A stretch of DNA of 64,000 bases from Planctomycetota bacterium (GTDB lineage: Bacteria > Planctomycetota > Phycisphaerae > Phycisphaerales > Phycisphaeraceae): positions 1-64,000 of the forward strand of contig JAIOPN010000024.1 in the NCBI GenBank assembly GCA_021413865.1, written 5' to 3'. The first letter of the stretch is position 1; every line of letters starts with the position of its first letter. The notes beneath the pieces are model-generated. The model was not told the origin of the DNA. It worked only from the letters and a program-made list of their open reading frames with translations, and made no database searches. Position numbers and translations under genes: made by a program. This document shows, in pieces, positions 1 through 64,000 of this stretch.

Positions 1-903
1 TGGTCTTCCCCACGAACGGTTGGCGCTACCTCGGCGGCATAATAGCCGCCACCCAGGCGCCAATCGATGGAACGCAGACCACGACGCAAGCACAGCGACG
101 AGTTCAAGCGCGGCGCGGTGGAGATGGTGACCAAGCAAGGCTACACGATCGGCAAGGCGGCCAAGGCGCTGAACCTGCACGACACGCTGCTGCGGAGCTG
201 GCTGGACCGGCTGGCGCCCGACTGGCGGACGCAGCGTGGCGGGCTGATGGATGAGCCGGAGTCGAACGACCCCAAGGCTTTGCGGGTGCAGCTCCGCGCG
301 GCGCAGAAGGCGATCGAGGAACTGCGGCTGGAGCGCGACATCCTAAAAAAAGCGACGGCGTACACCGGGTACGTGGCGGACATCACCTACATCCCGACGC
401 GGAAGGGCTGGCCGTTCCTAGCGATCGTGATCGACCTGTTCTCGCGGAAGGTCGTGGGCCACGCCACGTCAGCGGAGCTGAAGGCGGGCCTGACGATCGG
501 GGCGTTGGACCCAGGCGTTGCGGCGGCGCATTCCGGGGGCGGGCTCGTGGCGTGGGCAGGGCTTGTTGTTCCACAGCGACCGGGGCGTGCAGTACGCCAG
601 CGGCGTCTTCCGCGCGGTGCTCGATGCGCACGGGATCGAGCCGAGCATGAGCCGAACGGGCAACTGCTACGACAACGCGGTGGCTGAGAGCTTCTTCGCC
701 ACGCTCAAGCGGGAACTGGTGGGCGACAAAGCGTTCACCGATCGTGCCCAGGCCCGGCGGGCGATCTTCGAGTGGATCGAGGTGTTCTACAACCACCAGC
801 GGAGACATTCGACGCTGGGCTACCTCAGCCCGGCACAATTCGAGCTACAGTACGCCACGCGTGCGGCGTAAATTCCCGCGCCAACCGTTCGTGGGGAAGA
901 CCA
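1..903 (+). mobile_element. IS3-family element, internally deleted derivative with intact ends
   Basis: The first 26 bases (beginning TGGTCTTCCCCACGA) are repeated as the exact reverse complement at 878-903, giving perfect terminal inverted repeats with the TG...CA ends usual for the IS3 family. The element is only 903 bp against about 1.2-1.5 kb for complete IS3 members, because the middle of the transposase region is missing. It starts exactly at base 1 of the window, so the left target duplication cannot be seen. The right end abuts an IS630-type remnant. It probably cannot move itself but could be mobilised in trans. Confidence 0.85.
67..871 (+). pseudogene. IS3-family transposase (OrfA-OrfB), deleted and frameshifted
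   Basis: Residues 1-97 are a normal IS3 OrfA: a helix-turn-helix (KHSDEFKRGAVEMV, IGKAAKALNL) followed by a leucine-zipper-like segment ending LERDILKKATA. The reading frame then jumps straight to the OrfB catalytic core (YVADITYIPTRKGW, AIVIDLFSRKVVGHA), so the OrfA tail and OrfB N-terminal domain, about 300 bp, have been deleted. A frameshift near 510-520 moves the rest (LLFHSDRGVQYAS, NAVAESFFATLKREL, HSTLGYLSPAQFE) into the next frame. All three DDE catalytic residues can still be found, split over two frames. The product should be inactive. Confidence 0.85.
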
Positions 904-912
904 TGTCTGAGC

Positions 913-1253
913 ATGAAGGCTTACTCGATGGACCTGCGTGAGCGGGTGATGGGTGACTGTGACGCGGGCCTTGCCACCAAGCAGGTGGCGATCAAGTACT
1001 CGGTCAGCCCGGCGTGGGTGCGGCGTCTCAAACAGCACCGGAGTGAGCGTGGCGACATCGTTCCTCGACGCGGCGGGCATCGGCCCCGGGCCTTCGATCG
1101 CCAGCGTCTGCGGACGCTGGTGGAAGAAACACCCGATGCAACACTGATGGAACTGCGTGAGCGGCTGGGCGTCAGGTGCTCGCTGTCGGCGATCTGCACG
1201 GCGTTGCAGGAACTCAGGCTCACTTACAAAAAAAGTCCATCCGCGCCGCCTGA
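913..1253 (+). pseudogene. IS630-family transposase, N-terminal remnant
   Basis: The reading frame from the ATG at 913 begins MKAYSMDLRERVMGDCDAGL and contains the HTH expected at the N-terminus of IS630 transposases (ATKQVAIKYSVSPAWVRRLKQ). It ends in LRLTYKK at a run of seven A residues followed by G (1228-1235), the type of slippery site used for programmed -1 frameshifting in this family. In the -1 frame the protein reads KKKSIRAA and then hits TGA at 1251-1253. The DDE catalytic domain is absent; the sequence switches to an unrelated transposase fragment. Confidence 0.75.
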
Positions 1254-1745
1254 CTTCGGTCAGCCAGTTCTGCCGGCGTGTCAAGACCCAGCTGTTCCAA
1301 CGCCAACTCCAGGCCCTCCGCGACCTGCTCAGCCGCGACCGCAGGCTCGCCGGGATCAACTTCCTCGACGGCCTGCCCCTGCCGGTGGGCAACTTCTCAC
1401 GCGACCCCGATGCACGCCAGGGCTGGGGCGTGGGACGCGTGGAGAAGGGCTACAAGCTCCACGCCCTGGCCACCCAGGACCGCTTCCTGGCGGGCTGGAG
1501 CGCCACGCCCTTGAACGCCCATGAGACGCATGTGGCCGGGATGCTCATCGGCCAGGCGGTGCCCGTCCCGCCGGGGTCCCTCTTCCTGGCCGACGGCAAC
1601 TATGACGCCCACGACCTGCACAAGCACGTGTCGAGCCACGGCGGCTGGCTCTGGGCACGCCCACGCGGCATGGCTGAGCACCCCGTGACCCTGCGGCAGA
1701 TGGGCCCGGCCCGACGCGCCCTGCTGGAGGTGTGGCGTCAGACGC
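1254..1745 (+). pseudogene. IS4/IS5-type (DDE_Tnp_1) transposase, C-terminal-side remnant
   Basis: This frame has no start of its own and is truncated at both ends. It carries the hallmarks of an IS4/IS5-superfamily catalytic domain: INFLDGLPLPVG with the first Asp, KGYKLHALATQD, and FLADGNYDAHDLHKHV with the second Asp. It ends near PARRALLEVWR, before the region expected to hold the catalytic Glu. It is open in the same frame as the downstream deacetylase gene, so automated callers may fuse the two; the deacetylase begins at its own ATG at 1781. Confidence 0.7.
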
Positions 1746-1780
1746 CTTCTCCACCACCCACCGGGTATGATGCATCGCTC

Positions 1781-2566
1781 ATGCCCACCCCCCCACCGCT
1801 CCCGCCCGACCAACCGTTCCGCTGGCCCGAGGGCATCCGCGCCGCGGTCAGCCTCACGTTCGACGACGCACGCACCTGCCAGATCGACCGCGGCGGCCCC
1901 ATCCTCGACAGCCACGGCATCAAGGGGACTTTCTACGTCACCCTCAACACCATGATGCGCCGCCTCGATAACTGGCGTGCCCTCGCCACGGCCGGGCACG
2001 AGATCGGCAACCACTCGACCACACACCCCTGCAGCGGCAACTTCCAGTGGAGCCGCGGCAGCGCCCTGGAGAACTTCACGCTCCACACGATGGCCCTCGA
2101 CATCGACGCCGCCAGCAAGAGCCTCAACGAAATCTTCGGCCAGCGGCCCCGCACCTTCGCCTACCCCTGCGGGCAGACGTTCGTCGGCCGCGGGGCGGAC
2201 CAGAAGAGCTACGTCCCGCTCATCGCCGACCGCTTCCTCGTCGGCCGTGGTTTCAATAACGAAGCCCCCAACGACCCCGGCTTCTGCGACCTGGCCTACG
2301 CCGCCGGCATCGACATGGACTGCAAGCGGCTCGACGCCGTCATGAACCACGTGCGCGGCGCGCAGGAGACAGGCACGTGGCTGATCCTCGCCGGCCACGC
2401 CGTCGGCGACAAGGCCCCGCAGACCGTTCGAGCCGACGTCCTGGACGCCGTGTGCAGGTTCTGCGCCGACAAGTCCAACGGCATCTGGATCGACACCGTC
2501 GAAAACATCGGCGCGTACATCAGCGCCGCTCGCCCCGTGGCCGCAGCCGCCATGAACAGGAGATAG
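1781..2566 (+). CDS. polysaccharide deacetylase family protein (NodB domain)
   Basis: A 261-residue protein with the NodB-type carbohydrate esterase 4 fold. Motif 1 is LTFDDA (Asp pair at residues 28-29), motif 2 is the metal-binding HSTTH at 78-82, and motif 3 is RTFAYPCG. Such enzymes remove N- or O-acetyl groups from polysaccharide chains. No signal peptide is visible, so a cytoplasmic role on a precursor sugar is possible. The start is the ATG at 1781 because the sequence upstream is transposase debris. It is followed after 2 bp by the aminotransferase gene and forms an operon with it and the sialidase-like gene. Confidence 0.85.
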   Translation: MPTPPPLPPDQPFRWPEGIRAAVSLTFDDARTCQIDRGGPILDSHGIKGTFYVTLNTMMRRLDNWRALATAGHEIGNHSTTHPCSGNFQWSRGSALENFTLHTMALDIDAASKSLNEIFGQRPRTFAYPCGQTFVGRGADQKSYVPLIADRFLVGRGFNNEAPNDPGFCDLAYAAGIDMDCKRLDAVMNHVRGAQETGTWLILAGHAVGDKAPQTVRADVLDAVCRFCADKSNGIWIDTVENIGAYISAARPVAAAAMNRR

Positions 2567-2568
2567 CC

Positions 2569-3756
2569 ATGCTGAAAGTCGGACAAGAAGAAGCAGACGC
2601 CGTCGCCCGTGTCATCCACAGCGGCAAGCTCTTCCGCTACCACGAGGGCGGGGAGTGCTACACATTCGAGCAGCGCTACGCCCGCGTCCTGGGCGTGAAG
2701 TTCGTGCACCTGTGCTCCAGCGGCACCAACGCCATCACCGCCGCGCTGGCGGGCCTGGGCATCGGCCCGGGGGACGAGGTCATCGTCCCCGCCCACACCT
2801 ACATGGCCACCGCCATCTCCGTCCTGGCCGTCGGCGCGATCCCCGTGATCGCCGACATCGACGACTCCATCACGCTATGCCCCAAGTCGCTGAAAGAAGC
2901 GATCGGCCCGCGGACGAAGGCCGTCATCCCCGTGCACATGTGGGGTCTGGCGTGCGACATGAACGCGATCATGGAGATCGCCAAGTCACGCAACCTGTTC
3001 GTCATCGAGGACGCCTGCCAGATGGTCGGCGGCGGTTACGAGGGCAGGATGGCCGGCTCGATCGGCCACGCCGGGGCCTTCAGCTTCAACTTCTTCAAGA
3101 ACATGACCTGCGGTGAGGGCGGCGCTGTCGTGACCAACGACGAGCGTGTCAGCCAGCGCGCCCGCTGCATGATCGACTGCTGCGGGTTCTTCTGGACCGG
3201 CAAGGAGCAGGACGTTGCCCCCTTCGCCGCCAGCGGCGCCCGCGCTTCGGAATTCGAGGGTGCGCTGATGAACGCCCAGCTCGACCGCATCGACGGCATC
3301 ATCACGAAGCTCCGGGCCCAGAAGAAGCGCGTGCTCCGCGGCGTCGCCGGCTGCGGCCTGACCCCCGCCAAGACCAACAGCCTTGACTGGGAGTGCGGCA
3401 CGACCAACATTCTTCTCGCCCCCACCGCAGAGGCCGCCAACGCCATCGCCGCCGCCCTGGGCGCGGGCATCTGCGGCCGCACCGGCCGTCACACCTACAC
3501 CGAGTGGGACCAAATCCTCAACAAACGCGGCGCCCACCACCCGGCGCTGGACCCCTTCAAACTCGCCGAGAACAGGGAGTGCCGCATGACCTACTCGAAG
3601 GACATGTGCCCGCGCTCGCTGGACATCCTCAACCGCGCGATCATGATCGGCAACAACGCCGACCGCTCCGACGCCGAGACCGACGCGCTTATCGAGCGAA
3701 TCAGGACGGCGGCGGGTTCCGTGCTCTCTGCCCAGCCCGCCGGCGCCAGGAACTGA
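2569..3756 (+). CDS. DegT/DnrJ/EryC1/StrS-family PLP-dependent sugar aminotransferase
   Basis: A 395-residue fold-type I aminotransferase of the family that transfers an amino group to keto-sugars during synthesis of amino-sugars for surface glycans or secondary metabolites. Visible features are the cofactor region GTNAITAALAGLGIGPGDEV, the Asp that contacts the PLP ring in FVIEDACQ (about 148) and the Schiff-base Lys in FSFNFFKNMTCGEGG (about 177). The ATG at 2569 follows AGGAGA with 6 bp spacing. It sits 2 bp after the deacetylase gene and 3 bp before the sialidase-like gene, so the three are probably cotranscribed. Confidence 0.9.
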   Translation: MLKVGQEEADAVARVIHSGKLFRYHEGGECYTFEQRYARVLGVKFVHLCSSGTNAITAALAGLGIGPGDEVIVPAHTYMATAISVLAVGAIPVIADIDDSITLCPKSLKEAIGPRTKAVIPVHMWGLACDMNAIMEIAKSRNLFVIEDACQMVGGGYEGRMAGSIGHAGAFSFNFFKNMTCGEGGAVVTNDERVSQRARCMIDCCGFFWTGKEQDVAPFAASGARASEFEGALMNAQLDRIDGIITKLRAQKKRVLRGVAGCGLTPAKTNSLDWECGTTNILLAPTAEAANAIAAALGAGICGRTGRHTYTEWDQILNKRGAHHPALDPFKLAENRECRMTYSKDMCPRSLDILNRAIMIGNNADRSDAETDALIERIRTAAGSVLSAQPAGARN

Positions 3757-3759
3757 TCC

Positions 3760-4920
3760 ATGTCGAATAAGGTCGTGCTCGAACTCCCGCCGCGCGCGGG
3801 GAACGCACGCAACAGCGAGGGGGCGTTCGTCACCCTCGACGACGGCCGACTGCTCTTCGCCTACACGAAGTACGGCGCCGACGCGCAGGACGCCGGCCAC
3901 GCCCACATCGCCGCCCGGTACTCCTCCGACGCCGGTAGAACATGGTCCGCCTCCGACAAGGTCCTCGTCAAACAGGAGGGCTCGCTCAACGTGATGAGCG
4001 TCTCCCTGCTCCGCCTGCACGATGGCCGCATCGCCATGCTCACCCTCCGCAAGGACTGGGCCCCCTGGGTGAAGAAACGCGGCGCACAGGCGGAGGAACT
4101 GCACAACGAGGCTCTCTGCATGCCGTGGGTCCGCTTCAGCGAAGACGGCGGCAAAACCTTCGGCAAGCCGGCCTGTATCACGGTCGTGCCCGGTTACTAC
4201 GTCGTGAACAACGACCGCATGATCCAGCTCTCCACCGGCCGGCTCATCGTGCCCGCCGCGCTGCACCGCTCACGCATGAAATCGCGGTTGAGGAAACCGG
4301 GCGAGAAGCAGCACGGCTCTTTCGCGCAGGCGGCGCTCATCACCTTTTTCTTCAGCGACGACGGCGGCGCGACGTGGTTCGAGTCGCTCACGGACTACTA
4401 CGAGTGCTTCCCCAACGGCCAGGGGCTTCAGGAGCCGGGCGTCATCGAGATGAAGGACGGGCGAATCTGGTCGTGGTGCCGCGCCGGCGCGTTCGGGATC
4501 GACGGATCGAACGGGCGTCAATGGCAGTCGTTCAGCGGAGACGGCGGCGTGACGTGGTCCGAGGTCCAGCCGTCCCAATTCGTGTCGCCCTGCAGCCCGA
4601 TGTCCGTCAAACGCATACCTTCGACCGGCCACCTGCTAGCAGTCTGGAACGACCACTCGGGCCGGTTCAAGACCCACAAGGCCAAGCCGATCTCGTGGGG
4701 CCGCACGCCGCTGGTCTCCGCGATCAGCAGGGACGAGGGCAAAACGTGGAAGCACCACAAGCTGCTGGAATCCTCACCCGAGCACGGCTTCTGCTATGCC
4801 GCGATCTATTTCGCCGACGACGCCCTCCTGCTGGCGTACTGCTCGGGCGGGAAGACGACGAAGATGGTCCTCGACCGGCTGCGGATGCGGAGGATCGACG
4901 TGAAAGACCTTTACATGTGA
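3760..4920 (+). CDS. sialidase-like exoglycosidase with Asp-box (BNR) repeats
   Basis: A 386-residue protein with five Asp-box motifs of the form S-x-D-x-G-x-T-(W/F): SSDAGRTWS, SEDGGKTF, SDDGGATW, SGDGGVTW and SRDEGKTW. This spacing builds the six-bladed propeller of sialidases and related neuraminidase-like hydrolases. No secretion signal is evident, so the cellular site is unclear. It is the last gene of the deacetylase-aminotransferase operon and converges on trpC. Activity on sialic acid itself cannot be claimed from sequence alone; related proteins act on other glycans. Confidence 0.8.
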   Translation: MSNKVVLELPPRAGNARNSEGAFVTLDDGRLLFAYTKYGADAQDAGHAHIAARYSSDAGRTWSASDKVLVKQEGSLNVMSVSLLRLHDGRIAMLTLRKDWAPWVKKRGAQAEELHNEALCMPWVRFSEDGGKTFGKPACITVVPGYYVVNNDRMIQLSTGRLIVPAALHRSRMKSRLRKPGEKQHGSFAQAALITFFFSDDGGATWFESLTDYYECFPNGQGLQEPGVIEMKDGRIWSWCRAGAFGIDGSNGRQWQSFSGDGGVTWSEVQPSQFVSPCSPMSVKRIPSTGHLLAVWNDHSGRFKTHKAKPISWGRTPLVSAISRDEGKTWKHHKLLESSPEHGFCYAAIYFADDALLLAYCSGGKTTKMVLDRLRMRRIDVKDLYM

Positions 4921-4926
4921 TCGCGC

Positions 4927-5736
4927 TCACGCCCCGCCCGTGATGAGCTCACGCAGCGCCGCGCCGACATCCGGCTGGCGCATGAGGTGTTCGCCGACGA
5001 GGATGCGGTTGATGCCGTTGTCGCGCAGGCGTTTCACATCCGCCGGGGTGCGGATGCCCGACTCGCTCACGAGGGTGTCGCGGTTCTCGACCAGGTCGAG
5101 CAGGCGGATGGTGTGGCCCAGGTCGGTGGTCATCGACTTGAGGTCGCGGTTGTTGATGCCCAGCAGCGTGTAGGCCGGGTGCGGGAAGCCGATATACGGC
5201 CGGACCTTCAGCAGGTTCTCCACATCGTGCACCTCGACAAGCGTCGTGAGCTTCAGTTCCGTCGCCAGGATTAAGAGGTCGATCAGTTCCGCCTCCTCGA
5301 GACATTCAGCGATGAGCAGGATCGCGTCCGCGCCGGCGGCGCGGGCCTGGTGCACCTGGTAGGCGTCGATGATGAAGTCCTTGCGCAGCACGGGCAGGGG
5401 CACCGCCGCCTTGATCCGGGCGATGTACTCCAGCGACCCCTGGAAATACTTGGCGTCGGTCAGGCAACTGATCGCCGCCGCGCCGGCGTCTGAATAGGCG
5501 CGGGCGATCGCGACCGGGTCGAAGTCCGCGCGGATCACCCCCGCCGACGGGCTGGCCTTCTTCACCTCGGCGATGACGCGCAGCTCGCCCCGCGGACGGG
5601 TCACGGCGGAAAAGAAGTTCCGCGGCGTCTCGGTGTCCCGGGCCCGGCGCGTGATCTCCTCCAACGGCTCCGCCTGCCGGGCGCGTTCGACCTCGACACG
5701 CTTCTCGGCCACGATTTGAGCGAGAATGTCGGCCAT
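4927..5736 (-). CDS. trpC: indole-3-glycerol-phosphate synthase
   Basis: A 269-residue TIM-barrel enzyme of tryptophan synthesis, converting carboxyphenylaminodeoxyribulose phosphate to indole-3-glycerol phosphate. Recognisable conserved strands are RVIAEVKKASPSAG with the catalytic Lys, ISCLTDAKYFQGS, PVLRKDFIID, TTLVEVHDVEN, LLGINNRDLKSM and LVSESGIRTPADV. Length is typical for the stand-alone enzyme. It is not in a trp cluster here. It diverges from the phosphoesterase gene; a TATGCT element lies about 10 bp upstream of the ATG, so the mRNA may be nearly leaderless. Confidence 0.97.
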   Translation of the reverse strand: MADILAQIVAEKRVEVERARQAEPLEEITRRARDTETPRNFFSAVTRPRGELRVIAEVKKASPSAGVIRADFDPVAIARAYSDAGAAAISCLTDAKYFQGSLEYIARIKAAVPLPVLRKDFIIDAYQVHQARAAGADAILLIAECLEEAELIDLLILATELKLTTLVEVHDVENLLKVRPYIGFPHPAYTLLGINNRDLKSMTTDLGHTIRLLDLVENRDTLVSESGIRTPADVKRLRDNGINRILVGEHLMRQPDVGAALRELITGGA

Positions 5737-5855
5737 GCCGCGAAAGCATAGCGGCTCGCGGCCCCGCCGGGCAATCCGGCCGGCATATTGCCGCTACACT
5801 CGATCGGGGGCTCGCGGGCCACACCCGCCGCACAGACACCCACAGGAATCGCTCC

Positions 5856-6365
5856 GTGCCGCGCATCGGTCTGCTCTCGGATTCACACGGCCAGGTCGGC
5901 ATCACCCGACGCGCTGTCGGCCTGCTCGTGTCGCAGCAGGCGGACCTGATCCTGCACATGGGCGACATCGGCTCCCCCACCGTGCTCGACGCCCTGGTCG
6001 TCGCGCGGCCGGGCTCGGACCAGCCCCTGCTTGTCCGCGTCGTGTTTGGCAACGTCGATTTCGACCGTGAAGACCTGGCGGCGCACGGGCGGGCGATCGG
6101 GCTGAACATCGACGACCCCGTGGGCGTCGTGTCGTTTGAAGGCGGGGAACTCGTGTTCACCCACGGCGACGACGGCCGGGCCTTGTCGGACGCGATCGGT
6201 CGGAAGGTGCGTTACCTATGCCACGGCCACACCCACCGCGTCACCGACGAACGCCGGGGCGCGACGCGGGTCATCAACCCCGGGGCGTTGTTCCGGACCG
6301 CGCAGCACACGGTCGCCCTGCTCGACACCGACGCCGACAGCCTGAGCGTGCATACCCTGGCGTAA
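5856..6365 (+). CDS. YfcE/MJ0936-type metallophosphoesterase
   Basis: A 169-residue calcineurin-like phosphoesterase. Metal-binding motifs are in order: LLSDSHG (D-x-H), HMGDIG (GD), VFGNVDFD (GN-D), TFTHG-like LVFTHGDDG and CHGHTHR (GHTH). Small proteins of this type hydrolyse phosphodiesters such as bis-p-nitrophenyl phosphate; the natural substrate is uncertain. The start is a GTG at 5856, placed so that the first beta strand (RIGLLSDSHG) is complete. A TACACT element about 60 bp upstream is a candidate -10 box. Confidence 0.85.
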   Translation: MPRIGLLSDSHGQVGITRRAVGLLVSQQADLILHMGDIGSPTVLDALVVARPGSDQPLLVRVVFGNVDFDREDLAAHGRAIGLNIDDPVGVVSFEGGELVFTHGDDGRALSDAIGRKVRYLCHGHTHRVTDERRGATRVINPGALFRTAQHTVALLDTDADSLSVHTLA

Positions 6366-6426
6366 TGCCCTGATGACTCGCGGGCGAGGGTTCGCTAAGA
6401 TCGCGGGTCTTGACCGGGACCGATTG

Positions 6427-6933
6427 ATGTCACAAGCCAATCCCAACGAGACGCAACCCGAGATCCACGTGCGCACCTACCGCGACGGGGACCACGCGGC
6501 GGTCGAGCGGCTCTACACGGACGGGCACCTCTCCGGCCAGATCGCCCCCAACGACACGGGCATGGACATCGAGAACATCCACGACGCCTATTTCTCCGAG
6601 CCGGCCAACCACCTCTGGGTCGCCGAGGAAAAGGGCCGCGTGGTCGGCATGATCGGTGTGGCGTGCGACGGGCAGACGGCGGAGATCCGCCGCCTCCGCG
6701 TGCAGAAAGACCTGCAGCAGACCCCGATCGCCGCACGGCTCGTCGAGACCGCGCTCTCCCACATCAGGCATCACGGCATGCTCAAGGTCGTGCTCGACAC
6801 CCACTTCGAGGCCAGCGCCCAGGCGCTCTTCGAGAAGTTCGGGTTCCACCACACGCGCACGAAAAACGCGTTCGGCAAGGACATCCTCGAGTTCTACCTC
6901 GACATCTACCGCCAGCCCAAGCGCGAGCCGTGA
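6427..6933 (+). CDS. GNAT-family N-acetyltransferase
   Basis: A 168-residue protein with the GCN5-related acetyltransferase fold: an N-terminal HVRTYRDGDHAAVERLY, the central HLWVAEEKGRVVGMIGVA strand pair, the acetyl-CoA loop region around EIRRLRVQKDLQQTPIAARLVETAL, and the C-terminal ALFEKFGFHHTRT. The substrate is unknown. An upstream ATG at 6373 is in frame, but a TAAGAT -10-like element lies between the two, which favours 6427. Confidence 0.8.
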   Translation: MSQANPNETQPEIHVRTYRDGDHAAVERLYTDGHLSGQIAPNDTGMDIENIHDAYFSEPANHLWVAEEKGRVVGMIGVACDGQTAEIRRLRVQKDLQQTPIAARLVETALSHIRHHGMLKVVLDTHFEASAQALFEKFGFHHTRTKNAFGKDILEFYLDIYRQPKREP

Positions 6934-6942
6934 GGCGGTGCG

Positions 6943-7503
6943 TCAATTCATCGAGGGGTCGGCGTCCATCAGTTCACGCCGCATGATCTGGGCCGCCTGG
7001 AGGGGCTCGATCTTCCGCAGCAGGTCCACCCACGCACGCGGCGACGTCCCGAACACACGGGCGCGGTCCGCCTCCAGCGTCATCCACGACTCCTGCGCGA
7101 ACTCCGACTCCATCTGCCCCGCGCCCCAGCCGGCGTAGCCCAGGAAAAACCGGATCGGCTCCTCCGCGCTGCCCATCAGCCTGTTCAGGTGCTCGCGGTC
7201 GGCGGTGAAGTGGACGCCGTCGGGCAGCTCGGCCTGCGAGCAGTCGGCGTCGGTGTGCAGCGCGAAGATCGCGCCGGGGCACGGCCCGCCGTGGTAGATC
7301 AGCCCGCGGTACGGGCAGCCGCCCTCGCTCACCTTGCTCCAGAGGTCCATGACGGAGATCTGCGTTGGCCGGTTCAGCACCAGCCCCAGCGCGCCGTTCT
7401 CGTCGTGCTCCACGAGCAGCGTCACCGTCCTGTGGAAGTTCGGGTCCAGCAGGCTCGGCGAGGCGATCAAGAGTTTTCCCTGGTGTGATTCCACGGCTGT
7501 CAT
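6943..7503 (-). CDS. YqgE/AlgH family protein (UPF0301)
   Basis: A 187-residue protein, the same length as E. coli YqgE. The family signature appears as GKLLIASPSLLDPNFHRTV, HDENGALGLVLNRPT, YHGGPCPGAIFALH and FFLGYAGWGAGQMESEF. Its biochemical role is unresolved; AlgH is linked to alginate regulation in Pseudomonas. An in-frame ATG at 7539 would add 12 residues, but it lies inside a TAGAAT sequence that reads well as a -10 box, so the inner start is preferred. Confidence 0.88.
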   Translation of the reverse strand: MTAVESHQGKLLIASPSLLDPNFHRTVTLLVEHDENGALGLVLNRPTQISVMDLWSKVSEGGCPYRGLIYHGGPCPGAIFALHTDADCSQAELPDGVHFTADREHLNRLMGSAEEPIRFFLGYAGWGAGQMESEFAQESWMTLEADRARVFGTSPRAWVDLLRKIEPLQAAQIMRRELMDADPSMN

Positions 7504-7562
7504 CCAAAACGGGTAAGGCGCGCCGTTGATGCGTGACATTCTAACCGCGTCGATCGGGGTGA

Positions 7563-8324
7563 TCAGACGGGAGGCGGGCCGCCAGCAAGCATGTCGCGTT
7601 CGTAGCGTTCGCGCATCGCCATCATGTTCGCCACGCGCCAGCCGTTGAACGCCTGCCACCCCAGGAACCCCGCCATGACCATCATGTAGGTCTCACCCTG
7701 CATCATCGCCCAGACAAACCCCGTGGCCGCCGCGAGCAGGCCGATCCCCGCGGCGATGCGCAGGCTCAGCGGCCTGCCGAGCGGGAACCAGAGCAATGCC
7801 TGGAGTATCTGCCCGCCGTCCAGGGGGTAGACCGGGAGCATATTAAACACGAGCAATATGAAGTTGATGAACAGGATGTAGAACGCAAACCGCTGCGGGT
7901 CGGCTAACGCATTGAGGTGATCCGGGAAGGGCAGCACCCCGTGCGTGGGACCTGACCAGACGCCCATCCACGCGGCGAAAACAAACAACACCGGCATGAG
8001 GAGCACGTTGACCAGCGGTCCCGCGGCGATGCTCCAGAGCACGGCACCGGGCCTGGGCGGCGGATCGACAAACGCCACACCCCCCAGCGGCCAGAGCACG
8101 ATCCGCTCGGCGCGGCCGCCGACGGAGCGCGTCGCCAGCGCGTGACCGAACTCGTGCAGCAGCACGATGCCGAACAGCGCCAGGAACTCGGCGACGCTCC
8201 ACGCCGGGGAGCGGTAGCTGCCGTCCATCCTCGTGCGGATGATCAGCCACGCCACCCACGTCCAGTGGAGATAGACGTTGATGCCCAAGATGGTGAAGAT
8301 GCGTATCGAGCCGGCGGGTTTCAT
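7563..8324 (-). CDS. site-2 protease family (M50) intramembrane metalloprotease
   Basis: A 253-residue membrane protein with the zinc motif HEFGH (in VLLHEFGHALATR) and the second metal-ligand motif NMLPVYPLDGGQ. About six hydrophobic segments are visible, and no PDZ or CBS domain is attached, placing it with the compact site-2 protease group. Such proteases cleave membrane-spanning regulators within the bilayer; the target here is unknown. The ATG at 8324 sits 7 bp below a TATACT -10-like element, so upstream in-frame extension is unlikely. Confidence 0.9.
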   Translation of the reverse strand: MKPAGSIRIFTILGINVYLHWTWVAWLIIRTRMDGSYRSPAWSVAEFLALFGIVLLHEFGHALATRSVGGRAERIVLWPLGGVAFVDPPPRPGAVLWSIAAGPLVNVLLMPVLFVFAAWMGVWSGPTHGVLPFPDHLNALADPQRFAFYILFINFILLVFNMLPVYPLDGGQILQALLWFPLGRPLSLRIAAGIGLLAAATGFVWAMMQGETYMMVMAGFLGWQAFNGWRVANMMAMRERYERDMLAGGPPPV

Positions 8325-8379
8325 GGGGTGAGTATAGGGCATCGGCATAGGCCGGCGGGTGCACCAAGGAGCGACCATC

Positions 8380-9099
8380 ATGGCGGAACGCAGGGCGGCG
8401 ATCGTGACCGGCGCGGGCAGCGGCGTGGGGCGCGCGGCGGCGGTGCACCTGGCGGGCGCGGGGTATGACGTGGCGCTGGTCGCAAGACGGCGTGAGACGC
8501 TCGAGGAAACCGCGGGCCTGGTGTGCGACGCCTCGGGCGGGAAGATCAAGACGCTCGTGATCACCGCCGATGTCTCCGAATCCACGGCGTGCCAGAGCGT
8601 CGTCAAGCAATCGCTCGCGGTGTTCGGCCGGATCGACGCCCTCGTCAACGCCGCGGGTTATGCGCAGATATGCCCCATCGAAAAGATCACGCCCCAGGAG
8701 TGGCGTAAGACGATCGACACGAACCTGTCGTACGTCATGTACCTCACGTCGGCCGCGTGGGAGGCGTTCCGCGGGCAAAAGAGCGGCGTGATCGTCAACG
8801 TCTCATCACTTGCGAGCCTCGACCCATTCCCGGGCTTCGCGCTCTACGCCCCGGCGAAGGCGGCGCTCAACATGTTCACGCTCATCACCGGCCGCGAGGG
8901 CGCGGCGATCGGTGTCCGGGCCGTGTGCATCGCGCCCGGGGCGATCGAGACCCCGATGCTGCGCGGTTTGTTCAGTGAGAAAATGCTCCCCCGCCACAAG
9001 ACGCTCGACCCCGACGACGTCGCCGCGCTGATCACGGACTGCATCACGGGTAAACGCGCGTTTGCCCCGGGCGAAACGATCCCGCTGCCTAGCCCGTGA
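8380..9099 (+). CDS. short-chain dehydrogenase/reductase
   Basis: A 239-residue classical SDR. It has the cofactor motif TGAGSGVG, the structural NAAG, the catalytic Ser in NVSSLAS and the YxxxK pair as YAPAK. It should oxidise or reduce a hydroxyl/carbonyl group using NAD(P)(H); the substrate is unknown. The ATG at 8380 follows AAGGAG with 7 bp spacing, which rules out the in-frame ATG at 8359. It is transcribed divergently from the site-2 protease. Confidence 0.9.
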   Translation: MAERRAAIVTGAGSGVGRAAAVHLAGAGYDVALVARRRETLEETAGLVCDASGGKIKTLVITADVSESTACQSVVKQSLAVFGRIDALVNAAGYAQICPIEKITPQEWRKTIDTNLSYVMYLTSAAWEAFRGQKSGVIVNVSSLASLDPFPGFALYAPAKAALNMFTLITGREGAAIGVRAVCIAPGAIETPMLRGLFSEKMLPRHKTLDPDDVAALITDCITGKRAFAPGETIPLPSP

Positions 9100-9137
9100 T
9101 GCGATTGTGGGCTGCTGTGACCAATTTGGTTGAAGAT

Positions 9138-9222
9138 GGGTGCCACTGGTCGGCCGTCTTCGGCAGACCATTGCAGCTTCACGGGAAAGACACCGGTCTC
9201 GAAGACGCGACCAGTGGCACCC
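9138..9222. repeat. palindromic repeat with GGGTGCCACTGGTCG arms
   Basis: The 15 bases at 9138-9152 (GGGTGCCACTGGTCG) are repeated exactly in inverted orientation at 9208-9222. The pairing continues inward with CGTCTTCG after a two-base bulge. The structure lies between the SDR and a convergent oxidoreductase, so it may act as a bidirectional terminator. A related arm, GACCAGTGGCACCC, recurs at 20877-20890. Confidence 0.75.
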
Positions 9223-9261
9223 AATTTCCAGACAACCCGCTACCCATCTCTCTCCAACCGG

Positions 9262-10278
9262 TCACGGAATGAGCACAAGCTTCCCGATGTGCCTGCCCCG
9301 CTCCATCGCCACGTGCGCCTCCCGCACGTCGTCCAGTTTGAATCGCCCGCCGACGTGCTGGCGGTACGCGCCGGCGGCGAAGCCGTCGAGCACCTTGCCG
9401 CAGGCGTTCAGCAGCGTGGCGTGGTCCACGGTGGCGAGTTCGGAGACCATCCAGCCGCGGATGGCGGCGCTCTTGCGGAGGAGCGGCGCCATATTGACCG
9501 GGCCGGGTTTTCCCAGCAGGCCGTAGAGCCAGATCGTGCCATTGTTGGCGAGGGTGCGGATCTCCGTGTCGAGGTACTCCCCGGCCGCGACGGGGTCGAG
9601 GTAAACGTCCACGCCGTGCCCGCCGGTGATTTTCTTCAAGTCCTCGTGCCAGGGCCGGTCGGTGGTGACCACGAGGTGATCGAACCGCGCTGTGGGCAAC
9701 GCCTTGATCGCGTCCACCTTGTCGGGGCTTGAGGTCAGGCCGATGGCGATGCCGCCGGCCTGCTTGACCACCTGCGCCGCGGCGAGGCCCACACTGCTCG
9801 ACGCGGCGGGGATGCCGACGAACTGCCCTGGCTGGAGGCCCTGCTTCCAGATGAGACAGCCCCACGCCGTGAGGTACGGGAGCCAAACCGCGCCGAGCTG
9901 CTCATCTGGGATCGCATCCGGCGCTGGCAGGACGCCGGCGGCATCGCAGATGTAGTGGCTGCGATAGGTGCCGCCGCTGTCGGCGCCGCGGAAACGCCGG
10001 GGCGTGTCGAGGCCGAGGGTGACGCGATCGCCGACGCGGCGCTGGGTGACGCCGGCGCCGATGGCGTCGATGACGCCGCCGCACTCGAGGCCGGGCGTAA
10101 AGGGCGGGCTGCCCGAGACGATCTTGTAGTCCCCCCGCCGGGCCATGAGCTCGGCGTGGTTCATGCCGATGCTCGTGACGCGCACGCGCAGCTGGCCCGG
10201 GCCGGGCTCGGTCGTCGGCTCCTCGACCACGCGCAGCGTCTCGGGCCCACCGAACCGATCCACGATCACACGTTTCAT
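9262..10278 (-). CDS. zinc-independent MDR alcohol dehydrogenase / quinone-oxidoreductase-like
   Basis: A 338-residue medium-chain dehydrogenase/reductase. The N-terminal GroES-like domain runs from MKRVIVDRFGGPETL through GLECGGVIDAIGAGV, and the nucleotide-binding region holds GIPAASSSVGLAAAQVVKQ in place of the usual AAGGVG. Cysteine clusters for structural zinc are absent, as in quinone oxidoreductases. It likely reduces a quinone or enone with NADPH. The start at 10278 gives the standard N-terminal beta strand; the longer open frame upstream is the tail of the AsmA-like gene in another frame. Confidence 0.85.
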   Translation of the reverse strand: MKRVIVDRFGGPETLRVVEEPTTEPGPGQLRVRVTSIGMNHAELMARRGDYKIVSGSPPFTPGLECGGVIDAIGAGVTQRRVGDRVTLGLDTPRRFRGADSGGTYRSHYICDAAGVLPAPDAIPDEQLGAVWLPYLTAWGCLIWKQGLQPGQFVGIPAASSSVGLAAAQVVKQAGGIAIGLTSSPDKVDAIKALPTARFDHLVVTTDRPWHEDLKKITGGHGVDVYLDPVAAGEYLDTEIRTLANNGTIWLYGLLGKPGPVNMAPLLRKSAAIRGWMVSELATVDHATLLNACGKVLDGFAAGAYRQHVGGRFKLDDVREAHVAMERGRHIGKLVLIP

Positions 10279-10309
10279 GTCACCCCTGATCCCCGCGCAG
10301 GGCGCGGTG

Positions 10310-13300
10310 TTACTTGGATTTGGTCGCGGCCTTCTTTTGGGCCTTCTCATCCTTCTTTCGCTGGTCGCTCTCCTGCTTCTGACGCAGGACCTCATCGAGC
10401 AGGCCGCCGAGCCCACCGGACTTCTGGGATGTGTCGGTGGGTTGCGCCTGAGTGGTCTTGCCCGGAGCAGGCGCGGTGGGCTGAGCGGACGACGGGGCCA
10501 CGGGTTGGCCCGGGGCCACGGCCGCGGGCTGCGCGGGCGCGGCGGCGGGCGTCTCGGCGCGCTTGACCTTGGGGCGGTTGGGCCACGCCTTGTCGGCCCA
10601 CGCCGCGTCGGCGGTTTTCTTCTTGTCCTTGCCGAACAGGCCACCCGCCAGTTCCAAGCCCTGTGCGGCGATGGCGGCGTTTTTGTCCTTCGACGATCGC
10701 GCGACGATCGGCGCCACTGCGCCGGTCAGGAAGGCCCCGTAATCGGGCTTGATCTTCGACGTCGGGCCATTGGCGGTCAGCTCGTACAGGGCATCGGCGG
10801 GGATGTTCCCGGCGACGCCCGGCACCAGGGCCATCGTCTCGGAGGGGATGGCGATGAGCACGTCGGCGTAAAGCCCCTTGGCCTTGGGCCGTTCCGAGAT
10901 GCGCGCCTGCGTGCCCAGCAGCAACTCGCCGGTGTCCATCCAGAGGTCGTTCGACGTGATCACGCCGTCGGCGATGCGGAACTCCAGCGGCGTGAACGCC
11001 GCGGGGAACTCGGGCTGGTCCTTGATCGGGCTGCCCAACGCCCGCAGCGCGAAGGTCAGCCCGCCGGCCATCTCGTTGCGCGTCATGATGAGCGTGCCGA
11101 TCTCCAGCCGGCCCTTCACGGTGATCGTCGAGAGCTTCGCGTTGTCCAGCGGGACGAGGAAGCCGTCCTTGAACACGGTGAGCTTCATCGGCTGGTCGCT
11201 GGATTTCACGTCGTTGAGCATCGGGTTCAGCGCCGCCAGGTAGGTGTGCGCCAGCTCGGGCGTGACCTTGAGGGCGGCGGTGGCGTCCTCACGGAGGCGG
11301 AAAACCATCTTGGGATCGATGGTGCCGCGCAGGGCGGCCTTGGCGTTGGCGCTTTCGAGGGTGAGATCGAGGGTGCCGTCGGCGCCGGTCTCGCGCGCGC
11401 CGTCGAGGGTGAACGTGACCGACTTGCCAAAGAGCGACTGGAGCTTGCCCTCCTGCTTGAGCAGCGCGTCGAGCAGGTCAACGGGGAATGCCTGCGTGAC
11501 GGTGTGCGTGGTGAAGCCGCACCTGCTCAGGTCGGGCTTGCCCTTGGTCATCCCGAGCCCGCGCACCTGCGTGGAAGAGGTGGTGACGCCGGCGGCCTGC
11601 GTCGCTGAAGAATCATCGATCCGAGTCTGGAACTGGATGTCCAGGAGTTTGGAGAGGTCGGCGGACTCCACCGAGCCGGTCAGGTCGCGCAGGCGGATCG
11701 TCTGCCTGTCGGGGCGGACGAAGGTGGCTGAGGCCACGCTGACCGAGGCGTTGATCTTCGCGTTGGCGGGGTCGAGCGTCGCCTCGTGTCGCCCTGCCTT
11801 GGGGTCGGCCGGGGTGTAGTTCACGTCCGTCTGCTTCACAGTCAGCAAAACGTGGGTGGGGTTATCCAACGCCAGCGGCGGCGCGCCCTGCTCCGGGGCG
11901 GTCCACGCGGCGAAGCCCTCGGGCGTGAGCGTCAGATCGACGGAGGAGCCGTCCTTGACGGTGACGCGACGACCCTGCTCGTAAGAACCGGCGAGGTCGG
12001 CCTTGAGACGCTGGGCATTGACGCGCGCCGAGTACGTCATAGCCGCGGCGGTGCCCTGCAGTGTGAGATTCACCTCGCCCAGGGTCGGCCCCATGAGCGC
12101 CACGACGCGGCCGCGTTGCCCGGTCAGTGCGTCCAGCGGCGCCATCGGCAGCGACGTCGCCTGCACGGAGAGGTCGAGGCGGCGCTGGTCCGCCATGGCG
12201 TTGGTGACGGTGGCGACGGTTTTGACCGAGCCTTCGCTCTGGGGCGTGACGAGTTTGCCGTTGACGGTGAGTTGTACTGGGTTGGCGAGTACGCCATCGG
12301 CCAGGGTGAAGCTGACGTCGCGGAGCGAGACAGGTGTGTCCGTGCCCGAGAGCGCGAGTTGATCGATGGAGCCCGACATGCCGACGCGGGTCTGGGCGCG
12401 GTCCGCACCCTCGCCGCGCGGGATGTCGAGGCTGGAGATATTGACGCGGAGGTTGGCGGGCACGGCCAGGCCAAGCGCGGACACGGCGCTCGCGGAAGCG
12501 GCGGGCGCGGTCGTCGCAGCGACGGTCACGGGACCGGTACCGGAGAACCGCCGGAGCAGGGAATCGGCTGTGGTTGGGTCCAGCCGCAGCGTCAGCACGC
12601 CGCCGCGCTGGAGCGTGATCTGCGAGGGGGTGATCGCCGCATCGGCGTCGAACGAGAGGGTCGAAGAACGAACAGTGAACTTGGCGCTGTAGTCGCGGCC
12701 GCGCGCCGCGTTAGAGGGGAGGATCGAGCCGTTCGCGCGTGCATCGGTGAGCGGGCCCATCAACAGGACGAGAACGCCGTCGCGGCCCAGCAGGCCGTCC
12801 ACCAGCGCGGTCGAGAGCCCCTTGCCCTCCACGTCGTAATCCACGGAGGCGTGGGAGCGGTAGATCGCCCCGCGGCGATCGACGATGTCACGGACGACGG
12901 CGCGGGCCGTGAACGTGCCGGGCTTGGCGTCGTGGTTGACGAGGCTGGAGAGCTCGATGGTGGTGGCCTTGTCGAGCCGATCGGCCTTGAGGCCGATCGA
13001 GACCTTGGAGACTTCGGCGCCGCCCGGGATGCCCATGCCCGCCAGGGCGATCCGATCAACCGACGTCTGGATGTTGAACGTCGCGCCGTGTGCGTCGATC
13101 GCGCCGCCGGCGATGGGCATGGAGAAATTGCGCACCTCGACCTGCACGACGGAGGGCGCGGTCAGCCGCGGCGCGGCGGTGTCGCCCGGTTTTGCGTGGG
13201 TCAGCAGCGCGACCAGCGCGGGGGTGAGCGTGAGCGTGACACGTCCGCCGTCCTGCACGCGGAGCAGGCGCGGCGTGACCTCGCCGCTCAGGTCCGCCTG

Positions 13301-14845
13301 GAGGCCCCGGCCCGTCGCGATGAGCCGGAACGGCCCGGAGATGGACTGGCCCTGCGCCGCGGGCGAGAGTTCGGAGGAGAGGGTCGCGTCGAGCGTGGGG
13401 CCGATCGCCTCGACGAGCAGGCCGTCGCTCGCGGTCAACTGATCGATGACCGCCAACGGCAACGCCTTGATCTGCCCGTTCAAGCTGGCGACCAAGCCTT
13501 TGAGGTTGATCTCATTGGAGTTGCCGAGGAGGTTTTTGATGTTGAACGACAGGTCCGCGGCGCCGGCCTGCCCGCCCTGCTCGGCGTCGAAGTGGAGGCC
13601 GCCCTGAACGGCCTTGGCGAGCGCCTCGCCCTCGATGTGCAGCTTGGTGTTGCGGAGCGCCAGCCGTCCAACCCCGGGCGCGTCCATGACAGCAGGACCG
13701 ATCTCACCGATGACCGTAACGGCGGCATCCCCCAACGCGAAATGCGAGCCGCTACGTGGGACGGAAAAACGATCGACACGGAACGTCAAGTCGAACGGCT
13801 CGGTGAGCCGGGCTGTGTGCGCCGGGTCCTGCCCCTTGCCCAACGCGGCCCACGATTCGGGCGTGACCCGCAACGCAAGCACGATCGGGCTGTGAACGGC
13901 CAACCGCGACCGCCCCGCCGTGAACCCGCCCTGGAGCGACGCGCGATCGGCCTTGAAGGAGAGGGCGACCTCGGGCTCGTGGAAAGCACCCTTGGCCGTG
14001 ACGCTTCCCGTGGCGGTCGCGCCGGCGAGGGCGGCGAGCCGGCCGTTCTGTGATGCGAGGGTGTCGAGTAGGGAGACCGGGATTCCCTTGGCGTCGAGCG
14101 TGACGTCGATGGAGCCCTTGTCGGCGACGGACTGGCCGGCGCGATCGAATGCGTCGGTCACGGCGAGCCGGCCGTTCAGCTCGCCGGATTGCTCGCCGAC
14201 ACGGGTGCGTGAGGCGATGGTGGCGGTGAGGTTCGCCGGGTTGGTCAGGTCGGCGGTGAGCGCGAGCGAGGAAACCTCGACGGCGGGCAGGTTGGGGGCG
14301 GCGTAGGTGATGACGCCTCCGACGAGCTCGATCTTCAATGCCAGATTCGCGGGGATGGAAATGGGCGCGGCGGCCGGCTGCGTCGCCGCGGGCGTGGCGG
14401 GTTTAGGGGGGCGAGGCTGTGCGGCACCGGGACCGGCGATCGCGCGGGCCAGGTTCAGGCCGCGTGTATCCTGCACGAGGGTGAGCCTGGGGTCGTTGAC
14501 GCGCACCAGACCGACGGCGCGGCTCCCCGTCAAGAACGACCAGAGCGAGGCGTCGGGCAGCTCAATGGTTTTGGCGGTGAGGACGGTTGCGCCATCGGGA
14601 TCGAGGAGTTCAAAGCCCGTGACGGTCTGCCCGCTCCCCCACGCGAGGCTCAGGCTGTCCACCTTCACGCGGCCGGCGATGCCGCCGTTGACTTTCGACA
14701 GGATGTAGGCCCGCCCAGCGGAGGTGGAGAGGAGCCTGGGCACGAGCGCGAAGAGCACGGCGAGAAGCACCACGAGCACGCCCGCGGCGATGAGCAGCCG
14801 GCGGGCACGACGAGGCGGCCGCGTGGGAGGGTCGATCTGCAGCAT
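10310..14845 (-). CDS. very large AsmA/TamB-like membrane-anchored protein with five internal repeats
   Basis: A 1511-residue protein. Residues 17-39 form one N-terminal membrane anchor; the following SAGRAYILSKVNGGIAGRVKVDSLSLAW resembles the start of AsmA-like proteins that bridge inner and outer membranes and move lipids. The rest is periplasmic beta-rich sequence. A motif of the form P-x3-hD-x-L-x4-G-x-h-x2-L-x-G recurs at about 255, 462, 677, 899 and 1120, each followed by an aLxVTPE-like line. The C-terminus (about 1400-1511) is low complexity, Ala/Pro/Gln-rich and ending in Lys-rich charge clusters. A TATAAT -10 box at 14874-14879 and GGGGTGA precede the ATG. Assignment to the AsmA clan is by architecture and the N-terminal motif only. 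Confidence 0.7.
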   Translation of the reverse strand: MLQIDPPTRPPRRARRLLIAAGVLVVLLAVLFALVPRLLSTSAGRAYILSKVNGGIAGRVKVDSLSLAWGSGQTVTGFELLDPDGATVLTAKTIELPDASLWSFLTGSRAVGLVRVNDPRLTLVQDTRGLNLARAIAGPGAAQPRPPKPATPAATQPAAAPISIPANLALKIELVGGVITYAAPNLPAVEVSSLALTADLTNPANLTATIASRTRVGEQSGELNGRLAVTDAFDRAGQSVADKGSIDVTLDAKGIPVSLLDTLASQNGRLAALAGATATGSVTAKGAFHEPEVALSFKADRASLQGGFTAGRSRLAVHSPIVLALRVTPESWAALGKGQDPAHTARLTEPFDLTFRVDRFSVPRSGSHFALGDAAVTVIGEIGPAVMDAPGVGRLALRNTKLHIEGEALAKAVQGGLHFDAEQGGQAGAADLSFNIKNLLGNSNEINLKGLVASLNGQIKALPLAVIDQLTASDGLLVEAIGPTLDATLSSELSPAAQGQSISGPFRLIATGRGLQADLSGEVTPRLLRVQDGGRVTLTLTPALVALLTHAKPGDTAAPRLTAPSVVQVEVRNFSMPIAGGAIDAHGATFNIQTSVDRIALAGMGIPGGAEVSKVSIGLKADRLDKATTIELSSLVNHDAKPGTFTARAVVRDIVDRRGAIYRSHASVDYDVEGKGLSTALVDGLLGRDGVLVLLMGPLTDARANGSILPSNAARGRDYSAKFTVRSSTLSFDADAAITPSQITLQRGGVLTLRLDPTTADSLLRRFSGTGPVTVAATTAPAASASAVSALGLAVPANLRVNISSLDIPRGEGADRAQTRVGMSGSIDQLALSGTDTPVSLRDVSFTLADGVLANPVQLTVNGKLVTPQSEGSVKTVATVTNAMADQRRLDLSVQATSLPMAPLDALTGQRGRVVALMGPTLGEVNLTLQGTAAAMTYSARVNAQRLKADLAGSYEQGRRVTVKDGSSVDLTLTPEGFAAWTAPEQGAPPLALDNPTHVLLTVKQTDVNYTPADPKAGRHEATLDPANAKINASVSVASATFVRPDRQTIRLRDLTGSVESADLSKLLDIQFQTRIDDSSATQAAGVTTSSTQVRGLGMTKGKPDLSRCGFTTHTVTQAFPVDLLDALLKQEGKLQSLFGKSVTFTLDGARETGADGTLDLTLESANAKAALRGTIDPKMVFRLREDATAALKVTPELAHTYLAALNPMLNDVKSSDQPMKLTVFKDGFLVPLDNAKLSTITVKGRLEIGTLIMTRNEMAGGLTFALRALGSPIKDQPEFPAAFTPLEFRIADGVITSNDLWMDTGELLLGTQARISERPKAKGLYADVLIAIPSETMALVPGVAGNIPADALYELTANGPTSKIKPDYGAFLTGAVAPIVARSSKDKNAAIAAQGLELAGGLFGKDKKKTADAAWADKAWPNRPKVKRAETPAAAPAQPAAVAPGQPVAPSSAQPTAPAPGKTTQAQPTDTSQKSGGLGGLLDEVLRQKQESDQRKKDEKAQKKAATKSK

Positions 14846-14873
14846 GGGTCACCCCTAAATTGGCCAACAAGTG

Positions 14874-14879
14874 ATTATA
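14874..14879 (-). promoter_or_regulatory. -10 element upstream of the AsmA-like gene
   Basis: A perfect TATAAT on the minus strand lies 28 bp before the ATG at 14845. No strong -35 element was found. Confidence 0.5.
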
Positions 14880-14950
14880 AGGGTGAGACGTGTTGAACGA
14901 CCCGCGAGTTCAAGAGAATTGCGAGGGACGGCGATACGCGGAAAATCGGT

Positions 14951-16423
14951 TCAGAGCTTTTCCGCGGCGAGGGAGGCCAGTTCGGAGCGCTCGCTCTTGC
15001 TGAGCGTCATGTGCCCGACGATGTTCTGACCCTTGAGCCGGTCCACCATGTAAGACAAACCGTTGGAGGCGGAGTCGAGGTAGGGGTTGTCGATCTGGCG
15101 GATGTCGCCGGTGAGGATGATCTTGGTTCCCTCGCCGACGCGGGAGACGATGGTCTTGACCTCGTGGGGCGTGAGGTTCTGCGTCTCGTCCACGATGATG
15201 AACTGGTGCGGGATGCTGCGTCCGCGGATGTAGGTGAGCGGTTCGAGCTCGAGCTGGCCCGAGTCCATCAGGCTCTTGATGCGCTGCTCGGAGGAGTGGC
15301 TCTCGGCGTGCTGGGGGGCGTTGGCGCCGCGGGTGGAGAGGAGATAGCCCAGGTTGTCAAAGATGGGCTGCATCCAGGCGGAGAGTTTTTCATCCTTGTC
15401 GCCAGGCAGATAACCGATGTCGCGGCCCATGGGCATGATGGGTCTTGCGACCAGGAGCTTGTCGTAGCGTTCCTCGTTGAAGACCTTGGCCATGCCCGCG
15501 GCGATGGCGAGCAGGGTCTTGCCGGTGCCCGCCGTGCCCAGGAGCGTGACGAGTTTGATGTCGTCATCGAGCAGCAGGTCGAGGGCCATGGTCTGCTGGA
15601 CGTTGCGTGCCATGATGCCGAAGACCGCCTTGCGCGGGCCGTGGATGGGGATGAGGTGCTCTGTGTCCCCCAGCAGCCGCGCCAGGCCGGTGTGCGACTC
15701 GTCGAGCGCGTCGCGGAGCTGAACGAACTCATTCGCGTAGAGCGGTACCGCGGCGGTTTTGCCCTCGGCGTCCTTCGCGAAGAGGTGCGGCTTGAGCTTC
15801 TCCAACTCGAGCTGCTTTTCCTCGTAGAGCAGGTCGATGATCTCGCCGGGCACGGCGATGGAGACGTTGCCGGGATAGAGCGTGTCGGCATCGACCTTCT
15901 GCGCCTCGAAGTCCTCGGTGGTCAGGCCCAGCGCGTCGGACTTGATGCGGAGGTTGATGTCCTTGGAGATGAAGATGGTGCGCTTGCCGGATTTGTTGAG
16001 CGCCCAGGCGACGCCGATGATGCGGTTGTCGGGGGAATCCTCGGAGAGCACCGGCGGCCGGTCGCCGGCGGAGAAGTCCACGCGGATGGTCCCGCCGTGG
16101 CCGTTCCATTTCACGCCGTGGCTGAGCTTGCCCTGGTTGCGGAGGCGGTCGAGGTGGCGGATGACCTCGCGGGCATTCCGGCCCACGTCGTCGCTGCCCT
16201 TCTTGAACTTGTCCAGCTCCTCGATCACCGCGAAGGGGATGACCACCTCGTTGTCGGCGAACATGAAAATGCTGGCGGGGTTGTGAAGGAGCACGTTCGT
16301 GTCGAGCACGAAATGCTTCACGCCGGATGAATCGGAAGATGCCTTTGCACTCAAACCGGTCTGCCTCCCGCCACCCGGCCCCTTCGACTCGCGGGGCTCT
16401 CCAATGGTGGCATTATCGGACAC
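14951..16423 (-). CDS. PhoH-family ATPase with N-terminal PIN domain
   Basis: A 490-residue PhoH2-type protein. The N-terminal PIN ribonuclease domain (about 35-170) has KHFVLDTNVLLHNP and VIPFAVIEELDKFK with its acidic residues. The C-terminal PhoH ATPase (about 260-490) has Walker A GTAGTGKT, Walker B FIIVDETQNL and the sensor TGDIRQID. Proteins of this layout are RNA helicase/nucleases often tied to toxin-antitoxin-like or phosphate-stress functions. Length and domain order fit the family. It is a single gene here, downstream of the methyltransferase gene on the same strand. Confidence 0.93.
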   Translation of the reverse strand: MSDNATIGEPRESKGPGGGRQTGLSAKASSDSSGVKHFVLDTNVLLHNPASIFMFADNEVVIPFAVIEELDKFKKGSDDVGRNAREVIRHLDRLRNQGKLSHGVKWNGHGGTIRVDFSAGDRPPVLSEDSPDNRIIGVAWALNKSGKRTIFISKDINLRIKSDALGLTTEDFEAQKVDADTLYPGNVSIAVPGEIIDLLYEEKQLELEKLKPHLFAKDAEGKTAAVPLYANEFVQLRDALDESHTGLARLLGDTEHLIPIHGPRKAVFGIMARNVQQTMALDLLLDDDIKLVTLLGTAGTGKTLLAIAAGMAKVFNEERYDKLLVARPIMPMGRDIGYLPGDKDEKLSAWMQPIFDNLGYLLSTRGANAPQHAESHSSEQRIKSLMDSGQLELEPLTYIRGRSIPHQFIIVDETQNLTPHEVKTIVSRVGEGTKIILTGDIRQIDNPYLDSASNGLSYMVDRLKGQNIVGHMTLSKSERSELASLAAEKL

Positions 16424-16471
16424 CCCACGGTTACGGGTTCAATCTTAGGCACCCCGCGACCTTCCGCCACT

Positions 16472-17182
16472 TCACACCGTCCGCACACCGCCAAACGCTG
16501 CAAAACAGGTGTTCTTGTGCAAAACCTCCACCCGGCCAAAGCCGCAGCGACGCAGCAGATCAAGCTGAAACATCAGCGGCCGGGGCGTGTCCTCGGCCTC
16601 CGTGTACGCGAAAACCTTGTCACGGTACGCCTCGCCGCCCAGGCCCGCGAGGTACTCCCCCCACCGCCGCCGCATCAACGCGCTGACCGCCGGGTCGTCG
16701 TGCTCGATGTGGTCTGCGATCCAGAACGACCCGCCCGGGCGGAGGCAGCGGCGAATCTTCTCGAAAACGGCCGACCATTCCTCGTCGCCGCGCAGGTGGT
16801 GCAGGACCATCGCCGCGAGCACGACGTCGAATTGTTCTGCGCCCAGGTCTAAATCGCGCACGTCGCCCTGCATCGCCGTCACGCGTCCAGCCGTCCCCGC
16901 CGAAACGCGCTGCACGGCACGGTCGAGCATGGGCCGGCTCAGGTCAACGAGCGTCACGTTCAACCCCGCCCGTCCCTGCAACATCTTGAGGCTGTAGTTC
17001 CCCGCCCCGCAGCCGAGGTCGAGCAGGTCCCGCGCCCCTGGCGTGACCGCCGCGGCCGCCTGCGTGACGAGCGACATCACCAGCGGCGCGTCCATTGTTG
17101 CCGTCTGGCCGGTGTCGAGGTTGCTGAACCGCTCGACGTCGTTGTCGAAGCGGCGCCGGATTTCATCCACGGTGGATTTCAT
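16472..17182 (-). CDS. class I SAM-dependent methyltransferase
   Basis: A 236-residue Rossmann-type methyltransferase. Motif I is DLLDLGCGAGNYS, motif II region NVTLVDLSRPMLDRA, motif III MQGDVRDLDL, and motif IV FDVVLAAMVLHHL. The substrate is unknown; the family includes enzymes acting on quinone precursors, tRNA and small molecules. It lies between leuA and the PhoH gene, all on the minus strand, with 27 bp between it and leuA, so cotranscription with leuA is possible. Confidence 0.88.
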   Translation of the reverse strand: MKSTVDEIRRRFDNDVERFSNLDTGQTATMDAPLVMSLVTQAAAAVTPGARDLLDLGCGAGNYSLKMLQGRAGLNVTLVDLSRPMLDRAVQRVSAGTAGRVTAMQGDVRDLDLGAEQFDVVLAAMVLHHLRGDEEWSAVFEKIRRCLRPGGSFWIADHIEHDDPAVSALMRRRWGEYLAGLGGEAYRDKVFAYTEAEDTPRPLMFQLDLLRRCGFGRVEVLHKNTCFAAFGGVRTV

Positions 17183-17209
17183 AACGCACCCATATTCATT
17201 CTCGCGGGC

Positions 17210-18778
17210 CTACGGCTGCGCCGGCGCTTCGCCGCTCGCCGGCGCCTCGTTCGCCGTCTTGATCCGGTTGATCGCCGCCAGGTACGCCCGCGCCGCCGCC
17301 TCGATCACGTCGGTGCTCACGCCGCGGCCCTTCATCTTGCGCTCGCGGTGTCGCAGCTCGATGGTCACCTCGCCCTGCGCGTCCTTGCCGGCTGTCACGG
17401 CGCGGGTCTTGTAGTCGAGCAGCTCGACCGTCACGCCGGTGATGCGCTGGATGGCGGAATAGACCGCGTCGATCGGGCCGTCGCCGACGGCGGCCTCCAT
17501 CTTCTCCGTGCCCGCCGAGTCGCGCAGCACCACCGCCGCGGTCGCCAGCACGCCGGTACCCGACGTCACCTGGAACCGCACCAGCTCCCACAGCTTGCGC
17601 CCCTGCTCCAGCTCCTGGTCGAGGATCGCCTCGATGTCCTCGTCGTACACGTCCTTCTTCTTGTCGGCCAGCGCCTTGAACTCGGTGAACGCCTTCTCCA
17701 GCACGGCGTCGCCGATGGTGAAGCCCAGGAACGCCACGCGCTCCTTGAACGCGTGCCGGCCCGAGTGCTTGCCCAGGACTAACTTGTTCTCCGGCAGGCC
17801 GATCTCGCGCGGGTCCATGATCTCGTAGGTGTTGCGGTTCTTGAGCATGCCATCCTGGTGGATGCCCGACTCGTGGGCGAAGGCGTTCTCGCCGACGATC
17901 GCCTTGTTCCGCTGCACGTGCAGGCCGGTCAGGGAGGAGACCATGCGCGACAACGGGAATATCTTCTTCGTGTTGATGTTGGTCTTGTAGCCGCCGTAAT
18001 AGTCGCCGCGCGTGCGCAGCGCCATGACGATCTCCTCCAGGGCCGCGTTGCCCGCGCGCTCGCCGATGCCGTTGATCGTGCACTCGACCTGCCGGGCGCC
18101 GTTCTGCACCGCCGCCAGCGAGTTAGCGACGGCCAGGCCCAGGTCGTTGTGGCAGTGCGAGGAGAGGACGACGCCCCGCTGGTCGAGCATCGGCAGTTTC
18201 TCACGCACATACTTGAAGATGTGCCCGTACTCCGCCGGCACCGCGTAGCCCACGGTGTCGGGGATGTTCACGGTCGTCGCCCCCGCCTCGACGACGGCGG
18301 CGGTGATGTCCACCAGCACCGAGAGCTCCGTGCGCGAGCCGTCCTCCGGGCTGAACTCGACGTCATTTGTGAACTGCCGGGCGCGCTTCACCGAGTCCAC
18401 CGACATCTTGATGATCTCCTCGATCGCCTTCTTGAACTTGAACTGGAGGTGGATCTTGGAGGTGGCGCAGAAGACGTGGATGCGCGAGTGCTTGGCGCCC
18501 TTCACGGCCTCGCCGGCGCGGTCGATGTCACGCGGAACGCAGCGCGACAGCCCCGCCACCGTCGCGCGCTGCAGTTCCTGCGCGATCGCGTGCACCGCCT
18601 CGAAGTCCCCCTGGCTGGTGATCGGGAAGCCGGCCTCGATGATGTCCACACCCATCGCCTCGAGCTGCCGCGCGATCTCCAGCTTCTCCTGGAGGTTCAG
18701 GCTCGCCCCGGGCGATTGCTCGCCGTCGCGCAGGGTGGTGTCGAAGATGCGGATGTTCGTCGGTTCGGCGGTGGTCAT
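17210..18778 (-). CDS. leuA: 2-isopropylmalate synthase
   Basis: A 522-residue enzyme for the first committed step of leucine synthesis, condensing acetyl-CoA with 2-oxoisovalerate. The HMGL-like catalytic barrel carries [50 protein letters not shown] and [15 protein letters not shown]. The C-terminal LeuA dimer/regulatory domain (about 395-510) is intact, so leucine feedback is likely. The ATG at 18778 follows AAGGA. Four tandem CCAGAGT units lie just upstream, and transcription is preceded by a leucine-type attenuator. Confidence 0.97.
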
Positions 18779-18848
18779 GGGAAAATCCTTAGTCCAGAGT
18801 CCAGAGTCCAGAGTCAAAAATCAGGTCGGTGTAGCTCGATTATCCAAC

Positions 18849-18883
18849 AAAAAAACCCTGCCCGAGTTCGACTCGGACAGGGT
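18849..18883 (-). terminator. intrinsic terminator of the leuA attenuator
   Basis: On the minus strand ACCCTGTCCGAGT and ACTCGGGCAGGGT form a 13-bp stem with one G-U pair around a 3-base loop (18855-18883), followed by a run of T residues. It lies 70 bp before the leuA start. Its 5' arm can instead pair with 18910-18922, which would abolish it. Confidence 0.85.
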
Positions 18884-18922
18884 CTTGAATCACCGTAAGG
18901 GCGGTTCGTCCTATCCGAGTCG
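18869..18922 (-). promoter_or_regulatory. antiterminator pairing of the leuA attenuator
   Basis: The transcript segment CGACTCGGATAGG at 18922-18910, which covers the last codons and stop of the leader ORF, is complementary over 13 bases, with one G-U pair, to CCTGTCCGAGTCG at 18881-18869, the 5' arm of the terminator. The two structures are mutually exclusive. A ribosome stalled at the upstream Leu codons would leave this segment free to pair and allow readthrough into leuA. Confidence 0.75.
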
Positions 18923-18997
18923 TCGCGCAAGGCTAAGCAGAAGCCCCGAAAGTCGGGGGCTCTGGGCGACGGAAGGGTTGGACAAAATCGCTGCCAT
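18911..18997 (-). CDS. leuL: leucine-rich leader peptide of leuA attenuator
   Basis: A 28-residue ORF with seven Leu codons, five of them packed in the C-terminal half as SGLLLSLARRL. Four of the seven are CTT, which should be rare in this GC-rich genome. Translation stops with TAG just before the antiterminator/terminator region. The ATG lies 7 bp after a TATATT -10 box, so it is probably translated from a leaderless mRNA. The peptide has no other evident function; leucyl-tRNA shortage would stall ribosomes at the Leu cluster. Confidence 0.75.
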   Translation of the reverse strand: MAAILSNPSVAQSPRLSGLLLSLARRLG

Positions 18998-19004
18998 GTC
19001 GGGA

Positions 19005-19033
19005 AATATATCGGCAGAATCGGGGGGAGTCAA
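19005..19033 (-). promoter_or_regulatory. promoter of the leuA leader
   Basis: On the minus strand, TTGACT at 19033-19028 and TATATT at 19010-19005 are separated by exactly 17 bp, close to the housekeeping-sigma consensus. Predicted start of transcription is at or next to the A of the leader-peptide ATG at 18997. Confidence 0.75.
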
Positions 19034-19052
19034 TAATTGCCGGTGACTCCGC

Positions 19053-19139
19053 GTAGGGTGGTGCTGAGTCCGCGAAGCCCACCACTCTTGGGAGATCGGA
19101 TGCGAAGACGGTGGGCTTCGCGGACTCAGCCCACCCTAC
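19053..19139. repeat. long inverted repeat (GTAGGGTGG...CCACCCTAC)
   Basis: Arms at 19053-19083 and 19110-19139 are near-perfect inverted copies of about 30 bases (core TGAGTCCGCGAAGCCCACC), with a 26-bp spacer. It lies immediately after the stop of the GH99-like gene and upstream of the leuA promoter. It looks like a dispersed REP-type element and could end transcription of the flanking minus-strand gene start region or mark a recent insertion. Confidence 0.75.
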
Positions 19140-20269
19140 TTCGGGCCGAACACGTCGCGGATCGCCTCCAGGTATGCCATGCCGTGCGTCGTGTCGGGTT
19201 CGAGGTAGCTGCCCTCCGTCCATTCGTTCCACGCGTTGATCGAGCAGACCTTGGGCCCTTGCTTGACGTTCTGATCAAGGAATTGTTTGGCAGCGGCCAA
19301 CGCTTTGCGAAACGCCTCGGGGGTGTTCTTCTCGTAGATGCCCATGAACGGGTAGCCCAGGTTTTCGAAACGATCGCTCTGCACGGTGCGTGGACTGGCG
19401 TCCCAGCCCACAGTGACGTTCGGATGGTACGGCAGGTGGTGCTCGCTGATCGTCTTGTGCCAGTGCGCGATGGATTGCTCCGCGATCGCCCCGTAGTCCG
19501 CGGTCGGGAACGGCGTGGCGACGTGATGGACCCAGACATACGACCCGATGCTGTCGAAGCCGAGCTTATCCAGCAGCTCACGCGGATTTTTTACGCCCGT
19601 CTCGCCCGGCAGCAGCGACGTGCCCCAGAGCACCGCGTTCATGTGCACGCCCGGCAGACCCGCCGCGACCGCCTTGGCGCGGAACCGGTCCAGCGCCGCG
19701 CGCGTCCCGCCGATGCCGCCGAAACCCTGCACGAGGCGGAACAGTTCGTACACCGAAAAATAAGGCTTGCCGTCGATCTTCCAATAGGACGGATGCTTGA
19801 AGTATCGATCGATCACCAGGTCGGTGATGCGGTCGAAGGTCTCGCTGGTGACGGCGCCGGGGTAGAGCAGCGGCGCGGCGGTGCGTGCCTTGGCGGGGTG
19901 GATGTCGATCCAGTCGTGGTTGGCCCACATGAGGGCGAACTTGAGGCGTGAGACGTTGGGGGCGTTGAGGAACGTCTTGTCGAGCGGGCGCTCGATGAAC
20001 GGGCCGTCGTTATAGTAGTACCAGTCGAAGATGAACGCATCGACGCCGTGGTCGGCCGCGGCGTTGATCTTCTTCGCCATCGCGGCGGGGTCGGACTCGT
20101 CCTCGTATCCCCACGCCGGGACGCGCGGCTGCCGGTGGCCGGGGAACCTGGGTTCGGCGCGTTTGACGAGTTCCCACTCGGTCCACCCCGTGCCGTGCAC
20201 CTTCTCGTTGCGCGGATCGACGTGGTAGTTGGGGAAGTAATAGGCGGCGACGGTGTAGGGTTTGGGCAT
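19136..20269 (-). CDS. GH99-like / WbsX-type glycan protein
   Basis: A 377-residue protein beginning YTVAAYYFPNYHVDPRN with GTGWTEWELVK, the signature of the WbsX/GH99-like domain found in O-antigen and exopolysaccharide clusters and in endo-alpha-mannosidase relatives. Other conserved parts are FIFDWYYYNDGPF, FALMWANHDW and the C-terminal INAWNEWTEGSYLEP. It spans a single TIM-barrel domain with no signal peptide. Substrate is unknown. The terminal bases overlap the right arm of the 19053-19139 repeat. Confidence 0.85.
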   Translation of the reverse strand: MPKPYTVAAYYFPNYHVDPRNEKVHGTGWTEWELVKRAEPRFPGHRQPRVPAWGYEDESDPAAMAKKINAAADHGVDAFIFDWYYYNDGPFIERPLDKTFLNAPNVSRLKFALMWANHDWIDIHPAKARTAAPLLYPGAVTSETFDRITDLVIDRYFKHPSYWKIDGKPYFSVYELFRLVQGFGGIGGTRAALDRFRAKAVAAGLPGVHMNAVLWGTSLLPGETGVKNPRELLDKLGFDSIGSYVWVHHVATPFPTADYGAIAEQSIAHWHKTISEHHLPYHPNVTVGWDASPRTVQSDRFENLGYPFMGIYEKNTPEAFRKALAAAKQFLDQNVKQGPKVCSINAWNEWTEGSYLEPDTTHGMAYLEAIRDVFGPK

Positions 20270-20329
20270 GGAGGCAAAGCCTACACGCCTCGTTCCCGTC
20301 GTGCGAGACGCAGTTAAATCCCCGTGATT

Positions 20330-20430
20330 TCAGCCAAGCCCGATCCCTGAGTCTGCGAAGGGTCGGGGGTTTCGGGGACCATCACACAAGTACAGACCCC
20401 GCCGAGTTCGCTGCATCGCATGGTTAGGCC
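20330..20430 (-). other. candidate attC-like 5' part downstream of the small membrane gene
   Basis: Reading the minus strand, GGCCTAAC at 20430-20423 begins a stretch CATGCGATGCAGCGAACTCG typical of attC recombination sites in chromosomal integrons, where read-through ORFs end in an NHAMQRTRR-like tail. The matching GTTAGGCC lies upstream of the gene. The second half of the site is not clearly present, so the element may be degenerate. Confidence 0.4.
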
Positions 20431-20445
20431 ACAAAGTCGTCATAA

Positions 20446-20745
20446 TCAATCCATCGCACTCAAATCGAAAGTCAGAACTACATAGGCAACGAACATCAAC
20501 CAGAGACTGCAGAGTAAAACAGCAATCGCTGCCAACCATCTCTGACCTCCGAATCGTGAACCTCTCGTGCTCCAAAGGAAAATCAAACTCGCTGGCAAAC
20601 ACAGCAATACCGAAAAGAACTGCGACACATTAAATGGAGACTCTGGCCAATCGAAATGCTCTGCGAGAAGAATAGCTGGAGCGCAAACCAGCGCATAGAT
20701 GCCGGTGACCAGGAACAGCCACCTAGATGATGCCGTAATGTTCAT
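20446..20745 (-). CDS. small three-helix membrane protein, integron-cassette-like
   Basis: A 99-residue protein with about three hydrophobic helices (WLFLVTGIYALVCAPAILL, FFSVLLCLPASLIFLW, WLAAIAVLLCSLWLMFVAYV). No family is recognised. Its DNA is clearly poorer in GC than the neighbours. It is flanked by GTTAGGCC upstream (20755-20762) and GGCCTAAC downstream (20423-20430), which match the R' and R'' core sites of integron cassettes. This suggests a cassette-borne gene of foreign origin. Confidence 0.55.
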   Translation of the reverse strand: MNITASSRWLFLVTGIYALVCAPAILLAEHFDWPESPFNVSQFFSVLLCLPASLIFLWSTRGSRFGGQRWLAAIAVLLCSLWLMFVAYVVLTFDLSAMD

Positions 20746-21113
20746 GGCGTATGCTGTGGCCTAACGCTAAACCGTTCCGTGGTGGGGGCCTCGCCTCAAA
20801 GCGCTCGAACTCCAAAGACACTACCCGGGGCCATGTTTCACTGCCACGTTCAAGAGCACTGGTCGATGAGTACATCGACCAGTGGCACCCGGCGGACAAC
20901 ATTGAATGGACCGGCGCGACGGGTCTGTATCGGCCCGCGTCACAGGCGTCTTTGTCCGCGGCGACAAACACACCGCACCCTCGCGGGATGCAGTGTGGCA
21001 CCCGAGGTTCGGATAGCCGCATTTGAGCATCGGCGATAAATCCCCATAATCATCGGGCTGCAAACCGCCCACGGGCCGCGTGGCCCAGGCGACCTCACTC
21101 GGAGTCTCACGCC
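20746..21113. other. gene-free stretch with cassette boundary and a perfect hairpin
   Basis: This 368-bp stretch holds the cassette-type core GGCCTAAC (20755-20762) and a perfect hairpin: CACTGGTCGATG at 20857-20868, a 4-base loop, and CATCGACCAGTG at 20873-20884, continuing GCACCC. The right arm matches the repeat at 9138-9222. Short open frames here show no codon or family signal. The last part is the icd upstream region. Confidence 0.6.
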
Positions 21114-22361
21114 ATGACCACCGCGACCGCCACTCCCGCCGTTCAGGGCCAGCCCATTACGCTCAAGGACGGCAAGCTCAACGTCCCCAATCACCCGATC
21201 ATCCCCTTCATCGAGGGCGACGGTACCGGGCCGGACATCTGGAAGGCGTCGCAGTTCGTCTTCGACGAGGCGGTCAAGAAGGCCTACAAGGGCAAGCGCC
21301 AGATCGCGTGGAAGGAAGTCCTCGCCGGCGAGAAGGCGTTCAACCTCACCAAGAACTGGCTGCCCGACGAGACGGTGGCGGCGTTCAAGGAGTTCATCGT
21401 CGGCATCAAGGGCCCGCTCACCACGCCGGTCGGCGGCGGCATCCGCTCGCTCAACGTCGCCCTCCGCCAGATGCTCGACCTTTACGTCTGCCTCCGCCCG
21501 GTGCACTATTTCACCGGCGTGCCCTCGCCGGTGAAGCACCCCGAGAAGGTCGAGATGACGATCTTCCGCGAGAACACCGAGGACATCTACGCCGGCATCG
21601 AGTTCCAGGCCGGCAGCGAGGATGCCGAGAAGTTCAAGAAGCTCCTCAAGGAAAACTTCCCCAAGCAGTTCGCCAAGGTGCGGTTCCCCGACTCCGCCGG
21701 GTTTGGCGTGAAGCCGGTTTCCAAGGAGGGCACCGAGCGGCTGGTCCGCGCCGCCATCACGTACGCCATTGAGCACAAGCAGAAGAGCGTCACGCTCGTG
21801 CACAAGGGCAACATCATGAAGTTCACCGAGGGCGGCTTCCGCGACTGGGGCTACGAGCTGGCGGTCAGGGAGTTCGGCGGCGTGGTGATCGACAAGGGCC
21901 CGTGGGTCAAGCTGCCGTCGGGCATCGTGATCAAGGACTCCATCGCCGACATCACGCTCCAGCAGGTGCTCACCCGGCCCGAGGACTTCGACGTGATCGC
22001 CACGCTCAACCTCAACGGCGACTACCTGAGCGACGCGCTGGCGGCGCAGATCGGCGGCATCGGCATCGCGCCGGGCGCCAACATCAACTACATCTCCGGC
22101 CACGCCATCTTCGAGGCGACCCACGGCACCGCCCCCAAGTACGCCAACCAGGACAAGGTCAACCCCGGCTCGGTCATCCTCAGCGGCGAGATGATGTTCC
22201 GCCACCTGGGGTGGAACGAGGCCGCCGACCTGATCCTCAAGGGCATGGACAGCGCCATCCGCGCCAAGACGGTGACGTACGACTTCGCCCGCCAGATGGA
22301 CGGGGCCAAAGAGATCAAGTGCAGCGAGTTCGCCAAAGAGATGGTCAAGCACATGGGGTGA
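21114..22361 (+). CDS. icd: NADP-dependent isocitrate dehydrogenase
   Basis: A 415-residue enzyme of the TCA cycle, close in length and sequence to the E. coli type (416). Visible sites are the substrate loop [13 protein letters not shown] with the Ser that is phosphorylated in E. coli, [14 protein letters not shown], the catalytic Lys region [15 protein letters not shown], the Asp-rich metal site, and [17 protein letters not shown]. The KY pair and the later [12 protein letters not shown] (Tyr and Arg) indicate NADP specificity. The carbonic-anhydrase-like gene follows after 3 bp. Confidence 0.97.
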
Positions 22362-22364
22362 CCG

Positions 22365-22823
22365 ATGCCCAAGTATGAATCACGCATCCCGTACGAGTCC
22401 GCCCGCATCCACGCCGCCGCCGTCTATTGCAGCGACGGCCGTGTTGGCGAGCAGTTCGACGACTTCCTCCAGAACGGCCTGGGCCTGCCTCGCTACGACC
22501 GGCTCGCGCTGCCGGGCGGCCCCGCCTGCCTCGCGGGCCACACCGAGGCCCACATGGAGGAGCAGGGCATCCTCGACGAGTTGAAGTTCCTCGTGGACGT
22601 GCACGGCCTCAAGCGCGTCGTCCTCATCGCCCACCAGGGCTGCGCCTTCTACTCCCAGCGGCTCATCCTGCCCGAGCAATACCTCGAATCCCAACAGGTC
22701 ATCGACCTGGTGAAATCCGCCGACTACATCCGCCGGCTCACCGGGATCAAGCAGATCGACGCGTTCTTCGCCCGCCATATCGAGGGACGCATCATCTTCG
22801 AAGACATCCAGACCCGGCGGTGA
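22365..22823 (+). CDS. beta-carbonic-anhydrase-like protein
   Basis: A 152-residue protein with AAAVYCSDGRVGEQF and VVLIAHQGCAFY. These resemble the C-x-D-x-R and H-x2-C zinc-ligand motifs of beta carbonic anhydrases, in the same order and similar spacing. The protein is shorter than classical enzymes and belongs with the putative carbonic-anhydrase-like group, so activity is not assured. It lies 3 bp after icd and is probably cotranscribed, an interesting pairing since Icd releases CO2. Confidence 0.7.
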   Translation: MPKYESRIPYESARIHAAAVYCSDGRVGEQFDDFLQNGLGLPRYDRLALPGGPACLAGHTEAHMEEQGILDELKFLVDVHGLKRVVLIAHQGCAFYSQRLILPEQYLESQQVIDLVKSADYIRRLTGIKQIDAFFARHIEGRIIFEDIQTRR

Positions 22824-22874
22824 TCGCCGCGCACGCCGCCGCCCCACACCACGCTTATCCCTCGGGAGCACGCC

Positions 22875-23375
22875 ATGTCGCGCCTTTCTTTTGCCATTGA
22901 ACAGATCGAGATCGCCCGCAGTTACACGCTACGTATCCTGGGCCAGACGCCGCAAACGGACTGGTTCCGCATCCCGCCGGCGGGCGTTTCGAACATCGCG
23001 TGGCAGGTCGGCCACCTGACGATGGCGGAGTATCGCCTGGGCATCGAGCGCATCAGGCCCGTCACGGCGGCGGACGAGAAGATCGTCGGCCCCGCATTTC
23101 TCGCACGCTTCGGGCGTGGCTCCACCGCCAGCGCCGATGCCGCGTCATACCCGCCGATCGCCGAGATCGCGGAGACGTTCGAGCGTGTCCACCTGCAACT
23201 GCTGAGCGAGCTGCCGCGGCTGAGCGAGGCCGACCTCGACGCCGAGGTGCTCAAGCCGCACGGCTTCGTCAAGACGAAAGCCGAATCGCTGACATGGATT
23301 TCACGGCACGAGATGCTGCACGGCGGGCAGATCGGGTTGCTGCGCCGCCAGCTCGGCGCGCCGCCGTTATGGTGA
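22875..23375 (+). CDS. DinB-family protein
   Basis: A 166-residue four-helix-bundle protein. The three-His metal pattern of DinB/YfiT proteins is suggested by AWQVGHLTMAEYRL and by RHEMLHGGQIGLLRRQLG near the C-terminus. These proteins include thiol-dependent transferases and damage-inducible proteins of unknown activity. The ATG at 22875 follows GGGAGCACGCC. It continues the icd strand, 51 bp after the carbonic-anhydrase-like gene. Confidence 0.8.
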   Translation: MSRLSFAIEQIEIARSYTLRILGQTPQTDWFRIPPAGVSNIAWQVGHLTMAEYRLGIERIRPVTAADEKIVGPAFLARFGRGSTASADAASYPPIAEIAETFERVHLQLLSELPRLSEADLDAEVLKPHGFVKTKAESLTWISRHEMLHGGQIGLLRRQLGAPPLW

Positions 23376-23444
23376 GCTTTTAGCCATTCAGATCACACCA
23401 CGTCGAACCCGCCCAGCAGGGTGCCATCCATGAGCAAGCCGTTG

Positions 23445-24100
23445 TCAAGCCTGTAGCGGGTTCAATGCGATCTTCCACAGCAGGGCCATGTTTCGGGCCG
23501 CGTTGTCTTGACGCATCTTGCAGCGGTCTTCATCGAACGACATGTCCAGCACCTAGTGCAGGCCATTCTCGATCCCCCAGTGCTGCCGAATCACGTGGGC
23601 CATCCGCTTGGCGCGGACGCCCGCGAGGCTGCTGATGTAGTGCCGCCGTTTCCAGATCGTTTTGTCGCCGACTGTTTACCGGGATTCCACCCTCACCCGC
23701 GCGGCCAGGGCGGGCCAGCGGTCCTGTTCGTGCATCCAGTCCACGCGGTCGGTGCACCAGACCCGGCGGGATCGATCCGGCCATAGCCCGTTTCAATCGT
23801 CTCGTGGTAATCCACCGGCCGAGGTTCTACGGTTCCAGGGAGTGCCGGGGGGCGGTGCGGACCTCGTCGATGACCCGTTGCACCTCTTGACGAAGCGTGG
23901 CCTGATTGTCTTTGACCGCCAACACGTAGTCGCCCTCTTGCTCGACGATCTGCCCGGCGATCTGGATGTGGCAGCCCAGCGCGTCGATCGTCACCGTCGC
24001 GCCACGCAGGCTCAGCAGCTTGAGCAATGCAGGGATGGCCGCGATCTCGTTGCTTTTGAGGTCCGTTGCCAGTTGCCCCAACGCCAGGCGGTTGGCCGAC
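23445..24100 (-). pseudogene. ISAs1-family transposase, decayed remnant
   Basis: Reading the minus strand, LKSNEIAAIPALLKLLSLRG, GATVTIDALGCHIQIAGQIV and GDYVLAVKDNQATL are the centre of an ISAs1 transposase, and HVIRQHWGIENGLH, MSFDEDRCKMRQDNAARN and LLWKIALNPLQA its C-terminus. The parts lie in different frames, and the Trp expected after GLH is a TAG stop. The N-terminal third is missing. No terminal repeats were recognised. The rest of 23376-24254 shows nothing convincing. Confidence 0.8.
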
Positions 24101-24254
24101 TACAAGCCTGCCGCTTCAAAAAAGGCTTAATTCAAAGTATACCACTACCCCACACCGCGCCCAGTTGATCGGCGGCGGCATTTGCGGTAATCTTGGAGGG
24201 CTAGGTACACCCGATCCGGGTTCCCCCCTCAGAACCGTGTGGAGCTTGACATCC

Positions 24255-25196
24255 ATGGTCCAATCGACCGGCAGCGCATTACTCGACGGCGACGGTAAAG
24301 TCCGCGATAGCCAGACCGCGCGGAAGTACTTTGACACCGCCCTGAAGGCCGAGCAGCGTGGTGACCGCCACCAGGCGATCGAAGCCTACGAGGCCGCCTA
24401 CGCGGCGGACCCCGACGATGATGAGGTCTGCTTCCGCCTGGCGTACTGCCTCGACCTGGTCGGCGAGGAGGACGAGGCGCTGCACCTGTACGAGCAGGCG
24501 TCGCAGCTGCCCACCCCGCGGCTCAACGTGCTCATCAACCTGGCGATCATGTACGAGGACAAGGGCATGTACGCCCAGGCCGAGCGCTGCATCCGCCAGG
24601 TCCTCGCCACCGAGCCCAACCACGCCCGCGCCCGGCTGTATCTCAAAGACGTCATCGCCAGCCGCGGCATGGTGATCGAGGAAGAGCCCGGCGTCGCGCT
24701 GGAACGCAACAGCGCCCTGCTGGAAACCCCCGTCACCGACTTCGACCTCTCCGTCCGTGCCCGCAACGCGCTGCGGAAGATGAACATCCGCACCCTGGCG
24801 GACCTGCTCCGCGTGACCGAGGCCGAGCTGCGCAACTTCAAGAACTTCGGCGAGGCGAGCCTCGACGAGATCAAGCGCATGCTCGCCCAGCGTGGCCTGC
24901 GTCTTGGCCAGGCGCTGGACGTCCGCGACAACGCCGCCAAGAAGGCCGTTTACGACCAGCTCAAGACCAACTCCGGCTCCGACGACGAGGCGCTCAACCG
25001 CAACGTCGCCGAGCTGAACCTCTCCGTCCGCGCCCGCAAGGCGCTGGCGCTGCTCAACGTGCAGTCGCTGGCCGACCTGTGCATGCGCACCGAGGCGGAG
25101 CTAATGGGCGTGAAGAACTTCGGCATGACCAGCCTGCTCGAGATCAAGAACAAGCTCACCGACATGGGCCTGAGCCTGCGCAAGCTGGAAGCCTGA
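24255..25196 (+). CDS. TPR protein with two RNA-polymerase alpha-subunit C-terminal domains
   Basis: A 313-residue protein. Residues about 20-140 are TPR-like helices. Two alpha-CTD domains follow, at about 162-218 (FDLSVRARNALRKMNIRTL ... FKNFGEASLDEIK) and 253-309 (LNLSVRARKALALLNVQSL ... VKNFGMTSLLEIK). The Arg equivalent to E. coli RpoA R265 is kept in both, and the N268 equivalent only in the first; the K298 equivalent is lost in both. It lacks the RpoA assembly domain, so it is not the polymerase subunit. It may bind DNA or transcription factors. The ATG at 24255 is chosen as the first in frame after the ISAs1 debris. Confidence 0.85.
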   Translation: MVQSTGSALLDGDGKVRDSQTARKYFDTALKAEQRGDRHQAIEAYEAAYAADPDDDEVCFRLAYCLDLVGEEDEALHLYEQASQLPTPRLNVLINLAIMYEDKGMYAQAERCIRQVLATEPNHARARLYLKDVIASRGMVIEEEPGVALERNSALLETPVTDFDLSVRARNALRKMNIRTLADLLRVTEAELRNFKNFGEASLDEIKRMLAQRGLRLGQALDVRDNAAKKAVYDQLKTNSGSDDEALNRNVAELNLSVRARKALALLNVQSLADLCMRTEAELMGVKNFGMTSLLEIKNKLTDMGLSLRKLEA

Positions 25197-25234
25197 TCGC
25201 TCGCCCCGCGAAAAACTCAATCCGCTTGATTCCC

Positions 25235-25267
25235 ACAACCCCCGGCGCGCAGGCGTGCGGGGGTTGT
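25235..25267 (+). terminator. hairpin terminator after the TPR/alpha-CTD gene
   Basis: ACAACCCCCG (25235-25244) pairs with CGGGGGTTGT (25258-25267) around a 13-base loop. It starts 39 bp after the stop codon. The following bases (CATTTCC) form only a weak T tract. Confidence 0.65.
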
Positions 25268-25289
25268 CATTTCCAGGCTGCTTATTAGC

Positions 25290-25407
25290 CCCCTCTCCCT
25301 CCGGGAGAGGGCTGGGGTGAGGGCGTCTTTGGTCAACAGTTGATCCGAGAATCACACTTGTTGTTATCTGTCGCCCTCACCCTAACCCTCTCCCGGAGGG
25401 AGAGGGG
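25290..25407. repeat. long inverted repeat between convergent genes
   Basis: CCCTCTCCCTCCGGGAGAGG at about 25291 onward and its inverted copy ending near 25407 have arms of about 35 bases with two or three mismatches. Each arm is itself a hairpin (CTCTCCC/GGGAGAG). It lies between the convergent alpha-CTD and MoxR-like genes and may act as a bidirectional terminator. This sequence type is dispersed in many bacterial genomes. Confidence 0.75.
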
Positions 25408-25431
25408 ATCAGATAGAGGCCGAGCAAAAAT

Positions 25432-26904
25432 TCACCCCCGGTAACTCGTCCCCTTGGCGCCGGCGTGCTTCGAGAGCCGGTTGTTGACGTAGAGAGCCTC
25501 GAGCAGGAACTCGCCCGCGGAGGCCAGTTGATGCTCGTCTTTGGGGTCGAGGCCCAGTTTTTTCGCCAGTTCGCCCGCCGCCTTTACCAGCCCCGTGACG
25601 TGCTTCATGTTGGCGACCTGTTCCATCGCGGCAACGTCATCCCCCACAGCCAGCGTCAGGCCCTCCTTGAACTGCTCGGCGATCTCCTCGTAATCATCCA
25701 GATCGGCGACCTTGGCGAACACCCCCTTCACCGCCTCACCGAACAGCGAGACGACGAGCTTGTCGTCGGTGTTCTGCCCGTCCTCAGCCAGCATCAACTC
25801 CAGCTTGCCGCGGCAGCTCGCCACCAGGTGCGCCAGGTCGCACACCCGTGCCACCACCCGCTCCTCGCCCGTGATGATCCCCCGTCGCTCACCGCTGGAG
25901 ACGAGATTCTCCGCGCAGGCGATGCTCATGCGGACGCTCACGCCCGACGCCTGGTTAATGTGCGGGCTCTTGCGGGCGAGCGTCACCGCCTCCTCGATCA
26001 CGCGGTGGAGATAGTCGGGCACCGTCACCTTCGGCAGGCCGGCCGCGCCGCCCTGCGAGCGCGTGCGGGCCGTCGCGCCGGAAGCGGCGGGGTCGCGGTC
26101 GAGCCAGGCGTTGGCGCGGGTGATGCTCATCGCCTCCTCGACGGTCGCCGGGTAGTGCGTGCGGATCACCGAGCCGATGCGGTCCTTGAGCGGCGTGACG
26201 ATCCGGCCGCGGTTGGTGTAGTCCTCCGGGTTGGCGGTGAAGACCAGGCAGACGTCGAGGTTCAGGCGGATCGGGTAGCCGCGGATCTGCACGTCGCGCT
26301 CCTCGAGCACGTTGAACAGACCGACCTGGATGCGCGGGGCGAGGTCGGGCAGTTCGTTGATGGCGAAGAGGCCGCGGTTGGTGCGCGGGATCAGGCCGAA
26401 GTGCATCGTGCTCTCATCGCTCAGGTATCGCCCCTCGGCGTGCTTGACGATGTCGATCTCGCCGATCAGGTCGGCGATGGTCACGTCGGGTGTCGCGAGT
26501 TTTTCGTGATACCGCTCCGAGCGGTGCATCCAGCGCACCTGGGCGTCGTAGCCCTGCGCCTGCACGAGCCGCCGACCCATCGTGGTCGAGGGCTCGAGCG
26601 GGTCGTCCGGGATTTCCAGCCCCGCCAGCACCGGCACCCACTCGTCCATCAGTTCGGGCAACATCCGCAACATACGCGTCTTGGCCTGGCCGCGCAGCCC
26701 CAGGAAGAGCATGTCGTGCCGTGACAGGATCGCATTGACCACCTGCGGGATCACGGTCTGGCGGTAGCCGAGGATGCCCGGAAAAAGCTCCCGCCCGTCG
26801 CGCAGCCGCTGCACGAGGTTCTCGCGCAGCTCCTGCTTGACGGTGCGGTAGCGGTAGGATGTGGCCTTGAGTTGACCGAGCGTCGCGGGTTTGGGGTGCG
26901 GCAT
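25432..26904 (-). CDS. MoxR/magnesium-chelatase-like AAA+ ATPase
   Basis: A 490-residue AAA+ protein. Walker A reads LGLRGQAKTR, Walker B is the variant GLFAINELPDL, and the helix-2 insert region VGLFNVLEERDVQIRGY with CLVFTANPEDYTNRGR is typical of MoxR and magnesium-chelatase relatives. These ATPases act as chaperones for metal insertion or protein maturation, often with a von Willebrand A partner; no such partner is adjacent here. The start at 26904 gives the shortest sensible N-terminus. It diverges from a USP gene. Confidence 0.85.
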   Translation of the reverse strand: MPHPKPATLGQLKATSYRYRTVKQELRENLVQRLRDGRELFPGILGYRQTVIPQVVNAILSRHDMLFLGLRGQAKTRMLRMLPELMDEWVPVLAGLEIPDDPLEPSTTMGRRLVQAQGYDAQVRWMHRSERYHEKLATPDVTIADLIGEIDIVKHAEGRYLSDESTMHFGLIPRTNRGLFAINELPDLAPRIQVGLFNVLEERDVQIRGYPIRLNLDVCLVFTANPEDYTNRGRIVTPLKDRIGSVIRTHYPATVEEAMSITRANAWLDRDPAASGATARTRSQGGAAGLPKVTVPDYLHRVIEEAVTLARKSPHINQASGVSVRMSIACAENLVSSGERRGIITGEERVVARVCDLAHLVASCRGKLELMLAEDGQNTDDKLVVSLFGEAVKGVFAKVADLDDYEEIAEQFKEGLTLAVGDDVAAMEQVANMKHVTGLVKAAGELAKKLGLDPKDEHQLASAGEFLLEALYVNNRLSKHAGAKGTSYRG

Positions 26905-27076
26905 ATGGAAGAGTCCCGGTGGAGGCGTCGTGGTGCGGCGGAGAACCATTGTAGGAGGGTCGTCGTGCCTGGTTCGTCGTGCGTGGGGAAGAGTTTCGTT
27001 GCTCCGGACCCGCGCACCACACGCTACGCACCGGACTTGTTATCATGCCCGGTCTTGCCGTTTTAGGAGCCCGTGA

Positions 27077-27502
27077 TTGAGCCGGAGCAAGCTGCTAATC
27101 GCCGTCAGTTCCCCGTGGGCCAGTGAGAAGCTGGCCGCGCCGATCGCCGACCTGGCCAAACGGCTGGACGCCGAGGCGGTCGTCGCGCATGTGACCCAGT
27201 CGCTCGACGAAGACGACAGCGAGTCCGACGCCAAGCAGCGCGGCGAGCAGACCCTGCGTCTGCTCACCGAGGAGCTGCGTAACGCCGGCGTGAAGGCCGA
27301 GAGCCTCATGCTCTTCTCAGACGACGTGCCCAAGGCGATCCTCAACACCGCCAAGGCCCGCGGCTGCACGATGATCGTGCTGGGCCTGACCCCCAAGGGC
27401 CCGCTCAAGCGCCTCATCGCCGGCGACGTGCCCAACAACATCATCCGCATCGCCGACATGCCTGTGCTCCTCTGCCCCGCCAACTGGGAGGGCATGATCT
27501 GA
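27077..27502 (+). CDS. universal stress protein, UspA family
   Basis: A 141-residue USP domain: SKLLIAVSSPWASEKLAAPI, AVVAHVTQSL, ILNTAKARGCTMIVLGLTP and the C-terminal MPVLLCPANW. The usual ATP-binding G-x2-G-x9-G-S/T is only partly kept (GLTPKGPLKRLIAGD). The start is a TTG at 27077, 7 bp after AGGAG; an overlapping GTG at 27073 is out of frame. TTATCAT upstream is a candidate -10 box. This USP is well apart from the three USPs of the stress island. Confidence 0.85.
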   Translation: MSRSKLLIAVSSPWASEKLAAPIADLAKRLDAEAVVAHVTQSLDEDDSESDAKQRGEQTLRLLTEELRNAGVKAESLMLFSDDVPKAILNTAKARGCTMIVLGLTPKGPLKRLIAGDVPNNIIRIADMPVLLCPANWEGMI

Positions 27503-27549
27503 ACCCGGCCGCTCATGGATTCAGGTCCGCCCCCGCCCATACCATCGCC

Positions 27550-28593
27550 ATGACCCGTTTCCTCTGCCTCTGTGCAGCGATGCTCACGCTGATGGGCTGT
27601 GCCCATCACGCGACGACGCCGACCACCGAGCCCGCAACGCAGAACAGCCTCTCACTCACACTGCGCGACCGCGTCGCGCTGCCGACCTCCACGATCGATC
27701 AGCACGGCAAGGAGTTCCACGTCACCGGCATCAGCGGCGTGACGTGGCTCGGGGATGGGCGGTTCCTCGCCGTGATGGACAACTCCGACAAGCTCGTGCG
27801 GCTGAGCATCCACTTCGACGACGAGGGCCGTATCGAGTCGGTCAACGTGACCGGCGGCGTGACGCTCGCACGCAAACGCGACAACGAAGGGATCGCCCTC
27901 GATCCGACCGACCCCGGCAGCGTCTGGGTCTCCGACGAGGGGAAACACACGCCGCCGCCCGCGGCCAAACCCGAGGAGTTCCCGCAGGTCACGCGCTACT
28001 CCCTCGCCGACGGCAGGCTGCTCGACACGCTCACGATCCCGCCCGAGTTGGCGAGCCGCCGCAGCAACTTCGGCCTCGAATCGCTCGCCATCACCGCCGA
28101 CGGCCGCACGCTCTGGACCGCCAACGAGCAGGCCCTCACCATCGACGGCCCGATGTCAGACAACACCCGCGGCACCACCGTCCGCCTCTTCCGCTACGAC
28201 CGCGACGGTTCAACTTTTCGACCGACGCGGCAATTTTTTTACCTCACCGACCCCGCCCACGCCGGCGGCCCGCAAAATCAACAGTGCGGCAACGGCCTGA
28301 GCGACCTCATCGCGCTCAATGACGGCCGACTCATCACGCTCGAGCGGTCGTACGGCTTCATCGGCCCCGTGCCATCGCTCGAGACTCGCATCTTCCTCGT
28401 TGATTTTGATGACACTTCTGCCACACCAGCGCACAAGCACCTGCTCTGGACCGGCCCCGCACAGAATCTCGAGGGGCTCTGCCTGGGGCCACGCCTGCCC
28501 GACGGCCGGCGCGTTGTTGTCGGGGGCACCGACAACAACGACAAAGTTGAGAACCTGCTCTTTGTATTTGTGCTCGACGGCCTGCGCGAGTGA
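27550..28593 (+). CDS. phytase-like esterase-domain lipoprotein
   Basis: A 347-residue exported protein. The N-terminus MTRFLCLCAAMLTLMGC is a lipoprotein signal with the lipobox LMGC. The rest matches the phytase-like propeller domain (esterase-like activity of phytase): TGISGVTWLGDGRFLAVMDN, KRDNEGIALDP, FGLESLAITADGRTLWTANE and LEGLCLGPRLPDGRRVVVGG. The substrate is not known; family members occur in extracellular phosphate- and glycan-handling proteins. It follows the USP gene by 47 bp. Confidence 0.82.
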   Translation: MTRFLCLCAAMLTLMGCAHHATTPTTEPATQNSLSLTLRDRVALPTSTIDQHGKEFHVTGISGVTWLGDGRFLAVMDNSDKLVRLSIHFDDEGRIESVNVTGGVTLARKRDNEGIALDPTDPGSVWVSDEGKHTPPPAAKPEEFPQVTRYSLADGRLLDTLTIPPELASRRSNFGLESLAITADGRTLWTANEQALTIDGPMSDNTRGTTVRLFRYDRDGSTFRPTRQFFYLTDPAHAGGPQNQQCGNGLSDLIALNDGRLITLERSYGFIGPVPSLETRIFLVDFDDTSATPAHKHLLWTGPAQNLEGLCLGPRLPDGRRVVVGGTDNNDKVENLLFVFVLDGLRE

Positions 28594-28622
28594 CCGCACA
28601 CCGCGTCGGCCCCCTGGTTGAA

Positions 28623-29324
28623 TCAGGCGTCTTCAACGATCAGCACAAAGACCACGCCCGGCCCGTGCACACCCGTGACCAGCACGCCCTCGATGTCCGC
28701 CGTCTTGCTCGGGCCGGTGATGAAGACCGTGTTGGCCGGGAGTTTGCCCGGCTCGACACCGCGGAACCGCGCCCAGTAGTCCAGCATGTCCGGCAGGATG
28801 TCGCTCTTGCGGACGATGCCCACGTGCACCGGCGGTACGAGCGAGAGGCCGCGGCTGTGCCCCGCGTCGCTCGACACGACCATCGTGCCCGTCTCCGCCA
28901 GCGCGGCGTGTACGTCCGTCACCCCCGCGTCGGTGTCGAACTGCACGTCCAACCCCTTGTGGTTCTGCCACTCGACGACCTCGTGCCCGGCCTTGCGCAT
29001 TGATTCCTTCAGGCCCAGCGCCTGTGGGATCGTGCCGACGCTCACCACGATGCGCTTGGCCTTCACCTCGGCGAGGCAGGCCAGCACCTCGCGGGTCAAG
29101 GCCTCGGCGCGGATCGCGCGGGCTTTCATGCCCACGAGGTTCGCCCGCTGGATAAACATCTTGACCAGGTCGTCGCTCGGCCGCGCTAGCCGAGCGATGG
29201 ATTCGTCCACCTTCGGCGGCTGCGGCGGCTTGGCCGTCACGCTCCGTCCCAGCGCGGTGCGCACGCGCCCGAGGAACTCTTCGCGCGGGGTGCCGAGGGT
29301 TGGGTTGTCGTGGTCAGTGGACAT
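28623..29324 (-). CDS. lutC: LutC-like LUD-domain protein of lactate oxidation
   Basis: A 233-residue LUD-domain protein: RIVVSVGTIPQALGLKESMR, TDVHAALAETGTMVVSS, GLSLVPPVHVGIVRKSDIL and NTVFITGPSKTADIEGVLVTGVHGP. LutC is the third part of the LutABC L-lactate dehydrogenase complex. The ATG at 29324 overlaps the end of lutB by 11 bp, typical of translational coupling. Last gene of the lut operon. Confidence 0.93.
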   Translation of the reverse strand: MSTDHDNPTLGTPREEFLGRVRTALGRSVTAKPPQPPKVDESIARLARPSDDLVKMFIQRANLVGMKARAIRAEALTREVLACLAEVKAKRIVVSVGTIPQALGLKESMRKAGHEVVEWQNHKGLDVQFDTDAGVTDVHAALAETGTMVVSSDAGHSRGLSLVPPVHVGIVRKSDILPDMLDYWARFRGVEPGKLPANTVFITGPSKTADIEGVLVTGVHGPGVVFVLIVEDA

Positions 29325-30927
29325 TCTTGGATGGCTCTTTGTGTTTGCGCTGCCCCCACCAGTGCCGGAAATCCTGCGCCGGCGGCGTGGGCATGTCACG
29401 CTGGCTGGTCCAGCCGCGCACGGGGCCGGGGACGCTGCCGAGCCAGCCTCGCGCGGCGTAAGGATCGCCCGCCTTGAGCGTGCCGGATTTCCGCGCCAGC
29501 AGGCGGAACATGATCTTCTGGAACCAGTTGGCCAGTCGGAAGGTCAACGGGTGGCGCAGCGAGAGCGCCCACATCTTGTAGAACAGGCGGTCGTGCCACC
29601 CGGTGATGCCGCCGCTGATCATGTCGCGGCGGAGCTGGATGAGGTACTTGGGGATGTTGATCTTGACCGGGCAGGCCTCGTAGCACGCGCCGCAGAGCGA
29701 GGAGGCGTGCGGCAGGTCCTTGTAGTTGGCCAGGCCCTTGAGCATGGGCGTGAGGATCGCGCCGATCGGGCCGGAGTAAACCGAGCCGTACGCGTGGCCG
29801 CCGATCTTGCGGTACACCGGGCAGGCGTTGAGGCAGGCGGCGCAGCGGATGCAGCGGAGCATCTCTCGCGTCTCGGGCTTGAGCACCTCGATCCGGCCGT
29901 TGTCCACCAGGATAATGTGCATCTGCTCCGGGCCGTCCGGGTCGGCCTCGCGCTTCGGGCCGGTCATGATGCTCGTGTAGCACGTCAACGGCTGGCCCGC
30001 GGAGCTGCGTGCGAGCAGCTTGAGCAGCACGCCGGCGTGCTCCAGGTCGGGTACGAGCTTCTCGATGCCGACGAAGGCGACGTGGATGCGCGGGGCGCTG
30101 GTGCAGAACCGGCCGTTGCCCTCGTTGGTGCAGATGATGAGCGTGCCGGTGCGCGCGACGATGAAGTTGCCCCCGCTGATGCCCATGTCGGCCTTGCGGT
30201 ACTTGTCGCGGAGATAGTTACGGGCGAACTGGGCGATAAACTCGGGGGTCTCGTTGTACGGCGCGCCCAGCTCGCGCGTGAACGCCCGGGCCGTCGCGGC
30301 GCGGTCTTTGTGGATCATCGGCTGCACGATGTGCGACGGGTCGTCCTTGTCGAGCTGCAGGATGAACTCGCCCAGGTCGGTCTCGACCGTCTCGACGCCG
30401 ATGGCCTCCATCTCGGGGACCAGGTGCGTCTCCTCGGTGACCATCGACTTGCTCTTAACGCAGAGCTTTACGCCGTTGCGCTTGGCGAGGTCGAGGCAGA
30501 TCGCGTTGGCCTCCGCGGGATCGGTGGCGAAGTGGACCTGCGTGCCGTTGGCCTCACACGCGGCGAGGAACTGCTCGAGGTAATAGTCGAGGTGATCGAG
30601 CGTGTGCTGCTTGATCGCCCCGCCCAGCTCGCGCATGCGGTCGTAGTTGGCGCCGAACGCGTCGAGGCAGACCGTGCGGCGGGAGTAGTCCTTGCTCAGC
30701 GTGGCGTGGTTGACGAACTTCTGGAGCTGCGGGTTGGCGGTGGCCTTGTCGGCGCGGGGCTTGAGGTTGTAGGGCAGTTGGACGTGGAGCGGGTGGACCT
30801 CGTGGATCTCGGTGATGTCGCCGTCGCCGCCCTGGAGACGGCCGGTGAACGCCGAGCCGTCGGTCGGGCCGGTGTGGACGCGGACGTCCCTGGTGTCGAT
30901 GGGCGGGGGTGTGGGTGTGTCTGCCAC
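29314..30927 (-). CDS. lutB: LutB-like iron-sulfur protein of lactate oxidation
   Basis: A 537-residue protein: an N-terminal LUD domain (VKLCVKSKSMVTEETHLVPE, GVETVETDLGEFILQLD, ISGGNFIVARTGTLIICTNE) and a C-terminal ferredoxin-like part with CIRCAACLNACPVY and CGACYEACPVKI for two 4Fe-4S clusters. It passes electrons within the LutABC complex that oxidises lactate to pyruvate. Start is a GTG at 30927, 3 bp after the lutA stop. Confidence 0.95.
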   Translation of the reverse strand: MADTPTPPPIDTRDVRVHTGPTDGSAFTGRLQGGDGDITEIHEVHPLHVQLPYNLKPRADKATANPQLQKFVNHATLSKDYSRRTVCLDAFGANYDRMRELGGAIKQHTLDHLDYYLEQFLAACEANGTQVHFATDPAEANAICLDLAKRNGVKLCVKSKSMVTEETHLVPEMEAIGVETVETDLGEFILQLDKDDPSHIVQPMIHKDRAATARAFTRELGAPYNETPEFIAQFARNYLRDKYRKADMGISGGNFIVARTGTLIICTNEGNGRFCTSAPRIHVAFVGIEKLVPDLEHAGVLLKLLARSSAGQPLTCYTSIMTGPKREADPDGPEQMHIILVDNGRIEVLKPETREMLRCIRCAACLNACPVYRKIGGHAYGSVYSGPIGAILTPMLKGLANYKDLPHASSLCGACYEACPVKINIPKYLIQLRRDMISGGITGWHDRLFYKMWALSLRHPLTFRLANWFQKIMFRLLARKSGTLKAGDPYAARGWLGSVPGPVRGWTSQRDMPTPPAQDFRHWWGQRKHKEPSKNVH

Positions 30928-30930
30928 TGT

Positions 30931-31746
30931 TTACGCCTTCACAAACGGGCCGGCGCCGGGCCCCGCGGGATTGGGCTTTTGCCCCTGCGGGTTGAGGTAG
31001 TGCTCCTCGCGCTCCATCAGGCCGAGCGACTCGGCGATGATCTCGGCGAGGCTCTTGAACGCCACGCCCGCCCCTTCGCGGCGGCAGGAGCCGGCGATGT
31101 TCATCGTGCAGCCCGCGTCGTTGCTGACCACGACAGGCGCACCCGTCGCCGCGATGCAGGCCACCTTGTCACGCACCATCGACCCGGAAATCTGCGGGTA
31201 CTTCATCGCGAACGTGCCGCCGAAGCCGCAGCACTGCTCCGCCTTCGCCAGCGGGACGTACTCCAGCCCGCCGATCTGCTTCATCACCCGCACCGCCTCG
31301 TCGGTGATGCCGATGCCGCGCAGGTGGCAGGAATAGTGATACGTCGCCTTGCCCTCCCACTTCGCGCCCAGCGAAGCGAGATCGACCTTGAGCACATTGA
31401 CGAGGAACTCGATGAACTCGTAGGTCTTGCCGGCGAACTTCTGCGCGTCGTGCTCCCAGGCGTGGTCGCCGTGAAACAGCTCGGGGTAGTAGTCGCGGAC
31501 CATCGCCGCGCAGGAGCCAGAGGGGGTGACGACGTAATCCGAGTGCTCGAAAATCTGGATCATCCGCCGCGCCAGGTCGCGCGTCTGGTCGTGGAACCCG
31601 TTGTTGTACATGGGCTGGCCGCAACAGGTCTGGGCCTGGGGGAAATCGACCTCGCAACCCAGGTGCTCCAGCACCTTCACCACGGCAATGGCGGTGCGTG
31701 GGAAGAAGGATTCGGTGAGGCACGTGACGAACAGGGAGACCTTCAT
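30931..31746 (-). CDS. lutA: LutA-like cysteine-rich oxidoreductase subunit
   Basis: A 271-residue protein with two CCG domains: QAQTCCGQPMYNNG with PSGSCAAMVRDYYPE, and YHYSCHLRGIG with AEQCCGFGGTFAMK and SNDAGCTMNIAGSC. This is the heterodisulfide-reductase-like subunit of the LutABC lactate-oxidising complex. It is first in the operon lutA-lutB-lutC. The C-terminal tail is Pro/Gly-rich and slightly longer than usual. Confidence 0.95.
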   Translation of the reverse strand: MKVSLFVTCLTESFFPRTAIAVVKVLEHLGCEVDFPQAQTCCGQPMYNNGFHDQTRDLARRMIQIFEHSDYVVTPSGSCAAMVRDYYPELFHGDHAWEHDAQKFAGKTYEFIEFLVNVLKVDLASLGAKWEGKATYHYSCHLRGIGITDEAVRVMKQIGGLEYVPLAKAEQCCGFGGTFAMKYPQISGSMVRDKVACIAATGAPVVVSNDAGCTMNIAGSCRREGAGVAFKSLAEIIAESLGLMEREEHYLNPQGQKPNPAGPGAGPFVKA

Positions 31747-31806
31747 CGTGAGCAAGTTTAGTTGGCGATGCGCGGGAACACCAGTTCGGTGCCGGTGACA
31801 CGGAAG

Positions 31807-31824
31807 CGTCGGGCGAGCCCGACG
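31807..31824. repeat. short perfect palindrome CGTCGGGC-GA-GCCCGACG
   Basis: An 8-bp perfect inverted repeat with a 2-base centre lies between the divergent lutA and HAD genes. The flanking GGAAG and GGCTAACC suggest it is one copy of a dispersed palindromic element. Confidence 0.55.
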
Positions 31825-31845
31825 GCTAACCACTAATATCCTTCC

Positions 31846-32658
31846 ATGCGACTCGACGACTTCGACGCCCTGCTGCTCGACATGGACGGCACGCTCTACC
31901 GGGAGCACCACGCCCTGCCCGGCTCGCCCGAGACGGTCACGCGCCTGCTCGCCGAGGGCCGCCGCGTCATCTGCGTGACCAACAACGGCGCGAACACGCC
32001 GGAAGAACTCGCCACCCGCCTGCAAAAAATGGGCCTCGCCTTTCCGCCGGGCGCGATCCACACCGCCTGCCATTCGATGGCGGACTGGATCACGTCACGC
32101 TGGCCCAAGCCGCGCATCTTCAACTTCGCGGGCAGCGCCCTGGAGGTCGAACTCAAAGGCCGGGCCACGTTCGTCGAGCGCATCGCCGACCCGTGCGACG
32201 TGGTGGCCGTTGGCACACACACGCGGGAGAACAACGTGCCGTTCGACTTCGAGCGTGCCCTAGTCGGTCTGAACCTGCTGCGTGCCGGGGCACACCTGGT
32301 CGTCGGTTGTGCCGACCGCGTCTTCCCGATCCAGGGCGGCGCGGTGGAGTTCGGCTCGGGGAGTTGGGGGGCGTTGTTCGGCTACGGGGCCGACGTGCCG
32401 GCGGACCGCTGGCACCACACGGGTAAACCCGGCGCGTGGTTTTTCGAGTCCCTCTGCCACCGCGTGAGCGTCAGGCCGGAGCGCTGCCTGATCATCGGCG
32501 ACAACCTCGAATCGGACATCAAAGGCGGCGTCACCGCGGGCATGAAGACGGCGCTGGTGCTCACCGGCGTCTCGACCCGCGAACAGGCCACGCGCAGCCC
32601 GTTCAAGCCGGATGTGGTATTCGAAGATTTGGCAGCGGTGTATCGGGCGATGCGGTGA
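31846..32658 (+). CDS. HAD-IIA family phosphatase (NagD/PGP-like)
   Basis: A 270-residue haloacid-dehalogenase phosphatase. Motif I is LLDMDGTLYRE with the nucleophile Asp, motif II VICVTNNGAN, motif III around KPGAWFF and motif IV IIGDNLESDIKGG. The C2-type cap between motifs II and III places it with NagD, p-nitrophenyl phosphatase and phosphoglycolate phosphatases. The physiological substrate is unknown. A TAATAT element 6-11 bp before the ATG suggests a near-leaderless mRNA. Confidence 0.88.
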   Translation: MRLDDFDALLLDMDGTLYREHHALPGSPETVTRLLAEGRRVICVTNNGANTPEELATRLQKMGLAFPPGAIHTACHSMADWITSRWPKPRIFNFAGSALEVELKGRATFVERIADPCDVVAVGTHTRENNVPFDFERALVGLNLLRAGAHLVVGCADRVFPIQGGAVEFGSGSWGALFGYGADVPADRWHHTGKPGAWFFESLCHRVSVRPERCLIIGDNLESDIKGGVTAGMKTALVLTGVSTREQATRSPFKPDVVFEDLAAVYRAMR

Positions 32659-32663
32659 GTGCT

Positions 32664-32792
32664 CTACCTTTTGGACGGTACACCACCCAGTGAGATCACC
32701 AGCCAGATCGTCAGCGTCACCGTCCCGCCGACGCCGAGGCTGACCAAATCAAATAACCCCAGAGACCGTCGATACTTCGCCGTGTCAGCCAT
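32664..32792 (-). CDS. 42-residue membrane miniprotein resembling an APC permease N-terminus
   Basis: A short ORF 16 bp downstream of ppsA on the same strand. It begins MADTAKYRRSLGLFDLVSLG and continues VGGTVTLTIWLVISLGG before a basic end. The FDLVSLGVGGT part resembles the first helix of amino-acid/polyamine permeases, which usually continue IGSGIF. It may be a relic of a permease or a real small membrane protein in the ppsA operon. No RBS evidence decides this. Confidence 0.4.
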   Translation of the reverse strand: MADTAKYRRSLGLFDLVSLGVGGTVTLTIWLVISLGGVPSKR

Positions 32793-32808
32793 CGTTGAAT
32801 CCGCCGCC

Positions 32809-35220
32809 TTATCGTCCGCTCCGCTCGGTCTCCAGCACCTTGAGCGTGGTGGCGAGGACGGCGTCGGGGTTGAGCGAGATGCTGTCGATGCCCTGCTCGA
32901 CGAGGAACCGCGCGAAGTCCGGGTAGTCGCTGGGCGCCTGGCCGCAGATGCCGATCTTGCGGCCGGTTTCTTTGGCGACCTGGATGACCTGGGCGATCAT
33001 GCGCATGACGGCGGGGTTGCGCTCGTCGAAGAGCGGCGCGACGACCTGGGAATCACGGTCAACGCCGAGGATGAGTTGGGTCAGGTCGTTGGAGCCGATC
33101 GAGAATCCGTCGAAGACCTCGGCGAACTCGCGGGCGCAGATGACGTTGCTGGGGATCTCGCACATGACGTAGAGCTCCAGGCCGTTTTCGCCGCGGGTCA
33201 GGCCGTTTTGAGCCATCTCGGCGACGACACGGCGGCCCTCCTCGACGGTGCGGCAGAAGGGCACCATGATCTTCAGGTTGGTCAAGCCCATGTCGTCGCG
33301 GACCTTCTTCATGGCGCGGCACTCGAGGGCGAACGCGTCGCGGTAGGCCGGGTGGTAATAGCGCGACGCACCGCGAAACCCGAGCATCGGGTTCTCCTCG
33401 ACGGGCTCGTAGGCCTTGCCGCCCAGAAGGTCGGCGTATTCGTTGGTCTTGAAGTCGCTCAGCCGGACAATGACATCTCTGGGATAGAACGCGGCGGCGA
33501 TCATCGCGACGCCCTGCGCGAGCTTGTCCACGAAGAAGCCGGGCTTGTCGTCATAGCCGGCGGTGAGGCGGTCGATCTCCGCCTTGACCGCGGGGTTCTT
33601 GAGCTGGTGATAATCGATCAGCGCCTTGGGATGGATGCGGATGTAGCCGGAGATGATGAACTCCTCGCGCGCCAGCCCCACGCCGTCGTTGGGCAGCATG
33701 GAGAGGCGGAACGCCTCCTCCGGGTTGCCGACGTTCATCATGATCTTTGTGCGTGGCCGGTCGATGCGGCCCAGGTCGATCTTTTTCGCGTCGAACGGCA
33801 GCAGCCCTTCGTACACCGAACCGACCTCGCCGCCGGCACAGCAGACGGTGACCTCCTGGCCGTCGCGGATGGATTCGGTGCCGTGCTCGGTGCCGACGAT
33901 GGCGGGCAGGCCCATCTCGCGGCTGATGATGGCGGCGTGGCAGGTCCGGCCGCCGCGATTGGTGACGATGCCGGCCGCCCGCTTCATCGTCGGCTCCCAG
34001 TCCGGATCGGTCTTGTCGGTGACCAGCACCTCGCCGTCGCGGAACTGGTTCAGGTCGGCGGCGCTCTTGATGACGTGCGCTTTGCCGCTCCCGATCTTGC
34101 CGCCGACGCTGCGCCCGGTGACCAGCACGCGTGACTTGCCCTTGAGCGTGTAGGTCTCGAGTTGATCGATCCGCTTCTGCGACTGCACCGTCTCGGGCCG
34201 CGCCTGGATGATAAAGACCTCGCCGGTCAGCCCGTCCTTGGCCCACTCGATGTCCATCGGCTGCGGGTGGCCGGCCTTGGCGCTGTAATGCTCCTCGATC
34301 AGGCAGGCCCATCGCGAGAGCTGCAACACCTCGTCATCGCTGGCGGCGAACCTGGCACGGTCTTCCGGGGGCACGGGGACGTTCCGCGTCATCTTCGTGG
34401 CGCCCACGTCGTAGATGAGCTTGAGCTCCTTGGTGCCCAGCACCTTGTGGAGGATCGGCCGGAAGCCCTGCTTGAGGGTGGGCTTGAAGACGTAGAACTC
34501 GTCGGGGTTGATGGAGCCCTGCACGATGTTCTCGCCCAGGCCGTAGGCGGCGTTGATGAGCACCACGTCGCGGAAACCGGTCTCGGTGTCGATCGTGAAC
34601 ATCACGCCCGAAGAAGCGAGGTCCGATCGGACCATGCGTTGCACGCCGATCGAGAGCGCCACCTGCGCGTCCTCAAACCCCTGGTCATGGCGGTACGAGA
34701 TCGCCCGGTCTGTGAAGAGCGAGGCGAAGCAGCGCCGGCAGACGTCTAGGAGCATCTCGTGGCCGCGCACGTGGAGGAACGTCTCCTGCTGGCCGGCGAA
34801 GCTGGCGCCGGGGAGGTCCTCGGTGGTGGCGCTGGAGCGCACGGCGACATCGGCCTGGCCGCCGGTCTCGCGGCCCAGACGGTCGTATTCCTTCACGATG
34901 ATACCCCGCAGGTCCGCCGGGATCGAAGCGGCGAGGACCATGTCGCGCACGCGCCGGCCGCGGCGCTGGAGGTCCTCGATGTTCTGCGTGTCCAGGCCGG
35001 CGAGCACGCGGGGGATCGCTTCATCCAGCCCCGACTCGCGCAAAAAATGGCGGTACGCGTCGGCGGTCAGCGCGAAACCATCAGGGACGCGCACGCCCTT
35101 GGATGTCAGCTCGCGGTACATCTCACCCAGCGAGGCGTTCTTGCCGCCGACGACGGGGACGTCGGCGATGCTGATCTCTTCGAACCGGCGGATGTACTGG
35201 GTTGCTTGCACCTGGGTCAT
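32809..35220 (-). CDS. ppsA: phosphoenolpyruvate synthase
   Basis: An 803-residue three-domain enzyme making PEP from pyruvate and ATP. The N-terminal ATP-grasp part has PVVGGKNASLGEMYREL and VAVRSSATTEDLPGASFAGQ; the swivelling phospho-His domain has GGRTCHAAIISREMG; the C-terminal PEP barrel has MLGFRGASRY and GSNDLTQLILGVDRDS. Full length for the family. It is third in the operon USP-Cys-rich protein-ppsA, so gluconeogenic PEP supply appears to be under the stress-island control box at 36209. Confidence 0.96.
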   Translation of the reverse strand: MTQVQATQYIRRFEEISIADVPVVGGKNASLGEMYRELTSKGVRVPDGFALTADAYRHFLRESGLDEAIPRVLAGLDTQNIEDLQRRGRRVRDMVLAASIPADLRGIIVKEYDRLGRETGGQADVAVRSSATTEDLPGASFAGQQETFLHVRGHEMLLDVCRRCFASLFTDRAISYRHDQGFEDAQVALSIGVQRMVRSDLASSGVMFTIDTETGFRDVVLINAAYGLGENIVQGSINPDEFYVFKPTLKQGFRPILHKVLGTKELKLIYDVGATKMTRNVPVPPEDRARFAASDDEVLQLSRWACLIEEHYSAKAGHPQPMDIEWAKDGLTGEVFIIQARPETVQSQKRIDQLETYTLKGKSRVLVTGRSVGGKIGSGKAHVIKSAADLNQFRDGEVLVTDKTDPDWEPTMKRAAGIVTNRGGRTCHAAIISREMGLPAIVGTEHGTESIRDGQEVTVCCAGGEVGSVYEGLLPFDAKKIDLGRIDRPRTKIMMNVGNPEEAFRLSMLPNDGVGLAREEFIISGYIRIHPKALIDYHQLKNPAVKAEIDRLTAGYDDKPGFFVDKLAQGVAMIAAAFYPRDVIVRLSDFKTNEYADLLGGKAYEPVEENPMLGFRGASRYYHPAYRDAFALECRAMKKVRDDMGLTNLKIMVPFCRTVEEGRRVVAEMAQNGLTRGENGLELYVMCEIPSNVICAREFAEVFDGFSIGSNDLTQLILGVDRDSQVVAPLFDERNPAVMRMIAQVIQVAKETGRKIGICGQAPSDYPDFARFLVEQGIDSISLNPDAVLATTLKVLETERSGR

Positions 35221-35250
35221 CGGTTGCCCTTCTTCCGGTTACATGCCCGG

Positions 35251-35592
35251 CTACGAGGTCTGGCTGGACTGCTTCATCTGTTCAAGCGTGCGGATCACCA
35301 ACTCAACCTGGCGTTCCAGGGGCGGGAGCGGCTGGGCGCTCATCGCCGGGTCGCCCGCCTCGGTGACGAACCGGCTTTCCTCGACGACCCGGCGGATGCT
35401 GGGCGTCAAGGCCCGGATCGACTTATCGCCCTCGGCCTCCACGAGGCCGAGGATGCGCGACACAACCCATTCCCGCGGGCGGCAGACGGAACAGTCGCCG
35501 CCGCACTGGGGGTGACAACTCTCCTCGCGGCAATGCCTCCAGACCCTGCGGAAGATTTCCTGCTTGTCGGGATGGTTTGAAGTGTCAGCCAT
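35251..35592 (-). CDS. Cys-rich hypothetical protein in the usp-ppsA operon
   Basis: A 113-residue protein of no recognised family. The N-terminal half has a tight cysteine cluster (HCREESCHPQCGGDCSVCRP), suggesting bound metal or redox-active thiols; the C-terminal half is predicted helical. The ATG follows a perfect AAGGAGG with 6-bp spacing. It sits 30 bp before ppsA and 29 bp after the USP gene, so it may modulate PpsA or sense redox state; this is inference from position. Confidence 0.75.
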   Translation of the reverse strand: MADTSNHPDKQEIFRRVWRHCREESCHPQCGGDCSVCRPREWVVSRILGLVEAEGDKSIRALTPSIRRVVEESRFVTEAGDPAMSAQPLPPLERQVELVIRTLEQMKQSSQTS

Positions 35593-35621
35593 GGCTGCCT
35601 CCTTCACGCGAGCGCCGATTT

Positions 35622-36113
35622 TCAACGGGCACGTGATCCCGCTTTGGCGTGGACTATGGCGGGGCTATTTTCTTCGGAGGAACGGCCCGGAACCACCACC
35701 ACCGGGCACAGGGCCTTGTGCAAGACGCCCTCGGCGGTGGAGCCTACGAGCATGCGATGCAGCGCCCCGTGGCCGTGCGAGCCGATGACGATCAGCCCCG
35801 CATCGATGCGTTTGCTCTCGTCAGTGATGGCCTTGATGCTGCTGGCCGAGCCCTCGATGAGGATGGTTGCCACGTCGAGTCCGTGCTCCAGCAACGGCTC
35901 GCGCAGCTCGTTGAGTTTGGCGCGGGCCTTGTGGGTCTTTTGCGCGGGCGTCTCCCCGGCGAACACCACGGTCTCGTAGCCGATGCCGTTCTCCACCACG
36001 ACCACGTTCAGGAGGTAGAGCTTCGTCCGCAGGGCGGTTGCCAGCGCGGCCGCCGTTTCAATCACGGCCGATGTGGTTTTCGAGAAATCGACACAGGCAA
36101 CAATGTTTTTCAT
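35622..36113 (-). CDS. universal stress protein (island copy 1)
   Basis: A 163-residue USP with the complete nucleotide motif GSHGHGALHRMLVGSTAEGVL. It opens MKNIVACVDFSKTTSAVIET and ends VVVVPGRSSEENSP. It is strikingly similar to the USP at 40125-40637, including the middle EGSASS(I/V)(K/R)AI region, so the two are recent duplicates. First gene of the operon usp-Cys-rich gene-ppsA. The conserved GTAAGTA...CCCCTACTG box lies about 100-120 bp upstream. Confidence 0.93.
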   Translation of the reverse strand: MKNIVACVDFSKTTSAVIETAAALATALRTKLYLLNVVVVENGIGYETVVFAGETPAQKTHKARAKLNELREPLLEHGLDVATILIEGSASSIKAITDESKRIDAGLIVIGSHGHGALHRMLVGSTAEGVLHKALCPVVVVPGRSSEENSPAIVHAKAGSRAR

Positions 36114-36208
36114 GATGTGTGCTCGTAAGAGGGGGTTCTCGGTCGCTAAGATCCTCCTTACCGACCGCAATAATAGACCCCATCGATGCTCGCGCGAATG
36201 CGGAAATG

Positions 36209-36231
36209 TCCGTAAGTACTTACCCCTACTG
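36209..36231 (-). promoter_or_regulatory. stress-island box a, upstream of usp-ppsA operon
   Basis: The plus strand reads GTAAGTACTTACCCCTACTG from 36212. It contains a perfect 12-bp palindrome GTAAGTACTTAC joined to the CCCCTAC core. Box c has the same arrangement upstream of the duplicate USP. Confidence 0.6.
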
Positions 36232-36663
36232 ACCGAAGCTGCGAGCAACAGCGGAATCGCGGGCGGGCACGTTACCGCGGTAGGCATCACGCCACTCAGC
36301 TAGAACGACCAAAGCGATGATTATGGACACGACCCCCGCAATGCGGAGCAGCAGGCGGTGATGGGGTTCGTACCAGGCGAGCATCGCCATCAGGCAATTG
36401 GGCAGGAGCGTGTAGGCGATGCCCTCCAGGATCGCCTTGACGCCCAAGAGGGTAAGCAAGAGTGGCAGGCCTTCCCACTTCCAGTGGAAGGCGACGATGA
36501 AGGTTCCAAGGACCAGGTGCAGGTAACCCATCAGCAGCGCGGCCGGCGTTCCCTGCTTGCGGAGGTGCCTTAGCCACAGTGACCAGTCCTGCCAGCGGGC
36601 GAGGTAGGAGATGCCCAGGATCAGGGCGCTGACCCCGATCATGAATGCCACGGCTTGTTCCAT
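36226..36663 (-). CDS. four-helix membrane protein, function unknown
   Basis: A 145-residue protein with about four hydrophobic helices (AFMIGVSALILGISYLA, LLMGYLHLVLGTFIVAF, LLTLLGVKAILEGIAYTLL, IAGVVSIIIALVVL). No family is recognised. It lies 55 bp downstream of the LEPR-XLL gene on the same strand and may be its operon partner. AAGGTG precedes the ATG. Its 3' end runs into control box a. Confidence 0.7.
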   Translation of the reverse strand: MEQAVAFMIGVSALILGISYLARWQDWSLWLRHLRKQGTPAALLMGYLHLVLGTFIVAFHWKWEGLPLLLTLLGVKAILEGIAYTLLPNCLMAMLAWYEPHHRLLLRIAGVVSIIIALVVLAEWRDAYRGNVPARDSAVARSFGQ

Positions 36664-36718
36664 TTCTTCACCTTGTGCTGATCGACGGGCATGGCCACCT
36701 CTGATACATGTCCGTGAT

Positions 36719-38464
36719 TCATCCGATCAACCGGATGACGAAGTTTCCATCGATCAGTAGGCTCGCCGGGTTGGGCAGCACGGCGGGGGTCAGGGATTTG
36801 AACTTTCGCTTGAGCGGATCGGCCGCGTCCGATCGTGCGTAGGACGGGATCGAATTGCCCGCGACGCCGAAGGGCGCGGGGACGCCGGCGACATCGACGG
36901 CCCTGAGCGTGATCTTTTTGATCGTCCACGCTGCGATGCTCGAGCCGGTGAATGCGGGCAGCAGCGAGCCCTTGATACCGGCGATCGTCATCGACTTGAT
37001 CGAGGCGTGGGAGGCGAAGTCGTCGGCGGAGTCGGGCAGCGTGGGGCCATTGATGTCGGCGTAGAGGCTGCTGACCGCCATCGCGCCGATCGACACGGTG
37101 CCGATGGAACTGCGGCTGTTAATAGTGGTGTGGTCCGCCGTTCCTCGAATGGTCAGTTTGTCCACGCCCGTGGCCGGGACGTCGGGCGATGGCGCCGCCT
37201 GGGTGAATAGGATGGTGCTCGTGGTGATGTCGTGAGTAACGGTCATGGTGCCCACGGAGAGCGCGGTGATAGCGGCATCAACCGCGCTGCCGAGCGTGAG
37301 GGTGTTGATCCGGCCGGCGGAGTTGAGGGTCCACTCCTCCGCCGCGCCGCCGACCTGGATGGTGGTGACGCGGCCGGCGTTGATGTTCCACGTCGCCTCG
37401 TTGAGGTCACCGGTGATCTTGGCTGAGCCGAGCGAGACCGCGGCCGGGTTGCCGCCGGTGATCGTCAGGCCTGCCTCGAAGTCGCCGGTGGATTTCAGCG
37501 ACGCGATCGCAGGCGCCGTAATCACGTCGGGTGTTGCGTCGGTATCGAGCCAGTTCGCGACCGTCAGCGACTTGATGGGCATCTGCGTGGTGAGCGATGC
37601 CTCGGCGACGTCGTTGAGCTTGATCGTCGTGGCGACGAGAGAGCTCGACGCGGGCCCGATCGAGAGCGTATGCCCGTCCGCCACGTCGTGGAGCGTGAGC
37701 GAGCCCAGCGCACCGACGACCGTCATGTTTCCCTTCAGGTCCACCTTGGGCGCGTCGATCGTCTTGAGTGAACCGTCCGCCGCGACGTTCTGCACGGGGA
37801 CGATGGCGTTGTGCAGCGTGCGAACCGTCAACACCGACGCGGGGTTGCTGTTGGTGATGACGACATCGGCCAGGTCTCCGTTAGGAACAAGGGTGCCGGT
37901 GGCGCCGCCAGTCAATGAGAGCGTAACCGACGTGTCAGCGACATCGTCGAAGATCACGAGTTTCACATTGTTGCGATTGCCCACTTTCCCGAAGACCGCG
38001 GGCAGGGTGACGATCGGTCCGGGAGTGACCGCGATGTTGTTGGAGGGGTCGTCACCCGTGATCGTGCCCGAGGGTACCACCGTGGTGATCAGGCGATAGA
38101 TGCCGGGGTTCATCGTCGTGGGGATGGTCAGCTTGATTCCCAGGTCGTGGACGGTCTCACCGGCGTTGAGCGAGCCCCCGGAGTGGATGCTGCCCAAGAG
38201 GATGTCGTCGCCTTTTTCCAGCGTGCCGTTGAGGGAGGCATACACCTGGAGCGTGCCACTGGCGACGAGTTTGTCCGGCCCGTTGTTGGTAATGGCGACG
38301 ACCGCCTGGAGCTTGTCGCGCTGGAGATATTCGCCGGCGGTTGGGATCTGAACCCACGAGATGGCTAGGTCGGCGTTGAGAAGAACCCGCGGCTCCAAGG
38401 CCTCAAAGAATGGTGTGGGTAACGGCAAAGAGATTCTGGTCTTGTGGGCGAGTGATTGTGACAT
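36719..38464 (-). CDS. LEPR-XLL surface protein with CARDB-like domain
   Basis: A 581-residue protein. FFEALEPRVLLNADL near the N-terminus is the planctomycete LEPR-XLL sorting/export signature. Next is a CARDB-like domain (NADLAISWVQIPTAGEYLQ, VAITNNGPDKLV, GETVHDLGIKL, DPSNNIAVTPG), then about 350 residues of repetitive, Thr/Ala/Gly-rich beta strands (IGTVSIGAMAVSSL, IASLKSTGDFEAG). It is probably exported to the cell surface or periplasm. The ATG at 38464 is 7 bp from GGAGG; the ATG at 38470 is too close to it. Box b lies about 100 bp upstream. Confidence 0.85.
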   Translation of the reverse strand: MSQSLAHKTRISLPLPTPFFEALEPRVLLNADLAISWVQIPTAGEYLQRDKLQAVVAITNNGPDKLVASGTLQVYASLNGTLEKGDDILLGSIHSGGSLNAGETVHDLGIKLTIPTTMNPGIYRLITTVVPSGTITGDDPSNNIAVTPGPIVTLPAVFGKVGNRNNVKLVIFDDVADTSVTLSLTGGATGTLVPNGDLADVVITNSNPASVLTVRTLHNAIVPVQNVAADGSLKTIDAPKVDLKGNMTVVGALGSLTLHDVADGHTLSIGPASSSLVATTIKLNDVAEASLTTQMPIKSLTVANWLDTDATPDVITAPAIASLKSTGDFEAGLTITGGNPAAVSLGSAKITGDLNEATWNINAGRVTTIQVGGAAEEWTLNSAGRINTLTLGSAVDAAITALSVGTMTVTHDITTSTILFTQAAPSPDVPATGVDKLTIRGTADHTTINSRSSIGTVSIGAMAVSSLYADINGPTLPDSADDFASHASIKSMTIAGIKGSLLPAFTGSSIAAWTIKKITLRAVDVAGVPAPFGVAGNSIPSYARSDAADPLKRKFKSLTPAVLPNPASLLIDGNFVIRLIG

Positions 38465-38565
38465 GTACATGCCTCCATGGATGATTCAAAGACAGCTTTG
38501 CGGCCGTCGCCTCTCAACACAGGAATTAATTTACGGAGAAATAAGAGGCGTCGATATTGACATTT

Positions 38566-38591
38566 ACCCGTAGGGACTTCTCCCTATGGGT
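38566..38591 (-). promoter_or_regulatory. stress-island box b, upstream of the LEPR-XLL gene
   Basis: ACCCGTAGGGA at 38566-38576 and TCCCTATGGGT at 38581-38591 are inverted copies with one mismatch and a 4-base spacer, the clearest dyad form of the island motif. Confidence 0.6.
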
Positions 38592-38692
38592 GGACTCCAC
38601 CGCTGCATGTGCCCGAGTGCAAACGATATGGCTATCGCGCACCGCCATAAAACACGGTGAATGAAAATGGGTGTCGAGCAGCCCCAGCGGAC

Positions 38693-39379
38693 TCACGTCG
38701 ATTCGCGGTCATGAACGCCGAGATAGTGGGTGAACCAATCACGTGCCAGGTCCGCGACCCTCTCCAATGTGCCGGGCTCCTCAAACAAATGCGTCGCCCC
38801 GGGAACAACCTCGAGACCGGCGCGACACTTCATGTGGGCCTTGGCACGCAGGTTGAGATCAAGCACCGCCTGGTCATCGCCCCCCACGATCAGTAGAACA
38901 GGGGCGGTCACCAGCGGCAGCGCGGCGCCGGCAAGGTCCGCCCGGCCCCCCCGTGACACAACCGCGCTGATCCGATCACGCTTCCGAGCGGCCGCAACCA
39001 GTGCAGCGGCGGCGCCTGTGCTCGCGCCAAAAAGGCCGATCTTCATCCGCGACGTTGCCGGTTCCGAGCCGAGCCAGTCAACAGCCAGACAGACGCGTTC
39101 AGCCAGCAGGTCGATATCGAATCGCAGCACTGCGGTCCGCTCATCCTCGCGCTCCTCGGCTGACGTGAGCAGGTCCATCAGAAGCGTCGCCAGGCCGGCC
39201 CTCTGGAGCACGCCGGCGACATATTTGTTGCGCGGGCTGTGCCGGCTGCTGCCGCTCCCGTGGGCGAAGAGCACGATGCCGCTGGCACCCGTCGGGATCG
39301 TCAACTCGCCACGCGCAGAGGCGTGGTCCACGTCGATCACGACAGGCATCGGCTTCAGGTTGATTGGTGAAGACGACAT
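38693..39379 (-). CDS. alpha/beta hydrolase of dienelactone-hydrolase type
   Basis: A 228-residue alpha/beta hydrolase. The nucleophile elbow is FGASTGAAAAL, the acid is expected near LLIVGGDDQAV and the catalytic His in VPGATHLFEEPG. An oxyanion segment VLFAHGSGSSRHS precedes. Substrate unknown. Hydrolases of this kind are often encoded next to, or fused with, a phosphoribosyltransferase, as seen here. GAGAGGAG precedes the ATG. Third gene of the operon usp-PRTase-hydrolase. Confidence 0.82.
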   Translation of the reverse strand: MSSSPINLKPMPVVIDVDHASARGELTIPTGASGIVLFAHGSGSSRHSPRNKYVAGVLQRAGLATLLMDLLTSAEEREDERTAVLRFDIDLLAERVCLAVDWLGSEPATSRMKIGLFGASTGAAAALVAAARKRDRISAVVSRGGRADLAGAALPLVTAPVLLIVGGDDQAVLDLNLRAKAHMKCRAGLEVVPGATHLFEEPGTLERVADLARDWFTHYLGVHDREST

Positions 39380-39403
39380 ATGCTGAACTCCTCTCGACGG
39401 TGG

Positions 39404-40102
39404 TCACGACGCGGAGGGTTCCGCTAAAGCCGACTGACTGCGGCGCTTGGCCAGCCGAGCAAGCGCTTGGCGCACTTCTTCATCACTGGTCTGCTCAAAA
39501 GATTCGTACCACCGGCCGACCCCGCCGAAGTATTCAGGGGCGAGCACACAGACACACTCGTCGGCCACCCTGCCGAAGTGGTCGCAGGCCTGGGGCGATG
39601 CCACGGGGGCGGCAACCACAATCCGCGCCGGACCGCGGAGGCGAAGGGCGTCAACCGCGGCCTGCATGGTCGCGCCCGTCGCCAGGCCATCGTCGATCAG
39701 GATGACTATGCGATCCCGAACCTGCGGCGCGGGTTGGTCATCGCGATAGAGACGCTCGCGCCGTGTCAGTTCCTGCTGCTCGCTCGCTTGTACCGCCCTG
39801 ATCGATTCTTGCGTGATGCCCAGCGCTTCCACGACATCCTCGTTAAGCACCAGCGTGCCCCCGCTTGCGATGGCCCCCATCGCAAGCTCGCTTTGCCCCG
39901 GCACACCGAGCTTGCGGACCACGAAGACGTCCATGGGGAGGTCCAGCGCGGCGGCTACCTCGTAAGCCACTGGCACGCCCCCGCGCGGCAAGGCCAGCAC
40001 CAAGACGTCTGGCCTCTTGGCGTAACGGGTGAGCTTGCGCGCCAGAGCACGCCCGGCCTCGGCACGATCCTTGAATCCACGCGGTATTCGCCTGTCGTTC
40101 AT
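39404..40102 (-). CDS. phosphoribosyltransferase-domain protein
   Basis: A 232-residue type I PRTase-fold protein. The PRPP loop is IVILIDDGLATGATMQAAVDAL, and the N-terminal DVLVLALPRGGVPVAYEVAAAL with VFVVRKLGVPGQSELAMGAI is typical of the orphan group that pairs with dienelactone-hydrolase-like proteins. The base substrate is unknown. It lies 22 bp after the USP gene and 24 bp before the hydrolase gene on the same strand. Confidence 0.88.
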   Translation of the reverse strand: MNDRRIPRGFKDRAEAGRALARKLTRYAKRPDVLVLALPRGGVPVAYEVAAALDLPMDVFVVRKLGVPGQSELAMGAIASGGTLVLNEDVVEALGITQESIRAVQASEQQELTRRERLYRDDQPAPQVRDRIVILIDDGLATGATMQAAVDALRLRGPARIVVAAPVASPQACDHFGRVADECVCVLAPEYFGGVGRWYESFEQTSDEEVRQALARLAKRRSQSALAEPSAS

Positions 40103-40124
40103 GGCTGGCCTGCCCCCGCAGTTC

Positions 40125-40637
40125 TCATCTGTTGCGCATTGTGGCAAGAGCGCGGGTGCCCGCCTCGATACGGCGCAGGCTGCCGCCGCACCCTTCATCG
40201 AACGAACGGCCAGGTACGAGCACCACCGAGCACGCCGTCTGGTGCAAGACGCCCCGCGCCGTGCTACCCACGAAAATGCGGTGCAGCAAGCCGTGGCCTT
40301 GCGAGCCGATCACGATCAGCCCCGCGTCGATGCGCTTGCTCTCATCGACAATTGCCCTGACGCTGCTGGCCGAGCCCTCAATGAGGATGGTTGCCACGTC
40401 GAGCCCGTGCTCCAGCAACGGCTCTCGCAGTTCGTTGAGTTTGGTGCGGGCCTTATGGGTCTTTTGGGCGTGCGTCTCCCCGGTGAACACCATGCTTTCG
40501 TAGCCGATGCCGTTCTCGATGACGACGGCGGTAAGCAGGTAGAGCTTGGTCCGCAAGGTGGTAGCCAGCGCGGCCGCCGTTTCCACTACGGCCGAGGTGG
40601 TTTTCGAGAAATCAACGCAGGCGATGATGTTTTTCAT
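40125..40637 (-). CDS. universal stress protein (island copy 2)
   Basis: A 170-residue USP beginning MKNIIACVDFSKTTSAVVET, with GSQGHGLLHRIFVGSTARGVL as nucleotide motif. It matches the copy at 35622-36113 along nearly the whole length and shares its upstream box, so a gene and its control region were duplicated. The C-terminus (RSFDEGCGGSLRRIEAGTRA) differs. First gene of the operon usp-PRTase-hydrolase. Confidence 0.93.
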   Translation of the reverse strand: MKNIIACVDFSKTTSAVVETAAALATTLRTKLYLLTAVVIENGIGYESMVFTGETHAQKTHKARTKLNELREPLLEHGLDVATILIEGSASSVRAIVDESKRIDAGLIVIGSQGHGLLHRIFVGSTARGVLHQTACSVVLVPGRSFDEGCGGSLRRIEAGTRALATMRNR

Positions 40638-40729
40638 GACACGGACCCCGTGGATTCTTCCGTTCGTCCAAACCGGTCGATGATCGGAGCGTAAACGCAA
40701 TGCCTCCACGTCTGAATCCGGATTTGTCT

Positions 40730-40750
40730 GTAAGTAATTACCCCTACTGG
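40730..40750 (-). promoter_or_regulatory. stress-island box c, upstream of usp-PRTase-hydrolase
   Basis: The plus strand reads GTAAGTAATTACCCCTACTG, one base different from box a, about 95-115 bp before the USP start. Confidence 0.6.
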
Positions 40751-40794
40751 TCCTGGCGGAGGCAACGATGAACACCGGGCGGCATCAGTAAAAC

Positions 40795-40806
40795 TCCCTA
40801 CGGGGA
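40795..40806 (+). promoter_or_regulatory. stress-island box d, upstream of the 94-aa gene and third USP
   Basis: TCCCTACGGGGA, a near-palindrome with the CCCTACGGG core, lies 123 bp before the ATG at 40930, in the divergent region shared with box c. Confidence 0.55.
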
Positions 40807-40929
40807 ACATCCAATACCGCGACGCGAGAACATGGTGGATGCTTCTTGTGAGGTTCAGCAGCCAGCACGGTGCCGGTTGCACGAGACCCAACGGCGGGAG
40901 GATCCGTCGCACCACGGAAAGGAGTCCAC

Positions 40930-41214
40930 ATGCATACGTTGCTTATGACTGATGGGACGACTCGCGAGGCCGCTGGTTTCAGCCCAGACACCACGGCAGG
41001 CGACGCTCAGTGCCGCCCGGCCGTCGTGAAGCGAGCCAGAAAACGGTTGCTCACGGGCTTCTATGACCGTGATGACGTCGTGGAGTGCGTGCTCAACCGC
41101 ATGTGGGATGCGCTGACCGAGAGCAGCAAGCCCCCGCGGGGGGGCCGCAAGCAACGGTTCGACAACGGTAACGCGACATCCTGTCCGGGGGCAAGGGCAG
41201 GAGGACTCCACTGA
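40930..41214 (+). CDS. 94-residue hypothetical protein coupled to a USP gene
   Basis: No family is recognised. The protein is basic and mostly helical in the middle (VVKRARKRLLTGFYDRDDVV, ECVLNRMWDALTES) with a Gly/Arg-rich tail. The ATG follows GGAAAGGAG with 6-bp spacing. Its TGA stop overlaps the presumed CTG start of the next USP gene, so the two are translationally coupled. It belongs to the stress island by position and by box d. Confidence 0.65.
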   Translation: MHTLLMTDGTTREAAGFSPDTTAGDAQCRPAVVKRARKRLLTGFYDRDDVVECVLNRMWDALTESSKPPRGGRKQRFDNGNATSCPGARAGGLH

Positions 41215-41657
41215 AAACCGTTATTGCCTGCATCGACTTCTCCCCGGTGACGGAGGATGTGATCCGGATTGCCCGGGGTCTGGCTGGGCCTGGCCGGGGC
41301 GAGGTCTTCCTGCTCCATGTTGTGTCGTTCGTCCCCATGATCGGCGGATTTGATGGCTACAACCCCATGACGGCACAAGTCGCAGGCGAGCGCCTGCTGG
41401 CGGCGCGGACGCAACTCGACGCACTCTGTGAACAGCACAAAGAGATGGGCGTCGCAATGACCGCGCTAATCTACGAGGGCCTGCCTGTCGAGCACATCCT
41501 GGCCGAGGCGGACAAGCGAAAGGCGGACCTGATCGTCATCGGCTCGCACGGCCTGGGGGTGCTGCAACGCGTGTTCGTTGGCAGCACAACGCTGGCCGTG
41601 CTCAAGCGGGCGACCTGCCCCGTCGTGGTTGTGCCCAGCGCCAATCGTTCCGGCTGA
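41211..41657 (+). CDS. universal stress protein (island copy 3), CTG start
   Basis: A 148-residue USP: KTVIACIDFSPVTEDVIRIA at the start, nucleotide motif GSHGLGVLQRVFVGSTTLAVL, and the end CPVVVVPSANRSG. The full first beta strand is only obtained if translation begins at the CTG at 41211, which lies 5 bp after AGGAGGA and overlaps the preceding TGA as CTGA. The next start, GTG at 41247, would remove the first strand. Its 3' end meets the convergent groEL gene. Confidence 0.85.
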   Translation: MKTVIACIDFSPVTEDVIRIARGLAGPGRGEVFLLHVVSFVPMIGGFDGYNPMTAQVAGERLLAARTQLDALCEQHKEMGVAMTALIYEGLPVEHILAEADKRKADLIVIGSHGLGVLQRVFVGSTTLAVLKRATCPVVVVPSANRSG

Positions 41658-41658
41658 G

Positions 41659-43284
41659 CTATTCACCCGGCATGCCCCCCGCACGGGCGGCGGCGCGCCT
41701 GGGCTCGGGCGTCTCGGTCAGGGTTGCTTCGGTTAGCAGCAGCACGCTCGCCACCGAGACGGCGTTCTCCAACGCAATGCGCACGACCTTGGTGGGATCG
41801 ACAATGCCCGCGGTCATCAAGTCCACATACTGGCTGCGCGCGGCGTCGAAGCCGTAGTTCCCCGTGGCCTCGCGCATGGCGGCGACGATCACGCCGCCGT
41901 CGGCCGCCGAGTTCTCGGCGATCTGCCGCGTGGGGGCTTCCAGCGCTCGCTTCAGGATACGCAGGCCGGTCCGCTCGTCGCCGTCGCAGTGGGCCTCCTC
42001 GGCCTCCACGGCTTTGATCGCACGCAGCAGCGCCCAGCCCCCGCCGGGCAGAATGCCCTCGGCCATCGCGGCCTTGGTGGCGCTGATCGCGTCCTCGAAC
42101 GCCTCCTTGTGGCTCTTCATCTCCGACTCCGAGGGCGCCCCGACGCGGACCACCGCCACGCCCCCGCTGAGCTTGGCAAGCCGTTCCTGTAGCTTCTCCT
42201 TGTCGTAATCGGAGGTGGTCTGTTCGATCTGCCGGCGGAGGTCGTGGCAGCGTCCCTGGATGGCGGCCTTATCGCCCGCGCCGCCGATGATGGTGGTGTT
42301 CTCGCGATCGATGACCACCCGCCGCGCCCTGCCCAGGGATTCGAGCTTGACGTCCTCGATCTTGGCGCCCAGTTCCTCGGCGAAGAATTGCCCACCGGTG
42401 AGCAGGGCGATGTCCTCCATGACGGCCTTGCGACGGTCGCCGTAGCCCGGCGCCTTCACCGCCGCGCAGGAGAGCACGCCGCGGATCTTGTTGACCACCA
42501 GCCCCGCCAGGGCGTCGCCGTCCACATCTTCCGCGACGATCAGCAGCGGCCGACGTGTCTGGGCGCTCTGCTCCAGCAGCGGGAGGATGTCCTTGAGCGT
42601 GCTGACCTTCTTCTCGACCAGCAGGATGGCCGGGTCTTCGAGGATGATCTTCATCGCCTCGGCATCGTTGATGAAGTAAGGCGAGAGGTAGCCGCGGTCG
42701 AACTGCATGCCCTCCACGACTTCGAGCGACGTTTGCGTGCCCTTGGCCTCCTCGACCGACACGACACCCTCGCGCCCCACCTTTTCGACGGCGTCCGCGA
42801 CCATCTCGCCAATCACCGGGTCGTTGTGCGCCGAGATGCTGGCGACCTGCGCCTTTTCCTTGCGGGTCTCGACCGGGCGGGAGAGCTTGCGGATCGCCTC
42901 GACGGCGACCTTGAGGCCGCGCTCCAGCCCGCGTTTCAGGTCGATCGCGCTCGCCCCGGCCGCGACGTTGCGCAGGCCCTCGGCGAAAATGGCGTGCGCC
43001 AGGATCGTCGACGTGCTCGTCCCGTCGCCGACCGACTCGCCGGTCCGCTCGGCGGCCTCGCGGATCATCCGTGCGCCGAGGTTTTCCTCCGGGTCCTTGA
43101 GTTCAAACTCCTTGGCGATGGTCACGCCGTCGTTGCAGACGATCGGCGCGCCCCATTTCTTCTCGATCAACACGCACTTGGACTTGGGCCCCAGCGTGAC
43201 GCGCACCGCGTCCGCCAGCGCACTGGCCCCACGCAGGATCTTCTCACGTGCCGCCGCGTTGAAGAAGACTCGTTTGCTCGACAT
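41659..43284 (-). CDS. groEL: GroEL-type chaperonin, orphan paralogue
   Basis: A 541-residue group I chaperonin subunit. ATP-site elements are [29 protein letters not shown] and [13 protein letters not shown] with the catalytic Asp; apical and intermediate domains are complete, and [20 protein letters not shown] closes the equatorial domain. No groES is adjacent. The C-terminus lacks the GGM repeat tail and ends RAGGMPGE. The GDGTSTST variant and missing groES suggest a specialised stress copy. Box e lies 85 bp upstream; the ATG follows AAAGGGGAAACC, as in hsp20. Confidence 0.95.
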
Positions 43285-43368
43285 GGTTTCCCCTTTCGAG
43301 GTGGTGACGGGTGTTACCGTTCGTCCGAACCCAGTTTCAGGCTTGGCACGACCCCGCACATCGGGAGA

Positions 43369-43381
43369 TTCCCCTACGGAA
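43369..43381 (-). promoter_or_regulatory. stress-island box e, upstream of groEL
   Basis: TTCCCCTACGGAA on the plus strand; reverse complement TTCCGTAGGGGAA. It lies 85 bp before the groEL ATG. Confidence 0.6.
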
Positions 43382-43460
43382 TTTCCTGACGGGTGGAGCA
43401 AGGCCTCGAATGGGCGGAATTGGCGGGAGTCAGCCCGGGCGGGACACTCAAATGGGGTAT

Positions 43461-43605
43461 AAAAAACCAGCCGCACTCCGCCGGGCGGTCACCAGTACCA
43501 CTCGGCCTCGTGCGGCTGCCGACTCGGTCTCCGGAACGCTCTCGTATCTCGGTTCTGGGCTCTGTTCTCTTGGCCCTGCGTTCCGGTCTCCCCACTGGTA
43601 CTAAC
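43461..43605 (-). ncRNA. candidate structured small RNA with its own terminator
   Basis: On the minus strand three nested elements are visible: an outer stem AGTACCA/TGGTACT (43596-43602 with 43494-43500), an inner 9-bp stem CCGGAACGC/GCGTTCCGG (43578-43586 with 43531-43539), and a terminator stem CAGCCGCAC/GTGCGGCTG (43510-43518 with 43468-43476) followed by six T residues. Box f lies about 45 bp upstream. No convincing coding frame covers it. The exact 5' end is not known. Confidence 0.5.
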
Positions 43606-43645
43606 GCATGAAACGCCGCCGGGTTCGCGCTTTTTGCATAGGCAA

Positions 43646-43657
43646 AATCCCCTACGG
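43646..43657 (-). promoter_or_regulatory. stress-island box f, upstream of the candidate sRNA
   Basis: AATCCCCTACGG, the exact inverted copy of CCGTAGGGGATT in box g. No protein gene starts directly downstream on the minus strand, but a structured, terminated segment does. Confidence 0.55.
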
Positions 43658-43778
43658 CCCGGTTCGATTCCGGCCCCGCTAACTCGCTGCACGATCACAC
43701 ACACGCAAGACATCGATCCACGATTGGGCACGGCCCCGTGCACGCCGCCGCCGTCGTTTCGACGCTCGGCCCGCACGC

Positions 43779-43803
43779 CCGTAGGGGATTCTTCCTACAA
43801 GGA
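43779..43803 (+). promoter_or_regulatory. stress-island box g, upstream of the YbaK-type gene
   Basis: CCGTAGGGGATT followed by a looser TTCCTACAAGGA half, about 90-115 bp before the ATG at 43893. Confidence 0.6.
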
Positions 43804-43892
43804 ACTTCTGATGGCCCGCGGTTGTGCCGGCACTATTCTTATTCCCGGTGACGAGCAGGAACTCTTTCCCCGAACCATGAAAGGAGGCTCTC

Positions 43893-44360
43893 ATGTGCCT
43901 CATCGGAAACCGTCTCGGACCTTTTCTTGATCAACGCGGCGTCGCTTACGAAGTGATTGACCACGCCCCCGACTACAGCGCCCAGCAGACCGCTGCGGAC
44001 ACCGGCACGCCGGGCCATAGTTTTGCCAAGAGCGTGCTCCTGGTGATCGATGGCCGGCTGACCCTCGCCGTCGTCCCCGCGGACCGCATTGTCGACATGG
44101 CCAAGGTCGCCAACACCTTCGGTGCAGGCGAGGTGACGCTGGCGGAGGAGGAAGCGCTGGAGGAACTCTGCCCGGACTGCGAGATCGGCGCGGAGCCGCC
44201 GTTCGGCCATCTGTACGGCGTGCCCATGGTGGTGGACGCTGAACTCTGCCGCGACCGCCGGATCACCTTCAACGCAGGCAATCACGAGCAGGCCGTCCGC
44301 ATGGACACCATCGATTTCCTCAAGCTCGCCCACCCGAGGGTGATGGATTTAGCGGCCTGA
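43893..44360 (+). CDS. YbaK/ProX-type aminoacyl-tRNA deacylase
   Basis: A 155-residue YbaK-domain protein, the fold that hydrolyses mischarged aminoacyl-tRNAs such as Ala- or Cys-tRNA(Pro). The conserved Lys is in GHSFAKSVLLVIDG, and the GAEPPFGHLYGVPMVVD loop is typical. It could also deacylate other substrates. GAAAGGAGG precedes the ATG with 6-bp spacing. It is monocistronic inside the stress island with box g upstream, suggesting quality control of translation under stress. Confidence 0.88.
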   Translation: MCLIGNRLGPFLDQRGVAYEVIDHAPDYSAQQTAADTGTPGHSFAKSVLLVIDGRLTLAVVPADRIVDMAKVANTFGAGEVTLAEEEALEELCPDCEIGAEPPFGHLYGVPMVVDAELCRDRRITFNAGNHEQAVRMDTIDFLKLAHPRVMDLAA

Positions 44361-44584
44361 GCCGGCGGTTGAAGAACGCGATTGTGGCGAGTCGGTTATG
44401 TGCGGACGGAGTTTTGCACCCGTACAAATCGCCGTGTAGATTCAATATGGCTGTTGTAACACCTGTAAATATGATCACTTAGCCCCCCCCTCGAAATCGC
44501 GTATTCGTCGGATGGGAAGACCTAAAAGGGGACTACACTACTCACGTCACGTCGCCCGATTGGGGCGGGGATTACAATTCAGGG

Positions 44585-45778
44585 ATGGAGCTAGCCACCC
44601 TCAAGAAGGCTCCTTCCATGGCCAAGACAACCCGCGACGCAGCCAAGAGGCGCAAGCCCCCGCGTAAGACCGTACCCGCTCCGTCGAAAGGTGCGGCCAC
44701 CGCTGTTCTGGCACCTGATGTCTCAACCATCAAGGAAAGCCGGGAGGAACTGGCCAGCATCATCGCATCCGCAATGGACGCGATCGTCACGGTCGATGCG
44801 GCGCAGCGGGTCACGCTCTTCAACGCTGGTGCCGAGAGAATGTTTGCCTGCCCGGCCAAGGAGGCGATCGGCCAACTCCTGAACAGGTTCATCCCCGAGC
44901 GGTTCCGCGCCGCCCACAGCCGGTACATCGAGAAGTTCGCCGCCACGAAAGCATCCGCCCGGAGCATGAGCACTCAACGGCCGCTGGCGGCGCTGCGCGC
45001 CGACGGGAGCGAGTTCCCGATCGAGGCCTCCATCTCGCAGGTGGAGGTCGAGGGGAAGAAGCACTTCACGGCGATCATCCGCGATATTACGGCGCGGTTG
45101 GTGACCGAAACGGCGTTGCGCGAGGCCGAGGCACGCTTCCGCTCGGTCTTCGAGAACGCCGGCATCGGGATCATGATGATCGACGGGAACAGCGCGATCC
45201 TCGAAGCCAACGCCGCGTGCGAGAAAATGCTGGGCTATTCCAACGCCGAGCTGCGCGGGACTCCCTACATCAAGATCACGCACCCGCAGGACGTGGAAAT
45301 GACGCTGGAACACACGCGCAGCATCACCAACGGCGGCGGCGGCGTGATCGAGTACGAGAAACGCTACGTCCGCAAGGACGGCGAACAGGCCTGGGCGCGG
45401 GTCCTCTTCACCATGTCCGATGGCTCCGCGGACAAGCCGCACCACTTCATCAAGCTGATCGAAGACATCACCCAGCGCAAGCACGCCGAGGCCAAGGCTC
45501 AGCGTGTGCGGGCGCGGAACGAGGCCGTCCTCCACAAATACGCCCGCCTGACCGACCGCGAGCGCGAGGTGCTCTGGCTGGTGGTGAACGGGAGGATGAC
45601 CAAGAACATCGCGACCGATCTGGGCACCAGCCCCAAGACCATCGACGTGCACCGCGCCCGCCTGATGGAAAAGATGGAGGCGGATTCGGTCGCCCAGCTC
45701 GTGCAGATGATTATGCCGGTGCGCAAAAGCCTGGCGATCAGGGGCGGGGCTGCAAAGACGCCCACCGACGCGGATTGA
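44585..45778 (+). CDS. PAS-PAS-LuxR one-component regulator, FixL/FixJ-like
   Basis: A 397-residue protein: basic N-terminus, PAS1 (about 55-170), PAS2 (about 180-298), and a C-terminal LuxR/FixJ-type HTH (about 318-380; LTDREREVLWLVVNGRMTKN, SPKTIDVHRARLMEKM). There is no kinase or receiver domain. PAS1 aligns with the FixL heme-PAS: His111 in RAAHSRYIEKF matches the proximal heme ligand and Arg132, eight residues before the DG of RADGSEFP, matches the distal Arg. It may therefore sense O2, CO or NO directly. A TACAAT element lies 8 bp upstream of this ATG; an alternative ATG at 44618 has AGAAGG before it. Confidence 0.85.
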   Translation: MELATLKKAPSMAKTTRDAAKRRKPPRKTVPAPSKGAATAVLAPDVSTIKESREELASIIASAMDAIVTVDAAQRVTLFNAGAERMFACPAKEAIGQLLNRFIPERFRAAHSRYIEKFAATKASARSMSTQRPLAALRADGSEFPIEASISQVEVEGKKHFTAIIRDITARLVTETALREAEARFRSVFENAGIGIMMIDGNSAILEANAACEKMLGYSNAELRGTPYIKITHPQDVEMTLEHTRSITNGGGGVIEYEKRYVRKDGEQAWARVLFTMSDGSADKPHHFIKLIEDITQRKHAEAKAQRVRARNEAVLHKYARLTDREREVLWLVVNGRMTKNIATDLGTSPKTIDVHRARLMEKMEADSVAQLVQMIMPVRKSLAIRGGAAKTPTDAD

Positions 45779-45853
45779 GAGATGATTCGTGCCCGCCCCG
45801 TTCTCGCGGCTCGGCGTTGGGATGGACGTTGAACCTCCTCCCGCGCCCCGGTC

Positions 45854-46603
45854 CTATCCCACGCGCGAACTCCGTCCGCCCCAAGCCGGACGAATCGCCG
45901 GGGCTCCATCCACGGCCAATCTGGGCATCCTCCAGAAAACCAGGACCAGATAAAACGCCATGACCGCGGCGAAATAACACCACACAGACTCAAACGCGTA
46001 GGAGAAAAAGATGTGGCTCACCACGGCCGAGAGAAGCACGGCGAAGCCGAAATCCGCCAACCGCCTCTCGGAGGAAGCCAGCAGCGGAGTCGATACCAGG
46101 AGGATGTAGAGCACCTGCCATATCCAGGGGAAGGCGTCGTGGAGCCAGGGGACGCCCGGAACGTGTCCGAGGGCCGGCGATTGTTCGATGGTGTAGTGGA
46201 TGGAATGATCGATGAGCGTGACATCGAAGAAGCCAGGGTGCGTCAGGAACGGCGCGTAAAGCACCAGCCCGCCGAGCAGCCCGAGCCATGTGGCGCACCA
46301 CATGAACCGGCGCGCCCTCGGCCGGCGCTCGGTGAGCGCCGCGCTCAGCGGGATCCAGACCGGCCAGAACAGTAGCGCAAAGAACAAATAGGCCAGTGCG
46401 AACGGCTTGACCAGGCCGGGTTCGGCACGCCCCAACGCCAGCCAGACGCACCCCTCAAAGAACTGCTGGACGCCGAAGCCTATTGGTACCACCGCCAGAG
46501 GCACGAACGACCTGTTGCCGCGTGCCGACCGCTGGAGGCAATAACCGCCGGTGACCAGGAGCAGCCCCGAGAGGCCGAAACTGGCCGTGGCTGAAAAACA
46601 CAT
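45854..46603 (-). CDS. DUF6629-type multi-pass membrane protein
   Basis: A 249-residue membrane protein beginning MCFSATASFGLSGLLLVTGG, the characteristic opening of the DUF6629 family. About seven hydrophobic helices are visible, with FEGCVWLALG after the second. The function of the family is unknown. It lies on the opposite strand to the PAS regulator and converges with it. No island box was found in its upstream region. Confidence 0.75.
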   Translation of the reverse strand: MCFSATASFGLSGLLLVTGGYCLQRSARGNRSFVPLAVVPIGFGVQQFFEGCVWLALGRAEPGLVKPFALAYLFFALLFWPVWIPLSAALTERRPRARRFMWCATWLGLLGGLVLYAPFLTHPGFFDVTLIDHSIHYTIEQSPALGHVPGVPWLHDAFPWIWQVLYILLVSTPLLASSERRLADFGFAVLLSAVVSHIFFSYAFESVWCYFAAVMAFYLVLVFWRMPRLAVDGAPAIRPAWGGRSSRVG

Positions 46604-46912
46604 GAACCATCTCCGCCGCGGTCACACGTTCAATGAACGGCGGACCGGGTGCATGGATGGTCATATTGGTTAGGCGACCCTCTATAAATCTGCCCGACAA
46701 GGGAGAAGGTCGGTTAAGGAACGGGGCCATCCGGCCTGGGGACGAATTCATTGTAGCCCTGCAGCAATAAAACCACCCAAACCCCGGCCCGCCTTCCGGA
46801 TCACGTCGTTCCGGACAGGCGGGCGCGGAGTCGGGCAGAACCCCCTCCCCTCGCATCCCCCTTCGACTCCCCCAACCCTCTCCCCTCCTCCCCAACCTCT
46901 CCCCCAAGCGAG
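46604..46912. other. gene-free stretch with hsp20 terminator
   Basis: No coding region is supported here. A C-rich plus-strand tract at about 46845-46912 (polypurine on the transcribed minus strand) follows the hsp20 stop. A hairpin at 46787-46824 comes next. CTATAAAT near 46681 may belong to the DUF6629 gene promoter region, on uncertain strand. Confidence 0.5.
46787..46824 (-). terminator. hairpin terminator downstream of hsp20
   Basis: GCCCGCCT-TCCGGA at 46787-46800 pairs with TCCGG-ACAGGCGGGC up to 46824. On the minus strand the hairpin is followed by a G/T-rich stretch with GGTTTTATT. It lies about 90 bp after the hsp20 stop. Confidence 0.5.
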
Positions 46913-47347
46913 CTACTTGACCGCGATGCGGTGCGGCTTGACCGCCTCGGTCTTGGGCAGCCGCAGCTTCAGGACGCCCTCTTCGAGCTTCGCGTCGATC
47001 TTGGACTCGTCGATGCTCGTGGGCAGCGTGAAGCTCCGGGCCACCTTCAGGTACCGCCGCTCGGTCAGGTGTTCCTGCCCCTTGCGTTCCTGGGCCTTGC
47101 GTTCGCCGGTGATCGAGAGGATCCCGCCCTCGAGCGTGACACTGATCTCCTCCCGCTTGAAGCCGGGCATCTCCGCCTCGACCAGGATGTTGTTGTCGTC
47201 CTCGGTGATGTCCACCGGGTACCCCGTCGCCCAGTCGCCCCCGTTGCCCTCAAAGGCGCGGCCGACGGCGCGGTTGAACTCACGGTCCAGCAGGTCGAGC
47301 GGATTCTCCCAGGCACTCCGGTTGTTTCTTCGCAGGATCGGCAGCAT
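46913..47347 (-). CDS. Hsp20/alpha-crystallin small heat-shock protein
   Basis: A 144-residue holdase chaperone. The alpha-crystallin domain runs from about residue 43 (YPVDITEDDNNILVEAEMPG) through EEISVTLEGGILSITGERK and FTLPTSIDESKIDAKLEEGV to LRLPKTEA, with the C-terminal anchoring I-x-I/V-like HRIAVK. The start at 47347 follows AAAGGGGAAGTC, nearly the same leader as groEL. An upstream in-frame ATG at 47401 is not favoured. Box h lies about 100 bp upstream. Confidence 0.95.
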   Translation of the reverse strand: MLPILRRNNRSAWENPLDLLDREFNRAVGRAFEGNGGDWATGYPVDITEDDNNILVEAEMPGFKREEISVTLEGGILSITGERKAQERKGQEHLTERRYLKVARSFTLPTSIDESKIDAKLEEGVLKLRLPKTEAVKPHRIAVK

Positions 47348-47445
47348 GACTTCCCCTTTCGAGATAGAGCGTTCTTTCGTGTCGTCCACAGCGGATTTCA
47401 CTGAACGACAGGCTAGGCGTGGCTCGTCGCGGCGTGAATGCGTAT

Positions 47446-47490
47446 TTGCCCGTAGGGAACGCTCCCATCAGAACAAATACCTACGGGCAA
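47446..47490. promoter_or_regulatory. stress-island boxes h and i, divergent hsp20 / CBM48 region
   Basis: TTGCCCGTAGG at 47446-47456 and CCTACGGGCAA at 47480-47490 are perfect 11-bp inverted copies. Box h continues as GTAGGGA. One copy faces hsp20 and the other the CBM48 gene, each about 95-100 bp from the start codon. Confidence 0.65.
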
Positions 47491-47583
47491 CTTCCAATTC
47501 CTGGATACGACAAAAGCGCTATCTTCAGGCCGTGGCAATTCAGGGGCCTTATCAGGACCAGGCAGGTCCGAAAGGAGCACGGA

Positions 47584-47883
47584 ATGACGGCAGTAGCAAC
47601 ATCTCTCGAACCAGCGGCGGCAGGCTGGCCGTTCCCACGCCTCTGGGTGGTCAAGATGGACGATACCGGCGACGAAGAGGTCTTCATCGCCGGCGATTTC
47701 AACCGCTGGCAACTGCCGGGGGTACCCATGCAGCGGAGCGAGTCTGGCACTTGGGAGGCCCGCGTCCCGCTGAGCAGCGCGGACCTGCGCCGTTTCGCCT
47801 GCTTCGTGCTCAGCGGCTGCGGCTTCCGCGCCGTTACCCGTACGCGCATCGAGTGCTCACCGGATCAATCAATTTCATATTGA
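47584..47883 (+). CDS. stand-alone CBM48 (glycogen-binding-like) small protein
   Basis: A 99-residue protein that is little more than a CBM48/AMPK-type glycogen-recognition fold: EEVFIAGDFNRWQLPGVPMQ followed by SGTWEARVPLSSADLRRFAC. The paired Trp residues and the FNRW motif fit carbohydrate contact. No catalytic domain is attached. It might tether stress proteins to glycogen. AAAGGAG precedes the ATG. DUF2934 follows after 12 bp; the two form an operon under box i. Confidence 0.75.
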   Translation: MTAVATSLEPAAAGWPFPRLWVVKMDDTGDEEVFIAGDFNRWQLPGVPMQRSESGTWEARVPLSSADLRRFACFVLSGCGFRAVTRTRIECSPDQSISY

Positions 47884-47895
47884 GGAGGCATAGCC

Positions 47896-48132
47896 ATGAC
47901 GACGACCCCCGCCCCGCACTTCAAGGAACAGCACCAGCCGAACCACGAGGAGATCGCCAGACGCGCCTACGAAATCTATGTCACGCAGGGCAAACCCTGT
48001 GGCCACGCCATGGACCACTGGCTCTGCGCCGAAAAGGAACTGCGCCTGCCCGTGGACCTGCCCGTCCTCGCGGCCCCCAAAGCCCGCACCAAGCCGAGCG
48101 CCCGCGTTGCGATGGCGATAGCCAACCATTGA
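47896..48132 (+). CDS. DUF2934 protein
   Basis: A 78-residue protein with the DUF2934 core EEIARRAYEIYVTQGKPCGH followed by DHWLCAEKEL. These short proteins are common in planctomycetes, acidobacteria and proteobacteria, often beside stress or glycogen genes; their function is unknown. The ATG at 47896 follows GAGGAGG with 8 bp spacing. Second gene of the CBM48 operon. The following 214 bp to queE hold nothing I recognise. Confidence 0.8.
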   Translation: MTTTPAPHFKEQHQPNHEEIARRAYEIYVTQGKPCGHAMDHWLCAEKELRLPVDLPVLAAPKARTKPSARVAMAIANH

Positions 48133-48346
48133 GACGAGTACACCCAGCATCAGCCTGGTGACGGGCTTTCAAACAAAGCCGAACGCCGACGGATTTTTAC
48201 ACGTTTCCACGGTCGCAAATTTCATAGCGATGGTCCTCGATGGTGATTTGAGGCTGAAACACTGCGTCCCGTGCCTCCCCGGGTCCAGAGCCGCTATGTT
48301 GGATATCTCAATTTGAAATGGTTCCCGGCCGAACGCCAGAGAAACC

Positions 48347-49030
48347 TCACACCCCGCGCGTCAGCGGGTCCCAAATGAGCTTGTGCAATTGCGTCTGCAT
48401 CCGGACAGGTAGATGGTCGGCGAGAACCCACTCCGCCAGGTCGCGCAGGGCGAGGCCCGGGGAGCCCGCGATTTCCAGGCCCGGGGCGACCGGGGCGACG
48501 GCCGCGAGCAGCACGGCCCGCACGCGCTCGTGCAGGCGATGCTTGGTAATCACGTCTTTCGCCCACTCATAATCCGTGCGATCGCAGACGACGATCTTCA
48601 CCTCGTCGCGCGGGGTGAGGTGGTCGAGATTGGACCAGAGGTTGCGGCCCGCCTCCCCGCTGCCGGGGGTTTTGAGGTCCATGATGCGGATCACGCGCGG
48701 GTCGCACGGGGAGATATCGCACGCCCCGCTGGTCTCCAGCAGAACCGTCTTGCCCGCGTCGCAGAGGCGGCGCATCAGCTCGTGGACATCGGGCTGCAGC
48801 AGCGGTTCCCCGCCGGTGACCTCGACGAGCGGCGTGGCGTGCGACTCGACCTCGGCGACGAGCCCGTCGATCGTGCGGCGCTTGCCCTTGTGGAAGGCAT
48901 ATTCGGTGTCGCAGTAGCCGCAGCGCAGGTGGCAGCCCATCAGCCGGACGAAGACGCAGGGCAGCCCCGACCAGGTGCTCTCGCCCTGGATGGAGTGGAA
49001 GACCTCGTTGATCATCAGCGTGGCGGTCAT
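48347..49030 (-). CDS. queE: 7-carboxy-7-deazaguanine synthase (radical SAM)
   Basis: A 227-residue radical SAM enzyme of queuosine/7-deazaguanine synthesis. MINEVFHSIQGEST is the family opening; the 4Fe-4S motif C-x3-C-x2-C reads MGCHLRCGYCDTEYAFHKG; EVTGGEPLLQPDV and LETSGACDISP follow. It converts CPH4 to CDG. TACAAT about 30 bp upstream is a possible -10 box. No other que gene is in the window; folK, another pterin-pathway gene, lies next on the same strand. Confidence 0.95.
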   Translation of the reverse strand: MTATLMINEVFHSIQGESTWSGLPCVFVRLMGCHLRCGYCDTEYAFHKGKRRTIDGLVAEVESHATPLVEVTGGEPLLQPDVHELMRRLCDAGKTVLLETSGACDISPCDPRVIRIMDLKTPGSGEAGRNLWSNLDHLTPRDEVKIVVCDRTDYEWAKDVITKHRLHERVRAVLLAAVAPVAPGLEIAGSPGLALRDLAEWVLADHLPVRMQTQLHKLIWDPLTRGV

Positions 49031-49124
49031 GGGTGCACGGCGTAACTGTGGCGAACCGATGATTGTAGCCGAAATGTGCTGCAATCCGGCGGAAGGCGGG
49101 ACGCCCGCCCCACCAGGTAGGATT

Positions 49125-49604
49125 TCACGCTGGTTTGGCTTCCACCGCCGCCAGGAGTTCGCCGATCGTCTTGTGCAGGAGCGGGTGGATCGCCGCGGGG
49201 TCGAGGTCGGCCATGGGTTTGAGGACGAACCATCGCTCGTGCAGGCGTGGGTGAGGGATGGTCAGCTCGTCGTTGCAGATCACCTGATCGCCGTAGAGGA
49301 GGATGTCCAGGTCGAGGGTGCGTGGCCCCCAGTGGACGCGCTGGGCGACGGGGGGACGGCCGGTGCGGGCCTCGATGGCGCGGAGCTCGCGGAGCAGGTC
49401 GGCGGGCGGTAGCGTGGTCTCGAGGAGCGCCGCGGCGTTGAGGTATTTCTCCTGCGGCATCGGGCCCACCGGGTCTGTCTCGTAAACCGGGCTGAAGGCG
49501 ACGAGGGCGGTGCCGGGAAGCTTCGGCAGCGCGTCGCGGACCATAGACACGTGGGCGTGACGGTCGCCCACGTTGCTGCCGATGCCGATGAAGGCTCGTG
49601 TCAT
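49125..49604 (-). CDS. folK: 2-amino-4-hydroxy-6-hydroxymethyldihydropteridine diphosphokinase
   Basis: A 159-residue HPPK of folate synthesis. Signature parts are FIGIGSNVGDR, VYETDPVGPMPQEKYLNAA and the double motif VHWGPRTLDLDILLYGD with the metal-binding Asp pair, then IPHPRLHERWFVLKPMADLDP. Length is typical. It lies 94 bp upstream of queE, and diverges from cysH. Confidence 0.96.
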   Translation of the reverse strand: MTRAFIGIGSNVGDRHAHVSMVRDALPKLPGTALVAFSPVYETDPVGPMPQEKYLNAAALLETTLPPADLLRELRAIEARTGRPPVAQRVHWGPRTLDLDILLYGDQVICNDELTIPHPRLHERWFVLKPMADLDPAAIHPLLHKTIGELLAAVEAKPA

Positions 49605-49668
49605 AACGGGATTCTGTCGCCTGCGAGCGCCGCGGGCAAACCGGCGGCCCCGCGACAACCGATATCCC

Positions 49669-49674
49669 TATAAT
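49669..49674 (+). promoter_or_regulatory. -10 element of cysH
   Basis: A perfect TATAAT. It overlaps an ATG at 49673 that is in frame with cysH but cannot be the start if this is the promoter. Confidence 0.55.
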
Positions 49675-49714
49675 GCCGCACCAGCCGGATGGCCGGCGTC
49701 ATGGAGTATCGACC

Positions 49715-50467
49715 TTGTCCGGCGTCACCACCGCCAACCCGCCCTTCGACCTCGACGCCGTCAATCAGCGCCTCGCCGGCGCCGACGCGGTGAAGATCAT
49801 CAAGTGGGCATCGGAGCAGTTCGGCGTCGGCCTGGTGATGACCTCCAGCTTCGGGGCGCAGTCGGCGGTGCTCCTGCACCTGGCGACAAGCGTGATCCCC
49901 GACATCCCCGTCATCCTGCTCGACACCGGCTTTCTCTTCCCGGAGACCTACAAGTTCGCCCAGGAGCTGACCGACCGGCTCAAGCTGAACCTGAAGGTGT
50001 ACAACGCCAGCATCACCGCCGCGCGGATGGAGACGGTGTATGGCCCGCTCTGGACGACGGACGAGAAACTCTACGCCCAGTTCACCAAGATCGAGCCCCA
50101 GCAGCGCGCCTGCCGGGAACTGGGCGCCAAGGCGTGGCTCTCGGGTGTCCGGGCCGAGCAGACGGATCACCGCAAATCGCTGCGGACCGTCGAGTCGCTG
50201 AACAAGCAGTACGGCGTTTACCCCGTGCACCCGATCCTGAACTGGACCCGGCGGCAGGTCGGGGAATACCTCGCCTTCCACAAGCTCCCCTACCACCCGC
50301 TGGTGGAAAAGGGCTACGCGAGCATCGGCGACACGCACTCGACCGCACCGGTGGGCGCGGGCCAGAGCGAGCGTGACGGCCGGTTCATGGGCATTAAGCA
50401 GGAGTGCGGCCTGCACCTGCCCGCCACGCCCAGCGAAAACGAGAGCCGCGAGGGCAGCTCGCTGTGA
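49715..50467 (+). CDS. cysH: phosphoadenylyl-sulfate (PAPS) reductase
   Basis: A 250-residue enzyme of assimilatory sulfate reduction. It has MTSSFGAQSAVLLHLATSV, VILLDTGFLFPETYKF, GAKAWLSGVRAEQTDHRKSL, HPILNWTRRQVGEYL and the C-terminal catalytic ECGLH. The CC...CxxC cysteines of 4Fe-4S APS reductases are absent, so the PAPS-type is favoured. The start chosen is a TTG at 49715, 8 bp after GGAG, because the upstream ATG at 49673 lies in the TATAAT box. Confidence 0.92.
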   Translation: MSGVTTANPPFDLDAVNQRLAGADAVKIIKWASEQFGVGLVMTSSFGAQSAVLLHLATSVIPDIPVILLDTGFLFPETYKFAQELTDRLKLNLKVYNASITAARMETVYGPLWTTDEKLYAQFTKIEPQQRACRELGAKAWLSGVRAEQTDHRKSLRTVESLNKQYGVYPVHPILNWTRRQVGEYLAFHKLPYHPLVEKGYASIGDTHSTAPVGAGQSERDGRFMGIKQECGLHLPATPSENESREGSSL

Positions 50468-50490
50468 AGCCTCACTAATTCAGATGCATC

Positions 50491-51651
50491 TCACGGCTGG
50501 ATCAGCACCGTGCTCTGCCCGTCCACGAGCATGCGGTAAACCAGCTCGATGTCGGCGTCGCCCATGCGGACGCAGCCCATGGAGGCCTGGTGGCCGATGG
50601 AGGCGGGGTCGATGGTGCCGTGGATGCCGTAGCCGCGGAGGGACTTGGTCTTCTCGTCCGTGCCCTGTAGGGCGAGCCAGTATTTCCCGATCGGGTTTTT
50701 CGGGTCGCGGGGCGCGAAGGTCTCGCCGGTGCGCGGGTTGGTCCAGCCCGAGTCGGTTGCCTTGCCGCCGGGGCGGATGATCCACGAGCCGACGGGGGTC
50801 GAGTCCGCCTCACCCAGGCCGACACGGAAGCTGCGGACGTAGGTCTTCTTGCCGGCGTTGTCGTTGACGAAGACGTCCAGGCGATAATCAGACTTGTTGA
50901 CGACGACGTGGAACGGGCCGTTGACCAGCTTGATGCGCTGGCCCGCGTTGATACGGTTGGGGTTGACGTTGTTGATGAGTTCGAGGAACTGGTGCGTGAC
51001 CTTGTGCTGCCACGCGATCTTGGTGAGCCGGTCGCCCGGCTGGATCACGTAGTACTCGCTCACCGTGTCGCCCGGGATGACCTCGGGCGAAAAGATAAGC
51101 TTGCGGTTTACACTGGCGAGCGTGTCGCGGATGGCCTGGGCATCGGCGGGCGCGATCGACCCGCCGTAGAGCAGGTCGCTAAGAGCCCGACGGCCATCGA
51201 GAAGTTTTCCCTGCTCGACGAGTTTCATCCCCTGCTCCAATGGCGAGCCGGGCGCGGTGGCGATCGTCAGGGCTGGTGATGCGGTGGGCAGAACGGGGGC
51301 GCCCGGCGCGGCCACCGGGGGCGAAGATGGCGCAGGTGGCGGCGACACGACCGGCTGCGCGGCCGGTGCCGGGGGCGTGGCAACGGACGGGGTGTTCACG
51401 CCGAAGCGCAGCACGGGCGTGGGGTCGGCTTTGGCTTGCGGGTGGACGGCGGAAGGGTCGAAACCCGAAGCCGCTTTTGCGGTAGCGGGCAGGGACGAGC
51501 CGGACATGGCCGTCTGGTACCAGACGTACCCCACCGCCGCGGCAACCAGCACCAGCCCGGTGGTGACCCACGGCCACGCCTTGCGTTTGTTCTCACGCGG
51601 ACCGGACGCTCTGCGGCTTGAATCACGGGCCATCTGGGACGCCAAAACCAT
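50491..51651 (-). CDS. L,D-transpeptidase with LysM domain
   Basis: A 386-residue membrane-anchored protein. One N-terminal helix (about 27-46) is followed by a long Pro/Ala-rich linker, a LysM domain (YYVIQPGDRLTKIAWQHKV ... NAGQRIKLV) and a C-terminal YkuD catalytic domain with YGIHGTIDPASIG and SMGCVRM (His and Cys nucleophile). It crosslinks peptidoglycan or attaches protein to it, consistent with planctomycetes having peptidoglycan. AGGAGA precedes the ATG at 51651. Confidence 0.93.
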   Translation of the reverse strand: MVLASQMARDSSRRASGPRENKRKAWPWVTTGLVLVAAAVGYVWYQTAMSGSSLPATAKAASGFDPSAVHPQAKADPTPVLRFGVNTPSVATPPAPAAQPVVSPPPAPSSPPVAAPGAPVLPTASPALTIATAPGSPLEQGMKLVEQGKLLDGRRALSDLLYGGSIAPADAQAIRDTLASVNRKLIFSPEVIPGDTVSEYYVIQPGDRLTKIAWQHKVTHQFLELINNVNPNRINAGQRIKLVNGPFHVVVNKSDYRLDVFVNDNAGKKTYVRSFRVGLGEADSTPVGSWIIRPGGKATDSGWTNPRTGETFAPRDPKNPIGKYWLALQGTDEKTKSLRGYGIHGTIDPASIGHQASMGCVRMGDADIELVYRMLVDGQSTVLIQP

Positions 51652-51791
51652 GCCTGCTTCTCCTGGGAAATCCGCCGTGATGGACGCCGAACCAGCGCGG
51701 AGTCTCTGCGCTGGTAAAAATATCGGTTATCGGCCGCGTTTGGCTTCAAACACGGGGACGCCTCCCGGGCCTTCAATGGTAGGTCGCCGCG

Positions 51792-53171
51792 TCACCCGCC
51801 GTTGCCCGCGGGGCCCTGCTTCCCACCGCCCTCGCGCTGCTGCCTGATCCAGGCCAGGTATTCCGCGATGCGCTGCTCATAGCCGCGGTTGCTCGGCGTG
51901 TAGTAGGTCTTGTCCACCCCCAGGTAGTCCTGCTCGACGTACCCCGTGGGGCTGTCGTGGGCGTACTTGTAGCCGGTGGCGTTGCCCAGCTTTTTCGCCC
52001 CGGCGTAGTGGCCGTCGCGCAGGTGGCGCGGCACGGGCACGGTGCGGTCGTTTTTTACGTCGCTCATGGCGGCGCCGATCGCGACGGTGGCGGAGTTGCT
52101 CTTGGGCGCGGTGGCCATGTAGATCACGGCCTGGGCGAGCGTGAGCTGGCACTCGGGCATGCCGATCCGCTCGGTGATGTCGAACGCCGCGGCGGCGACG
52201 CTGATGGCACGCGGGTCGGCGTTGCCGATGTCCTCGCTGGCGAGGATGGCGATCCGCCGGGCGATGAACCGCGGGTCCTCCCCCGCCTCCAGCATTTTGG
52301 CGAGCCAGTAGATCGACGCGTCCGGGTCGCTGCCCCGCATCGACTTGATGAACGCCGACGCCGCGTCGTAGTGCTCGTCGCCGGTGCCGTCGTAAACCAC
52401 GGCCTTGCGCTGGATCGACTGCTCGGCGGCGTCCAGGTCGATGACAATCGGCGCGGCGGGGAGTTCCTCACCCGGCTTCGTCGCCGCCTGCCCGCTGCTG
52501 AGCACCGCGATCTCCAGGGCAGTCAGCGCCCGCCGCGCGTCACCGTCGCTGATCTTGGCCCAGAGCGCCATCGCCTCATCGGTGACCGTGAGTTTTAGCT
52601 TGCCGTAACCGCGATCCGGGTCGGCGACGGCACCCGTGAGGATTCGCTTGATGTCCTCCTCGGTCAGCGGCTGGAACTGGAAAATCTGCGACCGGCTGAC
52701 CAGCGGCGAGTTGATCGCGAAGAACGGGTTCTCCGTGGTCGCGCCGATCAGTGTCACGATGCCGCGCTCCACGTCACCCAGCAGCACGTCCTGCTGGGCG
52801 CGGGTGAAGCGGTGGATCTCGTCGAGGAAGAAGATCGTGCGCTGGCCGTCGGCCTCGAGGCGTTTGCGGGCCTCGTCGAGTACCTCACGCACCTCGCGCA
52901 CGCCGACGGCCGCCGCGTTGGCTCGCTCGAAGCGCCTCCGCGTCGTCGAGGCGATCAGTTCCGCGAGAGTCGTTTTGCCCGTCCCCGGCGGGCCGTAGAA
53001 GATCACACTCGTGAGCCGGTCCGCCGCCAGCATGCGGCGGAGCAGCTTGCCCTCACCCAGGAAATGCTGCTGGCCCGCGAACTCGTCGAGGGTGCGCGGC
53101 CGCATCCGCACGGCAAGGGGCTCGGCGGCGCGGCGGTTGGCCTGTTTGTGGGTGTCCCAGAGACCGGACAT
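51792..53171 (-). CDS. rarA: replication-associated recombination ATPase RarA/MgsA
   Basis: A 459-residue AAA+ clamp-loader-like ATPase acting at stalled replication forks. N-terminal PLAVRMRPRTLDEFAGQQH, Walker A YGPPGTGKTTLAELI, Walker B IFFLDEIHRF, sensor 1 LIGATTENP, arginine finger region INSPLVSRS, and the C-terminal tetramerisation part with YIYWLAKMLEAGEDP-like IYWLAKMLEAGEDPRFIARR. Full length for the family. It stands alone on the minus strand between cysH-side genes and the heme operon. Confidence 0.96.
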   Translation of the reverse strand: MSGLWDTHKQANRRAAEPLAVRMRPRTLDEFAGQQHFLGEGKLLRRMLAADRLTSVIFYGPPGTGKTTLAELIASTTRRRFERANAAAVGVREVREVLDEARKRLEADGQRTIFFLDEIHRFTRAQQDVLLGDVERGIVTLIGATTENPFFAINSPLVSRSQIFQFQPLTEEDIKRILTGAVADPDRGYGKLKLTVTDEAMALWAKISDGDARRALTALEIAVLSSGQAATKPGEELPAAPIVIDLDAAEQSIQRKAVVYDGTGDEHYDAASAFIKSMRGSDPDASIYWLAKMLEAGEDPRFIARRIAILASEDIGNADPRAISVAAAAFDITERIGMPECQLTLAQAVIYMATAPKSNSATVAIGAAMSDVKNDRTVPVPRHLRDGHYAGAKKLGNATGYKYAHDSPTGYVEQDYLGVDKTYYTPSNRGYEQRIAEYLAWIRQQREGGGKQGPAGNGG

Positions 53172-53242
53172 GCCCTCATCTTAGCGGGGTAGTCCTGTCC
53201 GGGCGTGCGCCCCCTTTCCGCACACCCTCTTACAATACCGGG

Positions 53243-53890
53243 ATGCCCGACCTGCCCGTCATGTTGCGGATCAGTGGTCGGCGTTGCGTGGTGATCGGCG
53301 GGGGCCGTGTCGCGCGGCGCCGCGCCGCCGCCCTGCTCGACGCCGGTGGGGATGTCACCGTCATCGCGCCGACCATCGATCCCGATCTCGTTTCATTGAA
53401 AGTCAAACTTGAACAACGCCCCTACCGAAACGGCGACTTGGCCGGCGCGGTCCTGGTGGTGGTCGCGACCGACGACCCGGCCGTGAACCGCCTCGCCGCC
53501 GACGAGGCGCGCCGCGTCGGGGTGCTGGTCAACCGCGCCGACGACCCGGAGTCCGGGGACATCTCCATCCCCGCCCACGCCCACCACGGCCCGATCACGC
53601 TCGCGGTGCACACCAGCGGCGGCTCCGCCACGGCGTCGGCCCTGATCCGCCGGCAGATGTCCGACGCGCTGGACCCCGACTGGCCCCGGCTGATCGAACT
53701 GGTCTCCCCCTACCGCTCCAAGGTGCAGGCGGGGTTCAAGGACACCGCCCAACGCACCGCCCGGCTCGCCCGGCTGGCGGACGCCGACGCCCTGGCGGTT
53801 CTCAAGCGGGACGGTACACAGGCCCTGCTCGCGCGGTGCGAGGACTTGCTCAAATCGCCGATTTCGCAGAACCTCGACGACCCGGCGTAA
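53243..53890 (+). CDS. precorrin-2 dehydrogenase / sirohydrochlorin ferrochelatase (Met8-type)
   Basis: A 215-residue protein matching the CysG N-terminal half/Met8. The NAD-binding motif is RRCVVIGGGRVARRRAAALL; VVVATDDPAVNRLAADEA and VLVNRADDPESGDISIPA follow; the helical tail begins ATASALIRRQMSDAL. It makes siroheme, the cofactor of sulfite reductase, which fits with cysH nearby. TTACAAT 10 bp upstream of the ATG suggests a leaderless or near-leaderless mRNA. First gene of an operon with hemX and hemA. Confidence 0.93.
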   Translation: MPDLPVMLRISGRRCVVIGGGRVARRRAAALLDAGGDVTVIAPTIDPDLVSLKVKLEQRPYRNGDLAGAVLVVVATDDPAVNRLAADEARRVGVLVNRADDPESGDISIPAHAHHGPITLAVHTSGGSATASALIRRQMSDALDPDWPRLIELVSPYRSKVQAGFKDTAQRTARLARLADADALAVLKRDGTQALLARCEDLLKSPISQNLDDPA

Positions 53891-53895
53891 CCCCG

Positions 53896-54789
53896 ATGGA
53901 CAACCCCCTCATCACCGCCGCCCTCGTCGTCCTCACGCTGCTTTCTTTGGCGGCGTCCGGCCTCGCCCTGCGCCGGCTGTTCGCACGCAGCAGCGGCCGC
54001 ATCGCGACCCGCGCCGAACAGTTGCTGATCACCGCCTGCTCCCTGGGTCTTCTGGCGGTTTTTCTCTACCGCAAAATCCAGATGGGGCCGGGCTGGCAGC
54101 CGCTCGAGGCGCATGTGGACGGCCTCGTGCTGATCGGATTGCTATTTGGCGTCGTGATCCTTTTTCTCCAGCAGCGGCCGCGGCTGGGCGGCTTGGACGC
54201 GTTCGGCCTCCCGCTCCTGACCGTCATCCTCGCCTGGTCGGTCTGCGCCAGCGCGTGGACCTACCGCGCGTTCGACCTCAACACGCTGCACCCAGTATGG
54301 ATGGCCGTCCACCTGGCGGGCGTGTACATGGGCACGCTCTCGTCGGCGGTCGCCGCGATCGCGGGCGGCACATTTCTCTACGTGCAGCACCGCCTGCGCA
54401 GCAAGCAGAACATCGCGGACACCGGCCGGCTGGCGAACCTCGAATCGCTCGAAAGCCTCATCATCCGCACCGCGACGATCGGCTTCGCCCTGCTCACGCT
54501 CGGGCTTCTCGCCGGGTTGGTCATCCAGACCGGCGGCGGCGCGGCCTCGCGGCTGGGCCCCGGTTGGTGGCACTCACCCAAGGTGCTGCTGGCCGTGCTT
54601 GCGTGGGCGGTTTACGCCGTCGTCATGAACGTCCGCTTCGGCTCGGCGTTCCGCGGCGCCCGCGCGGCGTGGCTCTCGATCTTCGGCCTCGTGCTGCTGC
54701 TTGCGACCTACGGCGTGGTCACCGCGCTGCCTAATGCGCGCGACGACGCACGGCCGACGCGGGCCCCTTCATCGGAGACGCCCCGATGA
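53896..54789 (+). CDS. HemX/CcsA-like membrane protein
   Basis: A 297-residue protein with about eight membrane helices and the cytochrome-c-assembly-domain pattern (LNTLHPVWMAVHLAGVYMGT, LGPGWWHSPKVLLAVLAWAV with conserved His and Trp residues). HemX-like proteins are encoded with hemA and are thought to affect HemA level or heme handling. The start at 53896 is 5 bp after the Met8-type gene, and its stop overlaps the hemA ATG as ATGA. Confidence 0.88.
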   Translation: MDNPLITAALVVLTLLSLAASGLALRRLFARSSGRIATRAEQLLITACSLGLLAVFLYRKIQMGPGWQPLEAHVDGLVLIGLLFGVVILFLQQRPRLGGLDAFGLPLLTVILAWSVCASAWTYRAFDLNTLHPVWMAVHLAGVYMGTLSSAVAAIAGGTFLYVQHRLRSKQNIADTGRLANLESLESLIIRTATIGFALLTLGLLAGLVIQTGGGAASRLGPGWWHSPKVLLAVLAWAVYAVVMNVRFGSAFRGARAAWLSIFGLVLLLATYGVVTALPNARDDARPTRAPSSETPR

Positions 54790-56186
54790 AGATCATCATG
54801 CTCGGCGTCAACCACCGCACCGCGCCGGTCGGGTTGCGAGAGCAACTGACCATCACCGGCGAACGCATGGCCGCCGCCCTCACCCGCCTGCGTGCCGCGC
54901 ACCCGGCGAGTGAACTGGTCATCCTCTCCACCTGCAACCGCACCGAGGTTTACCTCGCCCGCCCGGCGCACGAGCCACCGACCGCAGAGCAACTCACCGA
55001 CTTCCTCTCGGGCTACTGCGGCGCCGACCGCGCCGCGCTGGCGGCGTCGGTCATCCTGCGCGAGAACGAGCAGGCGGTCGCCCACCTGTTCAGGGTCTGC
55101 GCCGGGCTGGATTCGATGGTGCTGGGCGAGTCACAGATCGTCGGACAGGTCAAGCGCGCCTACGAGCAGGCGCAAAATAGCGAGACGGTCGGCCCGGTGC
55201 TGCACAAGGTGTTCCAGCAGGCGATCGCTGTGTCGAAGGAGGCGCGGAGCAAAACCGGGATCGACACCGGGCGCGTCTCCGTCGGCTCCGTGGCGGTCGA
55301 TTTCGCGCAGCGGATTTTCGAGCGGTTCGACGACAAGACGGTGGTCGGCATCGGTGCGGGCGACATGGCCAAGCTGACGCTGCGGCACCTGGCGTCGCTC
55401 AGGCCGGCGAAGCTCTGGGTGACCAACCGCACGCCGCAGCGGGCGCAATCGCTGATCGAGCGTCTGAAATTACCGGCGACGTCTGCGGGCGTCAGGCCGT
55501 TCGAGGCGTTGGATGAATTGCTCGTCGAGGCGGATATCGTGCTGACCAGCACCGGCTCGCAGAAGCCGATCATCACCGCCGAGCGGTTCAAGCCGCTGCT
55601 GCGGAAGCGGCGGTTCCGGCCGTTGTTTATCATCGACATCGCGGTGCCGCGCGACGTGGACCCGCGCGTCGGCGGGCTGAACAACGTGTACCTGTACAAC
55701 ATCGACGACCTGCAGGGCGTGGTCGCCGCCAACGTAAACCAGCGCTCCGAGCAGGTGCGCGAGTGCGAGGCGATCCTGTTCGAGGAGGTGCGGTCCTGCT
55801 ACGCCGAGGTGCAGAACCGGGACGTCGGGCGGCTGATCAAGGCGCTGCGCCAGCGGCTGCACGACCTGGGCCGGCTGGAGCACGAGCGCACGGCACGCAA
55901 GATGTCCGCCGCTGCACCGGACGAGATGCCCGCGATCCTGGAAGAGCACACCAACCGGCTGATCAACAAGATCCTGCACCTGCCGCTGAGCCAGTTGGAC
56001 CAGAGCAGCCCCGAGGCGCCGCTGGGGTTTTACGCGGCGGCGCTGCGGCGGTTGTTCGACCTGAAGGAGGAATCACGGCCCGGGCCGCCGGTTGATGGCG
56101 AGAAGGTCGCCCCGCCTGTCGAGCCCGATACGCCCCCGGCTCCGACAACCGGCACCGCGGCGACACCCGAGCGGTCGCGTTCCTGA
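54786..56186 (+). CDS. hemA: glutamyl-tRNA reductase
   Basis: A 466-residue enzyme committing glutamyl-tRNA to tetrapyrrole synthesis. The N-terminal domain has MLGVNHRTAPV and the catalytic Cys in VILSTCNRTEVY; DSMVLGESQIVGQVK and the NADPH domain VVGIGAGDMAKLTLRHL follow; the C-terminal dimerisation helix contains ARKMSAAAPDEMPAI. The last 40 residues are a Pro/Glu-rich extension. It overlaps hemX by 4 bp. Confidence 0.96.
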   Translation: MKIIMLGVNHRTAPVGLREQLTITGERMAAALTRLRAAHPASELVILSTCNRTEVYLARPAHEPPTAEQLTDFLSGYCGADRAALAASVILRENEQAVAHLFRVCAGLDSMVLGESQIVGQVKRAYEQAQNSETVGPVLHKVFQQAIAVSKEARSKTGIDTGRVSVGSVAVDFAQRIFERFDDKTVVGIGAGDMAKLTLRHLASLRPAKLWVTNRTPQRAQSLIERLKLPATSAGVRPFEALDELLVEADIVLTSTGSQKPIITAERFKPLLRKRRFRPLFIIDIAVPRDVDPRVGGLNNVYLYNIDDLQGVVAANVNQRSEQVRECEAILFEEVRSCYAEVQNRDVGRLIKALRQRLHDLGRLEHERTARKMSAAAPDEMPAILEEHTNRLINKILHLPLSQLDQSSPEAPLGFYAAALRRLFDLKEESRPGPPVDGEKVAPPVEPDTPPAPTTGTAATPERSRS

Positions 56187-56196
56187 TCGTCACCGC

Positions 56197-58353
56197 ATGA
56201 ACCCACGAGTGCCGAGCGTGGATGAAGAACGCATATCGCGGCCGCGCGCGTGGGTTGCGGTCATCGTCGGTTGGCTGGTGGTGTTGGCGTCGATGTGGGT
56301 GGCGCAGCAGCGCGGCGTGCGGGGCGGGAATGCGGAGACTTTTGCCGGCCCGGTGTATGTGCTGGCGACGGCCGGCCCGTGGGTGGCGCTGTTCTGGTTG
56401 GCCGCGATAGGTTGGGGCTGGCTCGTGCGACGGCTGCTCGCACCGGCGATCGGCGGCGGCGCGGGATTAGTCGTGCAGGCCGGCGCGGGAGCGGGCGTGC
56501 TCCTCGTGCTTAGTTGGCTGACGGCGTGGCTCGTCGGGTTGTACGCGGCCCTGTCTTGGGTGTTGCTCGGGCTCGGCGCGGCGTGGTTAGTGCCCGTGTG
56601 GATTCAACACAACAAACAAAACAAAATCGCCCGGCCCGCTTCATTGCAACTCCCGCTTACGGCGATCGCACTGGCCCCCGCGCTCGGCCTGCTGCTCATC
56701 GCGGTGGCATGCCCGCCGGGCGTGCTCTGGTCCGTCGAAGCGCATGGCTACGACGTGACGAGCTACCACCTCCAACTCCCGCACGAGTGGCTGCAGGCGG
56801 GCCGGATGATCGAGCTGCGGCACAACGTGTTCGGCTACCTCCCCTCGCTGATGGAAGCGGGCTACACGATGCTCGGCACGCTGACGGGCGGGATGAATGC
56901 CACGGCGATCTACGCCTCGCAACTGCTGCACGTCTCCTTCGCCCTGCTGGCGGCGGCGGCGGTCGGGGTGATGGTGGCACGGGCCGTCGGCTCGGCCGCG
57001 GGCGGGTGGTCGGCGGCGCTGCTGCTTGCGCTTCCGTGGACGGTCATCACCGGATCGATGGCGTACAACGATGCCGCGACACTCGGGCTGGGTGCTACGG
57101 CATTGCTGGTAGCGCTCTCGCCGAACGACAAGCCAAACCGGGTCGCGGCACTGGCGGGGTTCCTCGCGGGCGCGGCGACGCTCTGCAAGCTCACCTCCGG
57201 GGTGATGTTCGCCGTCCCCGTCGGGTTGATCATGGTGTGGGGCACGGGGGCCGCGCACAACACGCAAAATGCTCCGCGTGCGATACGGGTGCGGCGTGCA
57301 TTGAGGGCGGCTGGCGTGGCGGCACTGGCGGGATTGCTCACGCTCTCCCCCTACCTCGTCCGGAACACAGCGCGGACGGGCAACCCTGTTTTCCCTTTCG
57401 CCGCTGAAACACTCGGCCGTGCGCACTGGAACGAGGGACAGGTAACGCGGTGGCGCCGCGCCGTCACGGCGGAGGGCGGCGTCGGACACCGGCTGTATGA
57501 ACTGGCGAGGCGCGGCGTCTGTAACCCCGGCTTCGGCGCGATCGGCGGCACGCCGCGCGACGCCTCGACGCCGACACACGACATCACCCTGTTCGACCGC
57601 GAGTGGGGCTTCCCTCTTCCGGCCGTCCTCGCGGGCATCGGTCTTGTCGTCGGGTTGTGGCGGCGTACGACACGCTTCCTCGCGGCGGCGATGGCGGTCA
57701 CGCTTGTGATCCAGGTCGTTTTCTGGATGACCGCAACCCACCTGCAGAGCCGGTTCCTCCTGCCGGCGGCAATTCCCGTGGTGACGCTCACCGGACTAGC
57801 ATTGGGCGCGGGGATGGCGTCGGCAAAGCCGCTCATCCATCTGCTTGGGCGATACACGGCCGTGCTGACCGCCGCGATCGTCACGGCGTCGAGCTTCTCC
57901 ATTTTTTACAGCCAGACGATCGCCGCGCTGCCCCCGTGGCAAGTCACCGATTCCCTCCCGAGTCCCGAGCAGCTTGACCAGATGACGCTCGGCACGGCAC
58001 TGGTCGGCGATCACCCGATCAACCGACTCCCGACAGGAACGCGCACGCTGCTCGTCGCCGACGTTTCGCCCCTGCTCTACCTGCGCCGACCGGTGGACTA
58101 TGCGACGGCGTTCGACACGAACCCGCTTACCGCCATCATCCAGCGCGTCGGGGACGACCCCGCCGCCGTGACGCTGGCGTTGAAGGATGCGGGCTTCACA
58201 CACGTCTGGGTCCACTGGGGTGAGGTCGCCCGCCTGCAAGCCACGATCGGCCTCGACGACGCGCTCGCTCCCGAACGCCTTCGCCGCCTCACCGAGCATT
58301 GGACTGCCGAGCCCGGCCTGCCCGACGCCGTCGGGTTGTACGCGTTACCATGA
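56197..58353 (+). CDS. GT-C-type membrane glycosyltransferase (family 39-like)
   Basis: A 718-residue protein with about twelve membrane helices. The first large loop contains HGYDVTSYHLQLPHEWLQAG, which resembles the acidic lipid-sugar motif of PMT/ArnT-type transferases; FGYLPSLMEAGYTMLGTL follows. The C-terminal 130 residues are soluble. Such enzymes move sugars from a polyprenyl carrier to lipid or protein. The acceptor is unknown. It starts 10 bp after hemA and its stop overlaps the nfo start. Confidence 0.75.
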   Translation: MNPRVPSVDEERISRPRAWVAVIVGWLVVLASMWVAQQRGVRGGNAETFAGPVYVLATAGPWVALFWLAAIGWGWLVRRLLAPAIGGGAGLVVQAGAGAGVLLVLSWLTAWLVGLYAALSWVLLGLGAAWLVPVWIQHNKQNKIARPASLQLPLTAIALAPALGLLLIAVACPPGVLWSVEAHGYDVTSYHLQLPHEWLQAGRMIELRHNVFGYLPSLMEAGYTMLGTLTGGMNATAIYASQLLHVSFALLAAAAVGVMVARAVGSAAGGWSAALLLALPWTVITGSMAYNDAATLGLGATALLVALSPNDKPNRVAALAGFLAGAATLCKLTSGVMFAVPVGLIMVWGTGAAHNTQNAPRAIRVRRALRAAGVAALAGLLTLSPYLVRNTARTGNPVFPFAAETLGRAHWNEGQVTRWRRAVTAEGGVGHRLYELARRGVCNPGFGAIGGTPRDASTPTHDITLFDREWGFPLPAVLAGIGLVVGLWRRTTRFLAAAMAVTLVIQVVFWMTATHLQSRFLLPAAIPVVTLTGLALGAGMASAKPLIHLLGRYTAVLTAAIVTASSFSIFYSQTIAALPPWQVTDSLPSPEQLDQMTLGTALVGDHPINRLPTGTRTLLVADVSPLLYLRRPVDYATAFDTNPLTAIIQRVGDDPAAVTLALKDAGFTHVWVHWGEVARLQATIGLDDALAPERLRRLTEHWTAEPGLPDAVGLYALP

Positions 58354-59264
58354 CCGAGATGTTCGGGAGCCATCTATCCATCGCCGGCGGACTCCACCTC
58401 GCACTGCGTGAGGCCCGCGCGCTCAACCTCGACTGCGTGCAGGTCTTCACCAAAAACCAGCGGCAGTGGTCCTCCCCGCCGCTCACCGGGGAACAGGTCC
58501 GCGAGTGGTTCGATGTTCAGCGCGAGACGGGCATCACCACCGCCGTCTCGCACGACAGCTATCTCATCAACCTCGCCAACCCCGGGGCGGAGCCGCGCGA
58601 AAAATCGCTCCGGCTGTTCCGCGACGAACTCGAAAGGTGCGAGGCGCTGGGCATCCCCTACCTGGTGACGCACCCCGGCTCGCACATGGGCGAGGGCGAC
58701 GACGCCGGGCTGGCGCGGGTGGTCACGGCGATGGATCAACTTCACGCAGACCTCCCGGGCCTGCGCACGGTGACCTGTATGGAAGTCACCGCCGGCCAGG
58801 GGTCGAATCTGGGCTACCGCTTCGAGCACATCAAGACGATCGTCGACGGCGTGCGCGAGCCGGAGCGCCTCACGGTCTGCCTCGACACGGCCCACATGAT
58901 CGAGGCCGGCTACGACCTGACCAGCGCGGCGGGCATGCGGGCGACGCTCGACGAACTCGACGCGGTGGTCGGCATCAGACTCGTCCGGGCGGTGCACATG
59001 AACGACTCCAAGACGCCGCGCGGCAGCCGGGTCGATCGCCACGAGCACATCGGGCGTGGCCACGTTTCGCTGGAAGCGTTCGGCGTATTGATGAATGACG
59101 AGAGGTTCACAAACGTGCCCAAGATTCTGGAGACGCCCAAGGACGTGGCCCCCGACGGCCGGCCGTGGGACACCGTAAATATCGAGGCACTCAGGGGATT
59201 GATGATGCCTACGGGTGGGACGAAGAGGAAACCGGTCGGTGTGAAAATGCGCAAAAAGACTTGA
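58350..59264 (+). CDS. nfo: deoxyribonuclease IV (endonuclease IV)
   Basis: A 304-residue AP endonuclease of base-excision repair. Zinc-site motifs: FGSHLSIAGG, VQVFTKNQRQW, YLVTHPGSHMGEGD, CMEVTAGQGSNLGYRFEH, VCLDTAHMIEAGYD, VHMNDSKTPRGSRVDRHEHIG and ILETPKD. The ATG at 58350 overlaps the upstream stop as ATGA, giving translational coupling; the longer in-frame extension is excluded. The C-terminal 15 residues are Lys-rich. Confidence 0.95.
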   Translation: MTEMFGSHLSIAGGLHLALREARALNLDCVQVFTKNQRQWSSPPLTGEQVREWFDVQRETGITTAVSHDSYLINLANPGAEPREKSLRLFRDELERCEALGIPYLVTHPGSHMGEGDDAGLARVVTAMDQLHADLPGLRTVTCMEVTAGQGSNLGYRFEHIKTIVDGVREPERLTVCLDTAHMIEAGYDLTSAAGMRATLDELDAVVGIRLVRAVHMNDSKTPRGSRVDRHEHIGRGHVSLEAFGVLMNDERFTNVPKILETPKDVAPDGRPWDTVNIEALRGLMMPTGGTKRKPVGVKMRKKT

Positions 59265-59289
59265 CTTGGGGGTTTGTCGTTGGCACAAT
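59261..59289 (+). promoter_or_regulatory. promoter upstream of upp
   Basis: TTGACT at 59261-59266 and CACAAT at 59284-59289 are 17 bp apart. They lie at the nfo stop and would give a 5' leader of about 215 nt for upp. The leader contains GGAAAGGAGG without an obvious gene. Confidence 0.55.
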
Positions 59290-59512
59290 TCACCCGGACG
59301 GACGAATCCGGAAAGGAGGCCCGCGACCAAGAGCAGCGCAACAATCTGGTGCGAAGAGAGAAGGCCGAGCGAGTGAACCGCAATACCCGATATTTTTCTT
59401 AAATTATTGGTCCTCGCCCGGCCATTTTTCTGCGCCGAATCAGCCGCGCTTTTCTTCGATGCGTTCCTCCCACCTCTCCCGACTCCGCCCCACCCGACAA
59501 CAACCCATCACC

Positions 59513-60163
59513 ATGGCCAAACGCCCCACCAGCCCGGCCGCTTTTCAGGTCATCGACCACCCCATCCTCCGCCACATGCTCACCGAGGCGCGCGACAAGC
59601 GCACCGGCCACGCGCGGTTCCGTGAGCTGCTGGGGGCGATCGGCGGGCTGATGGCCTACGAGGCGACGCGCGACCTGGCGGTTGATCCGCTCGCTGTGAA
59701 CACGCCGCTCGAGGAGTTCAGGGGCGTGCGGGTGCGGCTGCCGCTGACGATCGTCCCGATCCTGCGCGCCGGCCTGGGCATGGCCGAGGGCATGACGCGC
59801 TACCTCCCCGACGCGGGCACGGGGCACATCGGCATGTTCCGCGACGAGACCCAGCTCAACCCCGTGGGGTACTACGAAAAGCTCCCGCTCAACGTCGCCG
59901 GCGGGCCTGTGCTGCTGGTGGACCCGATGCTGGCGACCGGCGGCAGCGCGATGGCGGCCGTCACGCTGCTGAAAAACCGCAAGTGCAAAGATATCCGACT
60001 GATCTGCCTGGTGGCGGCGCCCGAGGGCGTGGAGCGGGTGGTGCGCGAGCACCCGGACCTGCGCATTTTTGCTGTGTCGCAGGATCGGGAGTTGGATGAT
60101 CGCGGGTACATCCTGCCGGGACTGGGTGACGCGGGGGACCGGTTGTTTGGGACGAGTGAGTAA
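59513..60163 (+). CDS. upp: uracil phosphoribosyltransferase
   Basis: A 216-residue pyrimidine-salvage enzyme. It has IVPILRAGLGMAEGM, HIGMFRDETQLNPVGYYEKL, the PRPP loop VLLVDPMLATGGSAMAAV and the uracil-binding end DRELDDRGYILPGLGDAGDRLFGT. Length typical. The ATG at 59513 is the first that gives the usual N-terminus (FQVIDHPILRHMLTEARD). Confidence 0.96.
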   Translation: MAKRPTSPAAFQVIDHPILRHMLTEARDKRTGHARFRELLGAIGGLMAYEATRDLAVDPLAVNTPLEEFRGVRVRLPLTIVPILRAGLGMAEGMTRYLPDAGTGHIGMFRDETQLNPVGYYEKLPLNVAGGPVLLVDPMLATGGSAMAAVTLLKNRKCKDIRLICLVAAPEGVERVVREHPDLRIFAVSQDRELDDRGYILPGLGDAGDRLFGTSE

Positions 60164-60174
60164 GTATTCACTCT

Positions 60175-60251
60175 GGACGAGCCGCGACCGTCAGGGAGCG
60201 GTTCTGGGACGGCTCAAAGAAAGACCGCTCCCAGACGGTCGCGGCTCGTCC
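60175..60251. repeat. long inverted repeat between convergent upp and aroK
   Basis: GGACGAGCCGCGACCGTC at 60175 onward and its inverted copy ending at 60251 share arms of about 28 bases (including GGGAGCGGT) with one mismatch and a 20-bp loop. It probably terminates transcription from both sides and resembles a dispersed repeat. Confidence 0.8.
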
Positions 60252-60261
60252 AGGAGCAGCC

Positions 60262-60786
60262 CTAGACGCAGTGGGCCAGAAGGTATTTCACCGCCCCGTC
60301 GATGGGGAGGTGGCTCACATCCAACACCTTGTCGGCGACGGCCTCGTACACCGGACCGCGCTCGGCGAGCATGTGCTTGATCTCATCAATCCCCCCGCCG
60401 AACTTCGTCAGCGCCGGCCGGGTTGCGGCGCTCTTGGCGTCGCCGCTGATGCGCTTGTGCAACTCTTCCGGGGCACACCTGAGATAGACGCGAACGGTGT
60501 TGGGGGCCTGCTCGACGGCCTCGCGTGCCCCGGCCTGCATCAGCGTGCCGCCGCCCAGACCGATCACCATGTTCGGCCTGGCGACCAGTTCACGCGTGAC
60601 CTCGACCTCGACCTTGCGGTAGGCCGGCTCCCCCTCGTCGGTCCAGATCTGGGCGACCGTCTTATTGTTGAACCTCTTGCATATCTCGTCGTCCACGTCG
60701 ATAAAGGTCTTCCACAGCTTGGCCGCGAGGCTCTTACCGATCGAGGTCTTGCCGCAGCCACGATAACCGATGAGGATGATGTTCAT
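60262..60786 (-). CDS. aroK: shikimate kinase
   Basis: A 174-residue kinase of the shikimate pathway. Walker A is LIGYRGCGKTSIGKSLA; the shikimate-binding DVDDEI and Arg site follow, then VIGLGGGTLMQ and the lid region DAKSAATRPAL. The start at 60786 gives the standard N-terminal strand (MNIILIGYRG). It diverges from the DUF721 gene. Confidence 0.95.
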   Translation of the reverse strand: MNIILIGYRGCGKTSIGKSLAAKLWKTFIDVDDEICKRFNNKTVAQIWTDEGEPAYRKVEVEVTRELVARPNMVIGLGGGTLMQAGAREAVEQAPNTVRVYLRCAPEELHKRISGDAKSAATRPALTKFGGGIDEIKHMLAERGPVYEAVADKVLDVSHLPIDGAVKYLLAHCV

Positions 60787-60856
60787 GCGGCGGCATTCTA
60801 GCGACGATCCGGCGGCGGGACGGCGGGCGGTTTTCTCGGCGCGATTCAGGTGACCC

Positions 60857-61240
60857 ATGGCTGAAAAAGACCCCCGACAGAAGCACCTGGACCACCTGCG
60901 CGAATGGCGCAACAAACCCGAGCGTGCCAAGATGCTCGGCGACTTCCTGCCCGGGCAGTTCAAGCGCGAGATCGAGAAGCCCTACAAGCAACTGGCGACG
61001 ATCGCGCCGGTCTGGATGGAACTGGTGCCCGCCGAACTGGCGGCGCACACACGGCTGGAGTCCTTCAGCAAGGGCGTGCTGCGCGTGGTGGTCGATTCGA
61101 GCTCCCGGCTTTACGAGCTGGACCGCCTTCTGCGCGAGGGGTTGCAGGAGCGGATCATCACCGCCCACAAGGGGCCGGCCTTCCGCAAGGTGCAGTTGAA
61201 AGTCGGCGCGGTCGCGGGCGGCGCGGCCGACAACACCTAA
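60857..61240 (+). CDS. DUF721 protein (DciA-like)
   Basis: A 127-residue protein. The C-terminal part WMELVPAELAAHTRLESFSK, GVLRVVVDSSSRLYELDRL is the KH-like DUF721 domain shared with DciA, the ancestral loader of the DnaB replicative helicase in many bacteria lacking DnaC. The N-terminal 45 residues are basic and helical. No replication gene is adjacent, so the DciA role is inferred from family only. Confidence 0.75.
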   Translation: MAEKDPRQKHLDHLREWRNKPERAKMLGDFLPGQFKREIEKPYKQLATIAPVWMELVPAELAAHTRLESFSKGVLRVVVDSSSRLYELDRLLREGLQERIITAHKGPAFRKVQLKVGAVAGGAADNT

Positions 61241-61363
61241 ATCCGAACAACACGGGTCACGTTATACGACCGATTCCGTCTGCAATGGCTGGGTCAAGTA
61301 GCCGGCTTATTGCGTCGATAGCAACCATGAGAGAGTCCCTCCCCCGTCCACGGAGAAACGCAG

Positions 61364-61540
61364 ATGGCAACCGAAGTCGTTCGCATGGTTTGCCCAAACC
61401 TTAAGTGCCGGGCATTGCTCACCGCCCCCGTGGCGGCCCGCGGCAAAGTTGTGCGTTGCCGTAAGTGCGGCACAAAGGTGCACATCCCCGAGACCGCCCC
61501 GGTCAAGACCGACGCAGCCAATGACGCCAAGACGGTCTGA
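61364..61540 (+). CDS. 58-residue zinc-ribbon miniprotein
   Basis: A short ORF with a zinc-ribbon of the MJ0042-like type: VCPNLKCRALLTAPVAARGK then VVRCRKCGTKVHIPE, giving four Cys in two pairs (CPNLKC and CRKC). Such fragments usually sit at the N-terminus of larger planctomycete proteins; here it is free-standing and ends in a short charged tail. GGAGAAACGCAG precedes the ATG. Function unknown; nucleic-acid or protein contact is possible. Confidence 0.7.
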   Translation: MATEVVRMVCPNLKCRALLTAPVAARGKVVRCRKCGTKVHIPETAPVKTDAANDAKTV

Positions 61541-61671
61541 CCTCTCCCGCCCCTCTCCCGCCCCTCCCCCTCCCCACATACCATCCGCGATAAAACCGCA
61601 CACATGTGCGACGGCTCTTGCCTCATCCCCGCCGTGGGGCGACCATACCCGCATCCCCTCGGGAGCCGGGC

Positions 61672-62904
61672 ATGTCGCGCATCGCCAACGTCGAGTTGTT
61701 CCCCGTGGCCATACCCGCCGACGCGAGTTGGGACCTCGACGGCTCGGCGGACACCATCGTCGTGCGCGTCACCGATGACGATGGCGTGACCGGCATCGGC
61801 GAGTGCGACGCCCCCGCCACCGTCGTCCGCTCCTTCCTCGAGATGCCCAACGCGCACCTCTGGAGCCTCAACATCCCGCGCCTGCTCATCGGCCGCGACC
61901 CGGTGGAGATCACCGGCCTGTGGCACGCGATGTACGATGCGACCTTCTGGCCCGGGCGCCGCGGCCTGGGCATCCACGCCCTCTCCGCCGTCGATACCGC
62001 GCTGCACGACCTGGTCGCCAAGAAAATCAACACCCCCGTTTACAAGCTGATGGGCGGCGCCCGCCGCGCGTCCCTCACGCCCTACGCCACCATCTTCCCC
62101 GGCATGCCCAACGGCCGGACGATCCGGCATGTCATGCAGCGCATCGGCGAGCAGTTCGAGACCGCGATCAAGATGGGCTTCCGCGCCGTCAAGATGGAGG
62201 TTCTCTTTGAGGACCTCGCGGACGACCGCGAACTCGTCGCGCTCATCAAGGAGGGCCGCGGCATGCTCGGGCCCGACATCACCATGATGGTGGACTTCGG
62301 CTACCGGTGGCACGACTGGCGCGCCGCGCAGTGGGTGCTTGACCGCGTCGAGGCGTGCGACATCTTCTTCGCCGAGGCGACGCTCCAGCACGACGACCTG
62401 CTCGGCCACGCAAAACTCGCCGACCACTGCGCTACCCGCATCGGTGGAGCGGAGGCCGCCGCCACACGCTTCGAGTGCCGCGAGTGGATCGAGGTCGGCA
62501 AGGTGGACGTGCTCCAGCCCAACATCAACCGCTGCGGCGGGTTGACCGAGATACGCCGGATCGCCCAGATGGCGGAGATGTACGGCGTGCAGGTTGTGCC
62601 TCACGGGTGGAAGACCGGCATCACCGCCGCGTGCGGGGCGCACTTTCAGGCGAGCACGATCAATGCCCCGTACTTCGAGTACCTCTCCGGTCGGCTGTAC
62701 GACTCGCCGCTGCGCCGCGACCTGGTGGACTTTGAGCCGCCGGTGCGTGATGGCCGCATGGCCCTGCCGGAAAAACCCGGGCTGGGCATCGACCTGAACG
62801 AGGCGGTAGTCAAGCGATACCTCATCCCGCGCACGGCGGAAGACCCTAAAACCCCGCCGGCACGCACTGCCGTCAAACCGCCCGGAAAACGCAATAGAAA
62901 GTAG
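61672..62904 (+). CDS. mandelate racemase/enolase-superfamily sugar-acid dehydratase
   Basis: A 410-residue enolase-superfamily protein. The capping domain is at the N-terminus (GVTGIGECDAPATVV). The barrel has MGFRAVKMEVLFED, metal ligands in MMVDFGYRW, FFAEATLQHDDL and RIGGAEAAATRFE, and the catalytic base in VVPHGWKTGI. The His of the Asp-His pair places it with mandelate-racemase-type acid-sugar dehydratases. The normal K-x-K reads VKME, so one catalytic Lys may be absent. It is followed after 5 bp by an SDR gene, suggesting a sugar-catabolic pair. Confidence 0.87.
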   Translation: MSRIANVELFPVAIPADASWDLDGSADTIVVRVTDDDGVTGIGECDAPATVVRSFLEMPNAHLWSLNIPRLLIGRDPVEITGLWHAMYDATFWPGRRGLGIHALSAVDTALHDLVAKKINTPVYKLMGGARRASLTPYATIFPGMPNGRTIRHVMQRIGEQFETAIKMGFRAVKMEVLFEDLADDRELVALIKEGRGMLGPDITMMVDFGYRWHDWRAAQWVLDRVEACDIFFAEATLQHDDLLGHAKLADHCATRIGGAEAAATRFECREWIEVGKVDVLQPNINRCGGLTEIRRIAQMAEMYGVQVVPHGWKTGITAACGAHFQASTINAPYFEYLSGRLYDSPLRRDLVDFEPPVRDGRMALPEKPGLGIDLNEAVVKRYLIPRTAEDPKTPPARTAVKPPGKRNRK

Positions 62905-62909
62905 CCGAC

Positions 62910-63773
62910 ATGGACCACAGCAAGATCGACATGAACGCCCTGCTGCGCGGCCGCGTCGCGATCATCACCGGCGCCGGCTCGGGGATGGGCAAGGCCGCGG
63001 CGGTGCTGTTCGCGCACCACGGTGCGAAGGTCCTCGTCGCGGACGTGAACGAAACCACCGGGCGTGCCGTGGTTGATTCCATCGTCGCCTCCGGCGGCGA
63101 GGCCGCGTTCATCAAAACAGATGTCTCCAGCGCCAAGGACGCCGACGCGATGTGCAAGGCCGCCGTGAGCCGCTGGGGCACGATAGACGTGCTCTACAAC
63201 AACGCCGCCGCCACGGTGCTGTGCAATGAAAAAGACCGCCCGGTCCACGAGTTGGAGGAGGCGGTGTGGGACCGGATGATCGACATCTGCCTGAAGGGAG
63301 TGTACCTCTGCTCAAAGTACGCGCTACCGACGATGATGGCCAAGGGGCGCGGCTCGATCATCAATGTGACGAGCATCGACGCGCTGCTCTCCGAGCCGGG
63401 CTTCGACAGCTACACCGCCGCCAAGGGTGGGATCATCTCACTCACCCGCTCGATGGCGGCTGAATACGGGAAGCACAACATCCGCGTGAACGTGATCAGC
63501 CCGGGCTACATCATCACCGAGTGCCAGATGGGCTGGTACAAGAACGACCCCGCCGCCGTCACCAAGGCCCGTTCCTACCACGCCGTCCCGCGCTTGGGCG
63601 AGCCGGACGACGTGGCCTACATGGCGCTCTACCTGGCGTCCGACCTCTCGGGGTTCGTGACCGGTTCGATCATGCCCGTGGACGGCGGGTTCACGGCGTC
63701 CAAGGCGGGGGCGGACGCGTCCGAGTTTTCCCGCGGATACATGGACCCCGGAGAAATCGCCGATAAAACGTAA
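62910..63773 (+). CDS. short-chain dehydrogenase/reductase paired with the dehydratase
   Basis: A 287-residue classical SDR. Motifs: AIITGAGSGMGKAAAVLFA, LYNNAAATV, the catalytic Ser in INVTSIDAL, and YTAAK (YxxxK). The C-terminal SGFVTGSIMPVDGGFTASK is typical. It is probably NAD-dependent and oxidises a sugar or sugar acid in the same pathway as the dehydratase 5 bp upstream. The 25-residue C-terminal extension is unusual for the family. Confidence 0.9.
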   Translation: MDHSKIDMNALLRGRVAIITGAGSGMGKAAAVLFAHHGAKVLVADVNETTGRAVVDSIVASGGEAAFIKTDVSSAKDADAMCKAAVSRWGTIDVLYNNAAATVLCNEKDRPVHELEEAVWDRMIDICLKGVYLCSKYALPTMMAKGRGSIINVTSIDALLSEPGFDSYTAAKGGIISLTRSMAAEYGKHNIRVNVISPGYIITECQMGWYKNDPAAVTKARSYHAVPRLGEPDDVAYMALYLASDLSGFVTGSIMPVDGGFTASKAGADASEFSRGYMDPGEIADKT

Positions 63774-63800
63774 ACCATGCCCAGCCTCCTAACATGCATT

Positions 63801-64000
63801 ATGCGCAGGACCATCAGGATGACCGGGCTTGCACTCCTCGCCGCCTCGCTGACGGGCTGCGGTGATTCCACCCCCCCGCCCTCCCCCGCGCCGCCGTCCA
63901 AACTCCCGGCCACGGTCCTCGCGCGTGACGCCAAGCCCAGGATGTCCATCCACCAGGCGGCGTTGGAAGGCTCGGCCGAGCAGGTCCAGTTGAACCTGCG
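63801..64000 (+). CDS. lipoprotein with ankyrin-like start, truncated by window end
   Basis: The visible part begins MRRTIRMTGLALLAASLTGC, a lipoprotein signal with lipobox SLTGC, followed by a Pro/Ser-rich linker and MSIHQAALEGSAEQVQLNLR, the opening of an ankyrin repeat. The start at 63801 suits the signal peptide; an in-frame ATG at 63777 lies 3 bp after the SDR stop. The protein is cut by the window edge, so the number of repeats is unknown. Confidence 0.7.
   Translation, partial: MRRTIRMTGLALLAASLTGCGDSTPPPSPAPPSKLPATVLARDAKPRMSIHQAALEGSAEQVQLNL

Follow-up and report, generated by a model that had tools for sequence, protein, structure and literature searches.

A candidate one-component, heme-type PAS regulator of a DosR-like stress island with FixJ-like boxes in a planctomycete

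A PAS-PAS-HTH gene within a stress-gene island

The window, a stretch of 64,000 nucleotides at the start of contig C18 in a 4.37-Mb Planctomycetota genome, carries on its plus strand an open frame that encodes known Pfam domains (44585–45778). The product would be 397 amino acids long, or 386 amino acids from the ATG at 44618 (M12), which is the likelier start because AAGAAGG precedes it and the start of the orthologue resembles it. Pfam placed a PAS domain at residues 54–168 (PAS1; E = 3e-25), a PAS_9 match at residues 195–297, within a second PAS domain (PAS2) of approximately residues 183–297, and a GerE helix–turn–helix (HTH) at residues 321–375 (62.9 bits, cut-off 23.5). A first-pass annotation, made from the letters alone, had read the gene as a single chain that joins a PAS domain to a FixJ-like HTH. 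Consistent with this reading, the best PDB match of the HTH was the C-terminal domain of FixJ (1x3u, E = 4.1e-12), followed by a response regulatory protein (1yio, StyR) and then by full-length FixJ. The same annotation held that the protein has neither kinase nor receiver, and we found no model of either kind among the 14 Pfam families listed at E ≤ 1; the histidine kinase and receiver of a FixL/FixJ two-component system thus have no Pfam match in this protein. Its layout is that of the PimM-type PAS-LuxR regulators (N-terminal PAS, C-terminal LuxR HTH and no receiver), here with two PAS domains.

Against NCBIfam, the whole protein was matched best by a general sensory-box model and, over PAS2, by a diguanylate cyclase model. 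PAS1 was matched by the FixL model (E = 1.9e-26; 92.7 bits, cut-off 850) and the C-terminal part by the FixJ model (E = 1.4e-20; 73.7 bits, cut-off 255), both matches falling far short of the full-length cut-offs, which fits a fusion protein. An AlphaFold2 model, for which 36 sequences were aligned (the regulator plus 35 of the 41 candidate segments found at 80 loci), has a mean pLDDT of 87.6 and a pTM of 0.69. It comprises two PAS domains and long helices, then a four-helix HTH, with helical linkers at residues 169–191 and 296–320; the N-terminal stretch of about 40 residues is basic and was modelled poorly.

The regulator gene lies between the genes for a YbaK-type aminoacyl-tRNA editing protein (43893–44360, plus strand) and a DUF6629 protein (45854–46603), the latter convergent with it, probably encoding a membrane protein and lacking a box of its own. 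Three universal stress protein (USP) genes lie in the surrounding island, at 35622–36113 and 40125–40637 on the minus strand and at 41211–41657 on the plus strand, the last apparently with a CTG start. Also on the minus strand are genes for a 583-amino-acid protein with a LEPR-XLL motif (36719–38470), a DLH/alpha-beta hydrolase (38693–39379), a phosphoribosyltransferase (39404–40198), GroEL/Cpn60 (41659–43284) and Hsp20 (46913–47347); judging from their spacing, the hydrolase and phosphoribosyltransferase genes probably belong to the operon of the second USP gene. A small CBM48-like protein, with a weak Pfam match, is encoded on the plus strand (47584–47883), and a PEP synthase gene without a box (32809–35220) lies at the island edge. 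The 583-amino-acid protein, whose gene is led by a box, is possibly a surface protein that shares its control with the chaperones.

An 18-bp palindrome upstream of the island genes

The shared element of the island is an 18-bp imperfect palindrome, GTAGGG-N6-CCCTAC, of which nine sites occur within 12 kb. These boxes lie 76–238 bp upstream of genes, mostly 75–130 bp before start codons. On the minus strand, GTAGGGGTAAGTACTTAC (36212–36229) is 99 bp upstream of the start of the first USP gene (36113); a box that reads GTAGGGACTTCTCCCTAT on the plus strand (38570–38587) is 100 bp before the gene of the 583-amino-acid protein; GTAGGGGTAATTACTTAC (40730–40747) is 93 bp before the USP–phosphoribosyltransferase–hydrolase genes; and GTAGGGGAATCTCCCGAT (43360–43377) is 76 bp before groEL. 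On the plus strand, a weaker box (40784–40801) is approximately 130 bp before a small open reading frame at 40930, which precedes a USP gene, and ATAGGCAAAATCCCCTAC (43638–43655) and GTAGGGGATTCTTCCTAC (43781–43798) are 238 bp and 95 bp before the YbaK gene. The divergent Hsp20/CBM48 promoter holds two overlapping boxes, one (47452–47469) 105 bp before the Hsp20 gene and the other at 47467–47484. The box-to-start distances would favour activation by whatever binds there.

A tRNA T-arm-like sequence, GGTTCGATTCC (43650–43690), follows the box at 43638; it may be what is left of a tRNA gene, or the scar of an insertion. ARAGORN found no tRNA gene in the window, and the one Rfam match between 35 and 48.5 kb was below threshold and unrelated to any box.

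The first-pass annotation had described a box containing GTAAGTA that the island genes carry. The box island is real; its element is the 18-bp palindrome, of which GTAAGTA is only a part, found inside two of the nine boxes. The heptamer occurs four times in the window, once outside the island (60160). With up to two mismatches, the palindrome occurs seven times in the window, always at 36–48 kb, against 1.03 sites expected, and none of 100 shuffles reached seven. With up to one mismatch it has only two places in the entire genome, both in the island; at three mismatches the pattern is unspecific (994 genome matches versus 2048 for the reversed control). A weight matrix added the two weaker boxes at 40784 and 47467, and in leave-one-out scoring no position elsewhere in the window, of 50,975 outside the island, beat any of the seven sites. 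A model from all nine sites, run over the whole genome at E ≤ 10, gave ten matches, all in the 12-kb island: they are the nine sites, one of them counted on both strands.

Because this model was trained on island sites its fit is partly circular, and we therefore used the published FixJ site as an outside standard. The FixJ site of Sinorhizobium meliloti is TAAGTAATTTCCCTTA, and fixK promoters are described as having an 18-bp palindrome (PMC4999443); FixJ is reported to bind GTACGTAG in the promoter of a fixK gene (PMC13327599). Within three mismatches, the S. meliloti site occurs at three places in 4.37 Mb, as against one for the reversed control. The best two matches in the genome are the boxes at 40730 (GTAAGTAATTACCCCTAC on the plus strand; 14 of 16 positions) and 36212 (13 of 16), a closer likeness than the half-site resemblance to FixJ/NarL regulators that the annotation had noted; the other seven boxes agree at 7 to 11 of the 16 positions. 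Both FixJ-like boxes stand in a duplicated USP promoter and so amount to approximately one observation: 35670–36231 and 40194–40749 are paralogous USP genes with their promoters, 84% and 86% alike, and the duplication carried the box. Neither PMC13327599 nor four further papers (PMC5234846, PMC3367932, PMC11841059 and PMC3029386) contributed anything decisive.

Candidate readers of the boxes and the evidence from relatives

The genome encodes three GerE HTHs at E ≤ 0.001. On contig C45 (L053, 4890–7686), a FixL/FixJ-like set comprises a membrane PAS histidine kinase whose gene adjoins that of a FixJ-like response regulator; the set also has a further receiver-only protein. It is possible that this pair reads the boxes and that the PAS-PAS-HTH protein modulates or competes at the same sites, given that the HTH of the C45 regulator is at least as FixJ-like as that of the window regulator (32 versus 29 identities to FixJ in 59 positions, and 9 versus 10 in the 16 around the recognition helix) and that its gene adjoins a PAS histidine kinase. 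What ties the boxes to the window regulator is thus its position, together with the orthologue, and not HTH similarity. We nevertheless regard reading by the C45 pair as unlikely. The box model has no match outside the island at E ≤ 10, hence none near C45, whereas the window regulator gene is inside the island and its orthologue lies beside a box-like site; the receiver and HTH of the C45 regulator are in different frames in the assembly; and HTH-only matches are common in relatives, yet a search of 101 genomes (relatives, own genome included) under stricter filters found a box cluster in no other genome.

The only orthologue found, in a genome of another genus of the same family (G017), is 51% identical to the window regulator. 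With the own genome counted each time, orthologues were present in two of 400 genomes from the order and in one of 392 from the phylum. Among 80 loci kept of 297 relatives, the PAS-PAS-FixJ-HTH layout recurred only at L055, which is the same orthologue (G017:C222); contigs of relatives were scanned with two short peptide patterns, so its apparent rarity elsewhere applies to these patterns only. A box-like site, GTAAGGGTTTTCACCTAC, lies just downstream of the orthologue, 121 bp before a PNPOx–PNPOx–USP gene row. It is the best site of a 13.7-kb stretch (13.64, versus 10.23 for the best non-island position in the window) and agrees with the FixJ site at 11 of 16 positions. The support that it lends is moderate, since the nine-site model has no match at E ≤ 10 over all of G017 and five places with one mismatch to the box are all on other contigs. 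With two mismatches, the G017 total of 117 is below that of the reversed control (329).

Under stricter filters, fifteen of the 101 genomes, the own genome among them, have box matches at E ≤ 1, and more than two matches occur only in the own genome. Thirteen of the 15 foreign matches are within open frames of at least 120 codons, although such frames are not necessarily genes where the DNA is GC-rich. The remaining two comprise one after a tRNA T-arm-like sequence (L181) and one in an intergenic region near a formate transporter gene (L178).

A single intergenic box-like site in one relative (G018) scores 17.54 by weight matrix and lies between formate transporter and oxidoreductase genes; with an E value of 0.32 in its own genome, it may be a chance match. 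The stress/anaerobic cluster around it (G018:C688; L191, 463–8955) contains genes for Hsp20, the formate transporter, before which the site lies, and the oxidoreductase. It also encodes a multi-PAS HisKA_3 kinase, the last PAS of which is FixL-like, and two receiver proteins, one with a GerE HTH. Perhaps the circuit exists here in two-component form, or the arrangement may be chance.

The PAS-PAS-HTH gene might alternatively be a bystander in a stress island with an unrelated regulator, the boxes serving as promoter elements or as sites of another factor. The promoter of the regulator gene itself lacks a convincing box, its best site scoring 7.34 by weight matrix, under the background maximum of 9.6, and we do not claim autoregulation through the box; the similar G018 site, upstream of a formate transporter gene, is near PAS kinase and receiver proteins and not near a PAS-HTH protein. 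A bystander nonetheless seems quite improbable, as a FixJ-type operator and a FixJ-type HTH occur within the same 12 kb, the G017 orthologue adjoins a box-like site and the G018 site may be chance. We consider it likely, given its position and the orthologue, that the window regulator binds the boxes and controls the island. The protein had been proposed as the best candidate controller of the regulon, and that standing gains from the location of its gene inside the island and from the orthologue beside a box-like site; it gains nothing over the equally FixJ-like HTH from C45 by HTH likeness.

In Burkholderiales, relatives of PAS1 form part of sensor kinases that have LuxR-type regulators as neighbours. 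On a Paraburkholderia graminis plasmid (L162, 7467–19063), a PAS1-type kinase and a response regulator are encoded amid USPs, Fnr and zinc alcohol dehydrogenases. A PAS1-like match occurs in 31 plasmid records, and we searched three of these for the box (N6 form, two mismatches), L162 being the only annotated one. The three loci had 0, 0 and 1 sites and the reversed control 1, 0 and 0, so that a Burkholderiales box was rejected on these three loci; at L162 there was no excess (one site, control 0). Rejected likewise was the box as a planctomycete-wide element: a 20-bp form with one mismatch occurs in 111 of 392 genomes of the phylum, and its reversed control is widespread too. A USP match at E ≤ 1e-8 lies near ten of the 80 PAS1-like loci, a raw count on which we base no claim.

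PAS1, heme and the proposed circuit

H111 of PAS1 lies in the motif RAAHSRYIEKF, and residue 132 is an arginine. HMMER aligned them with the proximal histidine (H200) and the distal arginine (R220) of Bradyrhizobium japonicum FixL. Fourteen PDB sequences matched PAS1 at E < 1e-5, all of them heme PAS proteins (FixL, DosP and FG214), and the fifteenth, after a wide gap, had an E value of 0.32. In a structure search, 11 of the 50 matches listed were confined to PAS1 and all were heme PAS domains of FixL, DosP or FG214, the top PAS1 match among those listed being 10jx (FG214; Z = 16.9); the list was filled by PAS structures and bears on the PAS domains, not on the HTH. Likeness to heme PAS domains is not exclusive to PAS1, because PAS2 also matches DosP in sequence, weakly (E = 3e-6), and two FixL structures align best to PAS2.

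Conservation was counted over 95 PAS1-like segments, with that of the own genome left out; they come from 79 of the 80 loci. Residue 111 is a histidine in 89 of the 95 (77 of 79 taking the best segment per locus), residue 126 an arginine in 85 (73 of 79) and residue 128 a methionine in 71 (61 of 79); residue 132 is an arginine in 22 (13 of 79) and a glycine in 41. All four residues, H111, R126, M128 and R132, are kept in the G017 orthologue. The first-pass annotation had held that PAS1 keeps both FixL landmarks and had named loss of H111 in orthologues as a finding that would refute its reading. H111 is conserved, and both residues are present and align with FixL; R132 is no landmark of the family. 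M128 is the better-conserved candidate for the distal side, to judge from these sequences. The heme of FG214 is ligated by His156 with His175 or Met172 (PMC13060918) and that of RcoM by a His/Met pair (PMC9670170), which makes M128 a candidate sixth ligand; its correspondence to the known methionine ligands, which comes from counting residues, is tentative.

A FixL-like His/Arg pair is also present in the PAS domains of some histidine kinases, so H111 and R132 alone are no proof of heme. The regulator might instead read the boxes with a PAS1 that lacks heme, responding through another ligand or through PAS–PAS contacts, as PimM-type proteins may. The variability of R132 and the presence of an H111-type histidine across a wide PAS subfamily would fit such a protein, as would the fact that the word heme is absent from the main text of a review of PAS-LuxR regulators (PMC9774167), and that heme proteins are the nearest relatives with solved structures may be a matter of what was crystallised. 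We judge this rather unlikely, given that heme PAS proteins are the neighbours of PAS1 in both sequence and fold, the next sequence match being far weaker, and that H111, R126 and M128 are each kept in most relatives. Heme in PAS1 is plausible on these grounds, at slightly better than even chances.

We propose that the regulator is a one-component transcription factor in which PAS1, of the FixL/DosP type, probably carries heme on H111 and would sense O2 or redox state (or CO or NO). The signal would pass via PAS2 and the helical linkers to a FixJ-type HTH, presumably dimeric, and the HTH dimer would bind the 18-bp GTA-N12-TAC boxes. The bound dimer would probably activate a local survival regulon of the DosR/OsdR kind (USPs, Hsp20, GroEL, the phosphoribosyltransferase and YbaK). 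Activation is a good deal more probable than repression. We put at about even the chance that this is a one-component, probably heme-based O2 or redox regulator of its own DosR-like island, acting through FixJ-type operators. That the regulator controls the island and also has heme in PAS1, with a gas or redox signal, stands at even chances or slightly under. The fullest form of the proposal, a FixL-type heme sensor wired through a second PAS to a FixJ-type HTH that, without phosphorelay, reads a FixJ-type operator and runs a self-contained, DosR-like dormancy island, is somewhat less likely than not.

The proposed circuit has parts in common with several known systems. With rhizobial FixL/FixJ it shares a PAS1 nearest to the FixL heme PAS, an HTH nearest to FixJ and an 18-bp imperfect palindrome that comes close to the S. 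meliloti fixK site in the two USP boxes. Unlike FixL/FixJ, however, the window regulator is a single chain without kinase, receiver or phosphotransfer, its putative targets are stress proteins and not fixK or nifA, and it occurs in Planctomycetota. FG214 of Fimbriimonas, the best structural match of PAS1 among those listed, is likewise a one-component protein with a heme-type PAS and an HTH, but it has the order HTH-PAS with one PAS, whereas the window protein is PAS-PAS-HTH, has an HTH of the FixJ type and comes with a candidate regulon. The FG214 paper states that a heme PAS had never before been reported in a one-component context, a priority statement that disagrees with RcoM. RcoM also combines a heme PAS and a DNA-binding domain in one chain (PMC9670170), but it uses LytTR and senses CO, whereas the window protein has a LuxR/FixJ-type HTH. 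One-component heme-PAS regulators are thus already known (RcoM and FG214).

The PAS-LuxR/PimM family (PMC9774167) shares the PAS with a C-terminal LuxR HTH, and a palindromic operator with GGGA/TCCC halves. The PimM operator, CTVGGGAWWTCCCBAG, is GGG-N4-CCC, as against GGG-N6-CCC in the island, so the boxes do not fit the PimM operator; the family controls the biosynthesis of polyenes and other antibiotics. The DosR/DevR and OsdR regulons (PMC5069765) resemble the island in content, with USPs, heat shock proteins and pyruvate dikinase. DosR and OsdR, however, are two-component response regulators with a receiver, which the window protein lacks, and recognize a 16-bp operator, AGGGCCGATCGGCCCT. 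Several predicted OsdR sites lie at approximately −80 to −102 before genes for USP, nitroreductase and pyruvate phosphate dikinase, and the listed OsdR sites range overall from +13 to −391 (PMC5069765). Our literature search, which covered largely papers open without subscription, brought up no fusion between a heme PAS of the FixL type and a FixJ-type HTH, nor the combination of a FixL-type PAS, a second PAS, a FixJ-type HTH and a local set of FixJ-like operators.

If the proposal is correct, the route from FixL to FixJ would be reduced to one protein, and a heme-PAS one-component regulator would have a predicted native regulon, whereas the native targets of FG214 are described as not established (PMC13060918). 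Direct signalling from a heme PAS to an HTH would become testable with nine ready operator sites. The island would also suggest how a planctomycete could run a hypoxia or dormancy programme of a kind otherwise best known from actinobacteria.
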